This document shows positions 1 through 64,000 of a DNA stretch of 64,000 nt, in pieces; the stretch's first letter is position 1; the number at the start of each line of letters is the position of its first letter. The stretch covers positions 434,001 through 498,000 of the forward strand of contig NC_004545.1 in assembly GCF_000007725.1 (NCBI RefSeq). Direction: 5' to 3'. A program made the position numbers and the translations under genes. This DNA comes from Buchnera aphidicola str. Bp (Baizongia pistaciae). GTDB taxonomy: Bacteria > Pseudomonadota > Gammaproteobacteria > Enterobacterales > Enterobacteriaceae. The notes below the pieces were generated by a model. It was not told the origin of the DNA. It worked only from the letters and a program-made list of their open reading frames with translations, and searched no databases.

Positions 1-578
1 ACATTACTTTTTGTATAGACTGTGCAGCTTCTGAGCTATACAATAGCAAAACTAAAACATATAAACTAACAAGCGAACAAAAAAAATTTACTTCATATGA
101 ATTTACAAATTATTTAAGTGCTTTAGTTGATAAATATCCCATTACATCTATCGAAGATGGGCTAGATGAATCAGATTGGAATGGATTTAAATATCAAACA
201 AAAAAATTAGGAAAAAAAATACAATTAGTGGGTGATGATTTATTCGTAACTAATACTAATATACTTAAAAAGGGAATACAAAACAACATTGCTAATACTA
301 TTTTAATCAAATTAAATCAGATAGGAACATTAACTGAAACTTTAAATGCTATAAAATTAGCACAAAATTCAAATTATAATACTGTTATTTCGCATAGATC
401 CGGAGAAACTGAAGATACGACAATATCTGATTTAGCTGTAGGAACAAACTCTGGACAAATAAAAACTGGTTCTGTCTGTCGATCAGAACGTACAGCTAAA
501 TATAATCAACTAATACGCATAGAAGAAAAATTGGGAGCAAAAACTAAAATATTTAAAAATTTTTATTTTAATATTTAA
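1..578 (+). CDS. eno: Enolase, 3' part (5' end outside the window)
   Basis: Enolase converts 2-phosphoglycerate to phosphoenolpyruvate in glycolysis and, in enterobacteria, is also a degradosome component. The reading frame is open from position 3, upstream of the first internal ATG at 228, so about 190 C-terminal residues are visible and the gene enters from the left edge. The family signatures [11 protein letters not shown], the [11 protein letters not shown] block (metal-binding Asp), the catalytic Lys in ILIKLNQIG and [12 protein letters not shown] are all present and collinear with E. coli Eno. The C-terminus FYFNI is AT-drifted and differs from the usual one. A strong hairpin follows at 608-645. 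Nothing suggests inactivation. Identification is certain. Confidence 0.97.
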
Positions 579-607
579 ATCATAATGCAATTATAATTTT
601 CATTTAA

Positions 608-645
608 AAACACAATAGATTTTAATAGCCATATCTATTGTGTTT
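608..645 (+). terminator. Stem-loop terminator of eno
   Basis: A perfect 13-bp inverted repeat (AAACACAATAGAT at 608-620 and its complement at 633-645) encloses a 12-nt loop, 30 bases after the eno stop. The right arm ends in TTT and is followed by AT-rich sequence. Such long perfect stems are rare in this background, so a rho-independent terminator is the natural reading. Confidence 0.75.
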
Positions 646-972
646 AATACAAAAGAAAATAGAAAATAAATGCTACCAACGATCGATCAAACAACATCTA
701 TAATCTTAAAAATGTATATATTATTATATACTTTGTATAAAGATGTTTTTAAGTAATCTTATAAATTAAAATTAATTTAAAAATTTTTTAATAAAAATAT
801 CTACCAATATACTTTGAAATATACTTTATTTATAAAATCATAAAAGTTAATTCTAAAATTTATATATATTATTTGTCAAATAATTAAAAAATACTACACT
901 AAAATATTATTCAAAATAGTTTTTAAGATGTTAACAATTTTTGTTAAATAATATTTATACGAAAATTTTACA
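646..972. other. AT-rich intergenic stretch, no gene seen
   Basis: About 330 bases between the eno terminator and the 3' end of the ispF remnant. I find no reading frame with recognisable homology on either strand and no clear hairpin. It may hold DNA too eroded to identify. Confidence 0.5.
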
Positions 973-1471
973 TCATAAACACTTATTAGTCATTAACTCA
1001 ATAATACTATACTTTTTCACATGCAATACCTTCTCTACAACCAAAAAATCCTAATTTTTAGATAACAGTACATTTGATATTAATATCATTAATAGAAAAC
1101 ATAATAAATTTTTAGAAATATTCCATATCATACGATATTTATAATAAACAAGTGTTGGAAATTCAGAAACAAACTGTAACGTCAACATTGGATATCATGC
1201 ATCCTTTTTTCTAAATTATCTTTTGAACCTCTTTTAATAATATTTTACTGCTAATATTTTTATATTTTTTGTTAGTATTATAAAAAATCAAACCAATGTC
1301 TCCTAACAAAAAAACTCCTAATAACGAATCCATAATAGCATGTAACACTACATCACACCATCAGAATAAACAATTAAACCACTGAAATTAGGAATGATTA
1401 CTCCACCAATAATTAAAATTTGATTGAGTACTTCTAAAAGTGTTTACGTAAAAACTATATCCAATTCTCAT
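973..1471 (-). pseudogene. ispF: Decayed ispF (2-C-methyl-D-erythritol 2,4-cyclodiphosphate synthase)
   Basis: Read on the minus strand from an ATG at 1471, the sequence follows IspF end to end but in broken frames. The start MRIGYSFYVN matches MRIGHGFDVH. It is followed by IIGGVIIP, then YSDG, and after a frame change DVVLHAIMDSLLG and GDIG. Near the 3' end comes INDINIKCTVI, a stop, then KLGFFGCREGIACE, matching the conserved family C-terminus. The total span (about 499 bases) is close to the intact length of about 480. Zn ligands are lost as well: the DVH motif is YVN and the HSDGD His is Tyr. IspF acts in the MEP pathway of isopentenyl diphosphate synthesis. Multiple stops and frameshifts show that it is not functional. 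It starts inside the end of ispD in an ATGA overlap, as expected for an ispD-ispF pair. Confidence 0.9.
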
Positions 1472-2191
1472 TTATCATTTCTCTTAATATCATTAACATA
1501 ATTTATGAAAAACGTGACTATTATAACATCTTCTAAAACAGTTGTTTTAATATTATTACTGTTACCCCTCAACTAATTCTGGAAAACATCCGAAATATTC
1601 CATTGAAGAAAATTCATCTATCATACAAAACCTATCAAAATCGCCTTTTTTAAACAACATTTTAACAATTTTAGTAGAAAAAGTTGAATCAACAAACGCA
1701 GTAATCGATTACAATTAATAGTATGAAATACATTAGAATAACTCATATCACTATATTTAATGGTATCATATATAGATGCTGCTAAAACGTCCCTATATTA
1801 CTGATATTAACTATATTTATAATTTTTTCTAAATCTTTATATACTAAACATGGCTAAACCAAATCACGAATAATTACCCAATTAACATTTTTAATTGACA
1901 AGTAACTCAGATAATACAGAACCAGCTCTAAAATTTCCGCCAATCACAGAGCAAACACAAAGATTGGATAATTATTAGAAATCAATGAAATATATTATCC
2001 GATTTACTGACTACAACTATTACCTATTTTAGAATGAACTAATAAAAGCTTAATACTATTTGCTTAAGAATAGTATAATTGTTAATTTCTATGTATGGTT
2101 TTAGAAAATTTAACAACATTCTTTTACCACATCCAGTAACGGGAACTACTTTAGAAATCTTAGAAAATGAAAAGTTATAAGTAATACTCAT
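1468..2191 (-). pseudogene. ispD: Decayed ispD (2-C-methyl-D-erythritol 4-phosphate cytidylyltransferase)
   Basis: The minus strand from an ATG at 2191 gives a short leader and then KVVPVTGCGKRM, matching the nucleotide-binding start of IspD (AVVPAAGFGRRM in E. coli). Near the 3' end IDEFSSMEYFGCFPELVEG matches the TDEASALEYCGFHPQLVEG block. It is followed by a one-base frame change and NSNNIKTTVLEDVIIV, matching the NIKVTRPEDLALA tail. Stops and frameshifts fill the middle. The span of about 724 bases is nearly the intact gene length (about 711), so decay has been by small lesions and not deletion. The enzyme attaches CMP to methylerythritol phosphate in the MEP pathway. The final TGA overlaps the ispF ATG, preserving the operon architecture. 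Confidence 0.88.
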
Positions 2192-2234
2192 AAAATTTTA
2201 GTTAACTGAAAAATTTTAATTATTACCATTATAT

Positions 2235-2508
2235 TTATAATCTCGAAAATTGCTATACAACTACATCTAAAACACTAAGTACATAAAAACATATCTTAAA
2301 CATTATTCAAAAAATTAAATTAATACCATAACTATAATAATCTACAAAAAAAATTAATATTTTTAAATTTAGAATAAAAAACGTACGAAATATTCTTTAA
2401 ACTTTTTCTATCTAATATTAGATATTCATATAAACCATATTGTCCAAATATAAATTTTATCTGTAACAAAAAAAATAATACCAATAATCCAATCGTAGAC
2501 ATTTTCAT
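2235..2508 (-). pseudogene. ftsB: Decayed or truncated ftsB (divisome protein)
   Basis: An ATG at 2508 on the minus strand opens a 58-codon frame ending at 2332. It starts MKMSTIGLLVLFFLLQIKFI and continues FGQYGLYEYL, resembling the FtsB N-terminus (one membrane segment followed by WFGKNGIHDY in E. coli). FtsB is normally about 100 residues with a periplasmic coiled coil that binds FtsL and FtsQ. Here the coiled coil is cut by a stop, though weak C-terminal similarity (QFSRL before a TAA at 2235, compare TFYRLV) continues out of frame. It lies directly upstream of ispD, as ftsB does in E. coli. I call it a pseudogene, but the 58-residue product could conceivably be made as a minimal version. 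Identity rests on the N-terminus plus synteny. Confidence 0.6.
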
Positions 2509-3484
2509 ATTTTTCTCTATAAAAATAAATATTTATATTTCTAAATGTTTAACATCTTAAATCAGAATATTAAAAATAAATCTTAATTAAAAAAATCTTT
2601 TGAAATTATATTCATAATAAAAATTATGTTCTTTATTTTATATTGAGAGTAAAATAAAATTTTATAACGAAATGCTTTTATAAAAACATTTAATAATATA
2701 ATATAAGTTATTAACTACTAAGAATAATAATAAATTCGAATTTCTTAACTTTAAAACAAAAAAACAAACCAATATTTTAAAATTATTAATTAATTGCTTA
2801 TATATAATTTAATGCAGTTTAATATTTTTAATAATAATAAATTTCCATGTTAACCAAAATTTATAGCTGAAATTTTAATCAATAATTTTTAATTTTATTC
2901 CAACAAAGTAATCTATATAATAACGTTAAAAACATGTTTATTATTTTACTTTATCCACATCTATTTATATAATATCATTATTGAATATATTCACAACGTT
3001 AGACATATAATAAAATATATTATTCCAAAATAAATATTTAGAATATTAATACTAAATAAATTATTAATGTTAAAAATTTAAAATATATTAGTGATTACTT
3101 ATTATTTTTAAACTTATTTTTTGAATTAATTTAATGTTTAAAAATACTAAATAATATAAATGTTTACAAAATTTTAAAACACTTATTAATATATTAATAT
3201 ATTAAAAATTTTTAAAGCTTAAAAAATGAAAAATGTTAAATCTAGCATTAAATTTTTAATACAAAACAATAAAATACATTCTAAATATTTAAAATTTTAT
3301 TAAATTATCTAATTGCAATAAATAATTTTCAATACTAATCATTGAAACTACTTTGTTTTGTATAAAAATGTTAAATTCCATATTTACAAAAATACAAAAT
3401 TCTAAATCTAAATCACTTTTTATGATAATAAATAATTATTTAAAAAAATATGTGACATATTTCGTATAAATATTATAACACCTA
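2509..3484. other. Gene-free AT-rich region between ftsB remnant and mutS
   Basis: Nearly 1 kb of very AT-rich sequence with stops in all frames. I recognise no coding remnant, tRNA or clear terminator. In related genomes genes lie between ftsB and mutS, so this is probably DNA whose former genes have eroded beyond recognition by eye. That is inference from synteny. Confidence 0.5.
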
Positions 3485-5887
3485 TTAGGGATAGAATTCT
3501 TTTAATTTTTTTTTAGCAGATAATAATATACACTTAGGTAACTTAGCTAATGCAGCAACAACTAATCCGTAACTTTTATTAATAAAACCATTTTTTATAA
3601 CATAAGTAAAAACAATTTCGTTATTGTGTTCTAAAACATCAAAATACATATTCCTAATATTAGAATAATAATTTTTTAATTTAGTTAATTCAAAATAATG
3701 CGTAGAAAACAAAGTCATAGCATTTATCTTTCCTGCTAAGTATTCTATACATGCCCAAGCTAATGATAAACCGTCATGCATCGATGTACCTCTTCCTAAC
3801 TCATCTATTAACACTAAACTATTTGATGTTGAATTACGCAAGATACTTGACATTTCTATCATCTCCATCATAAAGGTTGATTCTCCATAAGCTAAATTAT
3901 CTGCAGAACCAATCCTAGTAAAAATTTTGTCACATAATCCAATACGTGCATACTTAGCAGGAACAAAACTTCCTATATAAGCCATAATAACAATTAATGC
4001 TATTTGACGCATATAGGTACTTTTACCACCCATGTTAGGACCTGTAATAATTAACATATTAGAACTTTTAGATAAATTAATCGAATTTTTAACAAATGGA
4101 GTTTTTAATAGATTTTCTACAACTGGATGACGACTATCAGTTAACAATATACCATATTCATCAGAAATTACCGGGCAAACATAATTCAATACGCAAGCTC
4201 TTTCGGTTAAATTGTTTAAAACATCTAATTCAGATATAGTATTTACACTTATTTTTAATGAATCTATATATGGAATAATAAAATCAAATAATTCATTATA
4301 CAAATAATTTTCTATTTCTAATACTTTATCTTTAGCATTATTCACGTTGTTTTCATAATCTAATAATTCTAACGTAGAATATCTAACACAATGCTTCAAA
4401 GTTTGAATTTTTTTATAATTATTAGGTGCTAACTTAATATCTTTTTTACTAATTTGAACATAATAACCCAATACTCTATTATTGTTAACTTTTAATGACG
4501 TTATATGCAACCGTTTTCTCTCACTAACTTCAAAATACTGTAAATACTCCGAAGCATTATTAGCTATTTTTCTCCATTTATCTAAATCTTTATTATAGTT
4601 TTCAGAAATAACATTACCTTCTTTAATTGTTTTAGAAGGACAAACTTTTAAAGAACGTCGTAATAAAATTAATATTGAATTATATTCTTTTATCTTACAA
4701 CTTATTAGCTCTAATGTTTTACTCTTAGTACTGTTTAATACAAAAATAATCTTAGAAAATTGAAGTAAAGCTGATCTCATAGAAACAAAATCTTTAGGTG
4801 AAGCAGACCTGCATGCTATTCTAGATATAATTCTTTCTAAATCTCCTATTCCTTTTAGTAGAAGTGATAAAGACATATAAACAGTTTTTAAAGATTTAAT
4901 TATATTATGCCGCTTATTAATAATTTTAATATCTTTTATAGGAGCACTTAACCATTTTCGTAATAATCTACCACCCATTGGTGTAGCCGTATTATCAAGA
5001 ATAGACAACAATGTATGTTCTTTTTTTCCAGAAATATTATTAATAATTTCTAAATTTTTGCGAGTAGCTGAATTCATAAAAATATGATTACAATCATACC
5101 TTACTTTTATTGATTTTACGTGAGGTAATAACGAATATTGAATAAATTTTAAATATTTTAATAGACAACCCGCTGCAGATATAGCTAAATTATTCTGATA
5201 TACTCCAAAACTTTTTAAATTTTTAGTCTTAAAATGACATTTTAATTGCTGATATGCACTATCAATGTTAAAATCATTTAACTTGCATAGTCGAATACCT
5301 TTTCTTTTTTCAAAAAAATTCATATAAAGAAAATCTTCTTGTATTAATAACTCTTCTGGATCTGTACGTTGCAACTCTGATATAAAACTTTCAAACGTAT
5401 CATATTCAGAAATATAAAAATTCCCAGAACATAAATCTAATGTAGCATATCCAAATCTTTTTTTAGAATAATATACAGATCCTAATAAATTATTTTTAGT
5501 TTCACTTAAAAATTCTTCATCAATTACTGTTCCAGGGGTCACTACCCTCGAAATTTTTCGTTCAATTAAACCAGTACGTTTATCGATTATATGAGTTTGT
5601 TCACATATTACAGCTGATTCACCTATTTTTAATAATTTAGACAAATAACGATTTAATGAAGTATATGGAATACCAGCCATCGGAATCTCTTTTTGTGAAG
5701 AATAGCCCCGTTTAGTCAACGTAATATCTAACATTAAAGAAATTCGTTTAGCATCATCAAAAAATAATTCATAAAAATCACCTAATCTATAAAATAAAAA
5801 CATATTAGGATAATGCAATTTTAATGATAAATACTGTTTTATCATCGGAGTATCATTGTTTTTTTTATTCATTATTATTTTACTCAT
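3485..5887 (-). CDS. mutS: DNA mismatch repair ATPase MutS
   Basis: MutS recognises mismatches and small loops and recruits MutL. The N-terminal mismatch-reading motif GDFYELF (Phe38 and Glu40 here) is intact, as are the Walker A loop GPNMGGKST (about residue 616), the Walker B region LIDELGRGTS and the STHYFEL switch. At 800 residues it is about 50 shorter than E. coli MutS (853). The missing part is the C-terminal tail that carries the tetramerisation region, so a dimeric form is likely. ATG at 5887 is used; Met6 is an alternative. The gene is divergent from dsbA, with a 255-base spacer presumably carrying both promoters. No internal lesion is seen. Confidence 0.96.
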   Translation of the reverse strand: MSKIIMNKKNNDTPMIKQYLSLKLHYPNMFLFYRLGDFYELFFDDAKRISLMLDITLTKRGYSSQKEIPMAGIPYTSLNRYLSKLLKIGESAVICEQTHIIDKRTGLIERKISRVVTPGTVIDEEFLSETKNNLLGSVYYSKKRFGYATLDLCSGNFYISEYDTFESFISELQRTDPEELLIQEDFLYMNFFEKRKGIRLCKLNDFNIDSAYQQLKCHFKTKNLKSFGVYQNNLAISAAGCLLKYLKFIQYSLLPHVKSIKVRYDCNHIFMNSATRKNLEIINNISGKKEHTLLSILDNTATPMGGRLLRKWLSAPIKDIKIINKRHNIIKSLKTVYMSLSLLLKGIGDLERIISRIACRSASPKDFVSMRSALLQFSKIIFVLNSTKSKTLELISCKIKEYNSILILLRRSLKVCPSKTIKEGNVISENYNKDLDKWRKIANNASEYLQYFEVSERKRLHITSLKVNNNRVLGYYVQISKKDIKLAPNNYKKIQTLKHCVRYSTLELLDYENNVNNAKDKVLEIENYLYNELFDFIIPYIDSLKISVNTISELDVLNNLTERACVLNYVCPVISDEYGILLTDSRHPVVENLLKTPFVKNSINLSKSSNMLIITGPNMGGKSTYMRQIALIVIMAYIGSFVPAKYARIGLCDKIFTRIGSADNLAYGESTFMMEMIEMSSILRNSTSNSLVLIDELGRGTSMHDGLSLAWACIEYLAGKINAMTLFSTHYFELTKLKNYYSNIRNMYFDVLEHNNEIVFTYVIKNGFINKSYGLVVAALAKLPKCILLSAKKKLKEFYP

Positions 5888-6142
5888 ACAAAAATTTGAA
5901 TTTTTAAATAATATTTAATAAAACTTCATAATAATTTTAAAGATTTTAGATATATTTTGCTTTATACTTAAACATAATAATACAACAATATTTAAATTAT
6001 ACTTATTAATCAAATTTCGAAAAAATTAGCATATATAGTTAATCAAGACATTTAAACCAAAAAAAATATACTATTTCATTGAGAAATAAAAATATTTATC
6101 GGCTATTATACTAAAATTATTTATAAGAAAATTATATATGAT

Positions 6143-6778
6143 ATGAAAAATTTTTGGATGTTGTTTTTAATAATATTATTAGGTTTTGATAGTTCGAATA
6201 AATCCTTTATCGAGGGAAAAGAATATAGTAAAGTTTATAATAAAATGTCTGATAGACCACCACCCATTATAGAATTTTTTTCATTTTTGTGCCCTTATTG
6301 TTACGACCTAGAAAAAAAATATAACATTAACCATTACATACATAAAAAAATTTCAAAAAACTTAATAATAACAAAATATTGCGTAAACTTATCCAATGGA
6401 GAATTTGAAAAACAACTACAGAAAATTTGGGCAGTATCTGTTATTAAAAAATTAGAAAAAAAAATTTTAATCCCTATTTTTGAAGGAATACAAAAAAAAC
6501 ATACAATCACTACTATACCAAATTTAATAAATACATTTTTAAAACTAACAAAAATGAATAAACATGACTATGACTTTATTTCAAATAGCTTTGTTGTTAA
6601 ATCATTTATTTATAAACAAGAACGTATAGAAAAATTTATAAAACTAGATCGTGTACCTGCTACCATTATCAAAGGAAAATATATAATTAACGATATGATC
6701 ATTCAAAAAAAATCTATAACTAATTTTATTAATAAATATATCGAAATTATTCAATTCTTATTAAATAAAAAATTATAA
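6143..6778 (+). CDS. dsbA: Periplasmic thiol:disulfide oxidoreductase DsbA
   Basis: DsbA donates disulfides to exported proteins. The 211-residue product begins with a short basic/hydrophobic signal-like segment (MKNFWMLFLIILLGF). It continues with EFFSFLCPYCYDLE, where Cys50 and Cys53 are the active-site pair, and NSFVVKS. The cis-Pro loop DRVPATIIKGKY packs against the active site in this family. Overall it is collinear with E. coli DsbA (208 residues). The active-site dipeptide is Pro-Tyr and not the Pro-His of E. coli DsbA, and that dipeptide sets redox potential in thioredoxin-fold enzymes. As in E. coli, dsbA lies upstream of polA. No dsbB is in the window. Confidence 0.9.
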   Translation: MKNFWMLFLIILLGFDSSNKSFIEGKEYSKVYNKMSDRPPPIIEFFSFLCPYCYDLEKKYNINHYIHKKISKNLIITKYCVNLSNGEFEKQLQKIWAVSVIKKLEKKILIPIFEGIQKKHTITTIPNLINTFLKLTKMNKHDYDFISNSFVVKSFIYKQERIEKFIKLDRVPATIIKGKYIINDMIIQKKSITNFINKYIEIIQFLLNKKL

Positions 6779-6899
6779 TTTTAAACACTAAAAACTTTAT
6801 ATATTTTTTTAAAAAACATTAATAATAAAATAGTATTTATATACTTAATCATATAAAATCGTATTTAATCACTATATTAATCGTTAAAAAATAATTTTT

Positions 6900-7808
6900 A
6901 TGATCATTTATAAAAAAAACGTTAACTATTTATTAATAGATGGAACATCATATTTATATCGTGCTTATTATGCATTTTTAAAATTTAAAAATAATTTTAA
7001 CAAACCATGTGGGGCAATATATGGAATGCTTAACATGCTAAGAAGTATGCTACTAAAATATCCTTATTCTAACATTGTTGTAATATTTGATTCTCCTCAA
7101 AAAACATTTAGAAATGAATTATTTATTCCATATAAAAAAAATAGACCTAAAATGCCAAACGATCTAAAAGAGCAAATCTTACCAATACATCATATTATTA
7201 AACACATTGGAATTCCTATTATCTCTATACCTCATGTTGAAGCCGATGATATAATAGGAACATTAGCAACAAAATTGTATAAAAAAAAATATTTCATCTT
7301 AATTAGCACTAACGATAAAGATTTAGCACAATTAGTAAATATTCACATACACGTTTTAATTGGAACATCTAACATTGTTTTAGATGAAAGTAAAGTAAAA
7401 AAAAAATACGGAATTATCCCAAAATTAATTCCAGATTTATTAGGCTTAATGGGAGATAATTCAGACAATATTCCTGGAGTTCCAACAGTAGGAAAAAAAA
7501 CAGCACTAATACTACTAAAAACTTTTGGATCACTAGAAAATATTTATAACAATATTGAAAAGATACCAAAATGCTTAATAAAAAAAGCTAAAACTATATA
7601 TAATAACTTACATACTTATAAAAAGTTAGCTTTCCTTTCACAAAAATTAGCTACTATTAAAACTGACATAAATGTAAATATTACTACCAAAAAAATAAAA
7701 ATGTTACCTCCATGTACTACAGAAATATCAAACTTTTTTTTACATTACAAATTTTATAACTGGAATAAATTATTAAAACAGGGGTTGTGGTTAAAAAATT
7801 GTAAATAA
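6900..7808 (+). CDS. polA: 5'-3' exonuclease domain of DNA polymerase I (no polymerase domain)
   Basis: The 302-residue protein corresponds only to the N-terminal 5' nuclease domain of PolA (about 323 of 928 residues in E. coli). It carries the metal-binding acidic motifs LIDGTSYLYRAYYAF, VIFDSPQKTFR, EADDIIGTLA and STNDKDLAQL, plus the helix-hairpin-helix stretch GDNSDNIPGVPTVGKKTA. Such an enzyme would remove RNA primers and flaps during Okazaki fragment maturation. The gap filling must be done by another polymerase. No polymerase-domain remnant is visible in the 315 bases downstream. A free-standing exonuclease form of polA is a known feature of Buchnera. The position after dsbA and before convergent engB matches E. 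coli order (dsbA...polA...yihA). Confidence 0.93.
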   Translation: MIIYKKNVNYLLIDGTSYLYRAYYAFLKFKNNFNKPCGAIYGMLNMLRSMLLKYPYSNIVVIFDSPQKTFRNELFIPYKKNRPKMPNDLKEQILPIHHIIKHIGIPIISIPHVEADDIIGTLATKLYKKKYFILISTNDKDLAQLVNIHIHVLIGTSNIVLDESKVKKKYGIIPKLIPDLLGLMGDNSDNIPGVPTVGKKTALILLKTFGSLENIYNNIEKIPKCLIKKAKTIYNNLHTYKKLAFLSQKLATIKTDINVNITTKKIKMLPPCTTEISNFFLHYKFYNWNKLLKQGLWLKNCK

Positions 7809-8123
7809 AAAAATATTTTTTTAACGATATTTTATTCAAACATTAAATATAAATGTTAATTTACCTATATGCTAAACTAAATAAATCAATTATTTACAAA
7901 CATACATACATAAATTATTTCATAACACATTAAAATATGCTATCTCATTATATACCAAAAAAATATATTTTTGCTCCTAAAAACACAACAATATTTTTAA
8001 AATATTGTAACATAAATCAAATAATTACTAAAAAACATTAAAATCTTCATTAATTTAATTAACATTAAAAAATTTATATATTAAATTGTTTTATTTTATT
8101 AAAAAAATATAAATCAAAGCGAT
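7809..8123. other. Intergenic region between convergent polA and engB with a weak hairpin
   Basis: This 315-base AT-rich spacer contains one perfect palindrome, ACAATATTTTTAAAATATTGT at 7988-8008 (an AT-only stem with a very small loop). It could act as a weak bidirectional terminator for polA and engB. In E. coli the small RNA gene spf lies here; I see nothing resembling it. Confidence 0.4.
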
Positions 8124-8741
8124 TTATTGACATAATTTTTTATCTGAACTAAACCAATTGTTTAACACAAATTGCAATTTATGTATTCCAATTTTTTTAA
8201 ATGAAGAAAATAATTCAACATTAATATTATTTGAAAAATTTAACATTTTTTCACGAGTTGAAAATAATTTTGATTTTTGAATTGAACGCGTCACCTTATC
8301 CATCTTATTGAGCAATAATAATATTGGAATATTTAAAGAGACAGCTAAATTTATTACCAATTCGTCTATCTCCTTAATAGGACATCGAATGTCAGTAATT
8401 ATTACTAAACCCTGTAGACATTTTTGGATATTTAAATATTGAAAAATCATTTCTTTCCATTTTTTCGATATAGATCTAGACACTTGAGCATAACCATAAC
8501 CAGGGAAATCAACTAAACGAATCTCAGACGTAACCGAGAATATATTAATCAATCGCGTTCTTCCAGGAGTTCTACTAATTTTTGCTAACTTTTTTTGATT
8601 AGTTAAAGCGTTAATTATTGAAGATTTTCCTGAATTTGAATAACCAACAAACGCAACTTCTAAACCATAATTATATTTTTCTTTTTGAATATTAGCAATA
8701 CTTTTCAAAAACCATGTCGAATGATAATTTTTCTGAAACAA
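8124..8741 (-). CDS. engB: Ribosome-biogenesis GTPase EngB/YihA
   Basis: EngB is an essential GTPase that helps large ribosomal subunit assembly. G1 is GYSNSGKSS, followed by the switch TPGRTRLIN, G3 DFPGYGYA, G4 LLNKMDK and a G5-like SSFKK. The frame stays open upstream to ATGs at 8810 and 8834, but homology to family N-termini begins only around NYHSTWFLKS. I therefore favour the TTG at 8741 (or ATT at 8744), because GAGG at 8750-8753 lies 8 (or 5) bases upstream, a proper ribosome-binding distance. That start gives about 205 residues, near the E. coli length of 210. If an upstream ATG is used, the protein carries about 25-30 extra residues of unknown meaning. Convergent with polA. Confidence 0.92.
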   Translation of the reverse strand: MFQKNYHSTWFLKSIANIQKEKYNYGLEVAFVGYSNSGKSSIINALTNQKKLAKISRTPGRTRLINIFSVTSEIRLVDFPGYGYAQVSRSISKKWKEMIFQYLNIQKCLQGLVIITDIRCPIKEIDELVINLAVSLNIPILLLLNKMDKVTRSIQKSKLFSTREKMLNFSNNINVELFSSFKKIGIHKLQFVLNNWFSSDKKLCQ

Positions 8742-8991
8742 AATATTGTCCTCAAAAGTCTTTATAATACAACAAATTTTCTGATAATCTATTGTATCAA
8801 CTAAATACATTATAAATATATAACTTAATATCATACATATACTAACAATTACACTATAAAATAAATATTATTTTAAAATACCTATTTATCAATCATAAAA
8901 TTAATACAAATATTTTTAATAAAACAAATATTTCGTTACAAAAAATGTTAATATTGCTTCATAATAATAATTATATTTTATATTACATACT

Positions 8992-10842
8992 ATGTCTCTA
9001 AATATTATGCAAAAAAAAACAAACAAAAACCTCAGAAATATAGCAATTATTGCGCATGTAGATCACGGAAAAACTACCTTAGTTGATAAATTACTACAAC
9101 AGTCAGGAACTTTTAAAAAACATGAAGAATTTTCCGAACGAATTATGGATTCAAATGATCTAGAAAAAGAAAGAGGAATTACTATTTTAGCAAAAAACAC
9201 TGCCATTCAATGGAAAAAATACCGAATAAATATCATTGATACTCCAGGACATGCTGATTTTGGTGGAGAAGTAGAGAGAATTTTATCTATGGTAGATTCT
9301 GTATTATTAGTAGTTGATGCTCTTGAAGGACCCATGCCGCAAACTAGATTTGTCACTCAAAAAGCATTCAGTTATGGTATTAAACCAATTGTAGTCATAA
9401 ATAAAATAGACAGAAAACATGCTCGACCAAACTGGGTTATAGATCAAATATTTGATTTATTTGTTAATCTTAATGCTACAGATGAACAACTAGATTTTCC
9501 TACTATATATACTTCAGCATTACTAGGAACATCAGGAGTATCATATAATCATATGAATCCCGATATGATTCCACTATATAATGCTATTGTAAAATATACT
9601 CCACCACCAACTGTTTATCCAAATTGTCCATTTCAAATGCAAATTTCACAATTAGATTATGACAACTACTTGGGAATTATTGGTATCGGGCGTATCAACA
9701 AGGGATCAGTTACATCAAATCAATCTATATCTATAATTAATAATACTGAAGTTAAAAGAACCGGGAAAATTGGGAAAATATTACAATATTTAGGTCTTAA
9801 TAAAATTGAAATCAATGAAGCACAATCAGGAGACATAATAGCAATTACCGGAATTGACAAATTAAACATTTCAGATACTATTTGTGATCCTCAATATATT
9901 AGTGCTTTACCAATGCTTAAAATAGATGAACCAACAGTAGAAATGCTATTTTCTGTAAATAAATCACCATTTTCAGGAACAGAAGGAAAATATATAACGT
10001 CTAGACAAATATTTAATCGTTTAAAAAAAGAAGAAAATTACAACGTAGCTTTAAAAATTAAAGAAACTAACGATACTAACACATTTTCCGTTTCTGGACG
10101 AGGAGAATTACACTTATCTATTTTAATTGAAAATATGAGACGAGAGGGGTTTGAACTAGAAGTATCACGTCCTCAAGTAATTTTAAAAACGATTAATGAA
10201 TTAATACAAGAACCTATGGAAACAGTAGTATTAGACATTGAAAATAAATATCAAGGAACGATCATGAAAACTATAGGACAAAGAAAAGGTACGATATCAA
10301 ATATTACTCCTGATCAAAACAATGAGCGTACTAGACTAGACTGTATAATAAGTAGTCGTTCTTTAATTGGATTTAGAACAGAATTTTCAACTTTAACATC
10401 TGGATCTGGATTATTTTATTCTACTTTTAGCCACTATCAAAAAATAGAATCTAACAAAATTAAAAGACATAGAAATGGTGTATTAATCGCAAACAAAACA
10501 GGACAAGCTATTGGATTTTCTTTATTTAATTTACAAAACCGTGGTAAATTATTTATAACACACGGAACAAAAGTCTATGAAGGTCAGATTGTCGGAATTC
10601 ATAATCGGGTCAACGATTTAACAGTAAATTGTTTATCAGGAAAAAAATTGACCAATATGAGAGCATCAGGTTCTGACGAAGCTATAACGTTAACGACACC
10701 AATTAAAATGACCTTAGAATACGCAATTAGTTTTATTAATGATGACGAATTAGTAGAAATTACACCAAAATCTATAAGATTAAGAAAACGTTACTTAAAA
10801 GAAAACGAACGAAAAATTTTACTTCGAAATATTAAAGAATAA
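8992..10842 (+). CDS. typA: Translational GTPase BipA/TypA
   Basis: A ribosome-binding GTPase of the EF-G-like family, implicated in 50S assembly and stress adaptation. The G domain shows [15 protein letters not shown] (P-loop), [19 protein letters not shown] and NKIDR. Domains II, III and V and the BipA C-terminal domain follow. At 616 residues it is close to E. coli BipA (607). The family start aligns with [13 protein letters not shown], so either ATG 8992 or Met6 at 9007 could be used; no strong ribosome-binding site separates them. It ends only 44 bases from convergent gmk. No lesion is seen. Confidence 0.96.
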
Positions 10843-10886
10843 ACAAAAATCTTTATTGTAATAATAAAATACAAAACTAAAAATTT

Positions 10887-11510
10887 TTATTCATTCAACA
10901 AATTACGAATTAATAAATTATTCCTTTGTATTTGATGTTTAATAGATAAATGTGCTACTCTAATAATTTTATACAAATCTGAAACAGCCAAATTAAAGTT
11001 ATCATTAATAATTAAATAATCATAATCAATATAATGCTTCATTTCAGAAACTGCTTGATTCATTCTCTTTTTTATGATTATATCACTGTCTTGTCCTCGT
11101 TTACATAATCTTCTATACAACTCTTCTTTAGACGGAGGTAATATAAATATGCTCTTAGATTCTGGTAGCTTATTCCGAATTTGCCTAGCACCTTGCCAAT
11201 CTATATCTAAAAAAACATCTGTACCAGTCGACAATCCATAATTAATTTGTTTCTTTGAAGTTCCATAATAATTATTAAATACTTTAGCGTATTCTAAAAA
11301 TTCTTCTTTATCAATCATGTTTTGAAACTCAGTATTTGATATGAAGTAATAATGTTTTCCATGACATTCCCCTGGTCGTATAATACGAGTTGTATGAGAT
11401 ACTGAAACTTTAATCGAATATAACGGATGAGTATTTACTAATGCTTGAATTAAACTAGATTTTCCAGTTCCACTTGGCGCTGAAACAATAAACAACAAAC
11501 CTTTAGCCAT
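10887..11510 (-). CDS. gmk: Guanylate kinase
   Basis: Phosphorylates GMP to GDP, an essential nucleotide salvage and recycling step. Its 207 residues equal the E. coli length. The P-loop is [11 protein letters not shown] (from about residue 10), followed by the GMP-binding segment [11 protein letters not shown], then YYFIS, the [10 protein letters not shown] block and the lid residues. It stands alone between convergent typA and the thyA-lgt pair, in the same direction as thyA but with a 127-base gap. Confidence 0.95.
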
Positions 11511-11637
11511 AATATTCTTAATTATACAAATAGATATTTATCTACACATTTTTAAAATTAAATTCAAAAATAAATCTTAAAACATTCGTTCACGATATAT
11601 ATACGATTTTACATCTTAATTAAACTAAAACAAAACT

Positions 11638-12432
11638 TTATATTGCTATTTTAGCATGAATAGAAGGATGATATTTATAATTCAATAAATTAAAATCTTG
11701 TAAAAGATAATTAAATATTTGAGTAGGTTTTCTGTTAATAACTAATTTTGGAAGTAAATAAGGACGTCTTAAAATTTGTTTTTTAGCTTGTTTGATATGA
11801 TTTTTATATAAATGCACATCACCGCCAGTCCATATAAAATTACCTACTTTTAGATTACACTGTTGTGCTATCATATGTGTTAATAAAGAATAACTAGCTA
11901 TATTAAAAGGCAAACCAAGAAAAACATCACAAGATCGCTGATATAATTGACAATGCAAAACGTGATCAACAACGTGAAACTGAAATAATACATGACATGG
12001 TAATAATGCCATTTTATGTAAATCACCAACATTCCAACTAGATACAACTATTCTTCGAGAATTTGGATTGTTTTTTATTAAATGTATTACATTATCTATT
12101 TGATCAATTACACGTCCATCTTTTGTTTTCCATGATCTCCATTGTTCTCCATAAATTGGACCTAAATATCCACGTTCATCAGCCCATGGATTCCAAATAG
12201 ATATATTATGATCATTTAAATACTTTATATTTGTATCTCCCTTTAAAAACCACAAAAGTTCATGAACTATAGCAGGAAAATGACATTTTTTAGTCGTAAT
12301 TAACGGAAATCCCAATTTCAAATTAAATTCCATATGATATCCAAAAACTGATAATGTTCCTATTCCTGTTCGATCTTTCCTATTACTTCCTTCTTTTAAT
12401 ATTTTTTTTAACAAAACCAAATAACTCTTCAT
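11638..12432 (-). CDS. thyA: Thymidylate synthase
   Basis: Makes dTMP from dUMP using methylene-tetrahydrofolate. The conserved [28 protein letters not shown], active-site Cys in [27 protein letters not shown] and the invariant end KIAI are present. ATG at 12432 (start [12 protein letters not shown]) gives 264 residues, exactly the E. coli length. An in-frame ATG four codons upstream at 12444 is less likely. It lies just downstream of lgt (8-20 bases, depending on start), forming the lgt-thyA operon known from enterobacteria. Confidence 0.96.
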
Positions 12433-12452
12433 ATATATATCCAAAACTTATA

Positions 12453-13304
12453 TTATAAAACCTTAACATAAATATTAATTGCAATTAATATACCTAATAC
12501 AATCATAGGCATTGAAAGTAATTGCCCCATACTAAATGTATTTAAAAACAAACCTATTTGTCTGTCTGGTTGACGAAAAATTTCTAAAAATATGCGAAAA
12601 CACCCATATAAAATCAAAAATATACTAGAAACGAAACCGAATGGCATAGATTTTTTTGAAAAATAATTTAATACAAAAAACAATACTAAACCTTCTAAAA
12701 CAAATTCATATATTTGAGATGGATGTCTGGGTAAAACTCCAAATTTTTCTATTAATGATTTTAATTCTAAATTATTCGCTGCTACATTCAGATCTATCTC
12801 TCTTGAATTTGGAAATAAAACAGAAAACTTAAAGTCAGGTGCTATTCGCCCCCAAAGCTCTCCATTTATAAAGTTTCCAAGTCTTCCTGCACCTAATCCA
12901 AATGGAACTAATGGAACAATAAAATCAGATATTTCTAAAATATGTTTATTTAATTTTTTTGAAAAGAATAATAAAACTATTATAACTCCTAATAATCCTC
13001 CATGAAATGACATCCCTCCTTCCCATATTTTTAATATATGGGACATATTTTCAAAAAAAAATACAGGATTATAAAATATAATATATCCAATTCTTCCACC
13101 TATAAATAAACCTATAAAACAAGAATATAATAAGTTTTCTACTTCTATTTGTGTTAAATTATAATACTCTGCTCGCGTTTTTCCTCTCCATAATGCAAAA
13201 ATAAAAGCTAAAAAATACATCAAGCCATACCAACGTATAGGAATGGAAAAAATAGAAAAAATAATAGGACTAAATTGCGGAAAATGAATGTACATATTTC
13301 TCAT
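12453..13304 (-). CDS. lgt: Prolipoprotein diacylglyceryl transferase Lgt
   Basis: An inner-membrane enzyme that attaches diacylglycerol from phosphatidylglycerol to the lipobox Cys of prolipoproteins. The 283-residue product has several hydrophobic segments. Its Lgt signature is [20 protein letters not shown]-like: here [20 protein letters not shown] with the critical Arg and Asn. Other landmarks are [20 protein letters not shown] and [11 protein letters not shown]. CyoA, encoded at 53 kb, is one visible substrate. The gene is co-directional with thyA and separated from it by only a few bases. The start gives [16 protein letters not shown], aligning with the E. coli N-terminus; Met4 is an alternative. 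Confidence 0.95.
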   Translation of the reverse strand: [283 protein letters not shown]

Positions 13305-13461
13305 ATGCTATATTAAATGCAATTATATTATAAAAAAATTTATTGTATAAAACTGTTTAACTAAAAATAATATTCAATTAAACACAAAGTGGTCAATATT
13401 TATTTTGACGTTTTAATTTAAACATCTAGCACAAATAAAAATATAATTTGATTGACAAGGT

Positions 13462-14718
13462 TTATATGCAATTTATCTCTAATTCTAATAATTCCTTCAT
13501 AGTTTGGCGACGCCTAATAATATGAAATTCGTTATCTTTAAATAATATTTCAGGGATTAATGGACGACTATTATAATTAGATGACATAGATGCTCCATAT
13601 GCACCAGTATCATGAAAAACTAAAAAATCTCCTATTTGAACATTAGGTAATATTCTAGTCTTTATATCACCATATTCGTTTTGGGTAAAAACATCTCCTG
13701 ATTCACATAATGGACCACAAACTACAGCTTCTATTGTATCATCATAGTTAACACAACGCCCATCTCTTGGAATCACAGATATATGATGATAACTACCATA
13801 CATTGCAGGCCTTATTAAATCATTAAAACCTGAATCAACAAGAATAAAAGTTCTATTATTTGTTTTTTTTATTACTCTAATTTCAGATACTAAGATTCCT
13901 GATTCTGCTACTAAAAAACGCCCAGGTTCTATTTCTAATCTTATTGGTCTATTTAAATAATTAGAAATTATCTTTCTTGCTTTGTTCCACAAAAAAAAGT
14001 AATTTTTAACATTTACTGGTTCATCGTTACAATGATAGGGAACAGTTAATCCTCCACCTGCAGAAATAACATGTATCTTAAATTTACATTGTAATACTTG
14101 ATCTATCATCGCTTTACAAACACGTTTTAAATGACAATAATCCACACCAGATCCAATGTGCATATGCAAACCAATTAGTTTAAAATTATATTTTGTAATA
14201 TACGGAAAAGCTAAATTAATATCCCAAATTCCATGTTTACTATTTTCGCCACCAGTATTCGTTTTTTTACTATGTCCATGACCAAATTTAGGATTTATTC
14301 TTAACCAAATATTATGTCCAGGAGATATTTTTCCAACTTGTTCTAACATATCGATTGATCCGATGTTTATTGGAATCTTGTACTGAACTACTTTATTTAA
14401 CGTTTCCCGCTCAATTATATCAGATGTAAATACTACATCCTGATCCATTGTAAATCTATACTTTGATATTAAAGCTCGTTCAATTTCTCCTAATGAAACT
14501 GCATCTATTTTGACATTATATTTATAAAACAAATTTAAAATATGAATGTTAGAACATGACTTTTGTGCAAAACGAATTACATCAAATTGACTCAATTCTT
14601 TTATTTTTTTTACTATAATATTAGAATCATATACCCATAAAGGTGTCCCATATTTAGAAACTATCTTTAAAATATCATTACAACTAAAACGTTGTTTTTT
14701 TTTTAACAAACCAGACAC
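13462..14718 (-). CDS. lysA: Diaminopimelate decarboxylase
   Basis: A PLP enzyme catalysing the last step of lysine synthesis, meso-diaminopimelate to lysine. It is 418 residues (420 in E. coli). The PLP lysine lies in FAQKSCSNIHIL, followed by SLGEIERAL, GHGHSKKTNTGGENSKHGIW, HMHIGSG, SAGGGLTVPY, EPGRFLVAESG and the active-site CGPLCESGDVF and SMSSNYNSRPL. Lysine is an essential amino acid that the symbiont supplies to its aphid host, and asd of the same pathway is at 27.4 kb. Single gene with its own spacers on both sides. Confidence 0.97.
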   Translation of the reverse strand: MSGLLKKKQRFSCNDILKIVSKYGTPLWVYDSNIIVKKIKELSQFDVIRFAQKSCSNIHILNLFYKYNVKIDAVSLGEIERALISKYRFTMDQDVVFTSDIIERETLNKVVQYKIPINIGSIDMLEQVGKISPGHNIWLRINPKFGHGHSKKTNTGGENSKHGIWDINLAFPYITKYNFKLIGLHMHIGSGVDYCHLKRVCKAMIDQVLQCKFKIHVISAGGGLTVPYHCNDEPVNVKNYFFLWNKARKIISNYLNRPIRLEIEPGRFLVAESGILVSEIRVIKKTNNRTFILVDSGFNDLIRPAMYGSYHHISVIPRDGRCVNYDDTIEAVVCGPLCESGDVFTQNEYGDIKTRILPNVQIGDFLVFHDTGAYGASMSSNYNSRPLIPEILFKDNEFHIIRRRQTMKELLELEINCI

Positions 14719-14843
14719 ACTTATTCCCTTTTAAAATTTATTATTTTAATTATTCTTAAAATAATTAAAAAATTAATATTAATATATTCTTAAATTATAA
14801 ATAAAAGTTTCATGTCAACATACATTATGTACATTTTAAAAAA

Positions 14844-16346
14844 TCAGACTGAAGGCTTTAATATCGGAAAAAAAATTACATCACGAATACTTTTTTGATT
14901 AGTTAATAACATTGTTAGTCGATCTATTCCTATTCCTAAACCTGACGTTGGTGGTAATCCATATTCTAAAGCAGTTATATAATCACTATCATATAAAATG
15001 TGTTTATCAAAAGAACTAATTTTATTTAAATTATTAATATTATGAGATAGTTTACATTGCATTAAAAACCGTTTTTTTTGATCATCTGCATCATTTAACT
15101 CTGAAAATCCATTACCAATTTCATAACCAGAAATAAATAATTCAAAACGATCCACAACATTTTTATTAACATCACTTCTTCTAGACAATGGAGAAACTTC
15201 TACTGGATAATCCAAAATAAAGGTAGGTTGAATTAATTTTTTTTCAACTGTTTTATTAAATATTTCAAGAATCAACTGACCTGCGTTTAATTTTTTTTTG
15301 ACATTAATTCCTAATTTCTTTACAATTTTATTCATTTTTACTTCATCATTTAAATCTGATAATCTAATACTAGGATTATATTTTAATATTGCCTCTTTAA
15401 GAGTACACCTAAAAAATTTTTTTTTAAAATCAATAATATTAGTACCATGTTTAACCTGACTATTACCCACAATTTCCTTTACTAAAAACATCAATAACTT
15501 TTCAGTAAAATTCATCATGTCATGGTAATTAGAATAAGCCATATACACTTCCATCATTGTAAACTCTGGATTATGACGTGTCGATATACCTTCGTTTCGA
15601 AAACTTTTATTAATTTCAAAAATTTTATTAAAACCTCCAACAATTAATCTTTTTAAATACAATTCAGGTGAAATTCTTAAATATAAATCTATCTCTAAAG
15701 TATTATGATGAGTAATAAACGGGCGTGCAGAAGCCCCCCCAGGAATATTTTGCATCATAGGTGTTTCTACTTCCAAAAATTTTTTTTTCAACATATACTT
15801 TCTAATATTAATAAAAATTAAAGACCTAATTTTAAAAATAGAACATAATGTCCTATTACTAATAAGATCTAAATACCTCTGTCGATATCTAGTTTCTTGA
15901 TCAGACAATCCATGAAATTTACTTGGCAAAGGTTTTAATGCTTTAGTTAATAATTTTATTTCTGTGCAATGAATAGACAACTCTCCAGTTCTTGTTTTAA
16001 ACAATTTTCCTTTTGCTCCCAAAATATCACCTAAATCCCATTTTTTAACAAACTGTTTATAAAAATTCAAAGCAAATAAATTCTCTTGAATATATAATTG
16101 AATTTCTCCTTCAAAATCTTTTAATATAAAAAAAGAACTTTTACCCATAATACGCTTATTTGTCATCCGTCCAGCTACGCTAACACAAATTTTTAATGAA
16201 AACAGTTGATCTCTCGTATAATCTTTATATCTTTGTGTCAAATCTGAAAAATTATTTTTTGGCTTAAAATCATTTGGAAAATTATATCCATGTTTTTTTA
16301 TATAATTTAATTTTTCCCTACGCTCTTTTTCTTCATTTATCAACAT
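14844..16346 (-). CDS. lysS: Lysyl-tRNA synthetase (class II)
   Basis: Charges tRNA-Lys. The 500-residue product has an N-terminal OB-fold anticodon-binding domain (roughly residues 50-150) and a class II catalytic core. Motif 1 covers FLEVETPMMQ, motif 2 is FRNEGISTRHNPEFTMMEVY and motif 3 is GLGIGIDRLTMLL. Length matches E. coli LysS (505). It lies directly downstream of prfB on the same strand, preserving the prfB-lysS operon of enterobacteria. Start ATG at 16346. No lesion is seen, though poly(T)/poly(A) tracts are abundant. Confidence 0.97.
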   Translation of the reverse strand: MLINEEKERREKLNYIKKHGYNFPNDFKPKNNFSDLTQRYKDYTRDQLFSLKICVSVAGRMTNKRIMGKSSFFILKDFEGEIQLYIQENLFALNFYKQFVKKWDLGDILGAKGKLFKTRTGELSIHCTEIKLLTKALKPLPSKFHGLSDQETRYRQRYLDLISNRTLCSIFKIRSLIFINIRKYMLKKKFLEVETPMMQNIPGGASARPFITHHNTLEIDLYLRISPELYLKRLIVGGFNKIFEINKSFRNEGISTRHNPEFTMMEVYMAYSNYHDMMNFTEKLLMFLVKEIVGNSQVKHGTNIIDFKKKFFRCTLKEAILKYNPSIRLSDLNDEVKMNKIVKKLGINVKKKLNAGQLILEIFNKTVEKKLIQPTFILDYPVEVSPLSRRSDVNKNVVDRFELFISGYEIGNGFSELNDADDQKKRFLMQCKLSHNINNLNKISSFDKHILYDSDYITALEYGLPPTSGLGIGIDRLTMLLTNQKSIRDVIFFPILKPSV

Positions 16347-16406
16347 GTCTATATATTTCCTATGATTATAAAGTGTACACTTTAAATATATATTGTAGAA
16401 AAATTA

Positions 16407-17508
16407 TTATAATCCATTTCTTAAACTACATTCAACAAATAGATCTAATCCTCCATCTAAAACAGACTGAATATTTTTACTTTCTACACCTGTCCTTAAA
16501 TCTTTAATACGAGAGTTATCTAACGTATATGAACGTATTTGATGTCCCCATCCTATATTCAATTTATTATTCTCTAATATCTTTTGTTGACATTTTTTTT
16601 CATTTATTAGTTGTTCATAAAGCTTTGCTTTTAATTGTTTCATAGCTTGATCTTTATTTTTATGTTGAGATCTATCATTTTGACATTGCACAACTATACC
16701 TGTAGGTAAATGTCTAATTCTAACTGCAGATTCAGTTTTATTAACATGTTGCCCTCCTGCACCTGAAGCGCGATATACATCAATTTTTAAATCACGAGTG
16801 TTAATATCAACATTAATAGCATCGTCTAAAATAGGATACACATATACAGAAGAAAAAGATGTATGTCTTCTATGGTGCGCATTAAATGGACTTTTTCGAA
16901 CTAAACGATGTATACCAGTTTCAGTACGAAACCAACCGAATGCATACTTCCCTAATACCTCAATAGTAGCAGACTTTATACCTACTACTTCACCATATGT
17001 TTGTTCAATAATATCTATTTTAAATTTTTTTGATTCTGCCCATCTTACATACATGCGCAATAACATGCTTGCCCAATCTTGAGCCTCCACCCCGCCTGAT
17101 CCAGATTGTATATCTACATAACAACTCAAATAGTCATATTTACCTAAAAACATACTACATTTTTCTAGTTCATGAATAGATTTTTCAATGTTTTTAAATT
17201 CATATAAAACATTATCTAATATACTATTTATATTATTTGAATTTTCTAAATTTAAAATGTCAATTAATTCTTGAACATCATTATCTATTTTTGTTATTTG
17301 AGTTACTACAGATATTAATTGATTTTTTTCTTTGTTTATTTTTTTTATTAAACTTGGATGTTTCCAAGTTTCAGGAAGTTTTAATTCCATATTTATTTCT
17401 AGCAATCTATTTTTTTTTATATCGTAATCAAAGACGCCTCTTAAGTTTGTTTATTTGAGAAACTAAATTTGTTATACGATCATTAATTATATTATTATTT
17501 TTAAACAT
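16407..17508 (-). CDS. prfB: Peptide chain release factor 2, requiring programmed +1 frameshift
   Basis: RF2 reads UGA and UAA stop codons. The main frame (16407-17429) contains the domain with SPF-type codon recognition and the catalytic GGQ in RASGAGGQHVNKTESAVRI. An ATG in a different frame at 17508 encodes 26 residues (MFKNNNIIND...) ending ...KRRL at an in-frame TGA (17430-17428). A +1 shift at CTT-TGA continues as DYDIKKNRLLEIN, which matches E. coli residues right after its own shift site (DYDAKKERLEEVN). The combined product is 366 residues against 365 in E. coli. Without the upstream exon-like segment the protein would lack its conserved N-terminus. The gene is first in the prfB-lysS operon. 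Confidence 0.96.
17428..17441 (-). promoter_or_regulatory. prfB: prfB autoregulatory +1 frameshift site
   Basis: On the minus strand the sequence is AGAGG-CGT-CTT-TGA. The internal Shine-Dalgarno-like AGAGG (17441-17437) is 3 bases before the slippery CTT, and TGA is in the zero frame. E. coli uses AGGGGG-UAU-CUU-UGA with the same 3-base spacing. When RF2 is scarce, TGA is read slowly, the ribosome slips +1 and RF2 is made. The element is therefore a feedback sensor that survived genome reduction. Confidence 0.93.
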
Positions 17509-17744
17509 ACTTCTTTCACACATCTTATGCACCAACATATAATCGTTTTAGGTAAAATAAACAATAGTAATATACTAATTATAATATAATTTTTATACTA
17601 CAAGTTTTAAATAAAGTATTATATCTAATATATAAAAATATATTTTACCAAAACAACATAATATTAACACAAAAATTTTATAACAATGTTTAACACATTT
17701 TAAATACAATTCATCAATCAAACATAAACGTAATTAATAAAAAT

Positions 17745-18701
17745 ATGAACAATGAACTTATAGAATATAACTTACATTTTTCTAAAACGATTAAACTAAC
17801 ATTTTTAAAAGATTGGTCATTTATAACAGTAACAGGAAAAGATTGTTTTAATTATCTACAAGGCCAAATAACATATAATCTAAAATTATTAAAATCAAAT
17901 AAACATATAATATGTTCACATTGCACAATTGATGGTAAAGTACTGAGTATTTTACGCCTATTTATGCATAACGACGGATATGCGTATATTCTAAGAAAAA
18001 GCACATCTAAATTTCAAATTAATGAACTTAAAAAATATTCGATCTTTTCTCATGTGAACATATGTCAAAAAAAAGACATTATACTACTCGGAATAATGGG
18101 ACGAGAAGCTAGAACAAAGTTACTCCAAATTTTTAAGAATATCCCACATGAACGCGATTCCGTATACCAAGAAAATGATGTTATCATCCTTAAATATGAT
18201 CAACCACACGAAAGATACTTAATAATTATTAAAAAGCATAATTTAATTCTTAATAAAATATTATCATTAGTAGACAAAATATATCACCATAAAATATGGT
18301 TAGCTCTAGAAATAGCCTCGAACTTTCCTATTATCGATTACAATATAAATAAAAAATTTTTTCCTCAATCACTTAATTTAGAAAAATTAAACGGACTGGA
18401 TTTAAAAAAAGGATGCTATTATGGACAAGAAATGATCGCTAAAATACACTTTAAAAAACTCAATAAACATTATTTACATTGGTTATCCGGTTATTCCTAT
18501 CCTATCCCCAAAATTGGAGATAATATCGAGCAAAAAAAAAATAAAAACTTTAGTTCATGCGGATGGATATTATCTGTAGTTAAATTGTCTACGACAAAAA
18601 TATGGATACAAGCAGTATTAAAACATTATAATCACTATAAAACCAATGTTTTTAGAATTAAAAATAAAATTAATAGTTTTTTTTACATAACTGACGAATA
18701 A
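17745..18701 (+). CDS. ygfZ: Folate-binding protein YgfZ, iron-sulfur cluster assembly factor
   Basis: YgfZ belongs to the GcvT-like aminomethyltransferase fold and supports maturation or repair of some Fe-S enzymes in a folate-dependent way. The protein is 318 residues (326 in E. coli). It carries the diagnostic motif KKGCYYGQEMIAK with the conserved Cys, and the N-terminal GKDCFNYLQGQITYNL block. It stands just upstream of miaB on the same strand; MiaB is a radical-SAM Fe-S enzyme whose activity depends on YgfZ in E. coli, so the proximity is suggestive. The gap to miaB is 126 bases. Confidence 0.92.
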   Translation: MNNELIEYNLHFSKTIKLTFLKDWSFITVTGKDCFNYLQGQITYNLKLLKSNKHIICSHCTIDGKVLSILRLFMHNDGYAYILRKSTSKFQINELKKYSIFSHVNICQKKDIILLGIMGREARTKLLQIFKNIPHERDSVYQENDVIILKYDQPHERYLIIIKKHNLILNKILSLVDKIYHHKIWLALEIASNFPIIDYNINKKFFPQSLNLEKLNGLDLKKGCYYGQEMIAKIHFKKLNKHYLHWLSGYSYPIPKIGDNIEQKKNKNFSSCGWILSVVKLSTTKIWIQAVLKHYNHYKTNVFRIKNKINSFFYITDE

Positions 18702-18827
18702 AAAACAAAATTTTAATATTTATGTAATACTACTAACAAATCTCAATATAAAAATATTGAAATATAATTTAAGTGCTAAAACTAATTGAAATACAAATAA
18801 CTATATATATGGTTTTAAAAAAAAAAT

Positions 18828-20165
18828 ATGAAAAACAATAAAATATATATAAAAACATGGGGCTGTCAAATGAATGAATATGATTCAGCCTTGATTACTC
18901 AAATCTTAAAGCAAAAACATGGATACGAAAATACAAAAGATCCAAAATTAGCTAATGTTTTAATATTAAATACATGTTCAATACGAGAAAAAGCACAAGA
19001 AAAAGTTTTTCATCAATTAGGAAGATGGAAAAAATTAAAACAAAAAAATCCAAATTTAATTATCGCAGTTGGAGGATGCGTAGCAACACAAGAAGGAAAA
19101 AATATCTATAAACGTGCTAACTATGTTGATATTATTTTTGGAACACAAACTTTACATTATTTACCAAACATGATACAAGAGGTAAAAAAAAATAAAAAAA
19201 GCGTTACTAATATCGACTTTCCCTTAACCGAAAAATTTAATTTCATAGAATACCCTCGTAAACCTAAAGTCACAGCTTTTGTATCTATTATGGAAGGATG
19301 CAACAAATTTTGTTCATTTTGTATCGTACCATATACAAGAGGACACGAAATTAGTCGCCCAGTAGATGATATTTTGTTAGAAATATCTACTTTATCTAGT
19401 AGAGGAGTAAAAGAAATACATTTACTTGGGCAAAATGTAAACTCATATAAAGGGAAAACTTTTAATGGAGATATTTGCAAATTTTCTAATCTATTAAGAC
19501 TAGTTGCATCTATTGATGGAATTGATAGAATACGATTTACTACTAGTAATCCATTTGAATTTACTGATGATATCATTGAAATCTACGCTGAAATTCCAAA
19601 AATAGTTAGCTTTCTCCATTTACCTGTGCAAAGTGGTTCTAATCGAATATTACAATTAATGAAAAGAATGCACACCATTGATGAATATAAAACTATTATT
19701 AATAAAATACTTAAATTACGTCCTAATATTCAAATTAGTTCAGATTTTATCATCGGATTTCCAGGAGAAACATTAATAGATTTTGAACAAACATTACAAT
19801 TAATTAAAGATTTAAACATTGATATGAGTTATAGCTTTATCTATTCACCAAGACCTGGAACACCTGCTTCAGAATTACAAGACAATGTTACATTATGCGA
19901 AAAACAGAAGCGACTACATATATTACAAACTTTAATACGTAATAACACTACAATGTGGAACCAAAAAATGCTTGGTAGTATACAATCGGTTTTAGTTGAA
20001 GGTAGATCTCAAAAAAATCCTAAGGAATTATTTGGACGAACTGAAAATAATAGAATAGTTAATTTTAAAGGTAATCAAAATATGATTGGAGAATTTATAA
20101 ATTTAAAAATAACTAAAATAAATCCAAATTCTTTACGTGGTTCTTACGAAAAAAGAAATAACTAA
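18828..20165 (+). CDS. miaB: tRNA-2-methylthio-N6-dimethylallyladenosine synthase MiaB
   Basis: A radical-SAM methylthiotransferase that converts i6A37 to ms2i6A37 in tRNAs reading U-starting codons. The N-terminal UPF0004 domain has the three cluster cysteines ([27 protein letters not shown]). The radical SAM motif is [17 protein letters not shown], followed by the TRAM domain near the C-terminus. It is 445 residues against 474 in E. coli, the shortfall being mainly at the C-terminus. Its substrate needs dimethylallyl diphosphate from the isoprenoid route, whose genes are decayed elsewhere in this window. The start ATG follows a run of As. Confidence 0.96.
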
Positions 20166-20363
20166 AAATAGAATTGTCAATAAAATATTATTAATTAATA
20201 ATTCGATGTTACAAACTGATGACAATGTCTCAAAAAAAAACTATAAAATAAAATAATCTATATGTTATCAACATTTGATATAAACCTATTATATAAACAT
20301 TTTATTTAAATAATTCATATCTATTATTTATAAACCAATCATACTTATGTGTACTATTATTAC

Positions 20364-20828
20364 ATGAATAAAAAAATTACTTTAAACATACAAATAGCTA
20401 GCAAAAAAATAATATTCTTACCTAAAAAATGTCAATATCTAATATGGATTAGATCGAGTTTAATGCATGTTTATCAATCAAATATTAAAGTTTTAATCCG
20501 TATAGTAGAAAAATCAGAAATTAAATCGCTAAACTATAAATTTAGACAAAAAAATAAAGCTACTAACATATTATCATTTTCATATATTAATGATAAAATG
20601 ATAGACAAAAATTATATAGGAGATTTAATAATTTGTTCAGAAATTGTAACCGAAGAAGCAAAAAAAAAAAATGTGACATTAGAATCACACTGGGCACATA
20701 TAACTATACATGGAATATTACATCTACTAGGTTACAATCATGACAATTTAAACAATAGAATTAAAATGGAATATTTAGAAACCAAAATAATGGCATCATT
20801 AAATTACAAAAATCCTTATATTTATTAA
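20364..20828 (+). CDS. ybeY: Endoribonuclease YbeY, 16S rRNA maturation
   Basis: A single-strand endoribonuclease involved in 16S rRNA 3'-end processing and ribosome quality control. The metal site HITIHGILHLLGYNHD holds the three histidines of the HxxxHxxxxxH family signature. The frame opens at a GTG at 20349, but ATG at 20364 (MNKKITLNIQIAS) aligns with the family N-terminus and gives 154 residues (155 in E. coli). It contains a run of 12 adenines at 20660-20671. Order miaB-ybeY-corC is that of E. coli with phoH-like ybeZ missing. Confidence 0.94.
   Translation: MNKKITLNIQIASKKIIFLPKKCQYLIWIRSSLMHVYQSNIKVLIRIVEKSEIKSLNYKFRQKNKATNILSFSYINDKMIDKNYIGDLIICSEIVTEEAKKKNVTLESHWAHITIHGILHLLGYNHDNLNNRIKMEYLETKIMASLNYKNPYIY
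20660..20671 (+). repeat. Run of 12 adenines inside ybeY
   Basis: Twelve consecutive A bases encode the middle of EEAKKKNVT in ybeY, just before the zinc-site region. Tracts of this length promote transcriptional slippage, which has been reported for AT-rich endosymbionts. The genomic frame is intact as given. Confidence 0.9.
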
Positions 20829-20912
20829 AAATCTAATTATATACTCAAAAATGATATTTTTTAACGAACTTTTAAAAATTAATTTAAATTGTAAAATTAA
20901 TACTATAACACC

Positions 20913-21761
20913 ATGAGTGACGATAATGCACAACATAGCGACAAAGAGAACAAAAAGGGTTTTTTTTCTATTTTATTAAGTCAAATTTTTCATGATGAAC
21001 CAAAAAATAAAGAAGAATTATTAACATTAATAAAATATTCCGAAGAAAACGAGCTAATAGATCGAGAAACTGGCCACATGCTTGAAGGAGTAATACATAT
21101 TACTAAACAAAAAATACGAGACATTATGATTCCGAGACCACAAATGATTACTTTAAAATTAACATATTCTTTAGAACAATGTTTAGATGTAATTACAAAA
21201 TCTCTACATTCAAGATTTCCAGTTATGAGTGAAAACGAAAATTACGTAGAAGGATTCTTAATAACTAAAGATTTACTACCTTTTATAAAAAATAATACCG
21301 AAATGTTTTGCATAAAAAAAATATTACGTCCTGCTATAGTTGTTCCAGAAAGCAAACATGTTAATCATATGCTAAAAGAATTTAGATTAACCAAAAATCA
21401 TATGGCAATTGTTATTGATGAATTCGGGGTAGTATCTGGATTAGTAACTATTGAAGATATACTTGAATTAATAGTAGGTAATATTGAAGATGAATATGAT
21501 GAAACTAAAAAAAATATTTGTCAATTAAATCAATCTACTTTTATAATAAAATCATTAACTTCTATTAAAGAATTTAATGAAACTTTTAATACCAATTTCA
21601 ATGATGAAGAAGTTGATACTATTGGCGGTTTAGTAATGAAAAAAATAGGACATCTACCAATAAGAGGCGAATATATAAATATTAATCAATATAAATTTAA
21701 AATTCATATTGCAAATAATAGAAGAATTATACTATTACAAGTTACCATTCCAAAAAAATAA
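20913..21761 (+). CDS. corC: CBS-domain protein CorC (YbeX)
   Basis: Associated with magnesium/cobalt transport and, in recent work, ribosome metabolism. The 282-residue protein (292 in E. coli) has an acidic N-terminus, then two CBS repeats: DIMIPRPQMITL..., and ...VNHMLKEFRLTKNHMAIVIDEFGVVSGLVTIED in separate segments. A C-terminal CorC_HlyC domain is marked by VDTIGGLVMKKIGHLP. No membrane segment is seen. It follows ybeY by 84 bases and probably shares its transcript. In E. coli the next gene is lnt, which is missing here. Confidence 0.93.
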   Translation: MSDDNAQHSDKENKKGFFSILLSQIFHDEPKNKEELLTLIKYSEENELIDRETGHMLEGVIHITKQKIRDIMIPRPQMITLKLTYSLEQCLDVITKSLHSRFPVMSENENYVEGFLITKDLLPFIKNNTEMFCIKKILRPAIVVPESKHVNHMLKEFRLTKNHMAIVIDEFGVVSGLVTIEDILELIVGNIEDEYDETKKNICQLNQSTFIIKSLTSIKEFNETFNTNFNDEEVDTIGGLVMKKIGHLPIRGEYININQYKFKIHIANNRRIILLQVTIPKK

Positions 21762-22712
21762 AACACAAATATTTAAACATATCATATCCTCTATAAGAAT
21801 TTCATCTAATTTACATGTAACTTACATTAAATATTTAAAATAAAACTTAATAAAATTAGCATTAATTTTTTATTTTTATAAATTTCTTTTAAAATGTTCT
21901 AGAAATATTATATATATGCAAACAAAATAATAGATTTTTTGAAAATACTAAATTTTCTAAAAGCTTTTATTTTTAAAATTTTAATTTATTAAAACTTCAA
22001 AAAAAAATAAATAATTTTTAAATAAATTAAAAAAACTAAATGATATCATAGCTATACAACAATAATTTTATATTCAATATTTAATTTATTTATTCACCAT
22101 CATCTTAAAAATCATAGATGTTTTAATTAGTTCTAAAAAATATTTACATTCTATTAAAATCAAACTACATATAAATAAAATTACTCATAATAATATTACA
22201 TATTATATAAAAAAGATTAATATTTAAACTTAACATTAAAAACAACATTTTTTTAAAACTATTAAAATACAAATAATATATTAATATTATAAATATATAA
22301 ATTAAAATAATAATTAAATTAATCTTATTAAGATTATTATTAATGAAATAATTATTTAATATTAAAGTATTTAATATAAAAACATGCATAACCCAAATGA
22401 AACTTTAATATACAAAATAATAACTTTAAAATTTATAAAACTATTATAAAAATTAGAATTAAAAACACAACTATTCCATAAATATAGATACAATAACATT
22501 TATATTTAAAACATTTATATTAGTAACAACGTGATTTCTAAAAAAAATAAATTTTTTTTATTTTGATACTAAACATTGAGTTTAAATTCTAATAAAAAAC
22601 TTAAAAACATTACACTCTAGATACACAAATCAACATCTTCTATAAAGAGTATAAAAAATTATCAAATTTATGCTATTAATTTAATTTATACATAATAAGG
22701 TTTATAAAAAAT
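21762..22712. other. Long gene-free spacer between corC and leuS (site of lnt in relatives)
   Basis: About 950 bases of very AT-rich DNA with no recognisable protein on either strand. A 74-codon minus-strand frame at 22165-22389 encodes only an Ile/Leu/Asn-rich low-complexity string and looks like a chance frame. In E. coli lnt (apolipoprotein N-acyltransferase) follows corC. The size fits a lost gene, but I could not identify a residual motif. Confidence 0.5.
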
Positions 22713-25298
22713 ATGAAACAAAACTATTGTCCAAAAACAATCGAACCATATGTCCAAAGTATTTGGAAAAAAAAAAATACATTTAAAGTTACTGAAAATT
22801 CTAATAAAGAAAAATTTTATTGTCTTGCTATGATCCCTTATCCCTCTGGAAAACTACACATGGGACATGTTAGAAATTATACTATTAGCGATGTCATTGC
22901 GAGATACCAACGTATGTTGGGAAAAAACGTATTACATCCTATGGGATGGGATGCTTTTGGATTACCAGCAGAAAATGCAGCAATAAAAAACAATACTCAT
23001 CCAGCACAATGGACTTATGAAAACATAAAATATATGAAGCAACAATTAATATCATTAGGTCTAAGTTATGATTGGGACAGAGAAATAACTACTTGTAAAC
23101 CTGAATACTATCAATGGGAACAATGGTTTTTTATAGAATTATATAAAAAAAATCTCGTATACAAAAAAAAATCTTGGGTTAATTGGTGTGAATATGATAA
23201 AACTGTACTAGCCAACGAACAAGTAATTAATGAATTATGTTGGCGTTGTAATAATAAAGTAATCAAAAAAAAAATTTTTCAATGGTTTATAAAAATTACA
23301 AAATATGCTGAGGAATTACTAAATGATTTAGATAATTTGCCAGAGTGGCCCGAAAAAGTTAAAACTATGCAACATAATTGGATTGGACGAAATCATGGTA
23401 TAAAAATTAAATTAAAACTCGCTAATCAACATACAATATTAAATGATGTATTTATATCTAAACCAAGTACTTTAATGGGTGCTACTTTTATAACTCTTTC
23501 TCCATCTCACGAATTATCTTTTAAAATTGCTCGCAAAAAGCATAAAATTCAAGAATTTATTGAAAATTGTTCTTCTAATACAAATACATATAATGATATC
23601 AATAACACAAACATAGGCATCAATACAAACGAATTTGCTTTGCATCCAATCACAAAAAAAAAATTACCAATATGGATTACCAATTATGTTTTATCAGATT
23701 ATGATACCAATTCCATATTATGCGTACCAGCACACAATCAACACGACTTAAACTTTGCTATAAAATACAACTTAAAAATTAAAGCCGTAATTTTAAATTT
23801 AGATGGAACAGAACCTAAAATAAAAAATACTGCAATGACTAGTATGGGAAAATTATTTAATTCTAATCAATATAACAACTTAAACTATCAAGAAGGAAGT
23901 TATAGAATTATTCAAGATTTAGAAAATAATCATATAGGAAAAAAAATTACCTACTATCGTTTAAGAGATTGGAGTATATCCCGGCAGCGCTACTGGGGAG
24001 CTCCTATTCCTATGGCAGTTCTTGAAAACAAAAAAAACGTCCCTATACCAAAACAATATTTACCAATAATATTACCTGAAACAATACCATTCAAGAACAT
24101 TAAACCTTTATCAAATAATATTTTATTAAAAAAGATATATATTGATGAAAAAATTGCTATTTGTGAATCAGATACCTTTGATACATTCCTAGAATCATCT
24201 TGGTATTACGCTAGATTTACATGTAATAATTTTCATAAGGGAATGATTAGTCAAAAACTTGCTAATTATTGGTTACCGGTAGATCAATATATTGGAGGTA
24301 TTGAGCATGCAGTTATGCATTTAATATATTTCCGTTTTGTACACAAATTATTACGTGATCTAGGATTAGTTTATTCTAATGAACCAGTTAAAAAACTATT
24401 ATGTCAAGGAATGGTATTATCAGACGCATTCTATTACTTTGATCACAACAAACAAAAACAATGGATTTCAGCTAAATCCATAACAATAAAATATGATTCT
24501 AATCATAAAATTCAATCACATTTTTATTCTAATAACAAAAAAATATTTCACGCAGGAATGATTAAAATGTCTAAATCTAAGTTTAATGGAATTGAACCAG
24601 AAGATATAATTAAGAAATATGGAACAGATACGATAAGACTATTTATTATGTTTGCTGCACCTGTAGAATCAGCGTTAGAATGGAAAGAATCTGGAGTAAA
24701 AGGTATACATAAATTTTTAAAAAAATTGTGGGTATTATCTTATAATCATATCAAACTTTACAACCATAAAATTAAGTTACGTATTAATTTATTCACTGAA
24801 CAACAACAACACATCTACTCTGAATTACATAAAACAATTAAAATCGTATCACAATATATCACTGATACGCAATCTTTTAATGTAGCAATTTCTAAAATAA
24901 TGAAGTTTTCTAATACATTAATGTCAATTTCTTTAAAAAATGAACAAAACCAAGCATTAATGCAAGAATCATTGTTAGCTGTTATACAAATGCTTTATCC
25001 ATTCATACCACATTTTAGTTTTGCAATATGGGAATTTTTATCACCAAAAAAAGAAAACATCGATTTTATCTCCTGGCCAAAATATAATTTTAAAGCAATT
25101 TTATCGAAACTAAAATACACCATAATAATACAAATTAATGGAAAAAAACGACACAAAATCCTTGCATTAAAAAATTCTTCTCAAGAAAAAATATTAGAAA
25201 TAATTTTGAATGAAAACAAAATAAAAAAATATTTAAATAATAAACCTATACAAAAAATTATTTACATTCCTAATAAAATATTAAATTTGGTAATCTAA
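22713..25298 (+). CDS. leuS: Leucyl-tRNA synthetase
   Basis: A class I synthetase of 861 residues (860 in E. coli). Visible are PYPSGKLHMGHVRNY (HIGH-type motif), the zinc-region Cys pair CWRC, the CP1 editing insertion (about residues 220-415), SWYYAR, YIGGIEHAVMHLIYFRF and the MIKMSKSKFNG (KMSKS) loop. A C-terminal anticodon and tail domain ends IYIPNKILNLV. Most of the core is well conserved, but the editing insertion is unusually divergent: the GTGAVMAVPGHDQRD block of E. coli reads DTNSILCVPAHNQHD. The Thr in GATFI and the last Asp remain. An 11-A run lies near the 5' end (22767-22777). holA follows after 49 bases, as in the E. coli leuS-lptE-holA cluster without lptE. Confidence 0.96.
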   Translation: MKQNYCPKTIEPYVQSIWKKKNTFKVTENSNKEKFYCLAMIPYPSGKLHMGHVRNYTISDVIARYQRMLGKNVLHPMGWDAFGLPAENAAIKNNTHPAQWTYENIKYMKQQLISLGLSYDWDREITTCKPEYYQWEQWFFIELYKKNLVYKKKSWVNWCEYDKTVLANEQVINELCWRCNNKVIKKKIFQWFIKITKYAEELLNDLDNLPEWPEKVKTMQHNWIGRNHGIKIKLKLANQHTILNDVFISKPSTLMGATFITLSPSHELSFKIARKKHKIQEFIENCSSNTNTYNDINNTNIGINTNEFALHPITKKKLPIWITNYVLSDYDTNSILCVPAHNQHDLNFAIKYNLKIKAVILNLDGTEPKIKNTAMTSMGKLFNSNQYNNLNYQEGSYRIIQDLENNHIGKKITYYRLRDWSISRQRYWGAPIPMAVLENKKNVPIPKQYLPIILPETIPFKNIKPLSNNILLKKIYIDEKIAICESDTFDTFLESSWYYARFTCNNFHKGMISQKLANYWLPVDQYIGGIEHAVMHLIYFRFVHKLLRDLGLVYSNEPVKKLLCQGMVLSDAFYYFDHNKQKQWISAKSITIKYDSNHKIQSHFYSNNKKIFHAGMIKMSKSKFNGIEPEDIIKKYGTDTIRLFIMFAAPVESALEWKESGVKGIHKFLKKLWVLSYNHIKLYNHKIKLRINLFTEQQQHIYSELHKTIKIVSQYITDTQSFNVAISKIMKFSNTLMSISLKNEQNQALMQESLLAVIQMLYPFIPHFSFAIWEFLSPKKENIDFISWPKYNFKAILSKLKYTIIIQINGKKRHKILALKNSSQEKILEIILNENKIKKYLNNKPIQKIIYIPNKILNLVI
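22767..22777 (+). repeat. Run of 11 adenines near the start of leuS
   Basis: Eleven A bases encode the Lys-Lys-Lys-Asn of WKKKNTF about 20 codons into leuS. Slippage here would abort nearly the whole protein, so a fraction of transcripts may be non-productive unless slippage is balanced. Confidence 0.88.
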
Positions 25299-25347
25299 AA
25301 ACATACATATTTTATATCTCTAAAAACATTAAACAAAGCAAACCTTT

Positions 25348-26346
25348 ATGAAAATAATACATTCTGAAAATTTATTTTCTTACTCTTTTAAAACCTTAAG
25401 TTCTTATTATGTTATTGTCGGAAACGTCAAACATCTAATTCAACAAAGTACAAATATTATTCTAAATCTAGCAAAAAAAAATGGATTTTCTAAAATGTCG
25501 AAAATAATATTTTGCGATCCTATTTATATAAACAATATAATACTATCTGCTAAATCACAAAATTTATTTTTTAAAAAAAAAATTATATCAATATCTTTCA
25601 AAAAATATATCTCAATAAAAGAAGTACAAAACTACATACTTAAATTAAAAAAATATTTACACACTAATTTGTTATTAATAATTTACATATATTCAACAAA
25701 TACCAATATATTAAATAAAATCAACACAAAAATTTTTCCACCTAACGGAACTATGATAACTTGTACGTTTTTTAATCAAAATAATATATCCATTTGGACT
25801 AAATATAAAATAAAAAATATAAAAATGAACATAACTAAAAATGCTGAAAATTTATTAATTCAATATCATCAAGGAAACGTTTTACACTTAAACAACACAT
25901 TAAACATTTTATCACTAGTATGGAAAAACAAATTAATTAATACCTTATCAATCACTAATTTTATTGAAGACTGTTCTATTTTCAAACCACTTCAATGGAT
26001 TAATGCACTATTAAACAACAACTTACAGTTCTCTATTAAAATATTAAACCAGTTTGAAAATCAAAATTTTAATCCAATTATTTTAATACGTTATTTACAA
26101 CATGACTTATTAACAATATTATTAATAAAACGAGATGATGTAAAAAACTATTACAACATTCTAAAAAATAGAAATACTAATAAAAATAGACATTCATTAA
26201 TAATTAATTATGCTAGACGCAAACATTATAAAACTATTTATAAATCTATTAAATTACTAACATTAATAGAGTTACAAATAAAAAAAAATAATACAAAATT
26301 AATATGGCTTCCTTTTTATACTTTATCTATAATAATTTGCTTATAA
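25348..26346 (+). CDS. holA: DNA polymerase III subunit delta (HolA), divergent
   Basis: The delta subunit of the clamp loader, which opens the beta sliding clamp. The 332-residue protein (343 in E. coli) is strongly AT-drifted, rich in Ile, Asn and Lys. Identification rests on its place directly after leuS and on matching length. Supporting patterns are an N-terminal segment ([16 protein letters not shown], compare the PLLLLGNDPLLLQESQD region) and a C-terminal helical domain with [23 protein letters not shown] and [18 protein letters not shown]. These resemble the WVDALLMGKSKRALHILQQ and LLRTLQRELLLLVNLKR blocks. It keeps a full-length open frame, so it is presumably functional. Confidence 0.85.
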
Positions 26347-26932
26347 AAAATATAATACTGTCTACTCAATAGATAATTTATTTCAATTTCAAAACAAAAT
26401 AGTAAAATTCGATACAAAATAAAAAATTACAATGTTTTTTTAGTTTAATTTACTACAGATAATATATAATATGCTGTTAATTTTAATTTTAACAAACAAA
26501 ATTCATATTTACATAGCTATAATATATAGTTTATATGTAAGTATATAATATCCACAATACTTATTTAAAAACCATTTATGAATAAATGATCTATCTATAT
26601 AGCTACACAAAAATATGCAAAAAAATATAAAAAATACAATAAATTCACTATTATTATGTCTTTCATAAAATTAAAGCTTTAAACATTTTAACGTCACACT
26701 TATGATTATTTTTTTAAAAATTATTTACAAAAATAAAATATAAAAAATATAAATTTTTCTAAAACCTAAATTACTATTCTCTATATCTATTATCACATAC
26801 AACGCAAAAACTAATAATAATTTACTATATAAAAACAGAGTATTCAAAATAAAAAAATATATTTTTTATAAATCATCAAACACAATAGATATAGTTACAA
26901 TGTAAATTACTTTAATAATTTTAAACAAAAAT
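26347..26932. other. Gene-free spacer between holA and tusA
   Basis: This 586-base stretch is AT-rich with no reading frame of note and no clear hairpin. In E. coli nadD follows holA. I see no nadD motif here, so any remnant is beyond recognition by eye. Confidence 0.5.
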
Positions 26933-27172
26933 ATGACTGTTGACAACAATGTCTTAGACTTAAGAAAATTACGATGTCCTGAACCAATTATGTTATTAAG
27001 AAAAAAAATACGAGAAATTAAAAATGGAACCACATTATTAATACTCTCAGATGATCCGTCGACTATAAGAGAAATTCCTCAATATTGTAAGTTTATGCAC
27101 CATAAGTTATTAAAAATAAACACAAAAGATACAATTTACAAATTTTGGATACAAAAAACTCATAAAATGTAA
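26933..27172 (+). CDS. tusA: Sulfur carrier protein TusA
   Basis: A small (79-residue) SirA/TusA-family sulfurtransferase that accepts persulfide from IscS and passes it through TusBCD and TusE to MnmA for 2-thiouridine at tRNA wobble positions. The signature LDLRKLRCPEPIMLLRKKI holds the active Cys (residue 19), followed by DDPSTIREIPQYCKFMHH, a close match to E. coli. TusE is encoded at 48.9 kb, so two relay members are in this window. A strong hairpin at 27285-27327 lies downstream. Confidence 0.95.
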   Translation: MTVDNNVLDLRKLRCPEPIMLLRKKIREIKNGTTLLILSDDPSTIREIPQYCKFMHHKLLKINTKDTIYKFWIQKTHKM

Positions 27173-27284
27173 ACTTATTTTATAATTTGTATTCATGCAC
27201 GTACTTGATTAAACGTTAATATTAAAAAAACATATATTTAATTAAACATTACATTTTACATACATACTTTTTCAAAAATAAAAT

Positions 27285-27327
27285 TATCACTAACAATTAT
27301 TAACGTCACAAATAATTGTTAGTGATA
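27285..27327. terminator. Bidirectional terminator between tusA and asd
   Basis: A perfect 17-bp inverted repeat (27285-27301 with 27311-27327) around a 9-base loop (aacgtcaca) is the longest perfect stem I noticed in the window. It sits between convergent tusA (+) and asd (-). A second small palindrome TAGAACtaaaGTTCTA at 27371-27386 lies just after the asd stop. Together they probably end both transcripts. Confidence 0.8.
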
Positions 27328-27389
27328 TATAAATTTAAAATCTTGAATAATTTTTTGTAAATAAGATCCATAGAACTAAAGTTCTAATT

Positions 27390-28499
27390 TTAGATCAAAA
27401 ATTTTAACATACGACGCAGAGGTTCTGAAGCCCCCCATAATAACTGGTCACCAACAGTAAATGCAGACAAATATTTTTGGCCTATGTTTAATTTTCTTAA
27501 TCTCCCAACAGGAGTATTTAAGGTTCCAGTTACTGCAGCAGGAGTTAATTCTGTCATTGTATCATGTTTTCTGTTGGGAATAACTTTCGTCCAAGAATTA
27601 TGATTTAATAAAATTTGTTCAATTTCTGGTATAGAAATATCTTTTTTCAATTTTATAACAAAAGATTGGCTGTGACAGCGTAATGCTCCTATTCGAACAC
27701 ATAAACCATCAATTAAAATATCTTTATTAGAAGACAAAATTTTATTGGTTTCTGCTTGAATTTTCCATTCTTCTCGACTTTGTCCATTTCTCATTTTTTT
27801 ATCAATCCAAGGTATTAAACTTCCCGCTAATGGAACTTTGAAATTTTTTTTAGGAAATTTATCAGAACAACTTAGATTTCTAACTTTTTTCTCTATATTT
27901 AAAATACTATGAGCTGGATTTCCTAAATAACCAGAAGCTTCAGTATACATAGATCCCATTTGCATTAATAATTCTTCAATATATTTAGCTCCGCTTCCTG
28001 AAGCAGCTTGATATGTAGAAACCGTAATCCATTCTATAAGTTTTTCAGAAAAAAGACCACCTAATGACATTAACATTAAACTAACAGTACAATTTCCACC
28101 TACAAATGTTTTAAACCCACTATCAATAGATTCTCTAATCGTATTAGAATTAACTGGATCAAGTATAATTACAGTATCTTGATTCATTCTTAAAACTGAT
28201 GCAGCATCTATCCAATAACCATTCCACCCAATATCACGTAATTTAAAATACACTTTGTTAGTATAATCACTACCTTGACAAGAAATAAGAATATCTAGTT
28301 CTTTTAATATATCCAGATCATACGCATCTTTTAATACACCAAAATATTCCCCATTAATTGTTGGCCCCTTACTATTTTTTTGAGAAGTAGAAAAAAAAAT
28401 AGGATTAAAATGAAAAAAGTCATTTTCACATATCATTCGTTCTACTAAAACAGACCCAACCATACCTCTCCAACCAATCAAACCAATATTTTTTTTCAT
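27390..28499 (-). CDS. asd: Aspartate-semialdehyde dehydrogenase
   Basis: Reduces aspartyl phosphate to aspartate semialdehyde, the branch-point precursor of lysine, threonine, methionine and diaminopimelate. It is 369 residues (367 in E. coli). The NADP-binding start is [17 protein letters not shown]. The catalytic Cys lies in [17 protein letters not shown], then [14 protein letters not shown], the active-site His region [11 protein letters not shown] and [21 protein letters not shown]. It works with lysA (14 kb) in lysine provision. Divergent from yhgN, as in E. coli. Confidence 0.97.
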
Positions 28500-29055
28500 C
28501 AGAAAAAATACCCAATTATTAGAAATGATACACCAATTCTACCATATCATAAATTAACGAACGCACTTACCAATTACATTTTAATAAAAATACGACAACG
28601 ATATTATTTATTATATATGTTATATTCGTTTTAATAAAACTTTATTAAAAATACCTAACATTCAAAAACCAAAATATTCTCTTAAATTCTTTTTAAAAAA
28701 ATGATAAAGATTTAAAGTGCTAAAAAACTTTAAAAAACACAATCTTAATATATTTAAATATAACAGCGTCTCTCAATATTAAAACTATGTTAGTTCACAA
28801 TATTACTTATATATTAATTCTAAAAACACTGAAACTTACTTTAATATCATGATTCATATATAATTTTGTTAAATGCATCTATAACAATTACATACATATA
28901 TAAATATGATTTTTACATTAATCACTAATATAAATATTTATATATTATTACAAATAATAATTATATTTAAAATTTTCTAGTTTTTTTTAAAACTTTTATT
29001 ATATAAGTTTTTAACTATTAAAATCCTGTTACTTTTATTTACTAGGAAATTTATT
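28500..29055. other. Divergent promoter region between asd and yhgN
   Basis: This 556-base AT-rich spacer must contain the promoters for asd (leftward) and yhgN (rightward). The bases are too uniformly A/T to pick out individual -35/-10 elements with confidence. No RNA gene or coding remnant was recognised. Confidence 0.5.
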
Positions 29056-29655
29056 ATGAAAGAAATAATTTCTGTTACCATTTTATTAATTTTAATTATG
29101 GATCCACTAGGAAATCTACCTATATTCATGTCCATATTAAAACATTTAGAACCACAAAGACGAAAAAAAATATTAATTCGAGAAATGATGATTGCACTAT
29201 TAATAATGCTATTATTTTTATTCGCTGGAGAAAAAATTTTAATTTTTCTTAATTTGCGTGCAGAAACAGTATCTGTCTCAGGTGGAATAATATTATTTTT
29301 AATAGCAATAAAAATGATTTTTCCGACCTATGAAAGCAAAAAAAAATCAGGTAACATTATTAAAAGAGAAGAACCATTTTTAGTACCATTAGCTATTCCC
29401 TTAGTTGCAGGACCATCATTATTAGCTACACTAATGCTATTATCTCATCAATATCCTAAAAAAATTTTATATTTAATCGGATCATTGCTAATCGCATGGA
29501 TGATAACGGTAGTCATTTTACTATTATCTGACATTTTCTTACGTCTATTCGGATCTAAGGGAGTGAATGCTTTAGAAAGATTAATGGGATTAATTTTAAT
29601 AATGTTATCTACACAAATGTTTTTAGATGGCATCAAATCTTGGTTTTATATATAA
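29056..29655 (+). CDS. yhgN: MarC-family inner-membrane protein YhgN
   Basis: This is a 199-residue polytopic membrane protein with about six hydrophobic segments. The start region IMDPLGNLPIFMSIL is the MarC/UPF0056 hallmark, with LVPLAIPLVAGPSLLATLMLL in the middle and LERLMGLILIMLSTQMFLDGI near the end. The molecular function of the family is unknown; some members have been proposed as small-molecule exporters. It sits next to asd as in E. coli. Retention in a reduced genome suggests a useful transport role, but this is inference. Confidence 0.9.
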   Translation: MKEIISVTILLILIMDPLGNLPIFMSILKHLEPQRRKKILIREMMIALLIMLLFLFAGEKILIFLNLRAETVSVSGGIILFLIAIKMIFPTYESKKKSGNIIKREEPFLVPLAIPLVAGPSLLATLMLLSHQYPKKILYLIGSLLIAWMITVVILLLSDIFLRLFGSKGVNALERLMGLILIMLSTQMFLDGIKSWFYI

Positions 29656-29906
29656 AAACAATATAAAATATCATATTAACATATGTCATCATAGAAATTT
29701 TATAAATAACATATACATCATTTTAATTTATAAAAATGTTCAATTTACATACATTAAATACTTCATTCAATATGAAACTATAAAAAAATCCGTCATTATT
29801 CATAAAAATATGCAATATGTTTGTTAAAATAAATATTACGATATGACATAATTCTCAGCTAATGTTGTATTTATGAATAAATAATAATATTATATGGAAA
29901 AAAAAT

Positions 29907-31088
29907 ATGTCTATTATTAAAATTACTGATTTAAATCTTTTAAATAAAAAAGTTCTTATTCGCTCAGATTTAAACGTACCAATAAAAAACAATAAAATTT
30001 CATCATATGCACGTATTCATGCATCACTTCCAACAATTAAATTTGCTCTAAAAAATCTAGCTAAAGTAATTGTCACTTCACACCTAGGTAGGCCAACTGA
30101 AGGCATATACAAAAAAAAATTTTCATTATTTCCTGTTTTTAAATATTTTAAAAAAATACTTCCTGAAACTAATATATATTTTTCTCAAAATTTAACTGAA
30201 TGCTCTTCAATAAAATCCGGTGAATTAATTATATTAGAAAACGTGCGATTCAACCAAGGAGAAAAAGAAAATAGCAAAATTCTATCTAAAAAATATGCTA
30301 CTTTATGTGATATATTTGTCATGGATGCATTTGGTGCAATACATAGAAACGAAGCATCAACTAATGGGATAATAAAATACGCTAAATTAGCATGTTCTGG
30401 GTTATTACTTGAATCAGAACTAAAAACATTAAATTCAGCTTTAACTAATCCTGTTCGTCCTATGGTTGCAATTGTAGGAGGAGCTAAAGTATCTACTAAG
30501 TTTAAAACATTAACTACATTAGCAAAAATTTCAGATACCTTGATAGTAGGAGGAGGTATTGCTAATACATTTATATCTATTGATCACAATATTGGAAAAT
30601 CTTTACATGATCCAAAATTTATTGAACAAGCTAAAATACTAAAAGAAAAATACAACATTTTTATTCCAACAGATTCTCGAGTTAGCACTACGTTTACATA
30701 TGACAGTATAGCCACTATAAAAAGTACATCTGATATTCACGCTAATGAAGAAATTATGGATTTTGGCGATATTAGTATTAAAAATATGATAAATATAATA
30801 AAAAAAGCTAAAACTATCTTATGGAATGGACCAATAGGAGTGTTTGAATTCAAAAACTTTAGTAAAGGAACAGAACAATTGTCAAAAGCTATCGCTTCCA
30901 GTGATGCATTTTCCATAGCAGGTGGAGGTGATACATTATCAGTTGTTGAAATGTTTAAAGTACAAAATAACATCTCATATCTTTCTACTGGAGGTGGTTC
31001 GTTTTTAAAATTTTTAGAAGGGAATAAATTTCGTATAATTGAGTTATTAGAAAAACACTTTAATAAATTTAAAAATAATAATTTTTAA
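29907..31088 (+). CDS. pgk: Phosphoglycerate kinase
   Basis: Makes ATP from 1,3-bisphosphoglycerate in glycolysis. The 393-residue protein (387 in E. coli) shows the substrate-binding RSDLNVPIKN, TSHLGRPTEG, LENVRFNQGE, VMDAFGAIHRNEAST, the hinge and nucleotide-site VGGAKVSTKF, LIVGGGIANTF, WNGPIGVFEF and GGGDTLSVVE. Followed by fba after 38 bases; the pair pgk-fba followed by mscS is the E. coli order, with epd missing upstream. A terminator after fba at 32243-32285 probably closes the transcript. Confidence 0.97.
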   Translation: MSIIKITDLNLLNKKVLIRSDLNVPIKNNKISSYARIHASLPTIKFALKNLAKVIVTSHLGRPTEGIYKKKFSLFPVFKYFKKILPETNIYFSQNLTECSSIKSGELIILENVRFNQGEKENSKILSKKYATLCDIFVMDAFGAIHRNEASTNGIIKYAKLACSGLLLESELKTLNSALTNPVRPMVAIVGGAKVSTKFKTLTTLAKISDTLIVGGGIANTFISIDHNIGKSLHDPKFIEQAKILKEKYNIFIPTDSRVSTTFTYDSIATIKSTSDIHANEEIMDFGDISIKNMINIIKKAKTILWNGPIGVFEFKNFSKGTEQLSKAIASSDAFSIAGGGDTLSVVEMFKVQNNISYLSTGGGSFLKFLEGNKFRIIELLEKHFNKFKNNNF

Positions 31089-31126
31089 TTATACTATTTT
31101 GATCTAACAGGAAAATGTAATTCACT

Positions 31127-32206
31127 ATGTGTAATATTCTAAATAAAATTAAACCAGGCGTAATAACAGGAAATGAAGCATTAAAATTATTTAAAATAGC
31201 AAAAAAAAATCATTTTGCCATACCAGCTATAAATTGCATTAACACAGATTCTATCAATATAGTACTTGAAACAGCTAAAAAGGCTAAAAGTCCAGTCATA
31301 ATACAATTTTCTTATGGTGGATCAAATTTTATTTCAGGACCAGGATTAACAACAAATATATTACACAAAAAAGCAATCATAGGCGCACTGTCAGGAGCTA
31401 ACCACGTACATATTATGGCAAAACATTATAACGTTCCCGTAATTTTACATACTGACCATTGCAATAAAAACATGCTTCCATGGATTGATGAATTAATTAA
31501 TGTTGGAACAAAACATTTTAAAACATATAACAAACCTTTATTTACTTCTCATATGATAGATTTGTCTAATGAAAAATTAGATTATAATATTAATATTTGT
31601 TCAAAATACCTAGAAAAAATGCGAAAAATAAACATGTTACTAGAAATAGAACTTGGATGTACGGGTGGAGAAGAAGATGGTATTAATAATACAAAAATAA
31701 ATAAATCTTTACTATATACGCAACCTAATGAAGTTAACTATGCTTATGAACGCCTTTCTTCCGTCGGACCAGAATTTATTATAGCTGCGTCATTTGGAAA
31801 CGTACATGGAGTATATAAATCCGGAAATGTTCGTTTAACACCAGATATTTTAAAAAAATCGCAAAATTACGTAAGCAAAAAACATAATTTATCTTGTAAT
31901 CCATTATGTTTTGTATTTCATGGTGGGTCTGGTTCCTCAGAAAAAGATATAAAAAAATCCATTAAGTACGGAGTCATAAAAATGAATATTGATACTGACA
32001 TACAATGGGCGACTTGGCAGGGAATATTAAATTTTTATAACAAAAATAATAAATATTTACATAACCAAATAGGAAATTTAGATAATGAAAATAAACCTAA
32101 TAAAAAATATTATGATCCAAGAACATGGATCAGATCTTCCCAAATTTCCGTATCAAATCATTTAACAAAAATATTTCGCATATTAAATTCTTGTAATACA
32201 TTGTAA
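31127..32206 (+). CDS. fba: Fructose-bisphosphate aldolase, class II
   Basis: Cleaves fructose 1,6-bisphosphate in glycolysis and is zinc dependent. Its 359 residues are exactly the E. coli FbaA length. The metal and catalytic residues lie in ILHTDHCNKNMLPW (Asp and His), LEIELGCTGGEEDG, FGNVHGVYKSGNVRLTPDIL (His) and FVFHGGSGSSEKDI (His), with KMNIDTDIQWATW at the substrate site. An AGGA-containing ribosome-binding site precedes the ATG. No lesion. Confidence 0.97.
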   Translation: MCNILNKIKPGVITGNEALKLFKIAKKNHFAIPAINCINTDSINIVLETAKKAKSPVIIQFSYGGSNFISGPGLTTNILHKKAIIGALSGANHVHIMAKHYNVPVILHTDHCNKNMLPWIDELINVGTKHFKTYNKPLFTSHMIDLSNEKLDYNINICSKYLEKMRKINMLLEIELGCTGGEEDGINNTKINKSLLYTQPNEVNYAYERLSSVGPEFIIAASFGNVHGVYKSGNVRLTPDILKKSQNYVSKKHNLSCNPLCFVFHGGSGSSEKDIKKSIKYGVIKMNIDTDIQWATWQGILNFYNKNNKYLHNQIGNLDNENKPNKKYYDPRTWIRSSQISVSNHLTKIFRILNSCNTL

Positions 32207-32242
32207 AAAATTATAAATTTGTTTATACATACTCAAATTGTT

Positions 32243-32285
32243 AAAATTAAAGGAGAATTGAAATGTCAATGTTCTCCTTAATTTT
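32243..32285 (+). terminator. Terminator after pgk-fba
   Basis: A stem of AAAATT + one-base bulge + AAGGAGAA (32243-32257) pairs with TTCTCCTTAATTTT (32272-32285) around a 14-base loop. It lies 36 bases after the fba stop and ends in a T-rich tract. The G/C-bearing core is unusual for this AT-rich background, which favours a real intrinsic terminator. Confidence 0.72.
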
Positions 32286-32365
32286 AAAATTAAAACAATA
32301 ATATCTATATAATCATTCCAAACATTATTAATATAATCTATTAACATTTATCGAAAATAATACAA

Positions 32366-33211
32366 ATGACACAATTAAATGTAGTAAATGACATCAACCA
32401 TGCAGGAAATTGGTTAATAAGAAATCAAGAACTATTACTAAGCTATATTATTAATTTAATTTCATCAATTATTATATTAATAATAGGTTTTTTTGCTGCT
32501 AAAATAATTTCAAATTTAATTAACAAAGTGTTAATTACTCAAAAAATTGATACTACAATTGCTAATTTTTTAGCTGCATTAGTTAGATATATTATTATTA
32601 CTTTTGCATTAATAGCTTCATTAGGATGTATAGGGGTACAAACTACTTCTGTAATTGCAATATTAGGTGCTGCAGGAATGGCTATTGGATTAGCTTTACA
32701 GGGATCTTTATCAAATTTTGCAGCTGGAGTATTATTAGTTATACTACGTCCATTTCGAACTGGGGAATACGTAAACTTAGAAAAAATATCAGGAACAGTG
32801 TTAAATATACATGTATTTTATACAACTTTTAGAACACTAGATGGAAAAATCGTTGTTATTCCTAACGGAAAAATTATATCAGGAAACATAATTAATTATT
32901 CTAGAGAAAAAGCCAGAAGAAACGAATTTATTATTGGCGTATCATATGATTCTGATATTGATAAAGTTATCAAAATACTTAAAAATGTTGTGAAAAATGA
33001 AAAAAGAGTACTCAAAGATCGAGATATAATAGTGGGATTAAGTGAATTAGCACCTTCTTCTTTAAATTTTATAGTACGATGTTGGAGTCATACTGATGAT
33101 ATAAACATAGTATATTGGGATTTAATGGTAAAATTTAAAAAAGCATTAGACTCCAATAATATAAATATTCCATACCCTCAATTTGACATTAACTTAAAGA
33201 AAAAATATTAA
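32366..33211 (+). CDS. mscS: Small-conductance mechanosensitive channel MscS
   Basis: Opens under membrane tension to release osmolytes. The 281-residue protein (286 in E. coli) has three N-terminal membrane segments. The glycine/alanine-rich pore helix TM3 is represented by [24 protein letters not shown] in two overlapping parts, followed by [13 protein letters not shown] (beta domain) and the C-terminal cage. It follows fba, as in E. coli, and precedes recC by only 17 bases, which might put recC on the same message. Confidence 0.95.
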
Positions 33212-33228
33212 TAATAAAAATAGAAACC

Positions 33229-36200
33229 ATGTTTACATTATATAAATCTCTTAAATTTAATCTATTTGTTAAATCAGCTTTCAAAGTGATATTAAATGAA
33301 CCATTACTAAATCCATTAACTAAAGAAATATTCATTGTAAACAACAAAGAAACAGAACAATGGATCAAAATATTTATAGCCAAAAAATATAAAGTTTGCA
33401 CTAACATTAAATTTTTTAAACTCAAACATTTTATTTTAAATATTTTAAAACAAAATACTCCTAAATTATATTCTAAATCAGAATTTAGTAAATATTCAAT
33501 AATGTGGAAAATAATAAATATACCAGACATCCAACATTTACTTACTAAAATTGTTTCTAAAAATAATACCTATAGCACATTATTTAAAATAGCATCTTCT
33601 ATATCAAATTTATTTCAATTATATTTAAAGTATCGACCAGATTATATAAAAAAATGGGAACAAAAGTCTAATATCCCTAAAACTCGTTTAAAACAAAAAT
33701 GGCAGCAAATAATCTGGATGCGCATTATTAAATATACAAAAGATGCAAACAAACCTATTTTACATTTTTCAAATTTACTATATGACAGTATAAAAAAAAT
33801 GCAACGAAATAACTTTATTAATACAAAATTACCTGTCAGAATCTTTATTTTTAATATAACACCTATTACCCCGCAATATGCAATTTTTTTAAAATCTATA
33901 AGTAAATATTGTTCTGTGCATTTTTTTTATGCAACAGCATCATATAATGATAAACAAATGTTTTCCACTAGTTTTATTAAATTCAAACAAACACAAGAAA
34001 TTTCAAATAATCAATTATTATCTTTACTACATTCTAAAAATAAAAACATTATTTATCATGAAATTGAAAATTTTCAAAAAAATACTAAATTTCAATCATA
34101 CTGGATAACATATGAATATGAGCAAATGTTATTTTTGTCATTAATAAAAGACAAAACAATTAATTTAAACTTTAAAATAAAACAAAATTCTCTATTACAA
34201 TATCTTCAAAATAAAATATTAAATTTACATAGCATTCAAAAAAAAAATAATGAACAAGAAAATAATAAAATACTTATACTGAAGACAGATAAATCTCTTT
34301 CAATACATTCTTGCCATACTTTAATAAGAGAAATTGAAGTTTTGCATAATAATTTACTTAATATTTTAAATGATAACAACGACATTTTATTCCAAGATGT
34401 ACTAGTTATTAGCAAAAATCTAGATACATATATTCCTTATATAAATCAAATTTTTAATTCTGCTTCATCCAAAAATTTTATTCCCTTTTCAATTAATTAC
34501 AAGAATATAAAAAACATTGAATTTTATAAAACTATATTAGAATTGATAGATTTACCTAATATTGAACTAAATATTAATAAAATTACTAATTTATTGAATA
34601 TTCCAACTTTATTAAAAAAAGTACAAATAAACGAACAAGAAATACCTATTTTATTACAAATTATAAATCAAACTGAAATACAATGGGAAAACGACAATAT
34701 CTTATCGAACGATTGGTTGTCTAACGACATAACAAAATGTTGGGAACATGGATTACAAAGAATTTTTTTGGGACAAATTATAAATAATATTGATTATAAA
34801 TTTTGGGAAAATATTGTACCCTATAACGAATTTAGCACGCTATATTATAACATTTTTAATAAATTAATATCTTTAATATCACTACTCAATAAATGGAAAA
34901 AAATATTATCTAAACCTAAATTCTTATCACATTGGGATATTACGTTTAAAAAACTATTAAATGACTTTTTTACAGATCATGAACAAAAACAACCCGAAGC
35001 TAAATTAATTATAAAAAAATGGACAGAAATAATACATTCCGGAATGCAAGAAAAATATACTAAAAAAATTTCTATAACATTACTAAAGAACGAACTATGC
35101 AATTCTGTTTCATACATTTCTCAATCAAATTATTTATTTTCTGGAAAAATAACATTTTGTAATAACTTTACTTTAACAAATATTCCATTTAAGATAATTT
35201 ATTTAATAGGATTAAACGATAACATAAGTTCTAATACACATGAATCATTCGACATATATAATTTACTTAAATTACACCCAAGAGCATATGATCCATGTGA
35301 TGAAATAAATCATAAAAATCTACTTTTAAAAACATTATTATCAGCAAAAAAATTTTTCTATATAAGTCATCAAATTGTCTCTAACAATTATAAAAAGTTA
35401 AATAACATTCCTATTGCAATAGACAAAATTATTAAATATATTACTCAATACTTTTATATAAAAAATAAAAACAAAGACAATTTCAATGATAACTTAAAAG
35501 ATATAAAATCTCACATATATCATAATTATACTTTTTATGCCCATGAAAAAAGAAATTTTTTAGAAAAACTAAATTATCCTAATTTTAATACAACAATATG
35601 GAAAATGGCTACTTTAATTAATAATTCTCATAAAGAATTTATAAAAAAATTACCATCCATTAAAAATCAAACGATAAACTATAACACATTAATCTTATTT
35701 TGGAAAAACCCTATTCAAACATTTTTTCATGTACGTCTTAATATTCAATTAAATACAACAAAAAATAAACATATGCACCAAAACAAACATTTTATAAACA
35801 AATTAGATCAATATAAAATGAATAAAACACTTTTAAAATTTTTTTTATATAAACAAAATACTAACCAATTATTTCAATATTATAAAAACATAGGAATTAT
35901 TCCTAATAACAATATTGGAAACATTATTTGGGAATATACAAAAAAATTAATAACACCATTATACGACCAAATTATGAAAATAAAAAAAATATTAAATAAT
36001 TCTAAATTTTGCATAAATGTTAAAAATAAATGTATGTTACACGGACAATTAAAAAATATTAATAGTTCAGGAGGATTATTACGCTGGAAAGCAACAAAAC
36101 TTAGTTTTCAAGATATCATATCGTGCTGGCTAGAACATTTATTATATTGTTCACTATATAAAAAACATAACAGTATATTAATAGGAACTAATCATCAAAT

Positions 36201-36564
36201 AATTACTTTTTATAAATTAGAAAATAAAACAGCTAAATACTATTTGAAAAAATACATATCGGGCTATTTTGATGGAATGGAACAACCAATATTGCTAACT
36301 AAATCTGGAATTAATTGGATTAATGCAATTTATGACAAAAAAAATAACAAGTTTTATACTAATACAAATAAAAACCTAAATGCTTATAAAATATTTCTAA
36401 ATACATGGAACGGAAATAATTGGATAACTGGTGAAAAAGATGATCCGTATATACAAAAAATGATAGTTTATTTAACTAAAAAAAATATTCAAAAAATATA
36501 TAAAACAACTAAAAAATGGTTAACACCAATACTAAAAAATATTTCTTATTCGAAATACCATTAA
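33229..36564 (+). CDS. recC: Exodeoxyribonuclease V gamma chain RecC
   Basis: RecC is the Chi-recognising subunit of RecBCD and splits the strands ahead of the motors. At 1111 residues it nearly equals E. coli RecC (1122). It is strongly AT-drifted, but typical blocks remain: FIVNNKETEQWIKIFIA near the N-terminus, FIFNITPITPQYAIFLKSI and IHSCHTLIREIEVLHNNLL in the helicase-like parts. GLNDNIS with the segment around FDIYNLLKLHPRAYDPCDE, and SFQDIISCWLEHLLYC in the inactive nuclease-like domain, are also visible. The complete open frame despite such drift implies selection. It is first of recC-recB-recD; the ptrA protease gene that lies between recC and recB in E. coli is cleanly absent. Confidence 0.94.
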   Translation: MFTLYKSLKFNLFVKSAFKVILNEPLLNPLTKEIFIVNNKETEQWIKIFIAKKYKVCTNIKFFKLKHFILNILKQNTPKLYSKSEFSKYSIMWKIINIPDIQHLLTKIVSKNNTYSTLFKIASSISNLFQLYLKYRPDYIKKWEQKSNIPKTRLKQKWQQIIWMRIIKYTKDANKPILHFSNLLYDSIKKMQRNNFINTKLPVRIFIFNITPITPQYAIFLKSISKYCSVHFFYATASYNDKQMFSTSFIKFKQTQEISNNQLLSLLHSKNKNIIYHEIENFQKNTKFQSYWITYEYEQMLFLSLIKDKTINLNFKIKQNSLLQYLQNKILNLHSIQKKNNEQENNKILILKTDKSLSIHSCHTLIREIEVLHNNLLNILNDNNDILFQDVLVISKNLDTYIPYINQIFNSASSKNFIPFSINYKNIKNIEFYKTILELIDLPNIELNINKITNLLNIPTLLKKVQINEQEIPILLQIINQTEIQWENDNILSNDWLSNDITKCWEHGLQRIFLGQIINNIDYKFWENIVPYNEFSTLYYNIFNKLISLISLLNKWKKILSKPKFLSHWDITFKKLLNDFFTDHEQKQPEAKLIIKKWTEIIHSGMQEKYTKKISITLLKNELCNSVSYISQSNYLFSGKITFCNNFTLTNIPFKIIYLIGLNDNISSNTHESFDIYNLLKLHPRAYDPCDEINHKNLLLKTLLSAKKFFYISHQIVSNNYKKLNNIPIAIDKIIKYITQYFYIKNKNKDNFNDNLKDIKSHIYHNYTFYAHEKRNFLEKLNYPNFNTTIWKMATLINNSHKEFIKKLPSIKNQTINYNTLILFWKNPIQTFFHVRLNIQLNTTKNKHMHQNKHFINKLDQYKMNKTLLKFFLYKQNTNQLFQYYKNIGIIPNNNIGNIIWEYTKKLITPLYDQIMKIKKILNNSKFCINVKNKCMLHGQLKNINSSGGLLRWKATKLSFQDIISCWLEHLLYCSLYKKHNSILIGTNHQIITFYKLENKTAKYYLKKYISGYFDGMEQPILLTKSGINWINAIYDKKNNKFYTNTNKNLNAYKIFLNTWNGNNWITGEKDDPYIQKMIVYLTKKNIQKIYKTTKKWLTPILKNISYSKYH

Positions 36565-36603
36565 TAATTTATAAAATTCATTAAAATATACACAACAAAA
36601 ACT

Positions 36604-39600
36604 ATGATTACAACTATACCAAAATCTATAAATGTAACAACAATTCCTTTATCTGGAAAAATTTTAATTGAAGCTTCAGCAGGGACAGGAAAAACATTTT
36701 CTCTAACTATTTTATATATTCGCCTACTTTTAGGAATCACAAATCATGTTAAATATAAAAAAGGATTATTAATTAAAGAAATTTTAGTAGTTACATTTAC
36801 CGAACACACTCGAGCAGAACTTGAAATAAGAATTAAAACATATATTAAAATTTTTAAAACAGCATGTATAAAAAAATATAGTAATAACTATGTATTATCA
36901 AAGTTACTATCTAAAATCACTGATTTTCCAAAAACTATTGATATACTATCTAAAGCGGAAAACTCAATACACGAATTATCAATTTATACAATTCATGGAT
37001 TTTGCTATAAAATATTAAAACTAAATAAATTTAATTCAGAGCTAATGCTTCAAAATAAAATTCTAAAACATACATATCCATTATACCTAAAAATAAGTAT
37101 TAAATTTTGGAAATACTATTTTGCTTTTCTATCATTAGATATTACTTCCATTCTTTTAGAATATTTTAATAATCCTAAAACTTTATTAAAAGAAATTTTA
37201 CCTTTACTCAATAAAACACAATTAATAAGTAAATTAACTAAAACTAAAAGAAAAAATATTGTCCAAGAATATTATATCTTGATTAAAAAAATAAAACTAT
37301 TTAAACAAAAATGGGCGAACTATAGCCACTTAATACATTCTGAAATTATAAAAACCAATGTTAATAAACGAATATATACTAAAAGTAATTTAAAAAGATG
37401 GATAAATAACATTACCGCATGGGCTACTCAAAAACAAACAAAAAATTTTTTTATACCTTCAGAATTAAAATACTTCAGATATAGTTTTATAATTAAAAAA
37501 ACAACGTCAGAAAAAATTTTAGACGATAAATTTTTCAAATTTATAGATACATTTTTAGATTCAAAATTCTCTTTAAAAGAAATATTCATAATAGATGCAA
37601 GTCTAGAAATAAAAGCTATGTTTATGCAAGAAAAAATAAAAAACAGGTATTTCGAATATGACGATTTAATTACATTTTGCTGGAATATGGTTAACAAAAA
37701 TAATTTCAATATATCACAAACAATACTAAAAAAATATCCAGTAGCATTAATTGATGAATTTCAAGACACAAATAATAAGCAATATAATATTTTTAAAAAA
37801 ATTTATAAAAAAGAAAACTTATTAATTCTAATAAGTGATCCCAAACAAGCTATCTACAGTTTTAGCGGTGCAGACATTACTTCCTATTTGCAAGCAAAAT
37901 CTAATATAAAAAATCAATATTTTCTTGACACTAATTGGAGATCATCACCAAAAATTATAAATAGCATTAATTTATTATTTTCTAGGCTTAAAAATCCTTT
38001 TTTAACAAAAAATATTACATTTTATCCTGTAAAGTCATCTCGTATTAACAAAACAACAAAATTTGAAGTTAACGGAAAAAACCAACCCGCACTACGATTT
38101 TTACTAAATAAAAATAAAAATATTTCAATAAATGAATATAAAGAATGGATTTCTATTACCACTGCAAAATATATATCTTATTGGATATCTTCTGGAATAA
38201 AAGGGAATGCAACTATAACAATATCTAATAAAGTTCGTACTGTAAACTTCAGTGATATTGCTATCATAGTACGAAATAACTTAGAAGCAAAAACAATACA
38301 ACTAGAACTTACAAAATTAAATATTCAATCTCTATATCTCACTTCTAAAAATAATATCTTTCAAAGCAAAGAAATATTAGAAATATTATGGATATTACAA
38401 GCAATTCTTAATCCTAATATTGAACGATTATTAAAAAGAGCCATGTCTACCAACATAATGTCAAAAAATACAAAAGAAATTATATCTATTCCGAATAACC
38501 ATTCTTATTGGATAAAACTATCTCAAGAATTTAACCAATATTTAATTTTTTGGAACAACTATGGAATTTTATACGTTATTCAACAATTAATAATTAATTA
38601 TAATATATCTAATAATAACAATTTACTGCACAATTTTTCCCCAAATATTAAAAATATATTGTATATAGGAGAACTACTAGAAGAAAAATCTATTACAATA
38701 AAAAATAAATTTTTATTAATAAATTGGCTCAAAAAAAATATTACACAAGATTTTTATCTAACTAAACCAAAATATATAAAACCTAACTATGAAAAAAACA
38801 ACTATATTAAAATTGTAAGTATACATAAATCAAAAGGATTAGAATATCCCATAACAATTATTCCTTTTGCCACAATAACATTTAACAAAACTGTAAGTAC
38901 TGTCGAAAAAATATGTTTTAATTTAAATAATACTAAAATAAAAAAACAAAAAACTTTAAAAATAGAAAAACATAAATTTTCAGAAGATATACGATTATTA
39001 TACGTAGCACTAACTAGATCTATCATACATTGTAGCATTGGAATTTCGTTAGCACAAACAATAACACAAAAAAAAAAGATACAAAAAGAAAAATCTAAAT
39101 TTAAAATTAACGTTCTAAGATATATTATTCAATCTGGAAAAAATCATATTAGTACAAAAAAATTGTATACTGAATTATCTATTCTAAAAAAAAATAAAAA
39201 CATAGAAATTATATCCGAAATACCAAACATTATAAAAAAAAATTTTCAAATACCAACACTTAATACTAACAGTCAATCTTTAATGCATTATCAAGTATCT
39301 AGAAAATTTAACTATAACTATAATTTTACTAGCTATTCGCAACTAAAAAAAAATATTAAACCGTCTACTATGTATTCAACATTAAACACAAAAAAACTAT
39401 TTGAGTTAAATGTAAAAAAAAAACACTGTTTCGAAAATAAAATATTAACACCACATACCTTTCCTAGCGGGAAAATATATGGAACTTTATTACACAAAAT
39501 TTTGAAAAATATTTCATTTCATAAAAGTATTAACTCCAATTGGTTATTAAAAAAACTCTCTGAATACAATCTTGACAAACGTTGGTGTCTAATATTAAAA

Positions 39601-40146
39601 AATTGGATGTATTCAATACTATACAAAAATTTAGACAAAAATTATAACTTAAGATTATCTAAACTAGATTCTAAAAACTATATCAAAGAACTAAAGTTTT
39701 TATTACCTATTAAAAAAAAATTAACAGCTTTAAAATTAAATAATATTTTTCAAACACACCAATGTTCTAGCTTAGAAAACAAATTATGTTTTCATCCAAT
39801 ACAAGGAATACTATCTGGCTCTATAGATTTAGTTTTTCTGTGGAAAACAAAATATTTCTTAGTTGATTATAAATCAAATTGGATAGGAAATTCAAACCAA
39901 AGTTATTCACAACAAAACATTAAAAAAATAATAAAAAAACATCATTATAATTTTCAACTTCAACTATATAGTTTAGTATTACACAGATATTTAAAACAAC
40001 ACATAAAAAATTACAGTTTTTACAATCATTTCGGTGGCACATATATACTTTTTATACGATCTATTAATGAAATTCCATCTCAAAATGGAATCTTTTATTC
40101 TATTCCTAATATAGAAATAATAAAAAAATTAGAACAAATCTTTTAA
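36604..40146 (+). CDS. recB: Exodeoxyribonuclease V beta chain RecB
   Basis: The SF1A helicase plus nuclease subunit of RecBCD. At 1180 residues it equals E. coli RecB. Walker A is EASAGTGKTFSLT (residues 23-35), motif Ia VTFTEHTRAEL, motif II LIDEFQDTNNKQY, motif III ISDPKQAIYSFSGAD, motif IV NWRSSP, motif V VSIHKSKGLEYPI and motif VI LLYVALTRS. The C-terminal nuclease site keeps GSIDLVF and VDYKSNW (the Asp-Asp-Lys triad, about residues 1075-1090). Helicase and nuclease activities should therefore both be present. It is separated from recC by 39 bases and from recD by 21. Confidence 0.96.
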   Translation: MITTIPKSINVTTIPLSGKILIEASAGTGKTFSLTILYIRLLLGITNHVKYKKGLLIKEILVVTFTEHTRAELEIRIKTYIKIFKTACIKKYSNNYVLSKLLSKITDFPKTIDILSKAENSIHELSIYTIHGFCYKILKLNKFNSELMLQNKILKHTYPLYLKISIKFWKYYFAFLSLDITSILLEYFNNPKTLLKEILPLLNKTQLISKLTKTKRKNIVQEYYILIKKIKLFKQKWANYSHLIHSEIIKTNVNKRIYTKSNLKRWINNITAWATQKQTKNFFIPSELKYFRYSFIIKKTTSEKILDDKFFKFIDTFLDSKFSLKEIFIIDASLEIKAMFMQEKIKNRYFEYDDLITFCWNMVNKNNFNISQTILKKYPVALIDEFQDTNNKQYNIFKKIYKKENLLILISDPKQAIYSFSGADITSYLQAKSNIKNQYFLDTNWRSSPKIINSINLLFSRLKNPFLTKNITFYPVKSSRINKTTKFEVNGKNQPALRFLLNKNKNISINEYKEWISITTAKYISYWISSGIKGNATITISNKVRTVNFSDIAIIVRNNLEAKTIQLELTKLNIQSLYLTSKNNIFQSKEILEILWILQAILNPNIERLLKRAMSTNIMSKNTKEIISIPNNHSYWIKLSQEFNQYLIFWNNYGILYVIQQLIINYNISNNNNLLHNFSPNIKNILYIGELLEEKSITIKNKFLLINWLKKNITQDFYLTKPKYIKPNYEKNNYIKIVSIHKSKGLEYPITIIPFATITFNKTVSTVEKICFNLNNTKIKKQKTLKIEKHKFSEDIRLLYVALTRSIIHCSIGISLAQTITQKKKIQKEKSKFKINVLRYIIQSGKNHISTKKLYTELSILKKNKNIEIISEIPNIIKKNFQIPTLNTNSQSLMHYQVSRKFNYNYNFTSYSQLKKNIKPSTMYSTLNTKKLFELNVKKKHCFENKILTPHTFPSGKIYGTLLHKILKNISFHKSINSNWLLKKLSEYNLDKRWCLILKNWMYSILYKNLDKNYNLRLSKLDSKNYIKELKFLLPIKKKLTALKLNNIFQTHQCSSLENKLCFHPIQGILSGSIDLVFLWKTKYFLVDYKSNWIGNSNQSYSQQNIKKIIKKHHYNFQLQLYSLVLHRYLKQHIKNYSFYNHFGGTYILFIRSINEIPSQNGIFYSIPNIEIIKKLEQIF

Positions 40147-40167
40147 AATAAACTTATTCGGACAAAT

Positions 40168-42024
40168 ATGACAATAACATCAATATTACAAAAAATGGTT
40201 AAACTTAAAATAATCACATCATCAAATTTTTATCTTTCAACTATGTTATTTAATAAAAACACTTTAGCAACATTTCTATCTATATGTGTTAATCACTTCA
40301 CAAATCATGGACATGTATGTCTACCTCATGTTCTTATTCAACATCAAAAAATATTTTTCACAAATCATATAGCATTAATTACAAAACTATGGGAAATAGC
40401 TAAAATAAATACATGTGGTTGGATTGAACAGCTATTAAATAGTAATACCATCAGCAATGGCTCAAAAAATACACCTTTCATATTTTATAAAAACAATTTT
40501 TATATTAATAAATTTTGGTTAGCTGAACAAAAAATTTTAAAATTCATTTCTCAAAAACAAAATTTTAAATTAATTAATAAAAATAAAATTCAAAAAATAT
40601 TGAAAAATATATTTAATACGAATATTGACGACACGCAAAAATTAGCAATAATTTTATCAATAATTAATAATATAACTTTTATTATTGGTGGACCTGGAAC
40701 AGGAAAAACCACCATAATACTTAAAATATTACTTGTACTAATTCGTTTACATAAAAAAAAAATTAACATAAAACTAACTGCTTTGACGGGAAAAGCTGCA
40801 AATCGTTTGTCTGAATCAATTCATGAAAATATAAAAAAATTAAATCTAACTGAACATGAAAAAAACATTTTTAATCAAAAAACAACAACTTTACACAATT
40901 TATTAGATTTAAAACCTAACAAATCTTTCAATTATTCATGTTGCAAAAACAAATTATATAATTTAAATCTATTAATAATAGATGAAGCGTCAATGATAGA
41001 TATAACAATCATGGATAAACTTATTTCTTCTATACCTAAAACTACAAAAATAATTTTTTTAGGAGATTATAATCAGTTACCTTCAATAAGTGGCGGGAAT
41101 ATTTTAAAAAACATATGTAGCTATTATCAAGAAGGGTTTAGTACAACTACAAATAAATTTCTAAAACAACTATTTCCAAATCGTATAACTATTAAAACAA
41201 TTAAAAAACATCAATTCTCTAATATCAATGATAAAATAATAATGTTAAAAAAAAGTTACAGATTTAAAAAAAAATCAGATATTTTTAAAATATCTGAAAT
41301 GCTTACAAAAAATAAAATAAATAATATAAAAACACTATACCAAAATATTAATAATGATGTAAATTTTAAACAAATATCGTCTAAAACTAATTACAACAAT
41401 ATAATATTTGAAATTACTAATAGTTATAGCAAATACTGGAGTGCACTAAAGCAATCATTACCATTTCTTAAAATAATAAATATATTTAATAATTATAAAA
41501 TATTATGCATTTTAAAAAACGGATTATTTGGTATTACAGAATTAAATCTAGCTATAGAAAAAGAAATGAAAAAAATAGGTTGGATTAAAAAAGTAACTAT
41601 TATTAATGGTCAAACGTGGTATTTTGGAAAACCAATATTAATATTAAAAAATAATGAAGAAATGAATCTTTTTAACGGAGAATGTGGATTAACATTATTA
41701 GACGCTAACAAAAAACTAAAAGTATTTTTTTTACCAAAAAATCAAGAACAAATCTATTCAATACCTATACATCTAGTTCCAGAACACCAAACAAACTGGA
41801 CTATGACAGTTCATAAGTCACAGGGGTCAGAATTTTCTGAAGTAGTATTAATTCTTCCAACGATTATGACATCAATATTGACTAAAGAATTAATCTATAC
41901 TGCTGTAACTAGGTCAAAAAAAAAACTAACAATATATTCTGACGAAAACATATTTATTAAATCATTAAAAAAAAATATAATACGATATAGTGGATTATCT
42001 ATACATCAAAAAATAAAATTTTAA
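40168..42024 (+). CDS. recD: Exodeoxyribonuclease V alpha chain RecD
   Basis: The 5'-3' SF1B helicase of RecBCD. The 618-residue protein (608 in E. coli) shows Walker [14 protein letters not shown] (about residue 174), motif Ia [14 protein letters not shown], motif [12 protein letters not shown], motif [18 protein letters not shown], motif [20 protein letters not shown] and motif [13 protein letters not shown]. The N-terminal domain is more drifted. Third gene of the rec cluster, followed by tRNA-fMet on the opposite strand; in E. coli initiator tRNA genes are also found near recD. Confidence 0.96.
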
Positions 42025-42062
42025 AAATAATCTAAAATATAAAAAGTTTACATTCATACTTT

Positions 42063-42139
<77 letters not shown>

Positions 42140-42421
42140 ATTTCTATATATGAGAGTAGTTCATTTTTCTATTAAAAGCAACCTTTTTTTTTAATAAAAG
42201 CTTAAAACACAAATAAAAAGTCTATAATTGTTTAAATAACAGTCAAATTACATGTACCATTATTTATAAAATTTTTACTTGAAATTATCACAAAAGATAC
42301 AAATTAAAATTTTATACATCATATAAATATATTTAAAAATTGCAATAAATATTGCTATCTTCTTAGTAAAAAAACATTTAAAATAAATTAAACTATGTGA
42401 AAATTATTACTTACATCAAAC

Positions 42422-42901
42422 ATGAAAATAGTTCAAGAAACAATTTCCACAAAAACTAAAAAAAACATTGCCATAATAATAAGTAGATATAATAATTTTA
42501 TTAATCAACATTTACTAGATGGAGCACTTGATATTCTTAAACGAATAGGCCAAATTAACCAAAAAAACATACCTATAATACATGTTCCAGGAGCATATGA
42601 AATACCAATAATCGCTAGCATTATTTCAAAACAAAAAAAATATAATGCTATTATAGCTTTAGGTACTATTATTAAAGGACATACTCTTCATTATTCACAT
42701 ATATCTCATGCTGTTAACTCTGGATTAACTAACATTAGTATTACTAACAATATACCTATTTCTATTGGAATAATAACTGCTAATAATATAGAACAAGCTA
42801 TAGAAAGAGCAGGTACAAAACTAGGGAATAAAGGCTCAGAAGCTGCATTAACAGCATTAGAAATGATCAATATTATTAATATTCTTGCACAAAATAAATA
42901 A
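42422..42901 (+). CDS. ribE: 6,7-dimethyl-8-ribityllumazine synthase
   Basis: The penultimate enzyme of riboflavin synthesis (also called RibH). The 159-residue protein (156 in E. coli) has ISRYNNFINQHLLDGALD, VPGAYEIPIIAS, ALGTIIKGHTLHYSHIS (catalytic His) and GNKGSEAALTALEMINII. It lies upstream of ribD and nusB on the same strand, so the enterobacterial ribD-ribE-nusB cluster is present with ribE and ribD swapped. No FMN riboswitch was seen in the 280 bases upstream. Confidence 0.96.
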   Translation: MKIVQETISTKTKKNIAIIISRYNNFINQHLLDGALDILKRIGQINQKNIPIIHVPGAYEIPIIASIISKQKKYNAIIALGTIIKGHTLHYSHISHAVNSGLTNISITNNIPISIGIITANNIEQAIERAGTKLGNKGSEAALTALEMINIINILAQNK

Positions 42902-42990
42902 ACGAAATAAGATTAATCAAAAAAAACCACGCTAAATATTTGTTATAAATGTAACATCTTTATTATAAGTAAGGATTATCGAAATTCGTT

Positions 42991-44109
42991 ATGAAAGATA
43001 TTTTTTATATGAAAAAAGCTATTAAGTTAGCCAAAAAAGGAAGTTTAACGACATCACCTAATCCTAACGTAGGATGTATTATCGTTAATAATAACATTAT
43101 AGTAGGAAGTGGATGGCACAAAAAAACTGGGATGAAACATGCAGAAATCTATGCTCTAAAAACTTCTGGAGAAAAAGCAAAAGGAGCTACTGCATACATA
43201 ACATTAGAACCATGTAGCCATTTTGGTAAAACTCCCCCTTGTTGTGTAGCGCTAACAAAATATGGAATTTCTCGCGTTGTTATAGCAACATTAGATCCCA
43301 ATCCTAAAGTTTCTGGAAACGGTGTTAAATGGCTTAAAAAACATGGAATATTAGTTACAATAGGAACCTTATCTAAAGAATCTATAAAAATTAATAAAGG
43401 ATTTTTTCAAAGAATGACAACAGGAATACCGTGGATTAAACTTAAATTAGCTAGTTCAATTGATGGACGTACAGCATTAAATAACGGAAAAAGCAAATGG
43501 ATTACTTCTGATAAAGCGCGCCATGATGTTCAACATGTTAGAGAAAAATCAGACGCAATTATTAGTAGTAGCGAAACTATACTTTTTGACAATCCACTAC
43601 TAACTGTGAGAAATACTAATAATAATGATAACAATCAAAAATTATTAAAACACTCTAAAACGTTTTTAAAACAACCTATTCGTGTAATTATTGATAGCAA
43701 AAATAGAATAACACCATCACATAAATGCATTAAACAACCAGGTTTACTATTCTTAATAAGAATACACAGCGATAATAATATATGGCCAAGTCATATTAAA
43801 CAAATTATATTAAATAATAAAAGCAAAAAAATAGATTTAATAGATTTAGTAAAAATGTTAGCCAAATACCAAATTAATAATATACTAATAGAGGCAGGGC
43901 CATCATTGTCTAGTTCATTTTTAAAATTAAACATAATTAATGAATTAATTATATATATAGCTCCAAAAATATTAGGAAATTATGCTAAACCCCTATTTTT
44001 CCTAGAAAATTATTCAAATTTATCAGATGTTCCACAATTTAAATTTGAAAAAATTACTCAAATAGGAAAAGATTTAAAATTAATATTAACAAAACATAAC
44101 TCAAGCTAA
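42991..44109 (+). CDS. ribD: Bifunctional riboflavin biosynthesis protein RibD
   Basis: The N-terminal deaminase domain has the zinc site MKHAEIYAL and LEPCSHFGKTPPCC. The C-terminal reductase domain begins near WIKLKLASSIDGRTALNNGKSKWITS and ends with the EAGPSLSSSFLK block. Together they convert the GTP cyclohydrolase II product to the ribitylamino intermediate. At 372 residues (367 in E. coli) both halves are fused and intact, whereas some Buchnera strains are, as I recall, annotated with the two domains as separate genes. A plausible AAGGA ribosome-binding site (taaggattatcg) precedes the ATG. Confidence 0.95.
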   Translation: MKDIFYMKKAIKLAKKGSLTTSPNPNVGCIIVNNNIIVGSGWHKKTGMKHAEIYALKTSGEKAKGATAYITLEPCSHFGKTPPCCVALTKYGISRVVIATLDPNPKVSGNGVKWLKKHGILVTIGTLSKESIKINKGFFQRMTTGIPWIKLKLASSIDGRTALNNGKSKWITSDKARHDVQHVREKSDAIISSSETILFDNPLLTVRNTNNNDNNQKLLKHSKTFLKQPIRVIIDSKNRITPSHKCIKQPGLLFLIRIHSDNNIWPSHIKQIILNNKSKKIDLIDLVKMLAKYQINNILIEAGPSLSSSFLKLNIINELIIYIAPKILGNYAKPLFFLENYSNLSDVPQFKFEKITQIGKDLKLILTKHNSS

Positions 44110-44272
44110 ACAAAAATGTTATTTTACTTTATAAAAAAAGTATCATTAAACATATGACATTCAATTATCCTCACACCAGTTTTTATAATTTAATACATAT
44201 GATAATAAAATACCTTATTTTAATATTCATATTAAATAAACAAAATAAAACCATTTAGGAACATATAATTTC

Positions 44273-44707
44273 ATGAAATCTAAAACAAAAACTAGACGTA
44301 AAGCACGGGAATATGCCGTTCAAGCATTATATTCATGGCAAATATCCAAAAATGATATTTATGATGTCATTAATCATTTTAAAAAAAATAAAACTATTAA
44401 TGAAATAGACCAAATATATTTTTATGAACTGATAATCGGAATTACTAAAAACTTAAAATATTTAGATGAATTAATGAGACCTTATTTATCTAGAACTATA
44501 CAAGAACTTGGACAAATTGAAAAAGCAATTCTAAGAATATCATTTTTTGAACTAGATAAAAGATATGATATTCCTTTTAAAGTAACAATTAACGAAAGTA
44601 TTGAACTAGCAAAATTATTCGGAGCTAAAGATAGTCATAAATTTATTAATGGTGTTCTAGATAAAGCTTCTTTAAAACTTAGAAAAAATAACTCTAACAA
44701 AAACTAA
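44273..44707 (+). CDS. nusB: Transcription antitermination factor NusB
   Basis: NusB with S10 (NusE) binds boxA to support antitermination of rRNA operons. The 144-residue helical protein (139 in E. coli) starts [18 protein letters not shown] and contains [13 protein letters not shown], the [12 protein letters not shown] helix, [28 protein letters not shown] and a Lys/Asn-rich tail. AGGA lies 12 bases upstream of the ATG. It lies immediately before the dead dxs on the other strand. Confidence 0.96.
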
Positions 44708-44712
44708 AAATT

Positions 44713-46614
44713 TTAATATCTATAACTAATAAATTTTTGTTGTTTTAAGCAAAATAAAATTTGTTCTCGAATTCCATCTGTATCTAATTTATATTCATTA
44801 CGAATTTCATTTTGATCACCTTAAGACACAAATTTGTCTAAAATTCTTATATTTAAAACAAAAACATTTATTTTTTGTTTCATGAAAAATTCGTTAACAC
44901 CACTTCTAGCTCCTCCTGAAATAATATCTTCTTTAATTATAACAAAAAGACTATAATTATGAGTCAAACCAAGCATTAAAGAAAAAATCTAGGGTTTTAA
45001 AAAGCGCATATCTACTAAAGTAGCATTTAATTCTCTTTAAATAATCTCTGCATGTATATATAAAATACCAAAGTTTCGAATTACTAAATTCTTTCCATAC
45101 TGCTGAATTATTTCCTCACCTACAAGAATTAAAGATTTAGGTTTTAACACTTGTCTCCTATTCCAAAACCTTTTTGAATACCTAACCATACTTAAACCGT
45201 AGTGATAACAATAACCAGTATACAACATTTACAAACACTCATTTTTATTACTTAGGTGTCATAATAATTAAATTTGGGATGCATCTTAAATATTCTAAAT
45301 AAAATGTTCCTTGATATGTTTTTTAATCGCAACCAAACTATACCTCTTCAATCAATAGCATAAACAAAACAAGTAATTTTTGAAGTGCAACATCATGTTA
45401 TCAATTGATTATAAGCACGTTGTTAAAAAGTAAAATAAACCGACAAAACAGGTTTATATCCTCCTAAAACTAATCCAGAAGAAAAAGTTACTGAATATTG
45501 TTCAAATGTCGCTACATCAAAACGTCGTTTAGGAAAACACTTTGAAAATGTCTCCATTCCAGATCCCTCTGTCATAGCTGGAGCAACCCCATTAACCTTT
45601 TATCCTCATTTGCTACAATACATAAAAAAAATTACCAAAAACTTTGGAATAATTAAAAATTTTTGATTTAGAAGTATAAAACTTTACACTAGAAACACTA
45701 AACTTAGGAACGGAATACCATTCCATGGAATTTAATTCAGATAGTAAATAATTTTTTCCTCTTTTAGTTTTTATATGTAACAATTTAATATTAGATTTAA
45801 TTTTTAATCTGTTCAGAACGTTAATTAATAAATATACATCATGCCCATCTAATAAACCAAAACATTTTAAACCTAAACTTTCAAAAAAAGTATTAGATGA
45901 AGCAATATTTTTAAATATTTTTTTAATATATTTTATCTTTGTATAACAAGTCATATTTTTTACAAAACGCACTTTGAAATTTATACGCTATAATATTATC
46001 TTTATTAAAACGAGAATTAAATAAATGTTTGTGTAAAAACACCAACATTTTTAGAAATAGACATACTATTGTCATTTAATATTATAAGCAAGTAAATTTT
46101 GTTGTATTGAGCATTATTTATTCCTTCAAAAACAATACCTAAAGTTAATGCCCGGGGGGTTCACCAATAACACATACTGTATTTCTATTTTTTTATTCTT
46201 TTTTTGATGTAACAGCTAATCCTATCCCTGTACTAATAGACGTAAAAGAATGTCCTACACCAAAAATATCATATTCGCTTTTACTTTTACAAAAAAACAT
46301 GTAAGCTATTTTTACGAATACTTTGAATGCTATCTCTTCATTTAGCCAAAATTTTGTGGAAATCAATTTGATATCCAACATATCCCATACTAGATTTTCA
46401 AAAGAAGTATTTGATACATAATATAATGCTACTATTAATTCTACTTCCCCAAGATTAGATGCTAAGTGCCACTACTGGATTAACTCATTACATCTAATAA
46501 ATACTATCTTAATTCACAACATAAAATTGGTAATTTTTTAATAGGAAGTAACTTTAATTACTTTACTAAATTTACAAAATTTAATGTAGAATATTTTATA
46601 CAATCAAAATTCAT
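44713..46614 (-). pseudogene. dxs: Decayed dxs (1-deoxy-D-xylulose-5-phosphate synthase)
   Basis: Similarity to DXS runs the whole length in broken frames on the minus strand. The ATG at 46614 gives MNFDCIKYSTLNFVNLVK, a stop, then LKLLPIKKLPILCCELR. Next come GEVELIVALYYVSNTSFENLVWD, SEYDIFGVGHSFTSISTGIG, GLLDGHDVYLLINVL and VPKFSVSS. Then [73 protein letters not shown] and a C-terminal DTDGIREQIL. The catalytic AEQHAVTFA reads FEQYSVTFS. The span of 1902 bases is close to the intact 1863, so the gene died by point lesions and small indels. DXS is the entry enzyme of the MEP isoprenoid pathway. Confidence 0.95.
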
Positions 46615-46639
46615 TAAAAATTACTCATTAAGACATAAC

Positions 46640-47380
46640 ACATTTATTTTTAATGATAATGCCATATGAAAATTTTTTAAAAAAACATCCATAAATTTAA
46701 ACTTTACAGTATTTTAATATTCTAAAAATTTTTATATAAATTTTTATTTTATACGGGATTATAAAAATAAAACAAATGTAACAAAACATGTTTTATTATG
46801 TATTTATCATCACTATAATTATTCTTTATACATCAATTAAATTAAATAAATTCATAAATTATATTGTTGTAAATAGATTTAAAATATTATGTTAATTAAT
46901 TTTGAATAAAATTCTAACTAAAAAAGTTTATGTCTTCTTGAAAAACACATTAATACAAAATTAACACTAATTACATAAAACATTCAAACAATACTTCTGT
47001 TTTATACTAATAAATTTAAAATCTAAAAATAACTCTACAAACATTGCTGTTGTTCCGAAAATATAATATAGTTCTAAAATCGTGTTGATATAAATAAAAC
47101 ACTATATGCTCTTGTTATAACATTGTCATTTAGACAAAATATTAACAAACAAACATTTCAACATATTTCCTACTAAATGCCACTTGTAAAATATCCCATA
47201 TTCATCAATATAACCAAAAAGTAAAATACTCCACCTATATGAATTGTTGTCTAACACTAGTATATTTACTGTAAATTAAAGTTAACCTAATTTTTACCAC
47301 TATATAACAATAAAATATATTACGTAATATAAAATAACAAATAATATTAAAATAATCATGTTATTCAATAGTCAATACTT
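46640..47380 (-). pseudogene. ispA: Probable decayed ispA (farnesyl diphosphate synthase)
   Basis: In E. coli ispA sits directly upstream of dxs, and this gap has the right size and place. On the minus strand I find, in different frames, IGGVFYFLVILMNMGYF near 47238 (compare LGGKRLRPFLVYATGHMFG). RAYSVLF near 47110 compares with HAYSLIHDD, and HDFRTILYF with DDLRRGLPT. IFGTTAMFVELFLDFKFISI near 47060 compares with FGEANAILAGDALQTLAFSI. Order and spacing agree with the family, frames do not. The DDxxD region is destroyed. Boundaries are estimates; nothing in the last 400 bases is recognisable. Identity is probable, not certain. Confidence 0.55.
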
Positions 47381-47564
47381 AAAATTATTAATATAAATTT
47401 TATTTAAACCAGTAAACTTTAAAAAATTTATTTACATACATCCCGTTTTAAATACACCATAAATAATATAAAAGTATTACATTAATATATAAAAACAAAA
47501 TCATATATGAATAATTAACAATAAAATATTTCTATATTTATACTAAATAACATTATACTATAAT

Positions 47565-48749
47565 TTATTTTATTAAATATAAAATACTTGTTATAAACCA
47601 TAAAATAGATACTACAAACTCAAAGAATAACACTTCAAAATAATTTAAATAACTAAACAATATACCCCCAATTATTCCTCCCATAGAAGAACCCAAAAAT
47701 TGACTAGTAGAATAAATCGCCATTGTCGTACTTTTATAATTTTTAGAAGAAAATTTATTTACTAATGCTGGAAGTATAGTTTCTAAAAATATAAATGCTA
47801 TAAAAAATATCTGCAATCCCAATATTAATGATATATTGTTATGTCCAAATAATAAAAATATCCCATAACATAAAACAAATAAAAACGCAGACGTTGTTAT
47901 CGTAATATTACTATACAATACTTTTGATTGTATGAAACAAATACAAAATAAAACAATTAAAAATGATACTAACAAAATTACTATATATATAATTTCAGGA
48001 ACATACTCAAAAAATTCAAATATTTTCTTTAATTCAACCGGTATAATAATAAAATTACACATTAAAAAAAAATGAATAAGAAAAACACTTAAATTTATTT
48101 GACATAAAACTCTATTACTTAAAATTTTAAAAAAATTGCTTATTTCACTCCTAAAATTACAAACAACATTTTTATTTAACAATGATGCCGGAATATAAAA
48201 CATTCCAAAAAAAAGACAAAAAATCGATAACAAAGAATTTATTAAAAATAAACAATAAAAACCAAACATATTTACAATAATAGGACTTAATATTACTGCT
48301 AAAAAAAAACTAATTCCAAAACTTACTCCCAATAATCCCATAATTTTAATTCTATTATGAGGTAATACTAATTCAGATAATAATGTCATACATACTGATG
48401 AAATTGCACCTGAACCTTGTAATCCTCGACCAAGAATAATACCCCAAATAGAATTAGAGCTCCACGCAATAATATTTCCTAATAAAAAACATAACAATCC
48501 AATATTAATAATTAATTTTTGTCCATATTTGTCAGATAACCATCCATATGGAATTTGAAAAATAATCTGAAATATTCCGTAAATACCAATAGCAACTCCC
48601 ACTAAAAAAATATTACTATTTTTTAAACACATTCCATATGTACTAAGCACAGGAACAATCATAAACATACCAAATACACGTAAAGAGAAGATCATAAATA
48701 TGCCTATTATAGCCTTCTTATTATGTGTTTTAATTTCATCAAAACTCAT
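47565..48749 (-). CDS. yajR: MFS transporter YajR
   Basis: A major facilitator superfamily membrane protein with about 12 hydrophobic segments. The motif A loop is GWLSDKYGQKLIINIG, and other family landmarks are LRVFGMFMIVPVLSTYG, WGIILGRGLQGSGAISS and MAIYSTSQFLGSSMGGIIGG. I take ATG at 48749 (MSFDEIKTHNKK), which aligns residue for residue with the E. coli start; the frame also opens 14 codons upstream. The product is 394 residues against about 454 in E. coli; the missing part is the C-terminal cytosolic ferredoxin-like domain. The substrate is unknown. Its place before cyoE matches E. coli. Confidence 0.9.
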   Translation of the reverse strand: MSFDEIKTHNKKAIIGIFMIFSLRVFGMFMIVPVLSTYGMCLKNSNIFLVGVAIGIYGIFQIIFQIPYGWLSDKYGQKLIINIGLLCFLLGNIIAWSSNSIWGIILGRGLQGSGAISSVCMTLLSELVLPHNRIKIMGLLGVSFGISFFLAVILSPIIVNMFGFYCLFLINSLLSIFCLFFGMFYIPASLLNKNVVCNFRSEISNFFKILSNRVLCQINLSVFLIHFFLMCNFIIIPVELKKIFEFFEYVPEIIYIVILLVSFLIVLFCICFIQSKVLYSNITITTSAFLFVLCYGIFLLFGHNNISLILGLQIFFIAFIFLETILPALVNKFSSKNYKSTTMAIYSTSQFLGSSMGGIIGGILFSYLNYFEVLFFEFVVSILWFITSILYLIK

Positions 48750-48900
48750 ATTATATTTCCAATTCATATTGCAAATCTGAACATACCACATATAATAAAG
48801 TAGTTTACGTATTTAAAGTTATCATAATAATAAAGTTGCAACATGCATACGTAAATAAAATAACATTCATACTATTAACAAATAATTAATACGCAATATC

Positions 48901-49185
48901 ATGAACTATATACCCGATTGGAATGAAGAATTAGCAAAAAAGATTGCAAAATCAGAATTTATAAACATGACACCAGATCATTGGGAAATAATATACATTA
49001 TAAGAAATTTTTATCTAAATTTTAATCTAGCACCTTCTATAAGAATATTAATAAAAACACTAGAAAAAATGAAATATAATAAAAAAAAATGTTCAAGTAG
49101 ATATTTATTAAAACTATTTCCTAAAAATCCTATTAAACAAGCTAGTAAAATTGCAGGAGTTCCAAAAACTAATGATTGTATATAA
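48901..49185 (+). CDS. tusE: Sulfurtransferase TusE (DsrC family), short N-terminus
   Basis: The last carrier of the Tus sulfur relay, handing persulfide to MnmA for tRNA 2-thiouridine. The 94-residue protein matches E. coli TusE (109) from its residue about 16 onward: MTPDHWEIIYIIRNFYLNFN, APSIRILIKTLEK, SSRYLLKLFPKNPIKQASKIAGVPK and the terminal Cys-Ile with the reactive cysteine. The N-terminal beta-strand segment of about 15 residues is missing, and an in-frame stop lies upstream, so the truncation is real unless a non-ATG start with a sequencing change is invoked. It works with TusA at 27 kb. It lies between divergent yajR and convergent cyoE. Confidence 0.93.
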   Translation: MNYIPDWNEELAKKIAKSEFINMTPDHWEIIYIIRNFYLNFNLAPSIRILIKTLEKMKYNKKKCSSRYLLKLFPKNPIKQASKIAGVPKTNDCI

Positions 49186-49240
49186 TTATTTACCAAATAT
49201 CTAAAATATTTATTAAATATTTATTCGAAAAACATTTTTG

Positions 49241-50107
49241 TTATACAAAACCAAATAACATAATAATATTTAATAAAAAAATGACAATAATAGACCATCT
49301 AAAAATGTTTTTAGCCCACAATTTACTATTTTTAATAGTCAATTCTAATAAAGAATAATATAACCATGTTAAACATAAAAAAAACGAAATTATTAAAAAT
49401 TTATAATTGATACTATTTATAAAAGTAAGCACAATAACAGAAATAAAAAATAGAATAATATGCAATATTATATGATATCTAGTAATTTTAAATCCATATA
49501 TAACTGGAAATACTGGTATATTAGCAATTTTATAATCTCTAAAATGAAGAATACATATTGCATAAGAATGAGGAATTTGCCATAAAGCAAACATAATTAA
49601 CAGATTTAATGAACAAAAATCAAAATTATTAGTAACAGAGCAATAACCTACTATAGGTGGCAAAGAGCCAGAAATACTACCAACAATCGTTGATATAGCT
49701 GACGTTTTTTTTAAAAAAAAACTATAAAGAAATATATACGTCAACCATCCTAACAGAAACAAACAAAAACATACAACATTAATAAACTTAACACAAAGAA
49801 TTAATCCTAAAAACAACATAAACATTGCAATTAAAATTGCTAATTTACAAAATTTATTATATTTTACTAATAATCTACATTGAGTTCGAAGCATTATTTT
49901 GTCTATATCACAATCAATAACGTTGTTTAATACACATGCAGACCCAACAATTAAAAATAAACTAAGCGAATCTAAAAATAATAATTTAGAATATATATGT
50001 CCACGTGCTGCTACACCATATCCTCCATATAAAGATAGTAAATTCCCTAAAATTATTTTTGGTTTCAATACTTCTAGCAGATACAAGATGACATTTACAT
50101 AATACAT
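49241..50107 (-). CDS. cyoE: Protoheme IX farnesyltransferase (heme O synthase)
   Basis: A UbiA-family membrane enzyme that adds a farnesyl group to heme B, giving heme O for cytochrome bo oxidase. The 288-residue protein has several membrane segments and the prenyl-diphosphate motif NNVIDCDIDKIMLRTQ (NxxxDxxxD). A second Asp motif lies in the HFRDYKIANIPVFPV region. KPKIILGNLLSLYGG is at the N-terminus. It overlaps cyoD by 13 bases, indicating translational coupling. It needs farnesyl diphosphate, whose synthase gene (ispA) appears dead at 47 kb. Confidence 0.95.
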   Translation of the reverse strand: MYYVNVILYLLEVLKPKIILGNLLSLYGGYGVAARGHIYSKLLFLDSLSLFLIVGSACVLNNVIDCDIDKIMLRTQCRLLVKYNKFCKLAILIAMFMLFLGLILCVKFINVVCFCLFLLGWLTYIFLYSFFLKKTSAISTIVGSISGSLPPIVGYCSVTNNFDFCSLNLLIMFALWQIPHSYAICILHFRDYKIANIPVFPVIYGFKITRYHIILHIILFFISVIVLTFINSINYKFLIISFFLCLTWLYYSLLELTIKNSKLWAKNIFRWSIIVIFLLNIIMLFGFV

Positions 50108-50397
50108 AAATTATTATTTAAATTTTTAATAACCCAAATAGAACCTAACAATATAATTAAACCTACAACTAAAGAAAAAATAACGGATATCAACTTCCAT
50201 CTTTGTTCTAATGAAAAATCTAAATTTAAGAAAAACTTTATATGGGCTAATATTTGAAAAAACAAACATACAATTATAAATGCATACAAATAGTTTCTAG
50301 AAAATATTCTATATATAATTGCAAAAATAGGCATTATACTTAAAATACTTAATAAAATTAAAATAAACAGATATTTTAAATATCGATTTTTCAACAT
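50095..50397 (-). CDS. cyoD: Cytochrome bo(3) ubiquinol oxidase subunit IV
   Basis: A small membrane subunit that stabilises the copper-binding part of cytochrome bo oxidase. Its 100 residues (109 in E. coli) contain three hydrophobic segments, with the conserved ILAHIKFFLNLDFSLEQRWKLISVIFS region split over two helices. Identity is supported by its place between cyoC and cyoE and by the overlap with cyoE. Confidence 0.9.
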   Translation of the reverse strand: MLKNRYLKYLFILILLSILSIMPIFAIIYRIFSRNYLYAFIIVCLFFQILAHIKFFLNLDFSLEQRWKLISVIFSLVVGLIILLGSIWVIKNLNNNLCIM

Positions 50398-50422
50398 AAA
50401 TTACCTTAAATTTTAAAAAACA

Positions 50423-51007
50423 TTATACCATTCCAAACAAGTATACAAATGAAAATATAAATACCCATACTATATCTAAAAAATGCCAAAATAAATTTAA
50501 ACACAACATTCGATAATAAATTAAATTAGTAATATTAAAAGTATAAACGTACTTAATCATTACTATAATCCAAATCAATCCTGAAATTACATGTATTCCA
50601 TGAGTAGCTATTAAGACGAAAAATGACGATAAAAAGCCACTTCGAGTAGGCCCGAATCCTAAATTTATTAAGTGAAAAAACTCAAACAACTCTAAAAAAA
50701 CAAATAATAATCCTAATAAAAATGTTATACCTAACCATAAAAAAACCATATATAAATTTTTATTCTTCATTTCAAATAATACTAAATTACAAGAAAACGA
50801 ACTAAACAAAAGCAAAAACGTTTCTATAATGATTAAATTATTCTGAAAAATATTATGACCCGATGGACCTTGAGCAACATTATCTACTAAAATAAAATAC
50901 ACAGAAAACAATGTACAAAAAATAATGCAATCACTCATTAAATATAACCAAAATCCAAGAAGTTCTTTTGAAAAAATATTAGTATCAATCTTATATTTTT
51001 TTTTCAT
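50423..51007 (-). CDS. cyoC: Cytochrome bo(3) ubiquinol oxidase subunit III
   Basis: A five-helix membrane subunit of the heme-copper oxidase. It contains LGFWLYLMSDCIIFCTLF, ETFLLLFSSFSCNL, GPTRSGFLSSFFVLIATHGIHV and LFWHFLDIVWVFIFSFVYL. The frame opens to an ATG at 51082 that would overlap cyoB by 35 bases, but ATG at 51007 (MKKKYKIDTN) gives 194 residues, near the E. coli length (204), with a 40-base gap. I prefer the latter. Confidence 0.93.
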   Translation of the reverse strand: MKKKYKIDTNIFSKELLGFWLYLMSDCIIFCTLFSVYFILVDNVAQGPSGHNIFQNNLIIIETFLLLFSSFSCNLVLFEMKNKNLYMVFLWLGITFLLGLLFVFLELFEFFHLINLGFGPTRSGFLSSFFVLIATHGIHVISGLIWIIVMIKYVYTFNITNLIYYRMLCLNLFWHFLDIVWVFIFSFVYLFGMV

Positions 51008-51047
51008 ATCATTTTTACATTGAAATTTTTTATTTATCACAATTGTT

Positions 51048-53027
51048 TTAATCCATCTTTTTAATATTAATACATTTTTCAATCTCTTTAATCTCTTCTA
51101 TAGAAATAATATAATCACAATTTGTATCTAAACTCTTTATAACCAATAAATAAATAATGACAAAAAAAGATATAAAAAATAACCAAAAAATGTACCAAAC
51201 TGCAGAAAAACCTAATAAAAAAGCAAAAAACCCAATTAAAAAACCAAACTTGGTATTTTTAGGCATATGAAAACTAGTATACAATATTGGTAATTTATTA
51301 CTTTTGAAACTTTTCTTAGACTCCCAAAAACTATCTCGAAATTGCACTATAGGTAATACTGCAAAATTATAAAATGGTGGAGGAGAAGTAGTCGACCATT
51401 CTAACGTCCTACCATTCCAAGGATCACCAGAACAATCCCGATTCAAATTTCTATCTCTAATCGAAACAAATATTTGAATTATCTGGAATACAATTCCAAT
51501 AAAAATTAAAATTGTTCCCAAAGCAGCAATCGTTAACATAGAATGAAATTGAGGATTAATATTTTGACTAAGACGACGAGTCATTCCCATTAATCCTAAA
51601 GCATAAAGAGGCATAAAAGCACAAAAAAAACCAAAAAACCAACACCAAAATGCACGTTTTCCCCATTTTTCCGATAGCATAAAACCAAATAATTTTGGGA
51701 ACCAATAAGTTATTCCAGCAAAACATCCAAAAACTACTCCACCAATAATAACGTTATGAAAATGCGCTACTAAAAACAAACTGTTATGTAACGAAAAATC
51801 TATAACAGGTAAGGATAATAAAACTCCAGCCATACCGCCAATAGAAAACGTAATTAAAAAACCTATTGTCCATAACATAATAGAATTAATTCGAACATTT
51901 CCACGATACATGGTAAATAACCAATTAAAAATCTTTACCCCAGTGGGAATAGAAATAATCATGGTTGTAATACCAAAAAATGCATTAACGTTTGCACTTG
52001 CTCCCATCGTAAAAAAATGATGTAGCCAAACTATAAAAGATAAAATAGTAATAACAATAGTAGCCCATATTAAAGAAGTATAACCAAACAGTTCTTTACT
52101 AGAAAAAGTAGCTACTACTTCAGAAAAAATTCCAAACACAGGTAATATTAAAATATATACTTCAGGATGCCCCCAAATCCAAATTAAATTAACATACATC
52201 ATCATATTGCCTCCGAAATCATTTGTAAAAAAATGAAATCCAAGATATCGATCTAACGTAAGCAATAATAAACTTACAGTTAAAACGGGAAAAGAAGCAA
52301 TAATTAAAATATTTGTACAAAAAGACGTCCACGTAAAAACAGGAATTTTAAACCAATTCATTCCAGAAGATCTCATTTTAATAATTGTTACTAAAAAATT
52401 AATAGCTGTTAGTGTCGTACCAATACCAGATATTTGTAAACTCCAAATCCAATAATCTACTCCAACACCCGGGCTATATTGTAGTTCTGATAAGGGAGGA
52501 TACGCTAACCAACCAGTTTGCGCAAACTCTCCTATACCTAAAGAAACGTTCATTAAAAGAGCTGAAAAAATAGTTAACCATAAACTTAAATTATTTAAAA
52601 ATGGAAACGCTACATCACGAGATCCTATCTGTAATGGAACCACAAAATTCATTAATCCAATTACTAATGGCATAGCCACGAAAAAAATCATGATAACACC
52701 ATGAGCTGTAAATATTTGATCATAATGATGTGGCGGCAAAAAACCTGTTCCATTTCCATGATATGAAGATACCAAAAATTGTTGCATTCGCATCATAATT
52801 GCGTCAGCAAAACCACGAAATAACATTATAAATGCTAAAAAAATATACATCTTAGCTATCTTTTTGTGATCTACTGTACAACACCATTCATTCCATAAAT
52901 ATTGCCACTTTTGAGCTATCGTAATTATTATGCTAATAACAAGAAACACTAAAATCACTACACAGCAAGTAATCATGATAATAGGATCATGATATGGTAT
53001 TGAATTTAAACTCAACTTACCAAACAT
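51048..53027 (-). CDS. cyoB: Cytochrome bo(3) ubiquinol oxidase subunit I
   Basis: The catalytic subunit carrying hemes b and o3 and CuB; it reduces oxygen to water and pumps protons. At 659 residues (663 in E. coli) it has about 15 hydrophobic segments. Visible ligands and channels are the heme b His in [11 protein letters not shown], the CuB His and cross-linked Tyr of [20 protein letters not shown] (two CuB His), and [11 protein letters not shown] (heme His pair). Highly conserved compared with neighbouring genes, indicating strong selection for respiration. Confidence 0.98.
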
Positions 53028-53098
53028 TATCTACACTTCCTTAAAAATGTATTCCACTTATTTAGATAAATTAAAAAAAATTGTATATTATTTTATTC

Positions 53099-53977
53099 TT
53101 ATAACGAAATTTTTAAAACATTCGCTATTACTACATTAAATAAATTTTCTTTTAAATTAGAAAAATATTTAATAGCATTATTATCACTCGGTATTGCTAA
53201 TTGATTAAATTGATACATAGAATTTAATTTATATTTAGATTTTTGAATTTTTTTTACCCATTCATAAAAAAAAATATGATCAGAAGTAACTAATACATCA
53301 AATTTCATATTTGAAAATCCTTTTCCGCTGTAATTAGAAGAAAATCCCTTAAACTGTCCTAATTTATTAGCTATTAAATTCAAATTAGTTTTCATTCCTG
53401 GCATAACATATATTTGACTACCTAACGAAGGAATAAAAAATGAATTCATTACAGAACCAGAAGTTAAATTAAAAATTATTGGAGTATTAATTGGAATTAT
53501 TAATTTATTAATTGTAGCAATTTTTTGATCTGGATAAATAAATAACCATTTCCAATCCAACGAAATTACATTAATTTTAATAGGTTGAACATTAGATACA
53601 ATAGGTTTTTTAGGATCTAAATCATGAACCGATTTCCATGAAAAAATAGATAAAAAAACTATTATAATAATTGGAATTCCCCAAATTAATAACTCTATTA
53701 TATTAGAATGTGACCACTTTGGATCATACGTTTTAGAAAAGTTTGATTCTCTATAACGTAAAACAAAAAAAATAGTCATAAAAATGACTGGAATTATTAT
53801 TAATAACATTGTAAAGAAAGAAACAAATAATACAAAACGCTGTTCTTGAGCAATCAATCCATTAGGACATAAAATTGTACAGTCACATCCATTAATACAA
53901 AAAATACAACTTACTAATAAAAATTTCAAAATATAACTTTTATACTTGATAAATTGCATTTTTATAGCTCCAAACAT
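53099..53977 (-). CDS. cyoA: Cytochrome bo(3) ubiquinol oxidase subunit II (lipoprotein)
   Basis: A membrane-anchored subunit with a periplasmic cupredoxin-like domain lacking copper. It has a signal peptide ending in a lipobox-like FCINGC, so Cys30 is probably lipidated by Lgt (12.4 kb). Two membrane segments and the blocks DPKWSHSNIIELLIWGIP, SLDWKWLFIYPDQ, SVMNSFFIPSLGSQIYVMPG and SSNYSGKGFSNMKF follow. It is 292 residues (315 in E. coli), lacking the His/Met-rich tail. First gene of cyoABCDE; the 330-base spacer upstream to bolA contains two palindromes. Confidence 0.95.
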   Translation of the reverse strand: MFGAIKMQFIKYKSYILKFLLVSCIFCINGCDCTILCPNGLIAQEQRFVLFVSFFTMLLIIIPVIFMTIFFVLRYRESNFSKTYDPKWSHSNIIELLIWGIPIIIIVFLSIFSWKSVHDLDPKKPIVSNVQPIKINVISLDWKWLFIYPDQKIATINKLIIPINTPIIFNLTSGSVMNSFFIPSLGSQIYVMPGMKTNLNLIANKLGQFKGFSSNYSGKGFSNMKFDVLVTSDHIFFYEWVKKIQKSKYKLNSMYQFNQLAIPSDNNAIKYFSNLKENLFNVVIANVLKISL

Positions 53978-54307
53978 TTTATCTTTAGAATAAATAATAT
54001 TACTTTAAAAATAATTAATACAAACTAAAATACTAAAAATAGCGTTTAAATATTCTATACTTATGAAATTATTATAAAAATAATAAATATTTCACTTAAA
54101 ATTTATGCTAACTAAACTTTTAATATACAAAAATATATTGTATTATTTAATTAACAATGACTAAACTGTCTAAATATTCCATGTAAAACGAAATAAATTT
54201 ATAAGATATAACAACCTCTAAACACGAATAATGCTATATTATATAGCATACGAAGTAAATATTTACTTATGTATAATTAATTTTATTCTACCTTTAACTA
54301 ATCAAAA
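53978..54307. promoter_or_regulatory. cyoA-bolA divergent region with two adjacent palindromes
   Basis: A 330-base spacer between divergently transcribed cyoA and bolA. It holds ATGCTATA-tta-TATAGCAT (54231-54249, 8-bp perfect stem) followed 3 bases later by the gapless palindrome AAGTAAATATTTACTT (54253-54268). They lie 40-77 bases before the bolA ATG. In this position a terminator makes little sense, so they may be operators or promoter-associated structures. AT-rich DNA yields palindromes by chance, so the call is tentative. Confidence 0.35.
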
Positions 54308-54625
54308 ATGATAAAACAAAAAATAATAAATTTACTTCAAAAAAAAATAAACTACGAAAAATTAAAAATATACAACGAAAGTAAAAAACATAATATAACT
54401 CACAATAAAAATTCTCATTTTAAAATTTTAATAGTTAGTAACTATTTTATAAACATTGATATTATTGACAGACACAGAAAAATATATTCTTGGTTATCAA
54501 TATTTTTTTTTAAATATAAAATAAAATCACTATCAATATACGCTTACACTACTTTAGAATGGAAAAATAAAAAATGCAAAAGTTTTTTTAACTCTCCCTT
54601 ATGTAAAAATAAACCTAATTCATAA
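54308..54625 (+). CDS. bolA: BolA-family protein
   Basis: BolA partners with monothiol glutaredoxins in Fe-S and redox regulation and affects morphology under stress in E. coli. The 105-residue protein (105 in E. coli) has the family segments [21 protein letters not shown] (the conserved SHFK), [13 protein letters not shown] (xRHRxxxS) and [13 protein letters not shown]. Its position upstream of the clpP region matches E. coli. No glutaredoxin is in the window. Confidence 0.93.
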
Positions 54626-55271
54626 TCATACTAAATAATACTTTAAATATACGTACTTATTAGAAACAATGCTTAAAATACTTATACAATTACATATATC
54701 AAATTTCTAATTTGAAAAATTTTAATATTCATTAATATTCTTACGAGTATAACTAATTTCAACAACGAAAGAATTATTTGTCAATTTTATCTTCCTAAAT
54801 GTAAAATCGACAAACTATGCATTACGTGTATCAAAAATGTTTAAAAATTTACCAAAATTTTCATTCACAATACAATTTTGACATGCTTCTAAAAAATACA
54901 CATCATTACTTACAAAAGATATCAAAATATATAAATGACATATCAAAATCTCTAAATAAATCTTAATACTATTTTAACATACATAATAAATAATCTGTTA
55001 ACTTAAAAACTATACATTCTTCTTTTCAAATATAACTTCTAAACTATATCTAAATTTTAAATAGCGCTAATATTTTTTAAAATAATTTAAATAATAAATA
55101 TGAATGTTTTGACACTTATTAACACATACTAAAATAAAATTAATATTTAACTAAAATACGACTACATAATGTAAAATATTATTGGTTCAATAATGTAAAA
55201 CTAAATACATGTAACATAATTCTGGTAAAAAATATAATTTCAATAAATCCTAATATTCAAGAGACACTATA
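54626..55271. other. Gene-free gap at the usual tig position
   Basis: These 646 bases lie between bolA and clpP, where E. coli and, to my knowledge, other Buchnera have tig (trigger factor). No intact frame remains and I could not align any fragment convincingly. Half the length of tig is left, in line with an old, partly deleted gene. The absence of intact tig here is seen; that the gap is a tig relic is inference. Confidence 0.5.
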
Positions 55272-55889
55272 ATGACACTTTATGACAAAGAAATTAATAA
55301 AAATTCACTTCTTATTCCTATGGTTATCGAAAAAACTTCATATGGAGAACGTTCATATGACATATATTCTAGACTTTTAAAAGAACGAATAATATTTTTA
55401 ACAGGAACTATAGATGACAACACAGCAAATTTAATAGTAGCTCAAATGTTATTTTTAGAAGCCGAAAATGCCAAACAAGATATTTATATCTATATAAATT
55501 CTCCAGGAGGGGTGATTACAGCTGGAATGTCTATTTACGACACCATGAAATTTATAAAACCCAATGTAAATACTATATGTATAGGACAAGCGTGTTCTAT
55601 GGCTGCATTAATACTAACTGCAGGAAAAAAAGGATATAGATACTGTTTACCTAATTCTAGAATTATGATTCATCAACCTATAGGAGGTTATAACGGACAA
55701 GCTTCAGATATCGAAATTCATGCTAAAGAAATCATAAAAGTAAAAAGAAAACTCAATGAACTAATGGCATTTCATACTTCACAAAGTATTAATACTATAG
55801 AAAAAGATACCGAAAGAGATTGTTTTCTTTCAGCTAATCAAGCTATAAAATACGGATTAATAGATACTATTTTAAGCTACAGAACATAA
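55272..55889 (+). CDS. clpP: ATP-dependent Clp protease proteolytic subunit
   Basis: A serine protease forming a double-heptamer chamber that ClpX feeds. The 205-residue protein (207 in E. coli) includes the short N-terminal prosegment, [19 protein letters not shown], the catalytic Ser109 in GQACSMAAL and the catalytic His in [10 protein letters not shown]. The catalytic Asp lies in the [19 protein letters not shown] region. clpX follows after 83 bases in the same direction, as in E. coli. Confidence 0.97.
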
Positions 55890-55972
55890 AAACTACTATT
55901 TAAAAACATTATTACATTTTTAAAATATAAATTATTACATTTAAAATTTTTTGTTAAAATAAAGAGAAATCA

Positions 55973-57259
55973 ATGGTAGATAATAGCAAAAACAATACCG
56001 AAACACTATTATGTTGTTCTTTTTGTGAAAAAAATCAAAAAGAAGTAAAAAAACTAATAGCTGGATTATCAGCGTATATTTGCGATGAATGTATAAAATT
56101 ATGCAATAATATTCTTGAAGAAGAAAATAACAATTTATCATCATATTATGATGTTAAAAAAAAAATACCTACACCATATGAAATATTTAAACATTTAGAT
56201 AACTATATAATAGGTCAATTACACACAAAAAAAGTACTATCAGTTGCAGTATATAATCATTATAAACGCTTGAACCATTTAAACTCAAAAAAAAATAATA
56301 ATATTGAACTAGGAAAAAGTAATCTATTGCTAATCGGACCTACAGGATGTGGAAAAACTCTATTAGCTGAAACATTAGCAAAATTTCTTGATGTTCCATT
56401 TTCTATATCTGACGCTACAACGCTAACTGAAGCTGGGTATGTAGGAGAAGATGTTGAAAATATCATCCAAAGATTATTACAAAAATGTAATTATAATATA
56501 AAAAAAGCAGAAACAGGAATTATTTATATAGATGAAATAGATAAAATTTCTCGAAAATCTGAAAACCCTTCTATCACCCGTGACGTTTCTGGAGAAGGTG
56601 TACAACAAGCATTACTAAAATTAATAGAAGGTACATTAGCTTCAGTTCCAATGCAAGGCGGAAGAAAACACCCGCAGCAAGAATTTTTAAAAGTGGATAC
56701 TTCAAAAATTTTATTTATATGCGGAGGAGCATTTTTGGGTTTAAATAAAATTATTGAAAAAAGAACAAAATTAGGTACTAAAATTGGGTTTAATGCTAAA
56801 GTAAACAAAAATCTTAAAATTTGTTCTAAAGACGCACTAATGCAACAAGTCATTCCTGAAGATTTAATTAAATTCGGACTAATACCTGAATTTATCGGGC
56901 GCTTACCTATATTAACAATACTACATGAATTAGATAAAAAAATGTTAGTTAAAATTTTATCTGAACCTAAAAATGCACTAATTAAACAATATCAAACACT
57001 ATTTAAACTTGAAGATGTTGAACTAAAAATTTGTACAAAAGTTATAGAATATATAGCTCAAAAAGCTATGAACCAAAATACAGGAGCACGAGGTCTACGA
57101 TCAATTATAGAAATGCTTTTACTAGACACCATGTACCGCTTACCTTCTATGACTAATATAAAAACAATTATAATAGACGAATCAACCATAGTGAACAATA
57201 ATTTAACCCCAATATTAATTTACAAAAAACATGATTCTAAAACCACATCTGGTAAATAA
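55973..57259 (+). CDS. clpX: ATP-dependent Clp protease ATP-binding subunit ClpX
   Basis: A hexameric AAA+ unfoldase that recognises tagged substrates and delivers them to ClpP. The N-terminal zinc-binding domain has CSFC and [10 protein letters not shown]. Walker A is [12 protein letters not shown], Walker [11 protein letters not shown], and sensor 2 is near [11 protein letters not shown]. The ClpP-contacting IGF loop region falls in the QTGIGFNAK-like stretch, here GTKIGFNAK. At 428 residues it matches E. coli (424). RBS AAGAGA upstream of the ATG. Confidence 0.97.
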
Positions 57260-57278
57260 AACACATAACTATCTAGTT

Positions 57279-57293
57279 TCTAATAAGATTAGA
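57279..57293 (+). terminator. Possible weak terminator after clpX
   Basis: TCTAAT-aag-ATTAGA is a perfect 6-bp stem 20 bases after the clpX stop, followed by a T-rich run (TTATTTATTTTT). Short and AT-rich, so only suggestive. Confidence 0.35.
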
Positions 57294-57445
57294 TTATTTA
57301 TTTTTAAGTTAATAACGTTAAATACCTCGAGTATTTATTCAAAACATACTCAAAATTTTATTATAGTTTTTAAATAATATGGTGGTCTACTCAGTATAAT
57401 TTTTTAATTTTTAAAAAATTATCATTGAAACTAAGAGAGAATCGT

Positions 57446-59788
57446 ATGAATCCAGAGCGTTCCGAATATATTGAAATTCCTGTTTTACCGCTACGTGATG
57501 TAGTTATCTATCCGTATATGGTAATTCCATTATTTGTAGGAAGAGATAAATCTATTAAATGTATTGAAGCATCTATGAATAAGAATAAAAAAATAATGTT
57601 GGTTACACAAAAAGAAGCAGAAATTGATGAACCTACAGATAATGATTTATTTACCATTGGAACTACAGCTTCTATTTTGCAAATGCTAAAATTACCTGAC
57701 GGAACAGTAAAAGTATTAGTAGAAGGATTACAGCGTGCAAAAGTTAAAAAAATTAATAATGAAAACGGCTATTTCACTGCTCAAATTCAATTAATATGCA
57801 CACCTGAAATCACAGAAAAAGAACAGTCTATACTAATCAGAACAACATTAAATCAATTTGAAAACTATGTTAAATTCAATAAAAAAATTTCTCCTGAAAT
57901 TTTAAATTCATTAAACAATATTACAAATGCTTCGCAATTGTCTGATATGATCGCTATTCATATGCCGCTAAAATTATCAGAAAAACAATCTATATTAGAA
58001 ACATATAATACTAATGAAAGATTAGAGCGTCTAATGGCAATAATGGAATCAGAAATTGACTTATTGCAAGTAGAAAAACGAATTCGAAATCGAGTTAAAA
58101 AACAAATGGAAAAAAGCCAAAGGGAATATTATTTAAACGAACAAATGAAAGCCATACAAAAAGAATTAGGTGAAATGGACGAAACACTCGATGAACACGA
58201 AATTTTAAAACGAAAAATAACTACAATAAAAATGCCAAAAGAAGCACAAGAAAAAATGGCATCTGAATTACATAAATTAAAAATGATGTCACCTATGTCT
58301 GCTGAGGCTACAGTAGTCAGAAGTTATATAGATTGGATGATTCAAATCCCATGGAATATACGTAGCAAAGTCAAAAAGAATTTAACACAAGCTCAAAAAA
58401 TTCTTGATTCAGATCATTTTGGATTAGATAAAGTCAAAGAACGAATTTTGGAATACCTCGCAGTTCAAAGTAGAATTAACACAGTAAAAGGACCTATTTT
58501 GTGTTTAGTAGGGCCTCCCGGGGTTGGAAAAACATCTTTAGGACAATCAATAGCACGCGCAACAGGAAGAAAATATATTAGAATGGCACTAGGTGGTATT
58601 CGAGATGAAGCTGAAATACGTGGACATCGAAGAACTTACATAGGTTCTATGCCAGGAAAAATAATCCAAAAAATGGCAAAAGTAGGCGTAAAAAATCCAT
58701 TGTTTTTATTAGATGAAATAGATAAAATGTCTTGCGATATACGCGTTGATCCAGCATCAGCACTATTAGAAGTACTAGATCCAGAACAAAATGTAGCATT
58801 TAACGACCATTATCTAGAAGTAGACTATGATCTTTCTAACGTAATGTTTATTGCAACATCTAATTCTACTAATATCCCAGCACCTTTGCTAGATCGAATG
58901 GAAATTATTCGCATTTCAGGATATACTGAATTTGAAAAATTAAATATAGCAAAATCATATTTAAAACCAAAACAAATTAAGAGAAACGCTTTAAAAAGCA
59001 ACGAACTAACTATAGAAGACTCTGTTGTTACTAACATAATTCGATACTATACTAGAGAAGCTGGAGTAAGAAACTTAGAACGCGAATTATCAAAAATTTG
59101 CCGAAAATGTGTTAAAAACTTAATTCTAAACAAATCCTTAAAAAAAATAAAAATTACCACTGATAATTTACACGATTATCTTGGAATAAAAAAATACGAT
59201 TTTGGAAAAACAAACTACAAAAATCAAATTGGGCAAGTAATTGGTTTAGCATGGACTGAAGTAGGCGGAGAACTATTAACAATCGAAGCAGCTTGCATAT
59301 CAGGTAAAGGAAAATTAATTTATACAGGATCTTTAGGAGAAGTAATGCAAGAATCTATTCAGGCTGCTTTAACAGTAGTACGTTCACAAGCAAACAAACT
59401 GGGAATTAAAAAAAATTTTTACGAAAAAAATGATATTCACGTTCATGTTCCTGAAGGTGCTACACCTAAAGATGGACCTAGCGCTGGTATAGCTATGTGT
59501 ACAGCAATAGTATCTTGTTTAACCGGAATTCCTGTAAAATCTGATATAGCTATGACAGGAGAAATAACTTTAAGAGGCCAAATACTAACTATAGGAGGAT
59601 TAAAAGAAAAACTCTTAGCAGCACATAGAGGTGGTATAAAAAAAGTTTTAATTCCTTATGATAATGAAAAAGATTTACAAGAAATTCCAAAAACAATTCT
59701 TAAAGGTCTTTTTGTACATCCTGTAAAGCACATTAAAGAAGTTTTAAACTTATCTTTAGAAAATACTCCTTATTTTAGTTCTAAATAA
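57446..59788 (+). CDS. lon: ATP-dependent protease La (Lon)
   Basis: An AAA+ serine protease that degrades misfolded and regulatory proteins. It has an N-terminal substrate domain, Walker A GPPGVGKTSLGQS, Walker B LLDEIDKM, and the C-terminal Ser-Lys protease with PKDGPSAGIAMC (Ser) and GGLKEKLLAAHRGG (Lys). The frame opens at a TTG at 57425, but ATG at 57446 (MNPERSEYIEIPVL) matches the E. coli start and gives 780 residues (784 in E. coli), with AAGAGAG as ribosome-binding site. Very well conserved. hupB, which follows lon in E. coli, is absent. Confidence 0.98.
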   Translation: MNPERSEYIEIPVLPLRDVVIYPYMVIPLFVGRDKSIKCIEASMNKNKKIMLVTQKEAEIDEPTDNDLFTIGTTASILQMLKLPDGTVKVLVEGLQRAKVKKINNENGYFTAQIQLICTPEITEKEQSILIRTTLNQFENYVKFNKKISPEILNSLNNITNASQLSDMIAIHMPLKLSEKQSILETYNTNERLERLMAIMESEIDLLQVEKRIRNRVKKQMEKSQREYYLNEQMKAIQKELGEMDETLDEHEILKRKITTIKMPKEAQEKMASELHKLKMMSPMSAEATVVRSYIDWMIQIPWNIRSKVKKNLTQAQKILDSDHFGLDKVKERILEYLAVQSRINTVKGPILCLVGPPGVGKTSLGQSIARATGRKYIRMALGGIRDEAEIRGHRRTYIGSMPGKIIQKMAKVGVKNPLFLLDEIDKMSCDIRVDPASALLEVLDPEQNVAFNDHYLEVDYDLSNVMFIATSNSTNIPAPLLDRMEIIRISGYTEFEKLNIAKSYLKPKQIKRNALKSNELTIEDSVVTNIIRYYTREAGVRNLERELSKICRKCVKNLILNKSLKKIKITTDNLHDYLGIKKYDFGKTNYKNQIGQVIGLAWTEVGGELLTIEAACISGKGKLIYTGSLGEVMQESIQAALTVVRSQANKLGIKKNFYEKNDIHVHVPEGATPKDGPSAGIAMCTAIVSCLTGIPVKSDIAMTGEITLRGQILTIGGLKEKLLAAHRGGIKKVLIPYDNEKDLQEIPKTILKGLFVHPVKHIKEVLNLSLENTPYFSSK

Positions 59789-59823
59789 AATATAACCTTG
59801 TTATTAAATAATTTTAAATTTTA

Positions 59824-59852
59824 TCTGGCAAATTAAAACATAGTTTGCCAGA
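59824..59852 (+). terminator. Terminator after lon
   Basis: TCTGGCAAA (59824-59832) pairs perfectly with TTTGCCAGA (59844-59852) around an 11-base loop, 36 bases after the lon stop. The GC content of the stem stands out in the local background. The T-tract downstream is poor, so read-through to ppiD is possible. Confidence 0.65.
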
Positions 59853-59896
59853 CTGCAATTATAAATTTACATATAAGGTAACTTAGTATATTAACA

Positions 59897-61432
59897 ATGC
59901 ACAAACTAACATCAAAATTATCTAATTTAATTCTACTATTATTAATAATAATAATTTTTATATCATTAATTTTAACAAACTTTAATAACTATTTGTTAGA
60001 AAATTTATCAGAATACGAAATTAAAATAAACAATACAGAGATTAGTCGAGAAGAATTTATCCAAAGATATAACCTAGAATGTTTCTATAATGATAAAAAT
60101 TTTAAAAACGATATTATTACAAATCCTAAAAATCCAAAATATATCTCAGAAATTTATAATATAACATTATCAAACATAATATATGAATCATTATTACAAC
60201 AATACGTACATCAACTCCATTTTAACATTGATTATTCACATGTAAAAAATTATATATACAAACAAACTATTTTTAGACAAAATCAAAAATTTAATAAAGA
60301 AAAATACTATGAATATTTAAAAAAATTACAAATAAGTTCTAATGAATATATTAAAAAAGTTATGACATATTTAGAAATAAAAGAATTTATTAAGACTCTT
60401 ACTAATACAGACTTTATACTAAATAATGAAAAAAATAATATTCTAAAATTATTTGAACAGGGTAGAATAGTTAACAAATCTTATGTCAATCTTAATAATC
60501 TAAAATTAATAGAACACATAAGTAATAAAGAACTCAAAAGATATTACATTAATCATAAACATCAATTTTTATCACCAAAAAAATTTAAAATTAGTTATTT
60601 TTTAATAAATAAAAATAATGTTTTTGTACCATGTATTAAAAAATTTTATTTTAAAAACAAAGATAATACTTTTCAACATGAATTATTTTTACAACACAAA
60701 AAATCAAAAAAACAAAATGATAATATTATTAAAAAATTACTGACAACACACACAAATACCTCTCAGTTTAAAAATATTATTCAAAAAAATAACATATGTA
60801 TACATCATACACCATGGTTAACACAAACATTATACAAACACGAAAAATTACCTAAAAAATTATTAAAATATATTATTAACAATAATATTTTATTTCATAA
60901 TAACAAAAACACTATTAAAAACTATCCTACAATCATACATATGAATAACAATAATGCTTATGTTTTATGGATACAAAAATATGAAAAAGCAACAATAGAA
61001 AATTTTTCTAAAAAAATTCGAAAAAAAATTATAAATATTCTAAAAAACGAACATTCTAAAAAAATTCGTTACCAAATTGTTCAAAAAATAGTATATCAAT
61101 TAAATCATGGTGACACGAACTTGTTTAGTCAACTAAAATTAAAATTCAGTAATTCAGAATATTATTCTAGATTTAACACTAATACATTAACTAATAAAAT
61201 ATTTTCACTGCCAATTCCAAAAAAAGGACAAAAAATTTATTTTATATTTCATGATCAAAAAAAACTATTTTTATACCAATTTTCAAATATCTTCTATTTT
61301 AAACTTACTAAAAAACAAAAAAAAATGATTGCGTCTTATATATCACAATCTCATTCAGAAATAATACTAAATGCTATTTTAGAAAATTTATATAAAACAG
61401 CACATATTTCTTATAAAGGATATATTAATTAA
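59897..61432 (+). CDS. ppiD: PpiD-like periplasmic chaperone lacking the parvulin domain
   Basis: PpiD is anchored in the inner membrane near SecYEG and helps proteins leave the translocon. The 511-residue product has one N-terminal membrane segment (residues about 10-27), then YEIKINNTEISREEFIQRY and KFNKEKYYEYLKKLQISSNEYIKKV, as in the SurA-like domain. The C-terminal part includes HTPWLTQTLYKHEKLPKKL, KYEKATIENFSKKIRKKI and a tail like E. coli. Between YYINHKHQFLSPKKFKISYF and the later part I find no parvulin-like core. The length deficit (511 against 623) equals roughly one parvulin domain. Very AT-drifted, but the frame is complete. Confidence 0.85.
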   Translation: MHKLTSKLSNLILLLLIIIIFISLILTNFNNYLLENLSEYEIKINNTEISREEFIQRYNLECFYNDKNFKNDIITNPKNPKYISEIYNITLSNIIYESLLQQYVHQLHFNIDYSHVKNYIYKQTIFRQNQKFNKEKYYEYLKKLQISSNEYIKKVMTYLEIKEFIKTLTNTDFILNNEKNNILKLFEQGRIVNKSYVNLNNLKLIEHISNKELKRYYINHKHQFLSPKKFKISYFLINKNNVFVPCIKKFYFKNKDNTFQHELFLQHKKSKKQNDNIIKKLLTTHTNTSQFKNIIQKNNICIHHTPWLTQTLYKHEKLPKKLLKYIINNNILFHNNKNTIKNYPTIIHMNNNNAYVLWIQKYEKATIENFSKKIRKKIINILKNEHSKKIRYQIVQKIVYQLNHGDTNLFSQLKLKFSNSEYYSRFNTNTLTNKIFSLPIPKKGQKIYFIFHDQKKLFLYQFSNIFYFKLTKKQKKMIASYISQSHSEIILNAILENLYKTAHISYKGYIN

Positions 61433-61884
61433 TATTAATAAGTAAGTATATGTTACAAAACAAAATGCAAAATTTATTTTAATTTACTAAACATAATTAT
61501 CAAAAAAGTACATTGTTTTTCTAAAATTTAAATACAAAAATTATTATTCCAATATTAATATTTATTTAAAAAAATATACTAAGAATATAAATATTAAATT
61601 TTAATAAGCATACTATTAAATTATAAAAAATTAAAAATTCTTACTTTTGAAGAAATATTCTATTATCTATTTAAATAAAATTTACTTTTTATTTAATATA
61701 AAAATAATGTTATTTCATATTTACTATTTAAACATAATTCAAAAATATAGTTTACTATAAAATAATAATATTAATTTTATAAAATTCTTTAAAATACTGA
61801 TTGCGTTATCTAAAAAATTACCAAAAAAAAAATAATAAATTAATAAAGAAATTATTATAAAAACAATTACTATAGGAACTATAT
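61433..61884. other. Gene-free spacer before mdlA
   Basis: This 452-base AT-rich sequence has no coding frame or tRNA recognised. E. coli has several genes between ppiD and mdlA, none visible here. The promoter for mdlAB should be in this stretch. Confidence 0.5.
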
Positions 61885-63624
61885 GTGCAACTACTTAAAC
61901 AACTAAAATGGTATTTCATACAAGAATACAAAAACTATACCATAGCAATATTCTTATTAATTTCTATTTCTATCTTGCAATTATATCCTCCAAAATTAAT
62001 AGGAATGCTAATAGATATTAGTATTAGAAAACAAACACAAAAAGCACCAATATTGCCTTTAATTTTAATAATTTTATTTATTTCCATAATTATTTATATT
62101 TTACGCTACATGTGGAGACTATTTTTATTCGGCGCATCCTATAAATTGGCTATCAAACTCAGAATTGAAATTTATAATTATTTATGTCAACAAAAAAACG
62201 ATTTTTATTTAAAACATAAAACAGGTGATCTAATCGCTAGAATTACCAACGATGTAGACAAAGTAGTATTCGCAGCTGGAGAAGGTGTCTTAACTCTAGT
62301 GGATTCTTTAATCATGGGAGTATCTGTCATTATAGTTATGATTACTCAAATAAGCTGGAAATTAACTATCATTTCTCTAATTCCTATGCCAATTATGGCT
62401 ATAATAATAAAACGTTTTGGTAAGAAATTATATTCGAGTTATCATGATGCTCAAACTACATTTTCGCATCTTAATAATTATGCGCAAGAAAATCTTAATA
62501 ATATCCACATGATTAAAGCATTTGGATTAGAAAATTACTATAGCAAAAAATTTCTTAAAATCGCTCATAAAACAAGAAAAAAAAATATAAAAATCGCAAA
62601 AATTGATTCAAAATTTAATCCAATAATTCACTTATTTATTTCAATTTCACACTTATTAGCTATCACTATTGGAAGTTATATGATTACATATAACGAAATT
62701 AGCACTGGAGAATTAATGAGTTTTATACTGTATCTAGGACTTATAATCTGGCCAATGTTAGCATTCGCATGGATGTTTAATATCATAGAAAGAGGAAGTG
62801 CATCATGGGATAGAATAAAATCAATGATTAATAACAATTTATTTATACATAAAAAAAAATATAAAAATATATCCAATATTCCAGGAATATTAGAAGTTAA
62901 AATTAATTATTTTAAATATTCCAAATCTAATAAAACAATATTAAAAAATATCAATTTTAAAATTCGTCCAGGACAAATACTAGGTATTTGTGGTCCTACT
63001 GGATCAGGAAAAAGTACACTATTAAAACTAATACAACGTCAAATTGAACTTTACGACGGAAAAATATCATATCATTCCATTCCTATTACACAATTTAATA
63101 TAGTAGAATGGCGAAAAAAAATGTCTATAGTTAATCAAACCACTTTTTTATTTTCAGATACAATTGCAAATAACATTAAATTAGGAAAGCCATATGCTTC
63201 ACAAAAAGAAATAGAACAAGCAACTACTTTTTCTGACCTTCATAATGACATTATGACGTTTCCTCAAGGGTACAATACACAAGTAGGAGAACGCGGAATT
63301 ATGTTATCAGGAGGACAAAAACAAAGAATATCAATCGCACGAGCGCTATTACTAAAATCAGAAATATTAATTTTAGATAATGCTCTATCATCAGTTGATA
63401 ACAAAACTGAAATAAATATTTTAGAAAACCTAAAGACTTGGAAAAAAAACAAGAATACTATCATAATGTGTACACATAGATTATCTTCATTAATAAACTC
63501 AGACCTAATAATCGTTATAGAAAATGGTTCTATAACACAAATTGGAAAACATAAGCTATTAATTCAAAATTTAAAACAATGGTATGGAAAAACATATTTA
63601 CATCAAAAATTATCCAATCATTAA
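61885..63624 (+). CDS. mdlA: ABC exporter half-transporter MdlA
   Basis: A multidrug-like ABC half-transporter with six membrane helices (residues about 1-320) followed by the nucleotide-binding domain, paired with MdlB. Walker A is GPTGSGKSTLLKL, the Q-loop is near IVNQTTFLFSD, the signature LSGGQKQRISIARALL and the switch CTHRLSS. The start is GTG at 61885 (VQLLKQLKWYFIQEY), aligning with E. coli MRLFAQLSWYF, with AGGAAC about 7 bases upstream; an out-of-frame ATG overlaps it. The residue after the Walker B Asp is Asn (ILDNALSSVD) where most exporters have Glu and E. coli MdlA has Asp. 579 residues (590 in E. coli). mdlB follows after 28 bases. Substrate unknown. Confidence 0.95.
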   Translation: MQLLKQLKWYFIQEYKNYTIAIFLLISISILQLYPPKLIGMLIDISIRKQTQKAPILPLILIILFISIIIYILRYMWRLFLFGASYKLAIKLRIEIYNYLCQQKNDFYLKHKTGDLIARITNDVDKVVFAAGEGVLTLVDSLIMGVSVIIVMITQISWKLTIISLIPMPIMAIIIKRFGKKLYSSYHDAQTTFSHLNNYAQENLNNIHMIKAFGLENYYSKKFLKIAHKTRKKNIKIAKIDSKFNPIIHLFISISHLLAITIGSYMITYNEISTGELMSFILYLGLIIWPMLAFAWMFNIIERGSASWDRIKSMINNNLFIHKKKYKNISNIPGILEVKINYFKYSKSNKTILKNINFKIRPGQILGICGPTGSGKSTLLKLIQRQIELYDGKISYHSIPITQFNIVEWRKKMSIVNQTTFLFSDTIANNIKLGKPYASQKEIEQATTFSDLHNDIMTFPQGYNTQVGERGIMLSGGQKQRISIARALLLKSEILILDNALSSVDNKTEINILENLKTWKKNKNTIIMCTHRLSSLINSDLIIVIENGSITQIGKHKLLIQNLKQWYGKTYLHQKLSNH

Positions 63625-63652
63625 AAAATAAAAATAAGGACAATTTTATAAA

Positions 63653-64000
63653 ATGAATAATGTTATAGATTTTTGGCCTACGTTAAAACGTCTATTATAT
63701 TATGGCACAAATGTCAAAAAATATCTAATACTCGGATTTACTTTGTTGTTATTTTCATCTATTTTTGAAGTTTTAAATCCAATACTTATTAGTTGTTTTA
63801 TTAAACATTACTTCATTAACAATACAGTTAATTATTCATTAAAAATTATTACATATTATTTAATTCTACAAATATTAGCAGCTATATTAAATTATCATCA
63901 AAACATAATCTTTAATAAGATATCCCTTACTGTCATTCAAAAATTACGTTATGATGTAATGTCTTCTACACTTCAACTTCCAATTAAAATGTTTGATCAA
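63653..64000 (+). CDS. mdlB: ABC exporter half-transporter MdlB, 5' part (cut by window edge)
   Basis: The frame from ATG 63653 is open to the window end (116 codons). It begins MNNVIDFWPTLKRLLYYG, matching the E. coli MdlB start, and continues with LISCFIKHYF, NYHQNIIFNKISLTVIQKLRYDVM and IKMFDQ in the first membrane half. A TAAGGA ribosome-binding site sits 12 bases upstream. The ATP-binding domain lies outside the window. Confidence 0.95.
   Translation, partial: MNNVIDFWPTLKRLLYYGTNVKKYLILGFTLLLFSSIFEVLNPILISCFIKHYFINNTVNYSLKIITYYLILQILAAILNYHQNIIFNKISLTVIQKLRYDVMSSTLQLPIKMFDQ

Follow-up and report, generated by a model that had tools for sequence, protein, structure and literature searches.

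Organization of the locus

The window analysed is a stretch of 64,000 nucleotides from Buchnera aphidicola str. Bp, the symbiont of Baizongia pistaciae (contig NC_004545.1, positions 434,001 to 498,000). In it, bolA (54,308-54,625, + strand; Pfam BolA, 5.2e-19, 68.8 bits, residues 10-83) and clpP (55,272-55,889, + strand; Pfam CLP_protease, 281.7 bits) form the left and right borders of the slot that tig, the gene for trigger factor, occupies in E. coli and in the four tig-positive relatives inspected. Trigger factor is a cytosolic, ribosome-bound protein. Here the slot (54,626-55,271, no strand assigned) consists of 646 bases with 19% GC, and all open frames listed for it are shorter than 60 codons, if there are any. 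No relic of tig was detected in this gap: the best score of the Tig profile on its six frames was -0.4 bits, equalled by 49 of 200 dinucleotide shuffles, and a control piece of 230 bases of real tig gave 111 bits with the same profile. Among the tblastn matches listed for the gap none was better than E 0.16. Moreover, Pfam searches of the whole genome found neither Trigger_N nor Trigger_C, the two domains being present in 9/11 and 8/11 genus members and in 10/14 and 9/14 controls, respectively. The original prediction that the tig slot is empty was confirmed by these results, and the genome-wide search for both domains did not place the gene elsewhere.

The ppiD orthologue (59,897-61,432, + strand), in which the canonical parvulin is absent, is located downstream of lon and upstream of mdlA. 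The order clpX, lon, ppiD is the same in the window, in E. coli and in four relatives, and the mdlA of the window is 61-66% identical to that of five genus members. The product has 511 amino acids compared with 623 in E. coli PpiD, a difference of 112 in agreement with the predicted shortening. It has the N-terminal SurA_N_3 domain (PF13624, 1.3e-18) and the single N-terminal anchor (hydrophobic segment at residue 8) expected of a PpiD. With NF008054, the full-length equivalog of NCBIfam, it scores 207.5 bits in two stretches against a cut-off of 493. A profile of parvulin-less PpiD aligns with residues 1-508 in one piece and gives 311.9 bits for the whole protein, versus 229.5 bits for a profile that retains the parvulin and lacks the third domain. 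The best Foldseek match by E-value was 8zht_A, a PpiD-YfgM complex (E 4.9e-10), with a TM-score of just 0.22, and the sequence itself matched no PDB chain. We regard it as quite probable that the gene is a working ppiD orthologue from which the innermost inserted domain, the dispensable parvulin, has gone, and we propose as part of the same explanation that the protein would work like PpiD while standing outside the full-length family definition. Since the canonical parvulin was not found in it, we call it a parvulin-less orthologue and not a full PpiD member.

Domain architecture

The domain borders for our own profiles were taken from PMC9643414, and all the segments that follow are on the + strand. 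The membrane anchor (59,918-60,007, residues about 8-37; Kyte-Doolittle 19-residue maximum of 3.14 at residue 8; modelled helix 10-37, partly of low confidence) is included in the N-terminal part of the NC domain (59,897-60,451, residues 1-185; NC_N, 129.9 bits). It is followed by the first half of the second domain (60,458-60,574, residues 188-226; D2N, 28.5 bits) and the first half of the third domain (60,575-60,664, residues 227-256; D3N, 15.3 bits). The site of the missing parvulin (E. coli residues about 262-359) is a junction at 60,665-60,688 (residues 257-264), between the D3N and D3C matches. Beyond it lie the diverged second half of the third domain (60,689-60,997, residues 265-367; D3C, 22.9 bits; first part of low model confidence), the second half of the second domain (61,010-61,297, residues 372-467; D2C, 60.4 bits) and the C-terminal helix of the NC domain (61,304-61,417, residues 470-507; NC_C, 31.3 bits). 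The E. coli counterpart of this helix contacts YfgM, as judged from crosslinks at I599/V600 (PMC9643414).

The parvulin profile gave -0.4 bits on the protein. In 34 full-length PpiDs it gave 69-123 bits, a range in which only G173 and G195 are independent, the profile having been built from the other 32; it also reached 101-122 bits in nine further full-length PpiDs outside the building set. Residues 227-371 matched the joined third-domain profile with an hhalign probability of 96.3 (E 1.5e-9) and the parvulin with its flanks with 1.1, and the corresponding bit scores were 27.8 and, for the best stretch, 1.6. Pfam Rotamase_2 points in the opposite direction to our own profiles: it matches residues 246-371 (3.5e-11) and still matches residues 227-371 alone (36.7 bits), and its best stretch in E. 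coli PpiD (247-369) is the canonical parvulin with flanks; a Pfam search with the second half of the E. coli third domain alone returned no match. This would suit a middle segment that is a degenerate parvulin, the third domain being the one lost. We consider such an assignment improbable in view of the profile and hhalign scores, and also because Rotamase and Rotamase_3, which like Rotamase_2 match the E. coli parvulin (three of three families), are silent on the symbiont protein. PF00639 had no match in the whole genome.

The AlphaFold2 model has low confidence at residues 239-292. The alignment behind it puts some third-domain residues on parvulin columns, which may lower the confidence at 239-300. 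A separate alignment of split PpiD fragments, whose C-terminal pieces were apparently misplaced, was kept out of the folding. The PpiD parvulin entry 2kgj was not among the matches listed in the fold searches and this was given no weight. Taking the parvulin to be the missing domain, the predicted deficit falls where it had been expected, with the anchor and the chaperone parts (NC_N, D2N, D2C and NC_C) retained.

Domain loss among relatives

In the sample of 80 genomes of the family, sorted by open-frame length and score, 40 gave a PpiD-type match, 15 a SurA-type match only and 25 none; genomes without a Trigger_N match were taken as tig-negative. The comparison covers 59 intact PpiDs, of which 16 show no parvulin match (0.8 bits or less). 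G058 (448 amino acids when read from its first ATG, within an open frame of 604; 32.3 bits) and G195 (602 amino acids; 69.4 bits) were counted as full length because of their parvulin scores. G213, whose frame is interrupted at a stretch of 15 A, is outside the 59 but enters the YfgM comparison below as a genome with PpiD. A contig profile search with MdlA kept the best 80 of 398 loci, only one of them from Buchnera, and may have passed over close kin of the window. Of these loci 74 carry PpiD, nearly all from larger enterobacterial genomes, and a parvulin match is present in 74/74; an earlier contig search with the PpiD alignment had found no loci.

All 16 stripped proteins match NC_N (105-199 bits), D2C (25-76) and NC_C (15-39). 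The second half of the third domain is found in five of them (9.5-65.9 bits) and has no match in the other 11. In these five the retained middle segments correspond to the third domain (hhalign probability 98.9, E 2e-17, versus 15.7 for the parvulin with flanks), and the parvulin-less profile outscores the third-domain-less one in every case. Against this stand the weak third-domain scores of G008 (9.5 bits) and G028 (14.0 bits), the best third-domain first-half match in G028 and G237, which lands on the second domain, and a second-domain first half below 5 bits in six doubly stripped proteins.

Stripped and unstripped proteins coexist within two genera, g19 (G028 without the parvulin, G173 with it) and g127 (G237 without, G136 with), which together with g1, g89 and g22 probably implies at least five losses of the parvulin. 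In the genus of the window it is absent from all 11 sampled members, nine of which are tig-positive, and the domain probably disappeared once, in the ancestor of this Buchnera group, in an event separate from the disappearance of tig. To the extent that our literature searches reach, the peeling of nested domains from the inside outwards, first the parvulin and then the third domain, in five genera, looks new. Each PpiD domain is inserted in the next, so deletions proceed outwards from the innermost one, and the order is in part a geometrical necessity of the nesting.

The original prediction also coupled the missing trigger factor with the stripped PpiD, and named overlapping clients of the two proteins as known. 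G000 and G008 do combine the two losses, as do three small genomes from two further genera (G098; G031 and G175), which would be expected of one event in a shared chaperone network. Nevertheless tig is absent in 5/16 genomes with stripped and 21/43 with full-length PpiDs (p=0.26), which leaves 11 stripped proteins in tig-positive genomes and 21 full-length ones in tig-negative genomes; a count made before nine later genomes were added had given p=0.069, with the trend reversed. A link between the losses is also not apparent from the relatives that keep tig, whose PpiD is cut further: the nine tig-positive genus members have proteins of 340-374 amino acids with no detectable third domain, and the two tig-negative members have the longer ones. 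We therefore reject the coupling in this sample and hold it to be very unlikely. The comparison with other Buchnera that had been proposed as a check upheld a genus-wide absence of the parvulin but did not confine it to members without tig. As for shared clients, the literature searched yielded an overlap of substrate specificities only with SurA, in part of a title cited by PMC2956729, and none with trigger factor.

The same contrast could indicate compensation within the genus, in which a cell without tig keeps the third domain of PpiD for additional chaperoning in the periplasm or at the translocon and a cell with tig can dispense with it. G000 and G008, which lack tig and retain the domain, and the nine tig-positive members without it follow this pattern. 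It is nonetheless a single phylogenetic contrast (G000 and G008 against four others on the tree, support 100), in other genera neither tig nor the domain is present in G031 and G175 and the two coexist in G028 and G237, and PpiD and trigger factor act in different compartments. We consider compensation unlikely, if somewhat less so than coupling. Co-occurring losses in one symbiont genome should be compared with relatives before they are called coupled.

Selection and function

A gene for YfgM is present in the genome. The YfgM profile PF09976 matches 28/31 genomes with PpiD and 0/15 without it (p=1.6e-9, ignoring relatedness), the three exceptions being G237, G136 and G173. In Buchnera of Pemphigus obesinymphae no ppiD was found between lon and mdlA, SurA_N_3 had no match in the assembly, and neither PpiD nor YfgM was detected. 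PMC3246468 lists YfgM for Buchnera of Cinara cedri, and its statement on PpiD names only the other three strains, which makes the Cinara cedri symbiont a counter-example to strict pairing of the two proteins.

The Pemphigus symbiont would fit plain decay, the stripped proteins being non-functional relics on their way out. Set against it are the frames of the 16 stripped genes, which remain open over 334-511 codons, the joint retention of the anchor, the helix that contacts YfgM in E. coli and the YfgM gene, and substitution rates in two close pairs of doubly stripped proteins (dN 0.069 and dS 0.203 for G004-G007; dN 0.078 and dS 0.274 for G031-G175), with dN/dS of about 0.3. For G000-G008 the values are 0.364 and 0.664. 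The coding sequences thereby show purifying selection on stripped copies, and decay appears to us an improbable explanation.

In E. coli the NC domain binds YfgM and has been modelled above the SecY channel (PMC9643414), and PpiD without its parvulin complements an fkpA ppiD surA mutant and is a better chaperone in vitro (PMC2956729). Function of PpiD in the absence of the parvulin was thus demonstrated for E. coli in 2010, and the suggestion that nothing but the chaperone part counts has been anticipated there. The sole prolyl isomerase detected in the genome is FkpA, encoded by an FkpA-like gene outside the window. A cell without any prolyl isomerase was considered and rejected on account of this protein.

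We suggest that the anchor and the NC module, with the second domain, would still associate with YfgM where SecYEG opens into the periplasm, and there may catch emerging chains and hold them. In our reading PpiD would be selected as a holdase that is bound to YfgM and acts at the exit of SecYEG. Prolyl isomerisation would be no part of this function and, as far as any is left in the periplasm, would probably fall to FkpA. Loss may then proceed by stages, from the parvulin to the third domain and finally to the whole gene along with YfgM. We give about even chances to the more specific proposal drawn from this series of full-length, parvulin-less, doubly stripped and absent PpiD, namely that the selected unit is a predicted YfgM-bound holdase of NC and second domains at SecYEG, of about 335-375 residues, with the parvulin and third domain unneeded even in cells in which a search reveals no further parvulin. 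If this is true, genome reduction has repeatedly performed a natural domain-deletion experiment on PpiD. Of the inner domains, the cited E. coli work (PMC2956729) shows just the parvulin to be dispensable. The series of separately trimmed proteins, in which NC and second domains, and mostly YfgM, are retained, points to the minimal working unit and allows a direct test of what the third domain does.

Comparison with known systems

The symbiont protein shares with E. coli PpiD the anchor, the NC module, the second domain, the position downstream of lon and the YfgM gene in the genome. It differs in lacking the parvulin, in its strongly diverged third domain and in the absence of hupB between lon and ppiD.

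With the core of SurA (N and C parts, parvulins removed) it has in common a chaperone core without isomerase. SurA itself is soluble and not bound to YfgM, and no second SurA_N_3 match was found in the genome. Residues 37-509 of the model have the SurA-type NC fold, over which SurA chains from seven different entries align at Z 12.4-14.1. The top VIA-align row is 2pv3_A, SurA without its second PPIase domain (Z 14.1, rmsd 6.7, 262 aligned), with which other SurA chains tie.

Trigger factor, not found in the symbiont and with its slot conserved in relatives, does not have the same function as PpiD. Its NC module is nevertheless structurally related (PMC9643414), and trigger factor chains align with the model at Z 4.2-5.8.

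A further parallel is the parvulin-deleted PpiD laboratory construct of PMC2956729, of which the symbiont PpiD would be a natural counterpart with much the same deletion; here the deletion has been fixed by evolution, and relatives have lost the third domain too.

Domain composition of PpiD

The ppiD orthologue of the window has an open frame of 511 codons, and the original prediction placed its deficit relative to E. coli PpiD (623 aa) in the parvulin domain. According to the accessible text of PMC9643414, the domains of E. coli PpiD are nested, the NC module (38-186 and 580-622) being outermost, followed by the second domain (187-223 and 477-578) and the third (228-261 and 360-470), with the parvulin between the two halves of the latter. 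Seven domain profiles were built with these borders from 32 full-length PpiDs; the solved E. coli parvulin structure (2kgj) spans residues 264-359, which is consistent with the border used. With these profiles the NC, second and third domains match the window PpiD in that order, the parvulin profile gives no match and about 8 residues are left between the third-domain halves, in agreement with the predicted loss of the parvulin.

The Pfam family Rotamase_2 matches residues 246-371 of the window PpiD and for this reason both readings of the middle segment, third domain or parvulin, were tested. As the best Rotamase_2 stretch of E. coli PpiD is the canonical parvulin with its flanks, this match would favour a degenerate parvulin, the third domain being the one lost. 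However, the joined third-domain profile scores 27.8 bits against 1.6 bits for the best stretch of parvulin with flanks, hhalign of residues 227-371 gives probabilities of 96.3 (E 1.5e-9) and 1.1, respectively, and only one of the three Pfam families recognising the E. coli parvulin, Rotamase_2, has a match in the window PpiD. When the segments of G008, G237, G028 and G098 (sampled genomes) were added, the hhalign values were 98.9 and 15.7. Whole-protein profiles scored 311.9 bits with the parvulin cut out, 301.7 at full length, 235.4 with parvulin and third domain both cut out and 229.5 with the third domain cut out. We regard a degenerate parvulin as most improbable and conclude from these profile comparisons that the retained segment is the third domain, which leaves the Rotamase_2 match without explanation. 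It may arise from a parvulin-related fold of these domains: the second and third are said to have a common fold (accessible part of PMC9643414), and in VIA-align a borrelial PPIase domain aligned with residues 186-471 of the model (Z 7.1) and human Parvulin 14 with residues 183-466 (Z 5.7), both middling by the scale of the tool.

The model was obtained with AlphaFold2 from the window PpiD and 29 enterobacterial PpiDs (mean pLDDT 70.8, pTM 0.40; E. coli PpiD control, 82.5). In the control the parvulin strands and helices span 268-357. The window model lacks strands of at least three residues in 239-344 (pLDDT mostly below 50 in 239-292) and two low-confidence helices at 275-297, while strands 345-348 and 353-363 are by shape alone compatible with either domain. 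The best Foldseek match by E-value was 8zht_A, a PpiD-YfgM complex (E 4.9e-10, TM-score 0.22).

Trigger factor

The gene order in the window is bolA, a gap of 646 bases, clpP, clpX, lon, ppiD and mdlA. In E. coli and in the four genus members with tig that were inspected completely, tig sits between bolA and clpP. The slot described as empty is indeed so, no tig relic scoring above shuffles (score reached by 49 of 200), and neither Trigger_N nor Trigger_C has a match anywhere in this genome (chromosome 615,980 bases; 618,379 in all). Among the 11 genus members searched, G008 also has no match to either profile, with a 599-base gap at this slot and no relic above shuffles (32/200). G010 has no Trigger_C match and was counted as tig-bearing because of a Trigger_N match and a 434-codon open frame in the slot. 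A further difference from E. coli, where hupB lies between lon and ppiD, is that this gene is absent there from the window (59789-59896) and from the four relatives opened.

In the Buchnera of Pemphigus obesinymphae (L067, NZ_JAIWQW010000001.1) there is no tig in the bolA-clpP slot, the place inspected, and ppiD is absent from the lon-mdlA interval (usual sites of tig and ppiD, 3505-4331 and 8856-9500); the SurA_N_3 and YfgM profiles had no match across the assembly. This symbiont would represent the end of the PpiD reduction series. A tree of ClpP, ClpX and Lon from eight genomes, possibly biased by long branches and base composition, pairs our genome with G008 and separates the two from four tig-positive members (support 100); it places the Pemphigus symbiont beside E. 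coli (support 100). On this tree tig would have been lost at least twice.

PpiD in relatives

PpiD is present in all 11 genus members. The family search covered 80 genomes: of 295 drawn, every one lacking a Trigger_N match was taken (56, our own excluded), together with 24 small tig-positive genomes chosen for their size. It was extended to 15 more small tig-positive genomes and the Pemphigus assembly. Genus and family together gave 59 intact PpiDs, of which 43 are full length. The other 16 lack the parvulin; they comprise all 11 genus PpiDs, those of G098, G028 and G237 (third domain kept) and those of G031 and G175 (third domain gone). The suggested coupling of tig loss to PpiD stripping is not borne out, as tig is absent with 5 of the 16 stripped versus 21 of the 43 full-length PpiDs (p=0.26, kinship ignored, sample non-random) and the nine tig-positive genus members carry parvulin-less PpiDs of 340-374 aa. 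In these nine the second half of the third domain has no match above 3 bits and the first half reaches at most 6.5 bits, placed elsewhere in the protein; the second half is kept in our genome (22.9 bits) and G008 (9.5 bits). Three genomes of one genus (G020, G168, G255; g11), with chromosomes of ~444-448 kb, have no Trigger_N match, yet carry full-length PpiD with parvulin.

Loss proceeded inside-out in 16/16 cases, none having a parvulin without third domain or lacking the NC module, an order that is partly a necessity of nested insertion. Erosion in the opposite order may occur in the full-length PpiDs of G173 and G195, since their third domain is weak (2.7 and 10.2 bits) despite a strong parvulin. 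Stripped PpiDs are spread over five genera, and because two of these (g19 and g127) also include parvulin-bearing species the losses were separate, if the genera are natural groups. The ppiD frame of G213 is interrupted at a stretch of 15 A (L058 2126-2140), possibly a slippage site or early decay, and an overlapping 469-codon frame carries the parvulin onward.

YfgM and prolyl isomerases

YfgM (PF09976), the partner of PpiD, was found in all 11 genus members and, over the 46 genomes searched, in 28 of 31 with PpiD (exceptions G237, G136 and G173) and 0 of 15 without. At the chromosome end of our genome (L148 1-981) yfgM directly adjoins a gene resembling by eye the Der GTPase; in E. coli, bamB lies between der and yfgM. 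The parvulin profile PF00639 matched none of the 11 genus members, and it also misses the diverged parvulins of G020, G168, G255 and G136, which our own profile found. Cyclophilin gave 0/46, and the one FKBP match in our genome, a 251-aa FkpA-like protein (FKBP_N and FKBP_C; L147 477-1232, minus strand, outside the window), is its only prolyl isomerase detected by these three profiles. Two pairs of genomes (G015 and G165 of g6, G061 and G190 of g52) had no match to these profiles, Trigger_N or SurA_N_3 and are candidates, within the limits of the profiles, for bacteria without detectable prolyl isomerase.

We found no publication on PpiD (ppiD/ybaU) in Buchnera, supplements and most subscription papers lying outside the search, none on this subject for PpiD in endosymbionts by title, and none with trigger factor among the matches listed (title and start of abstract). 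In the part accessible, PMC3246468 lists YfgM for four Buchnera and names PpiD (written 'Pipd') for three, the Baizongia pistaciae strain included; the main text of PMC1544356 does not contain the words tig, trigger, ppiD or yfgM. The accessible text of PMC4007534 reports that in such symbionts the length of domains and linkers alike varies, but as only orthologues with identical domain make-up were sampled, a case like stripped PpiD would fall outside it.

Selection and a possible function

For two pairs of closely related PpiDs lacking both parvulin and third domain, overall dN/dS was ~0.34 and ~0.28, and our PpiD compared with that of G008 gave 0.55, with high dS. From these values we read the stripped PpiDs as being under purifying selection; that plain decay has left them as non-functional relics appears very unlikely. 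In E. coli, PpiD without its parvulin complements and acts as a chaperone (PMC2956729, accessible part), and the NC domain crosslinks to YfgM, complex formation being required for the SecG contact (PMC9643414, accessible part). Buchnera would keep this unit, a PpiD chaperone part without the parvulin that may bind YfgM through its NC domain and contact SecG.
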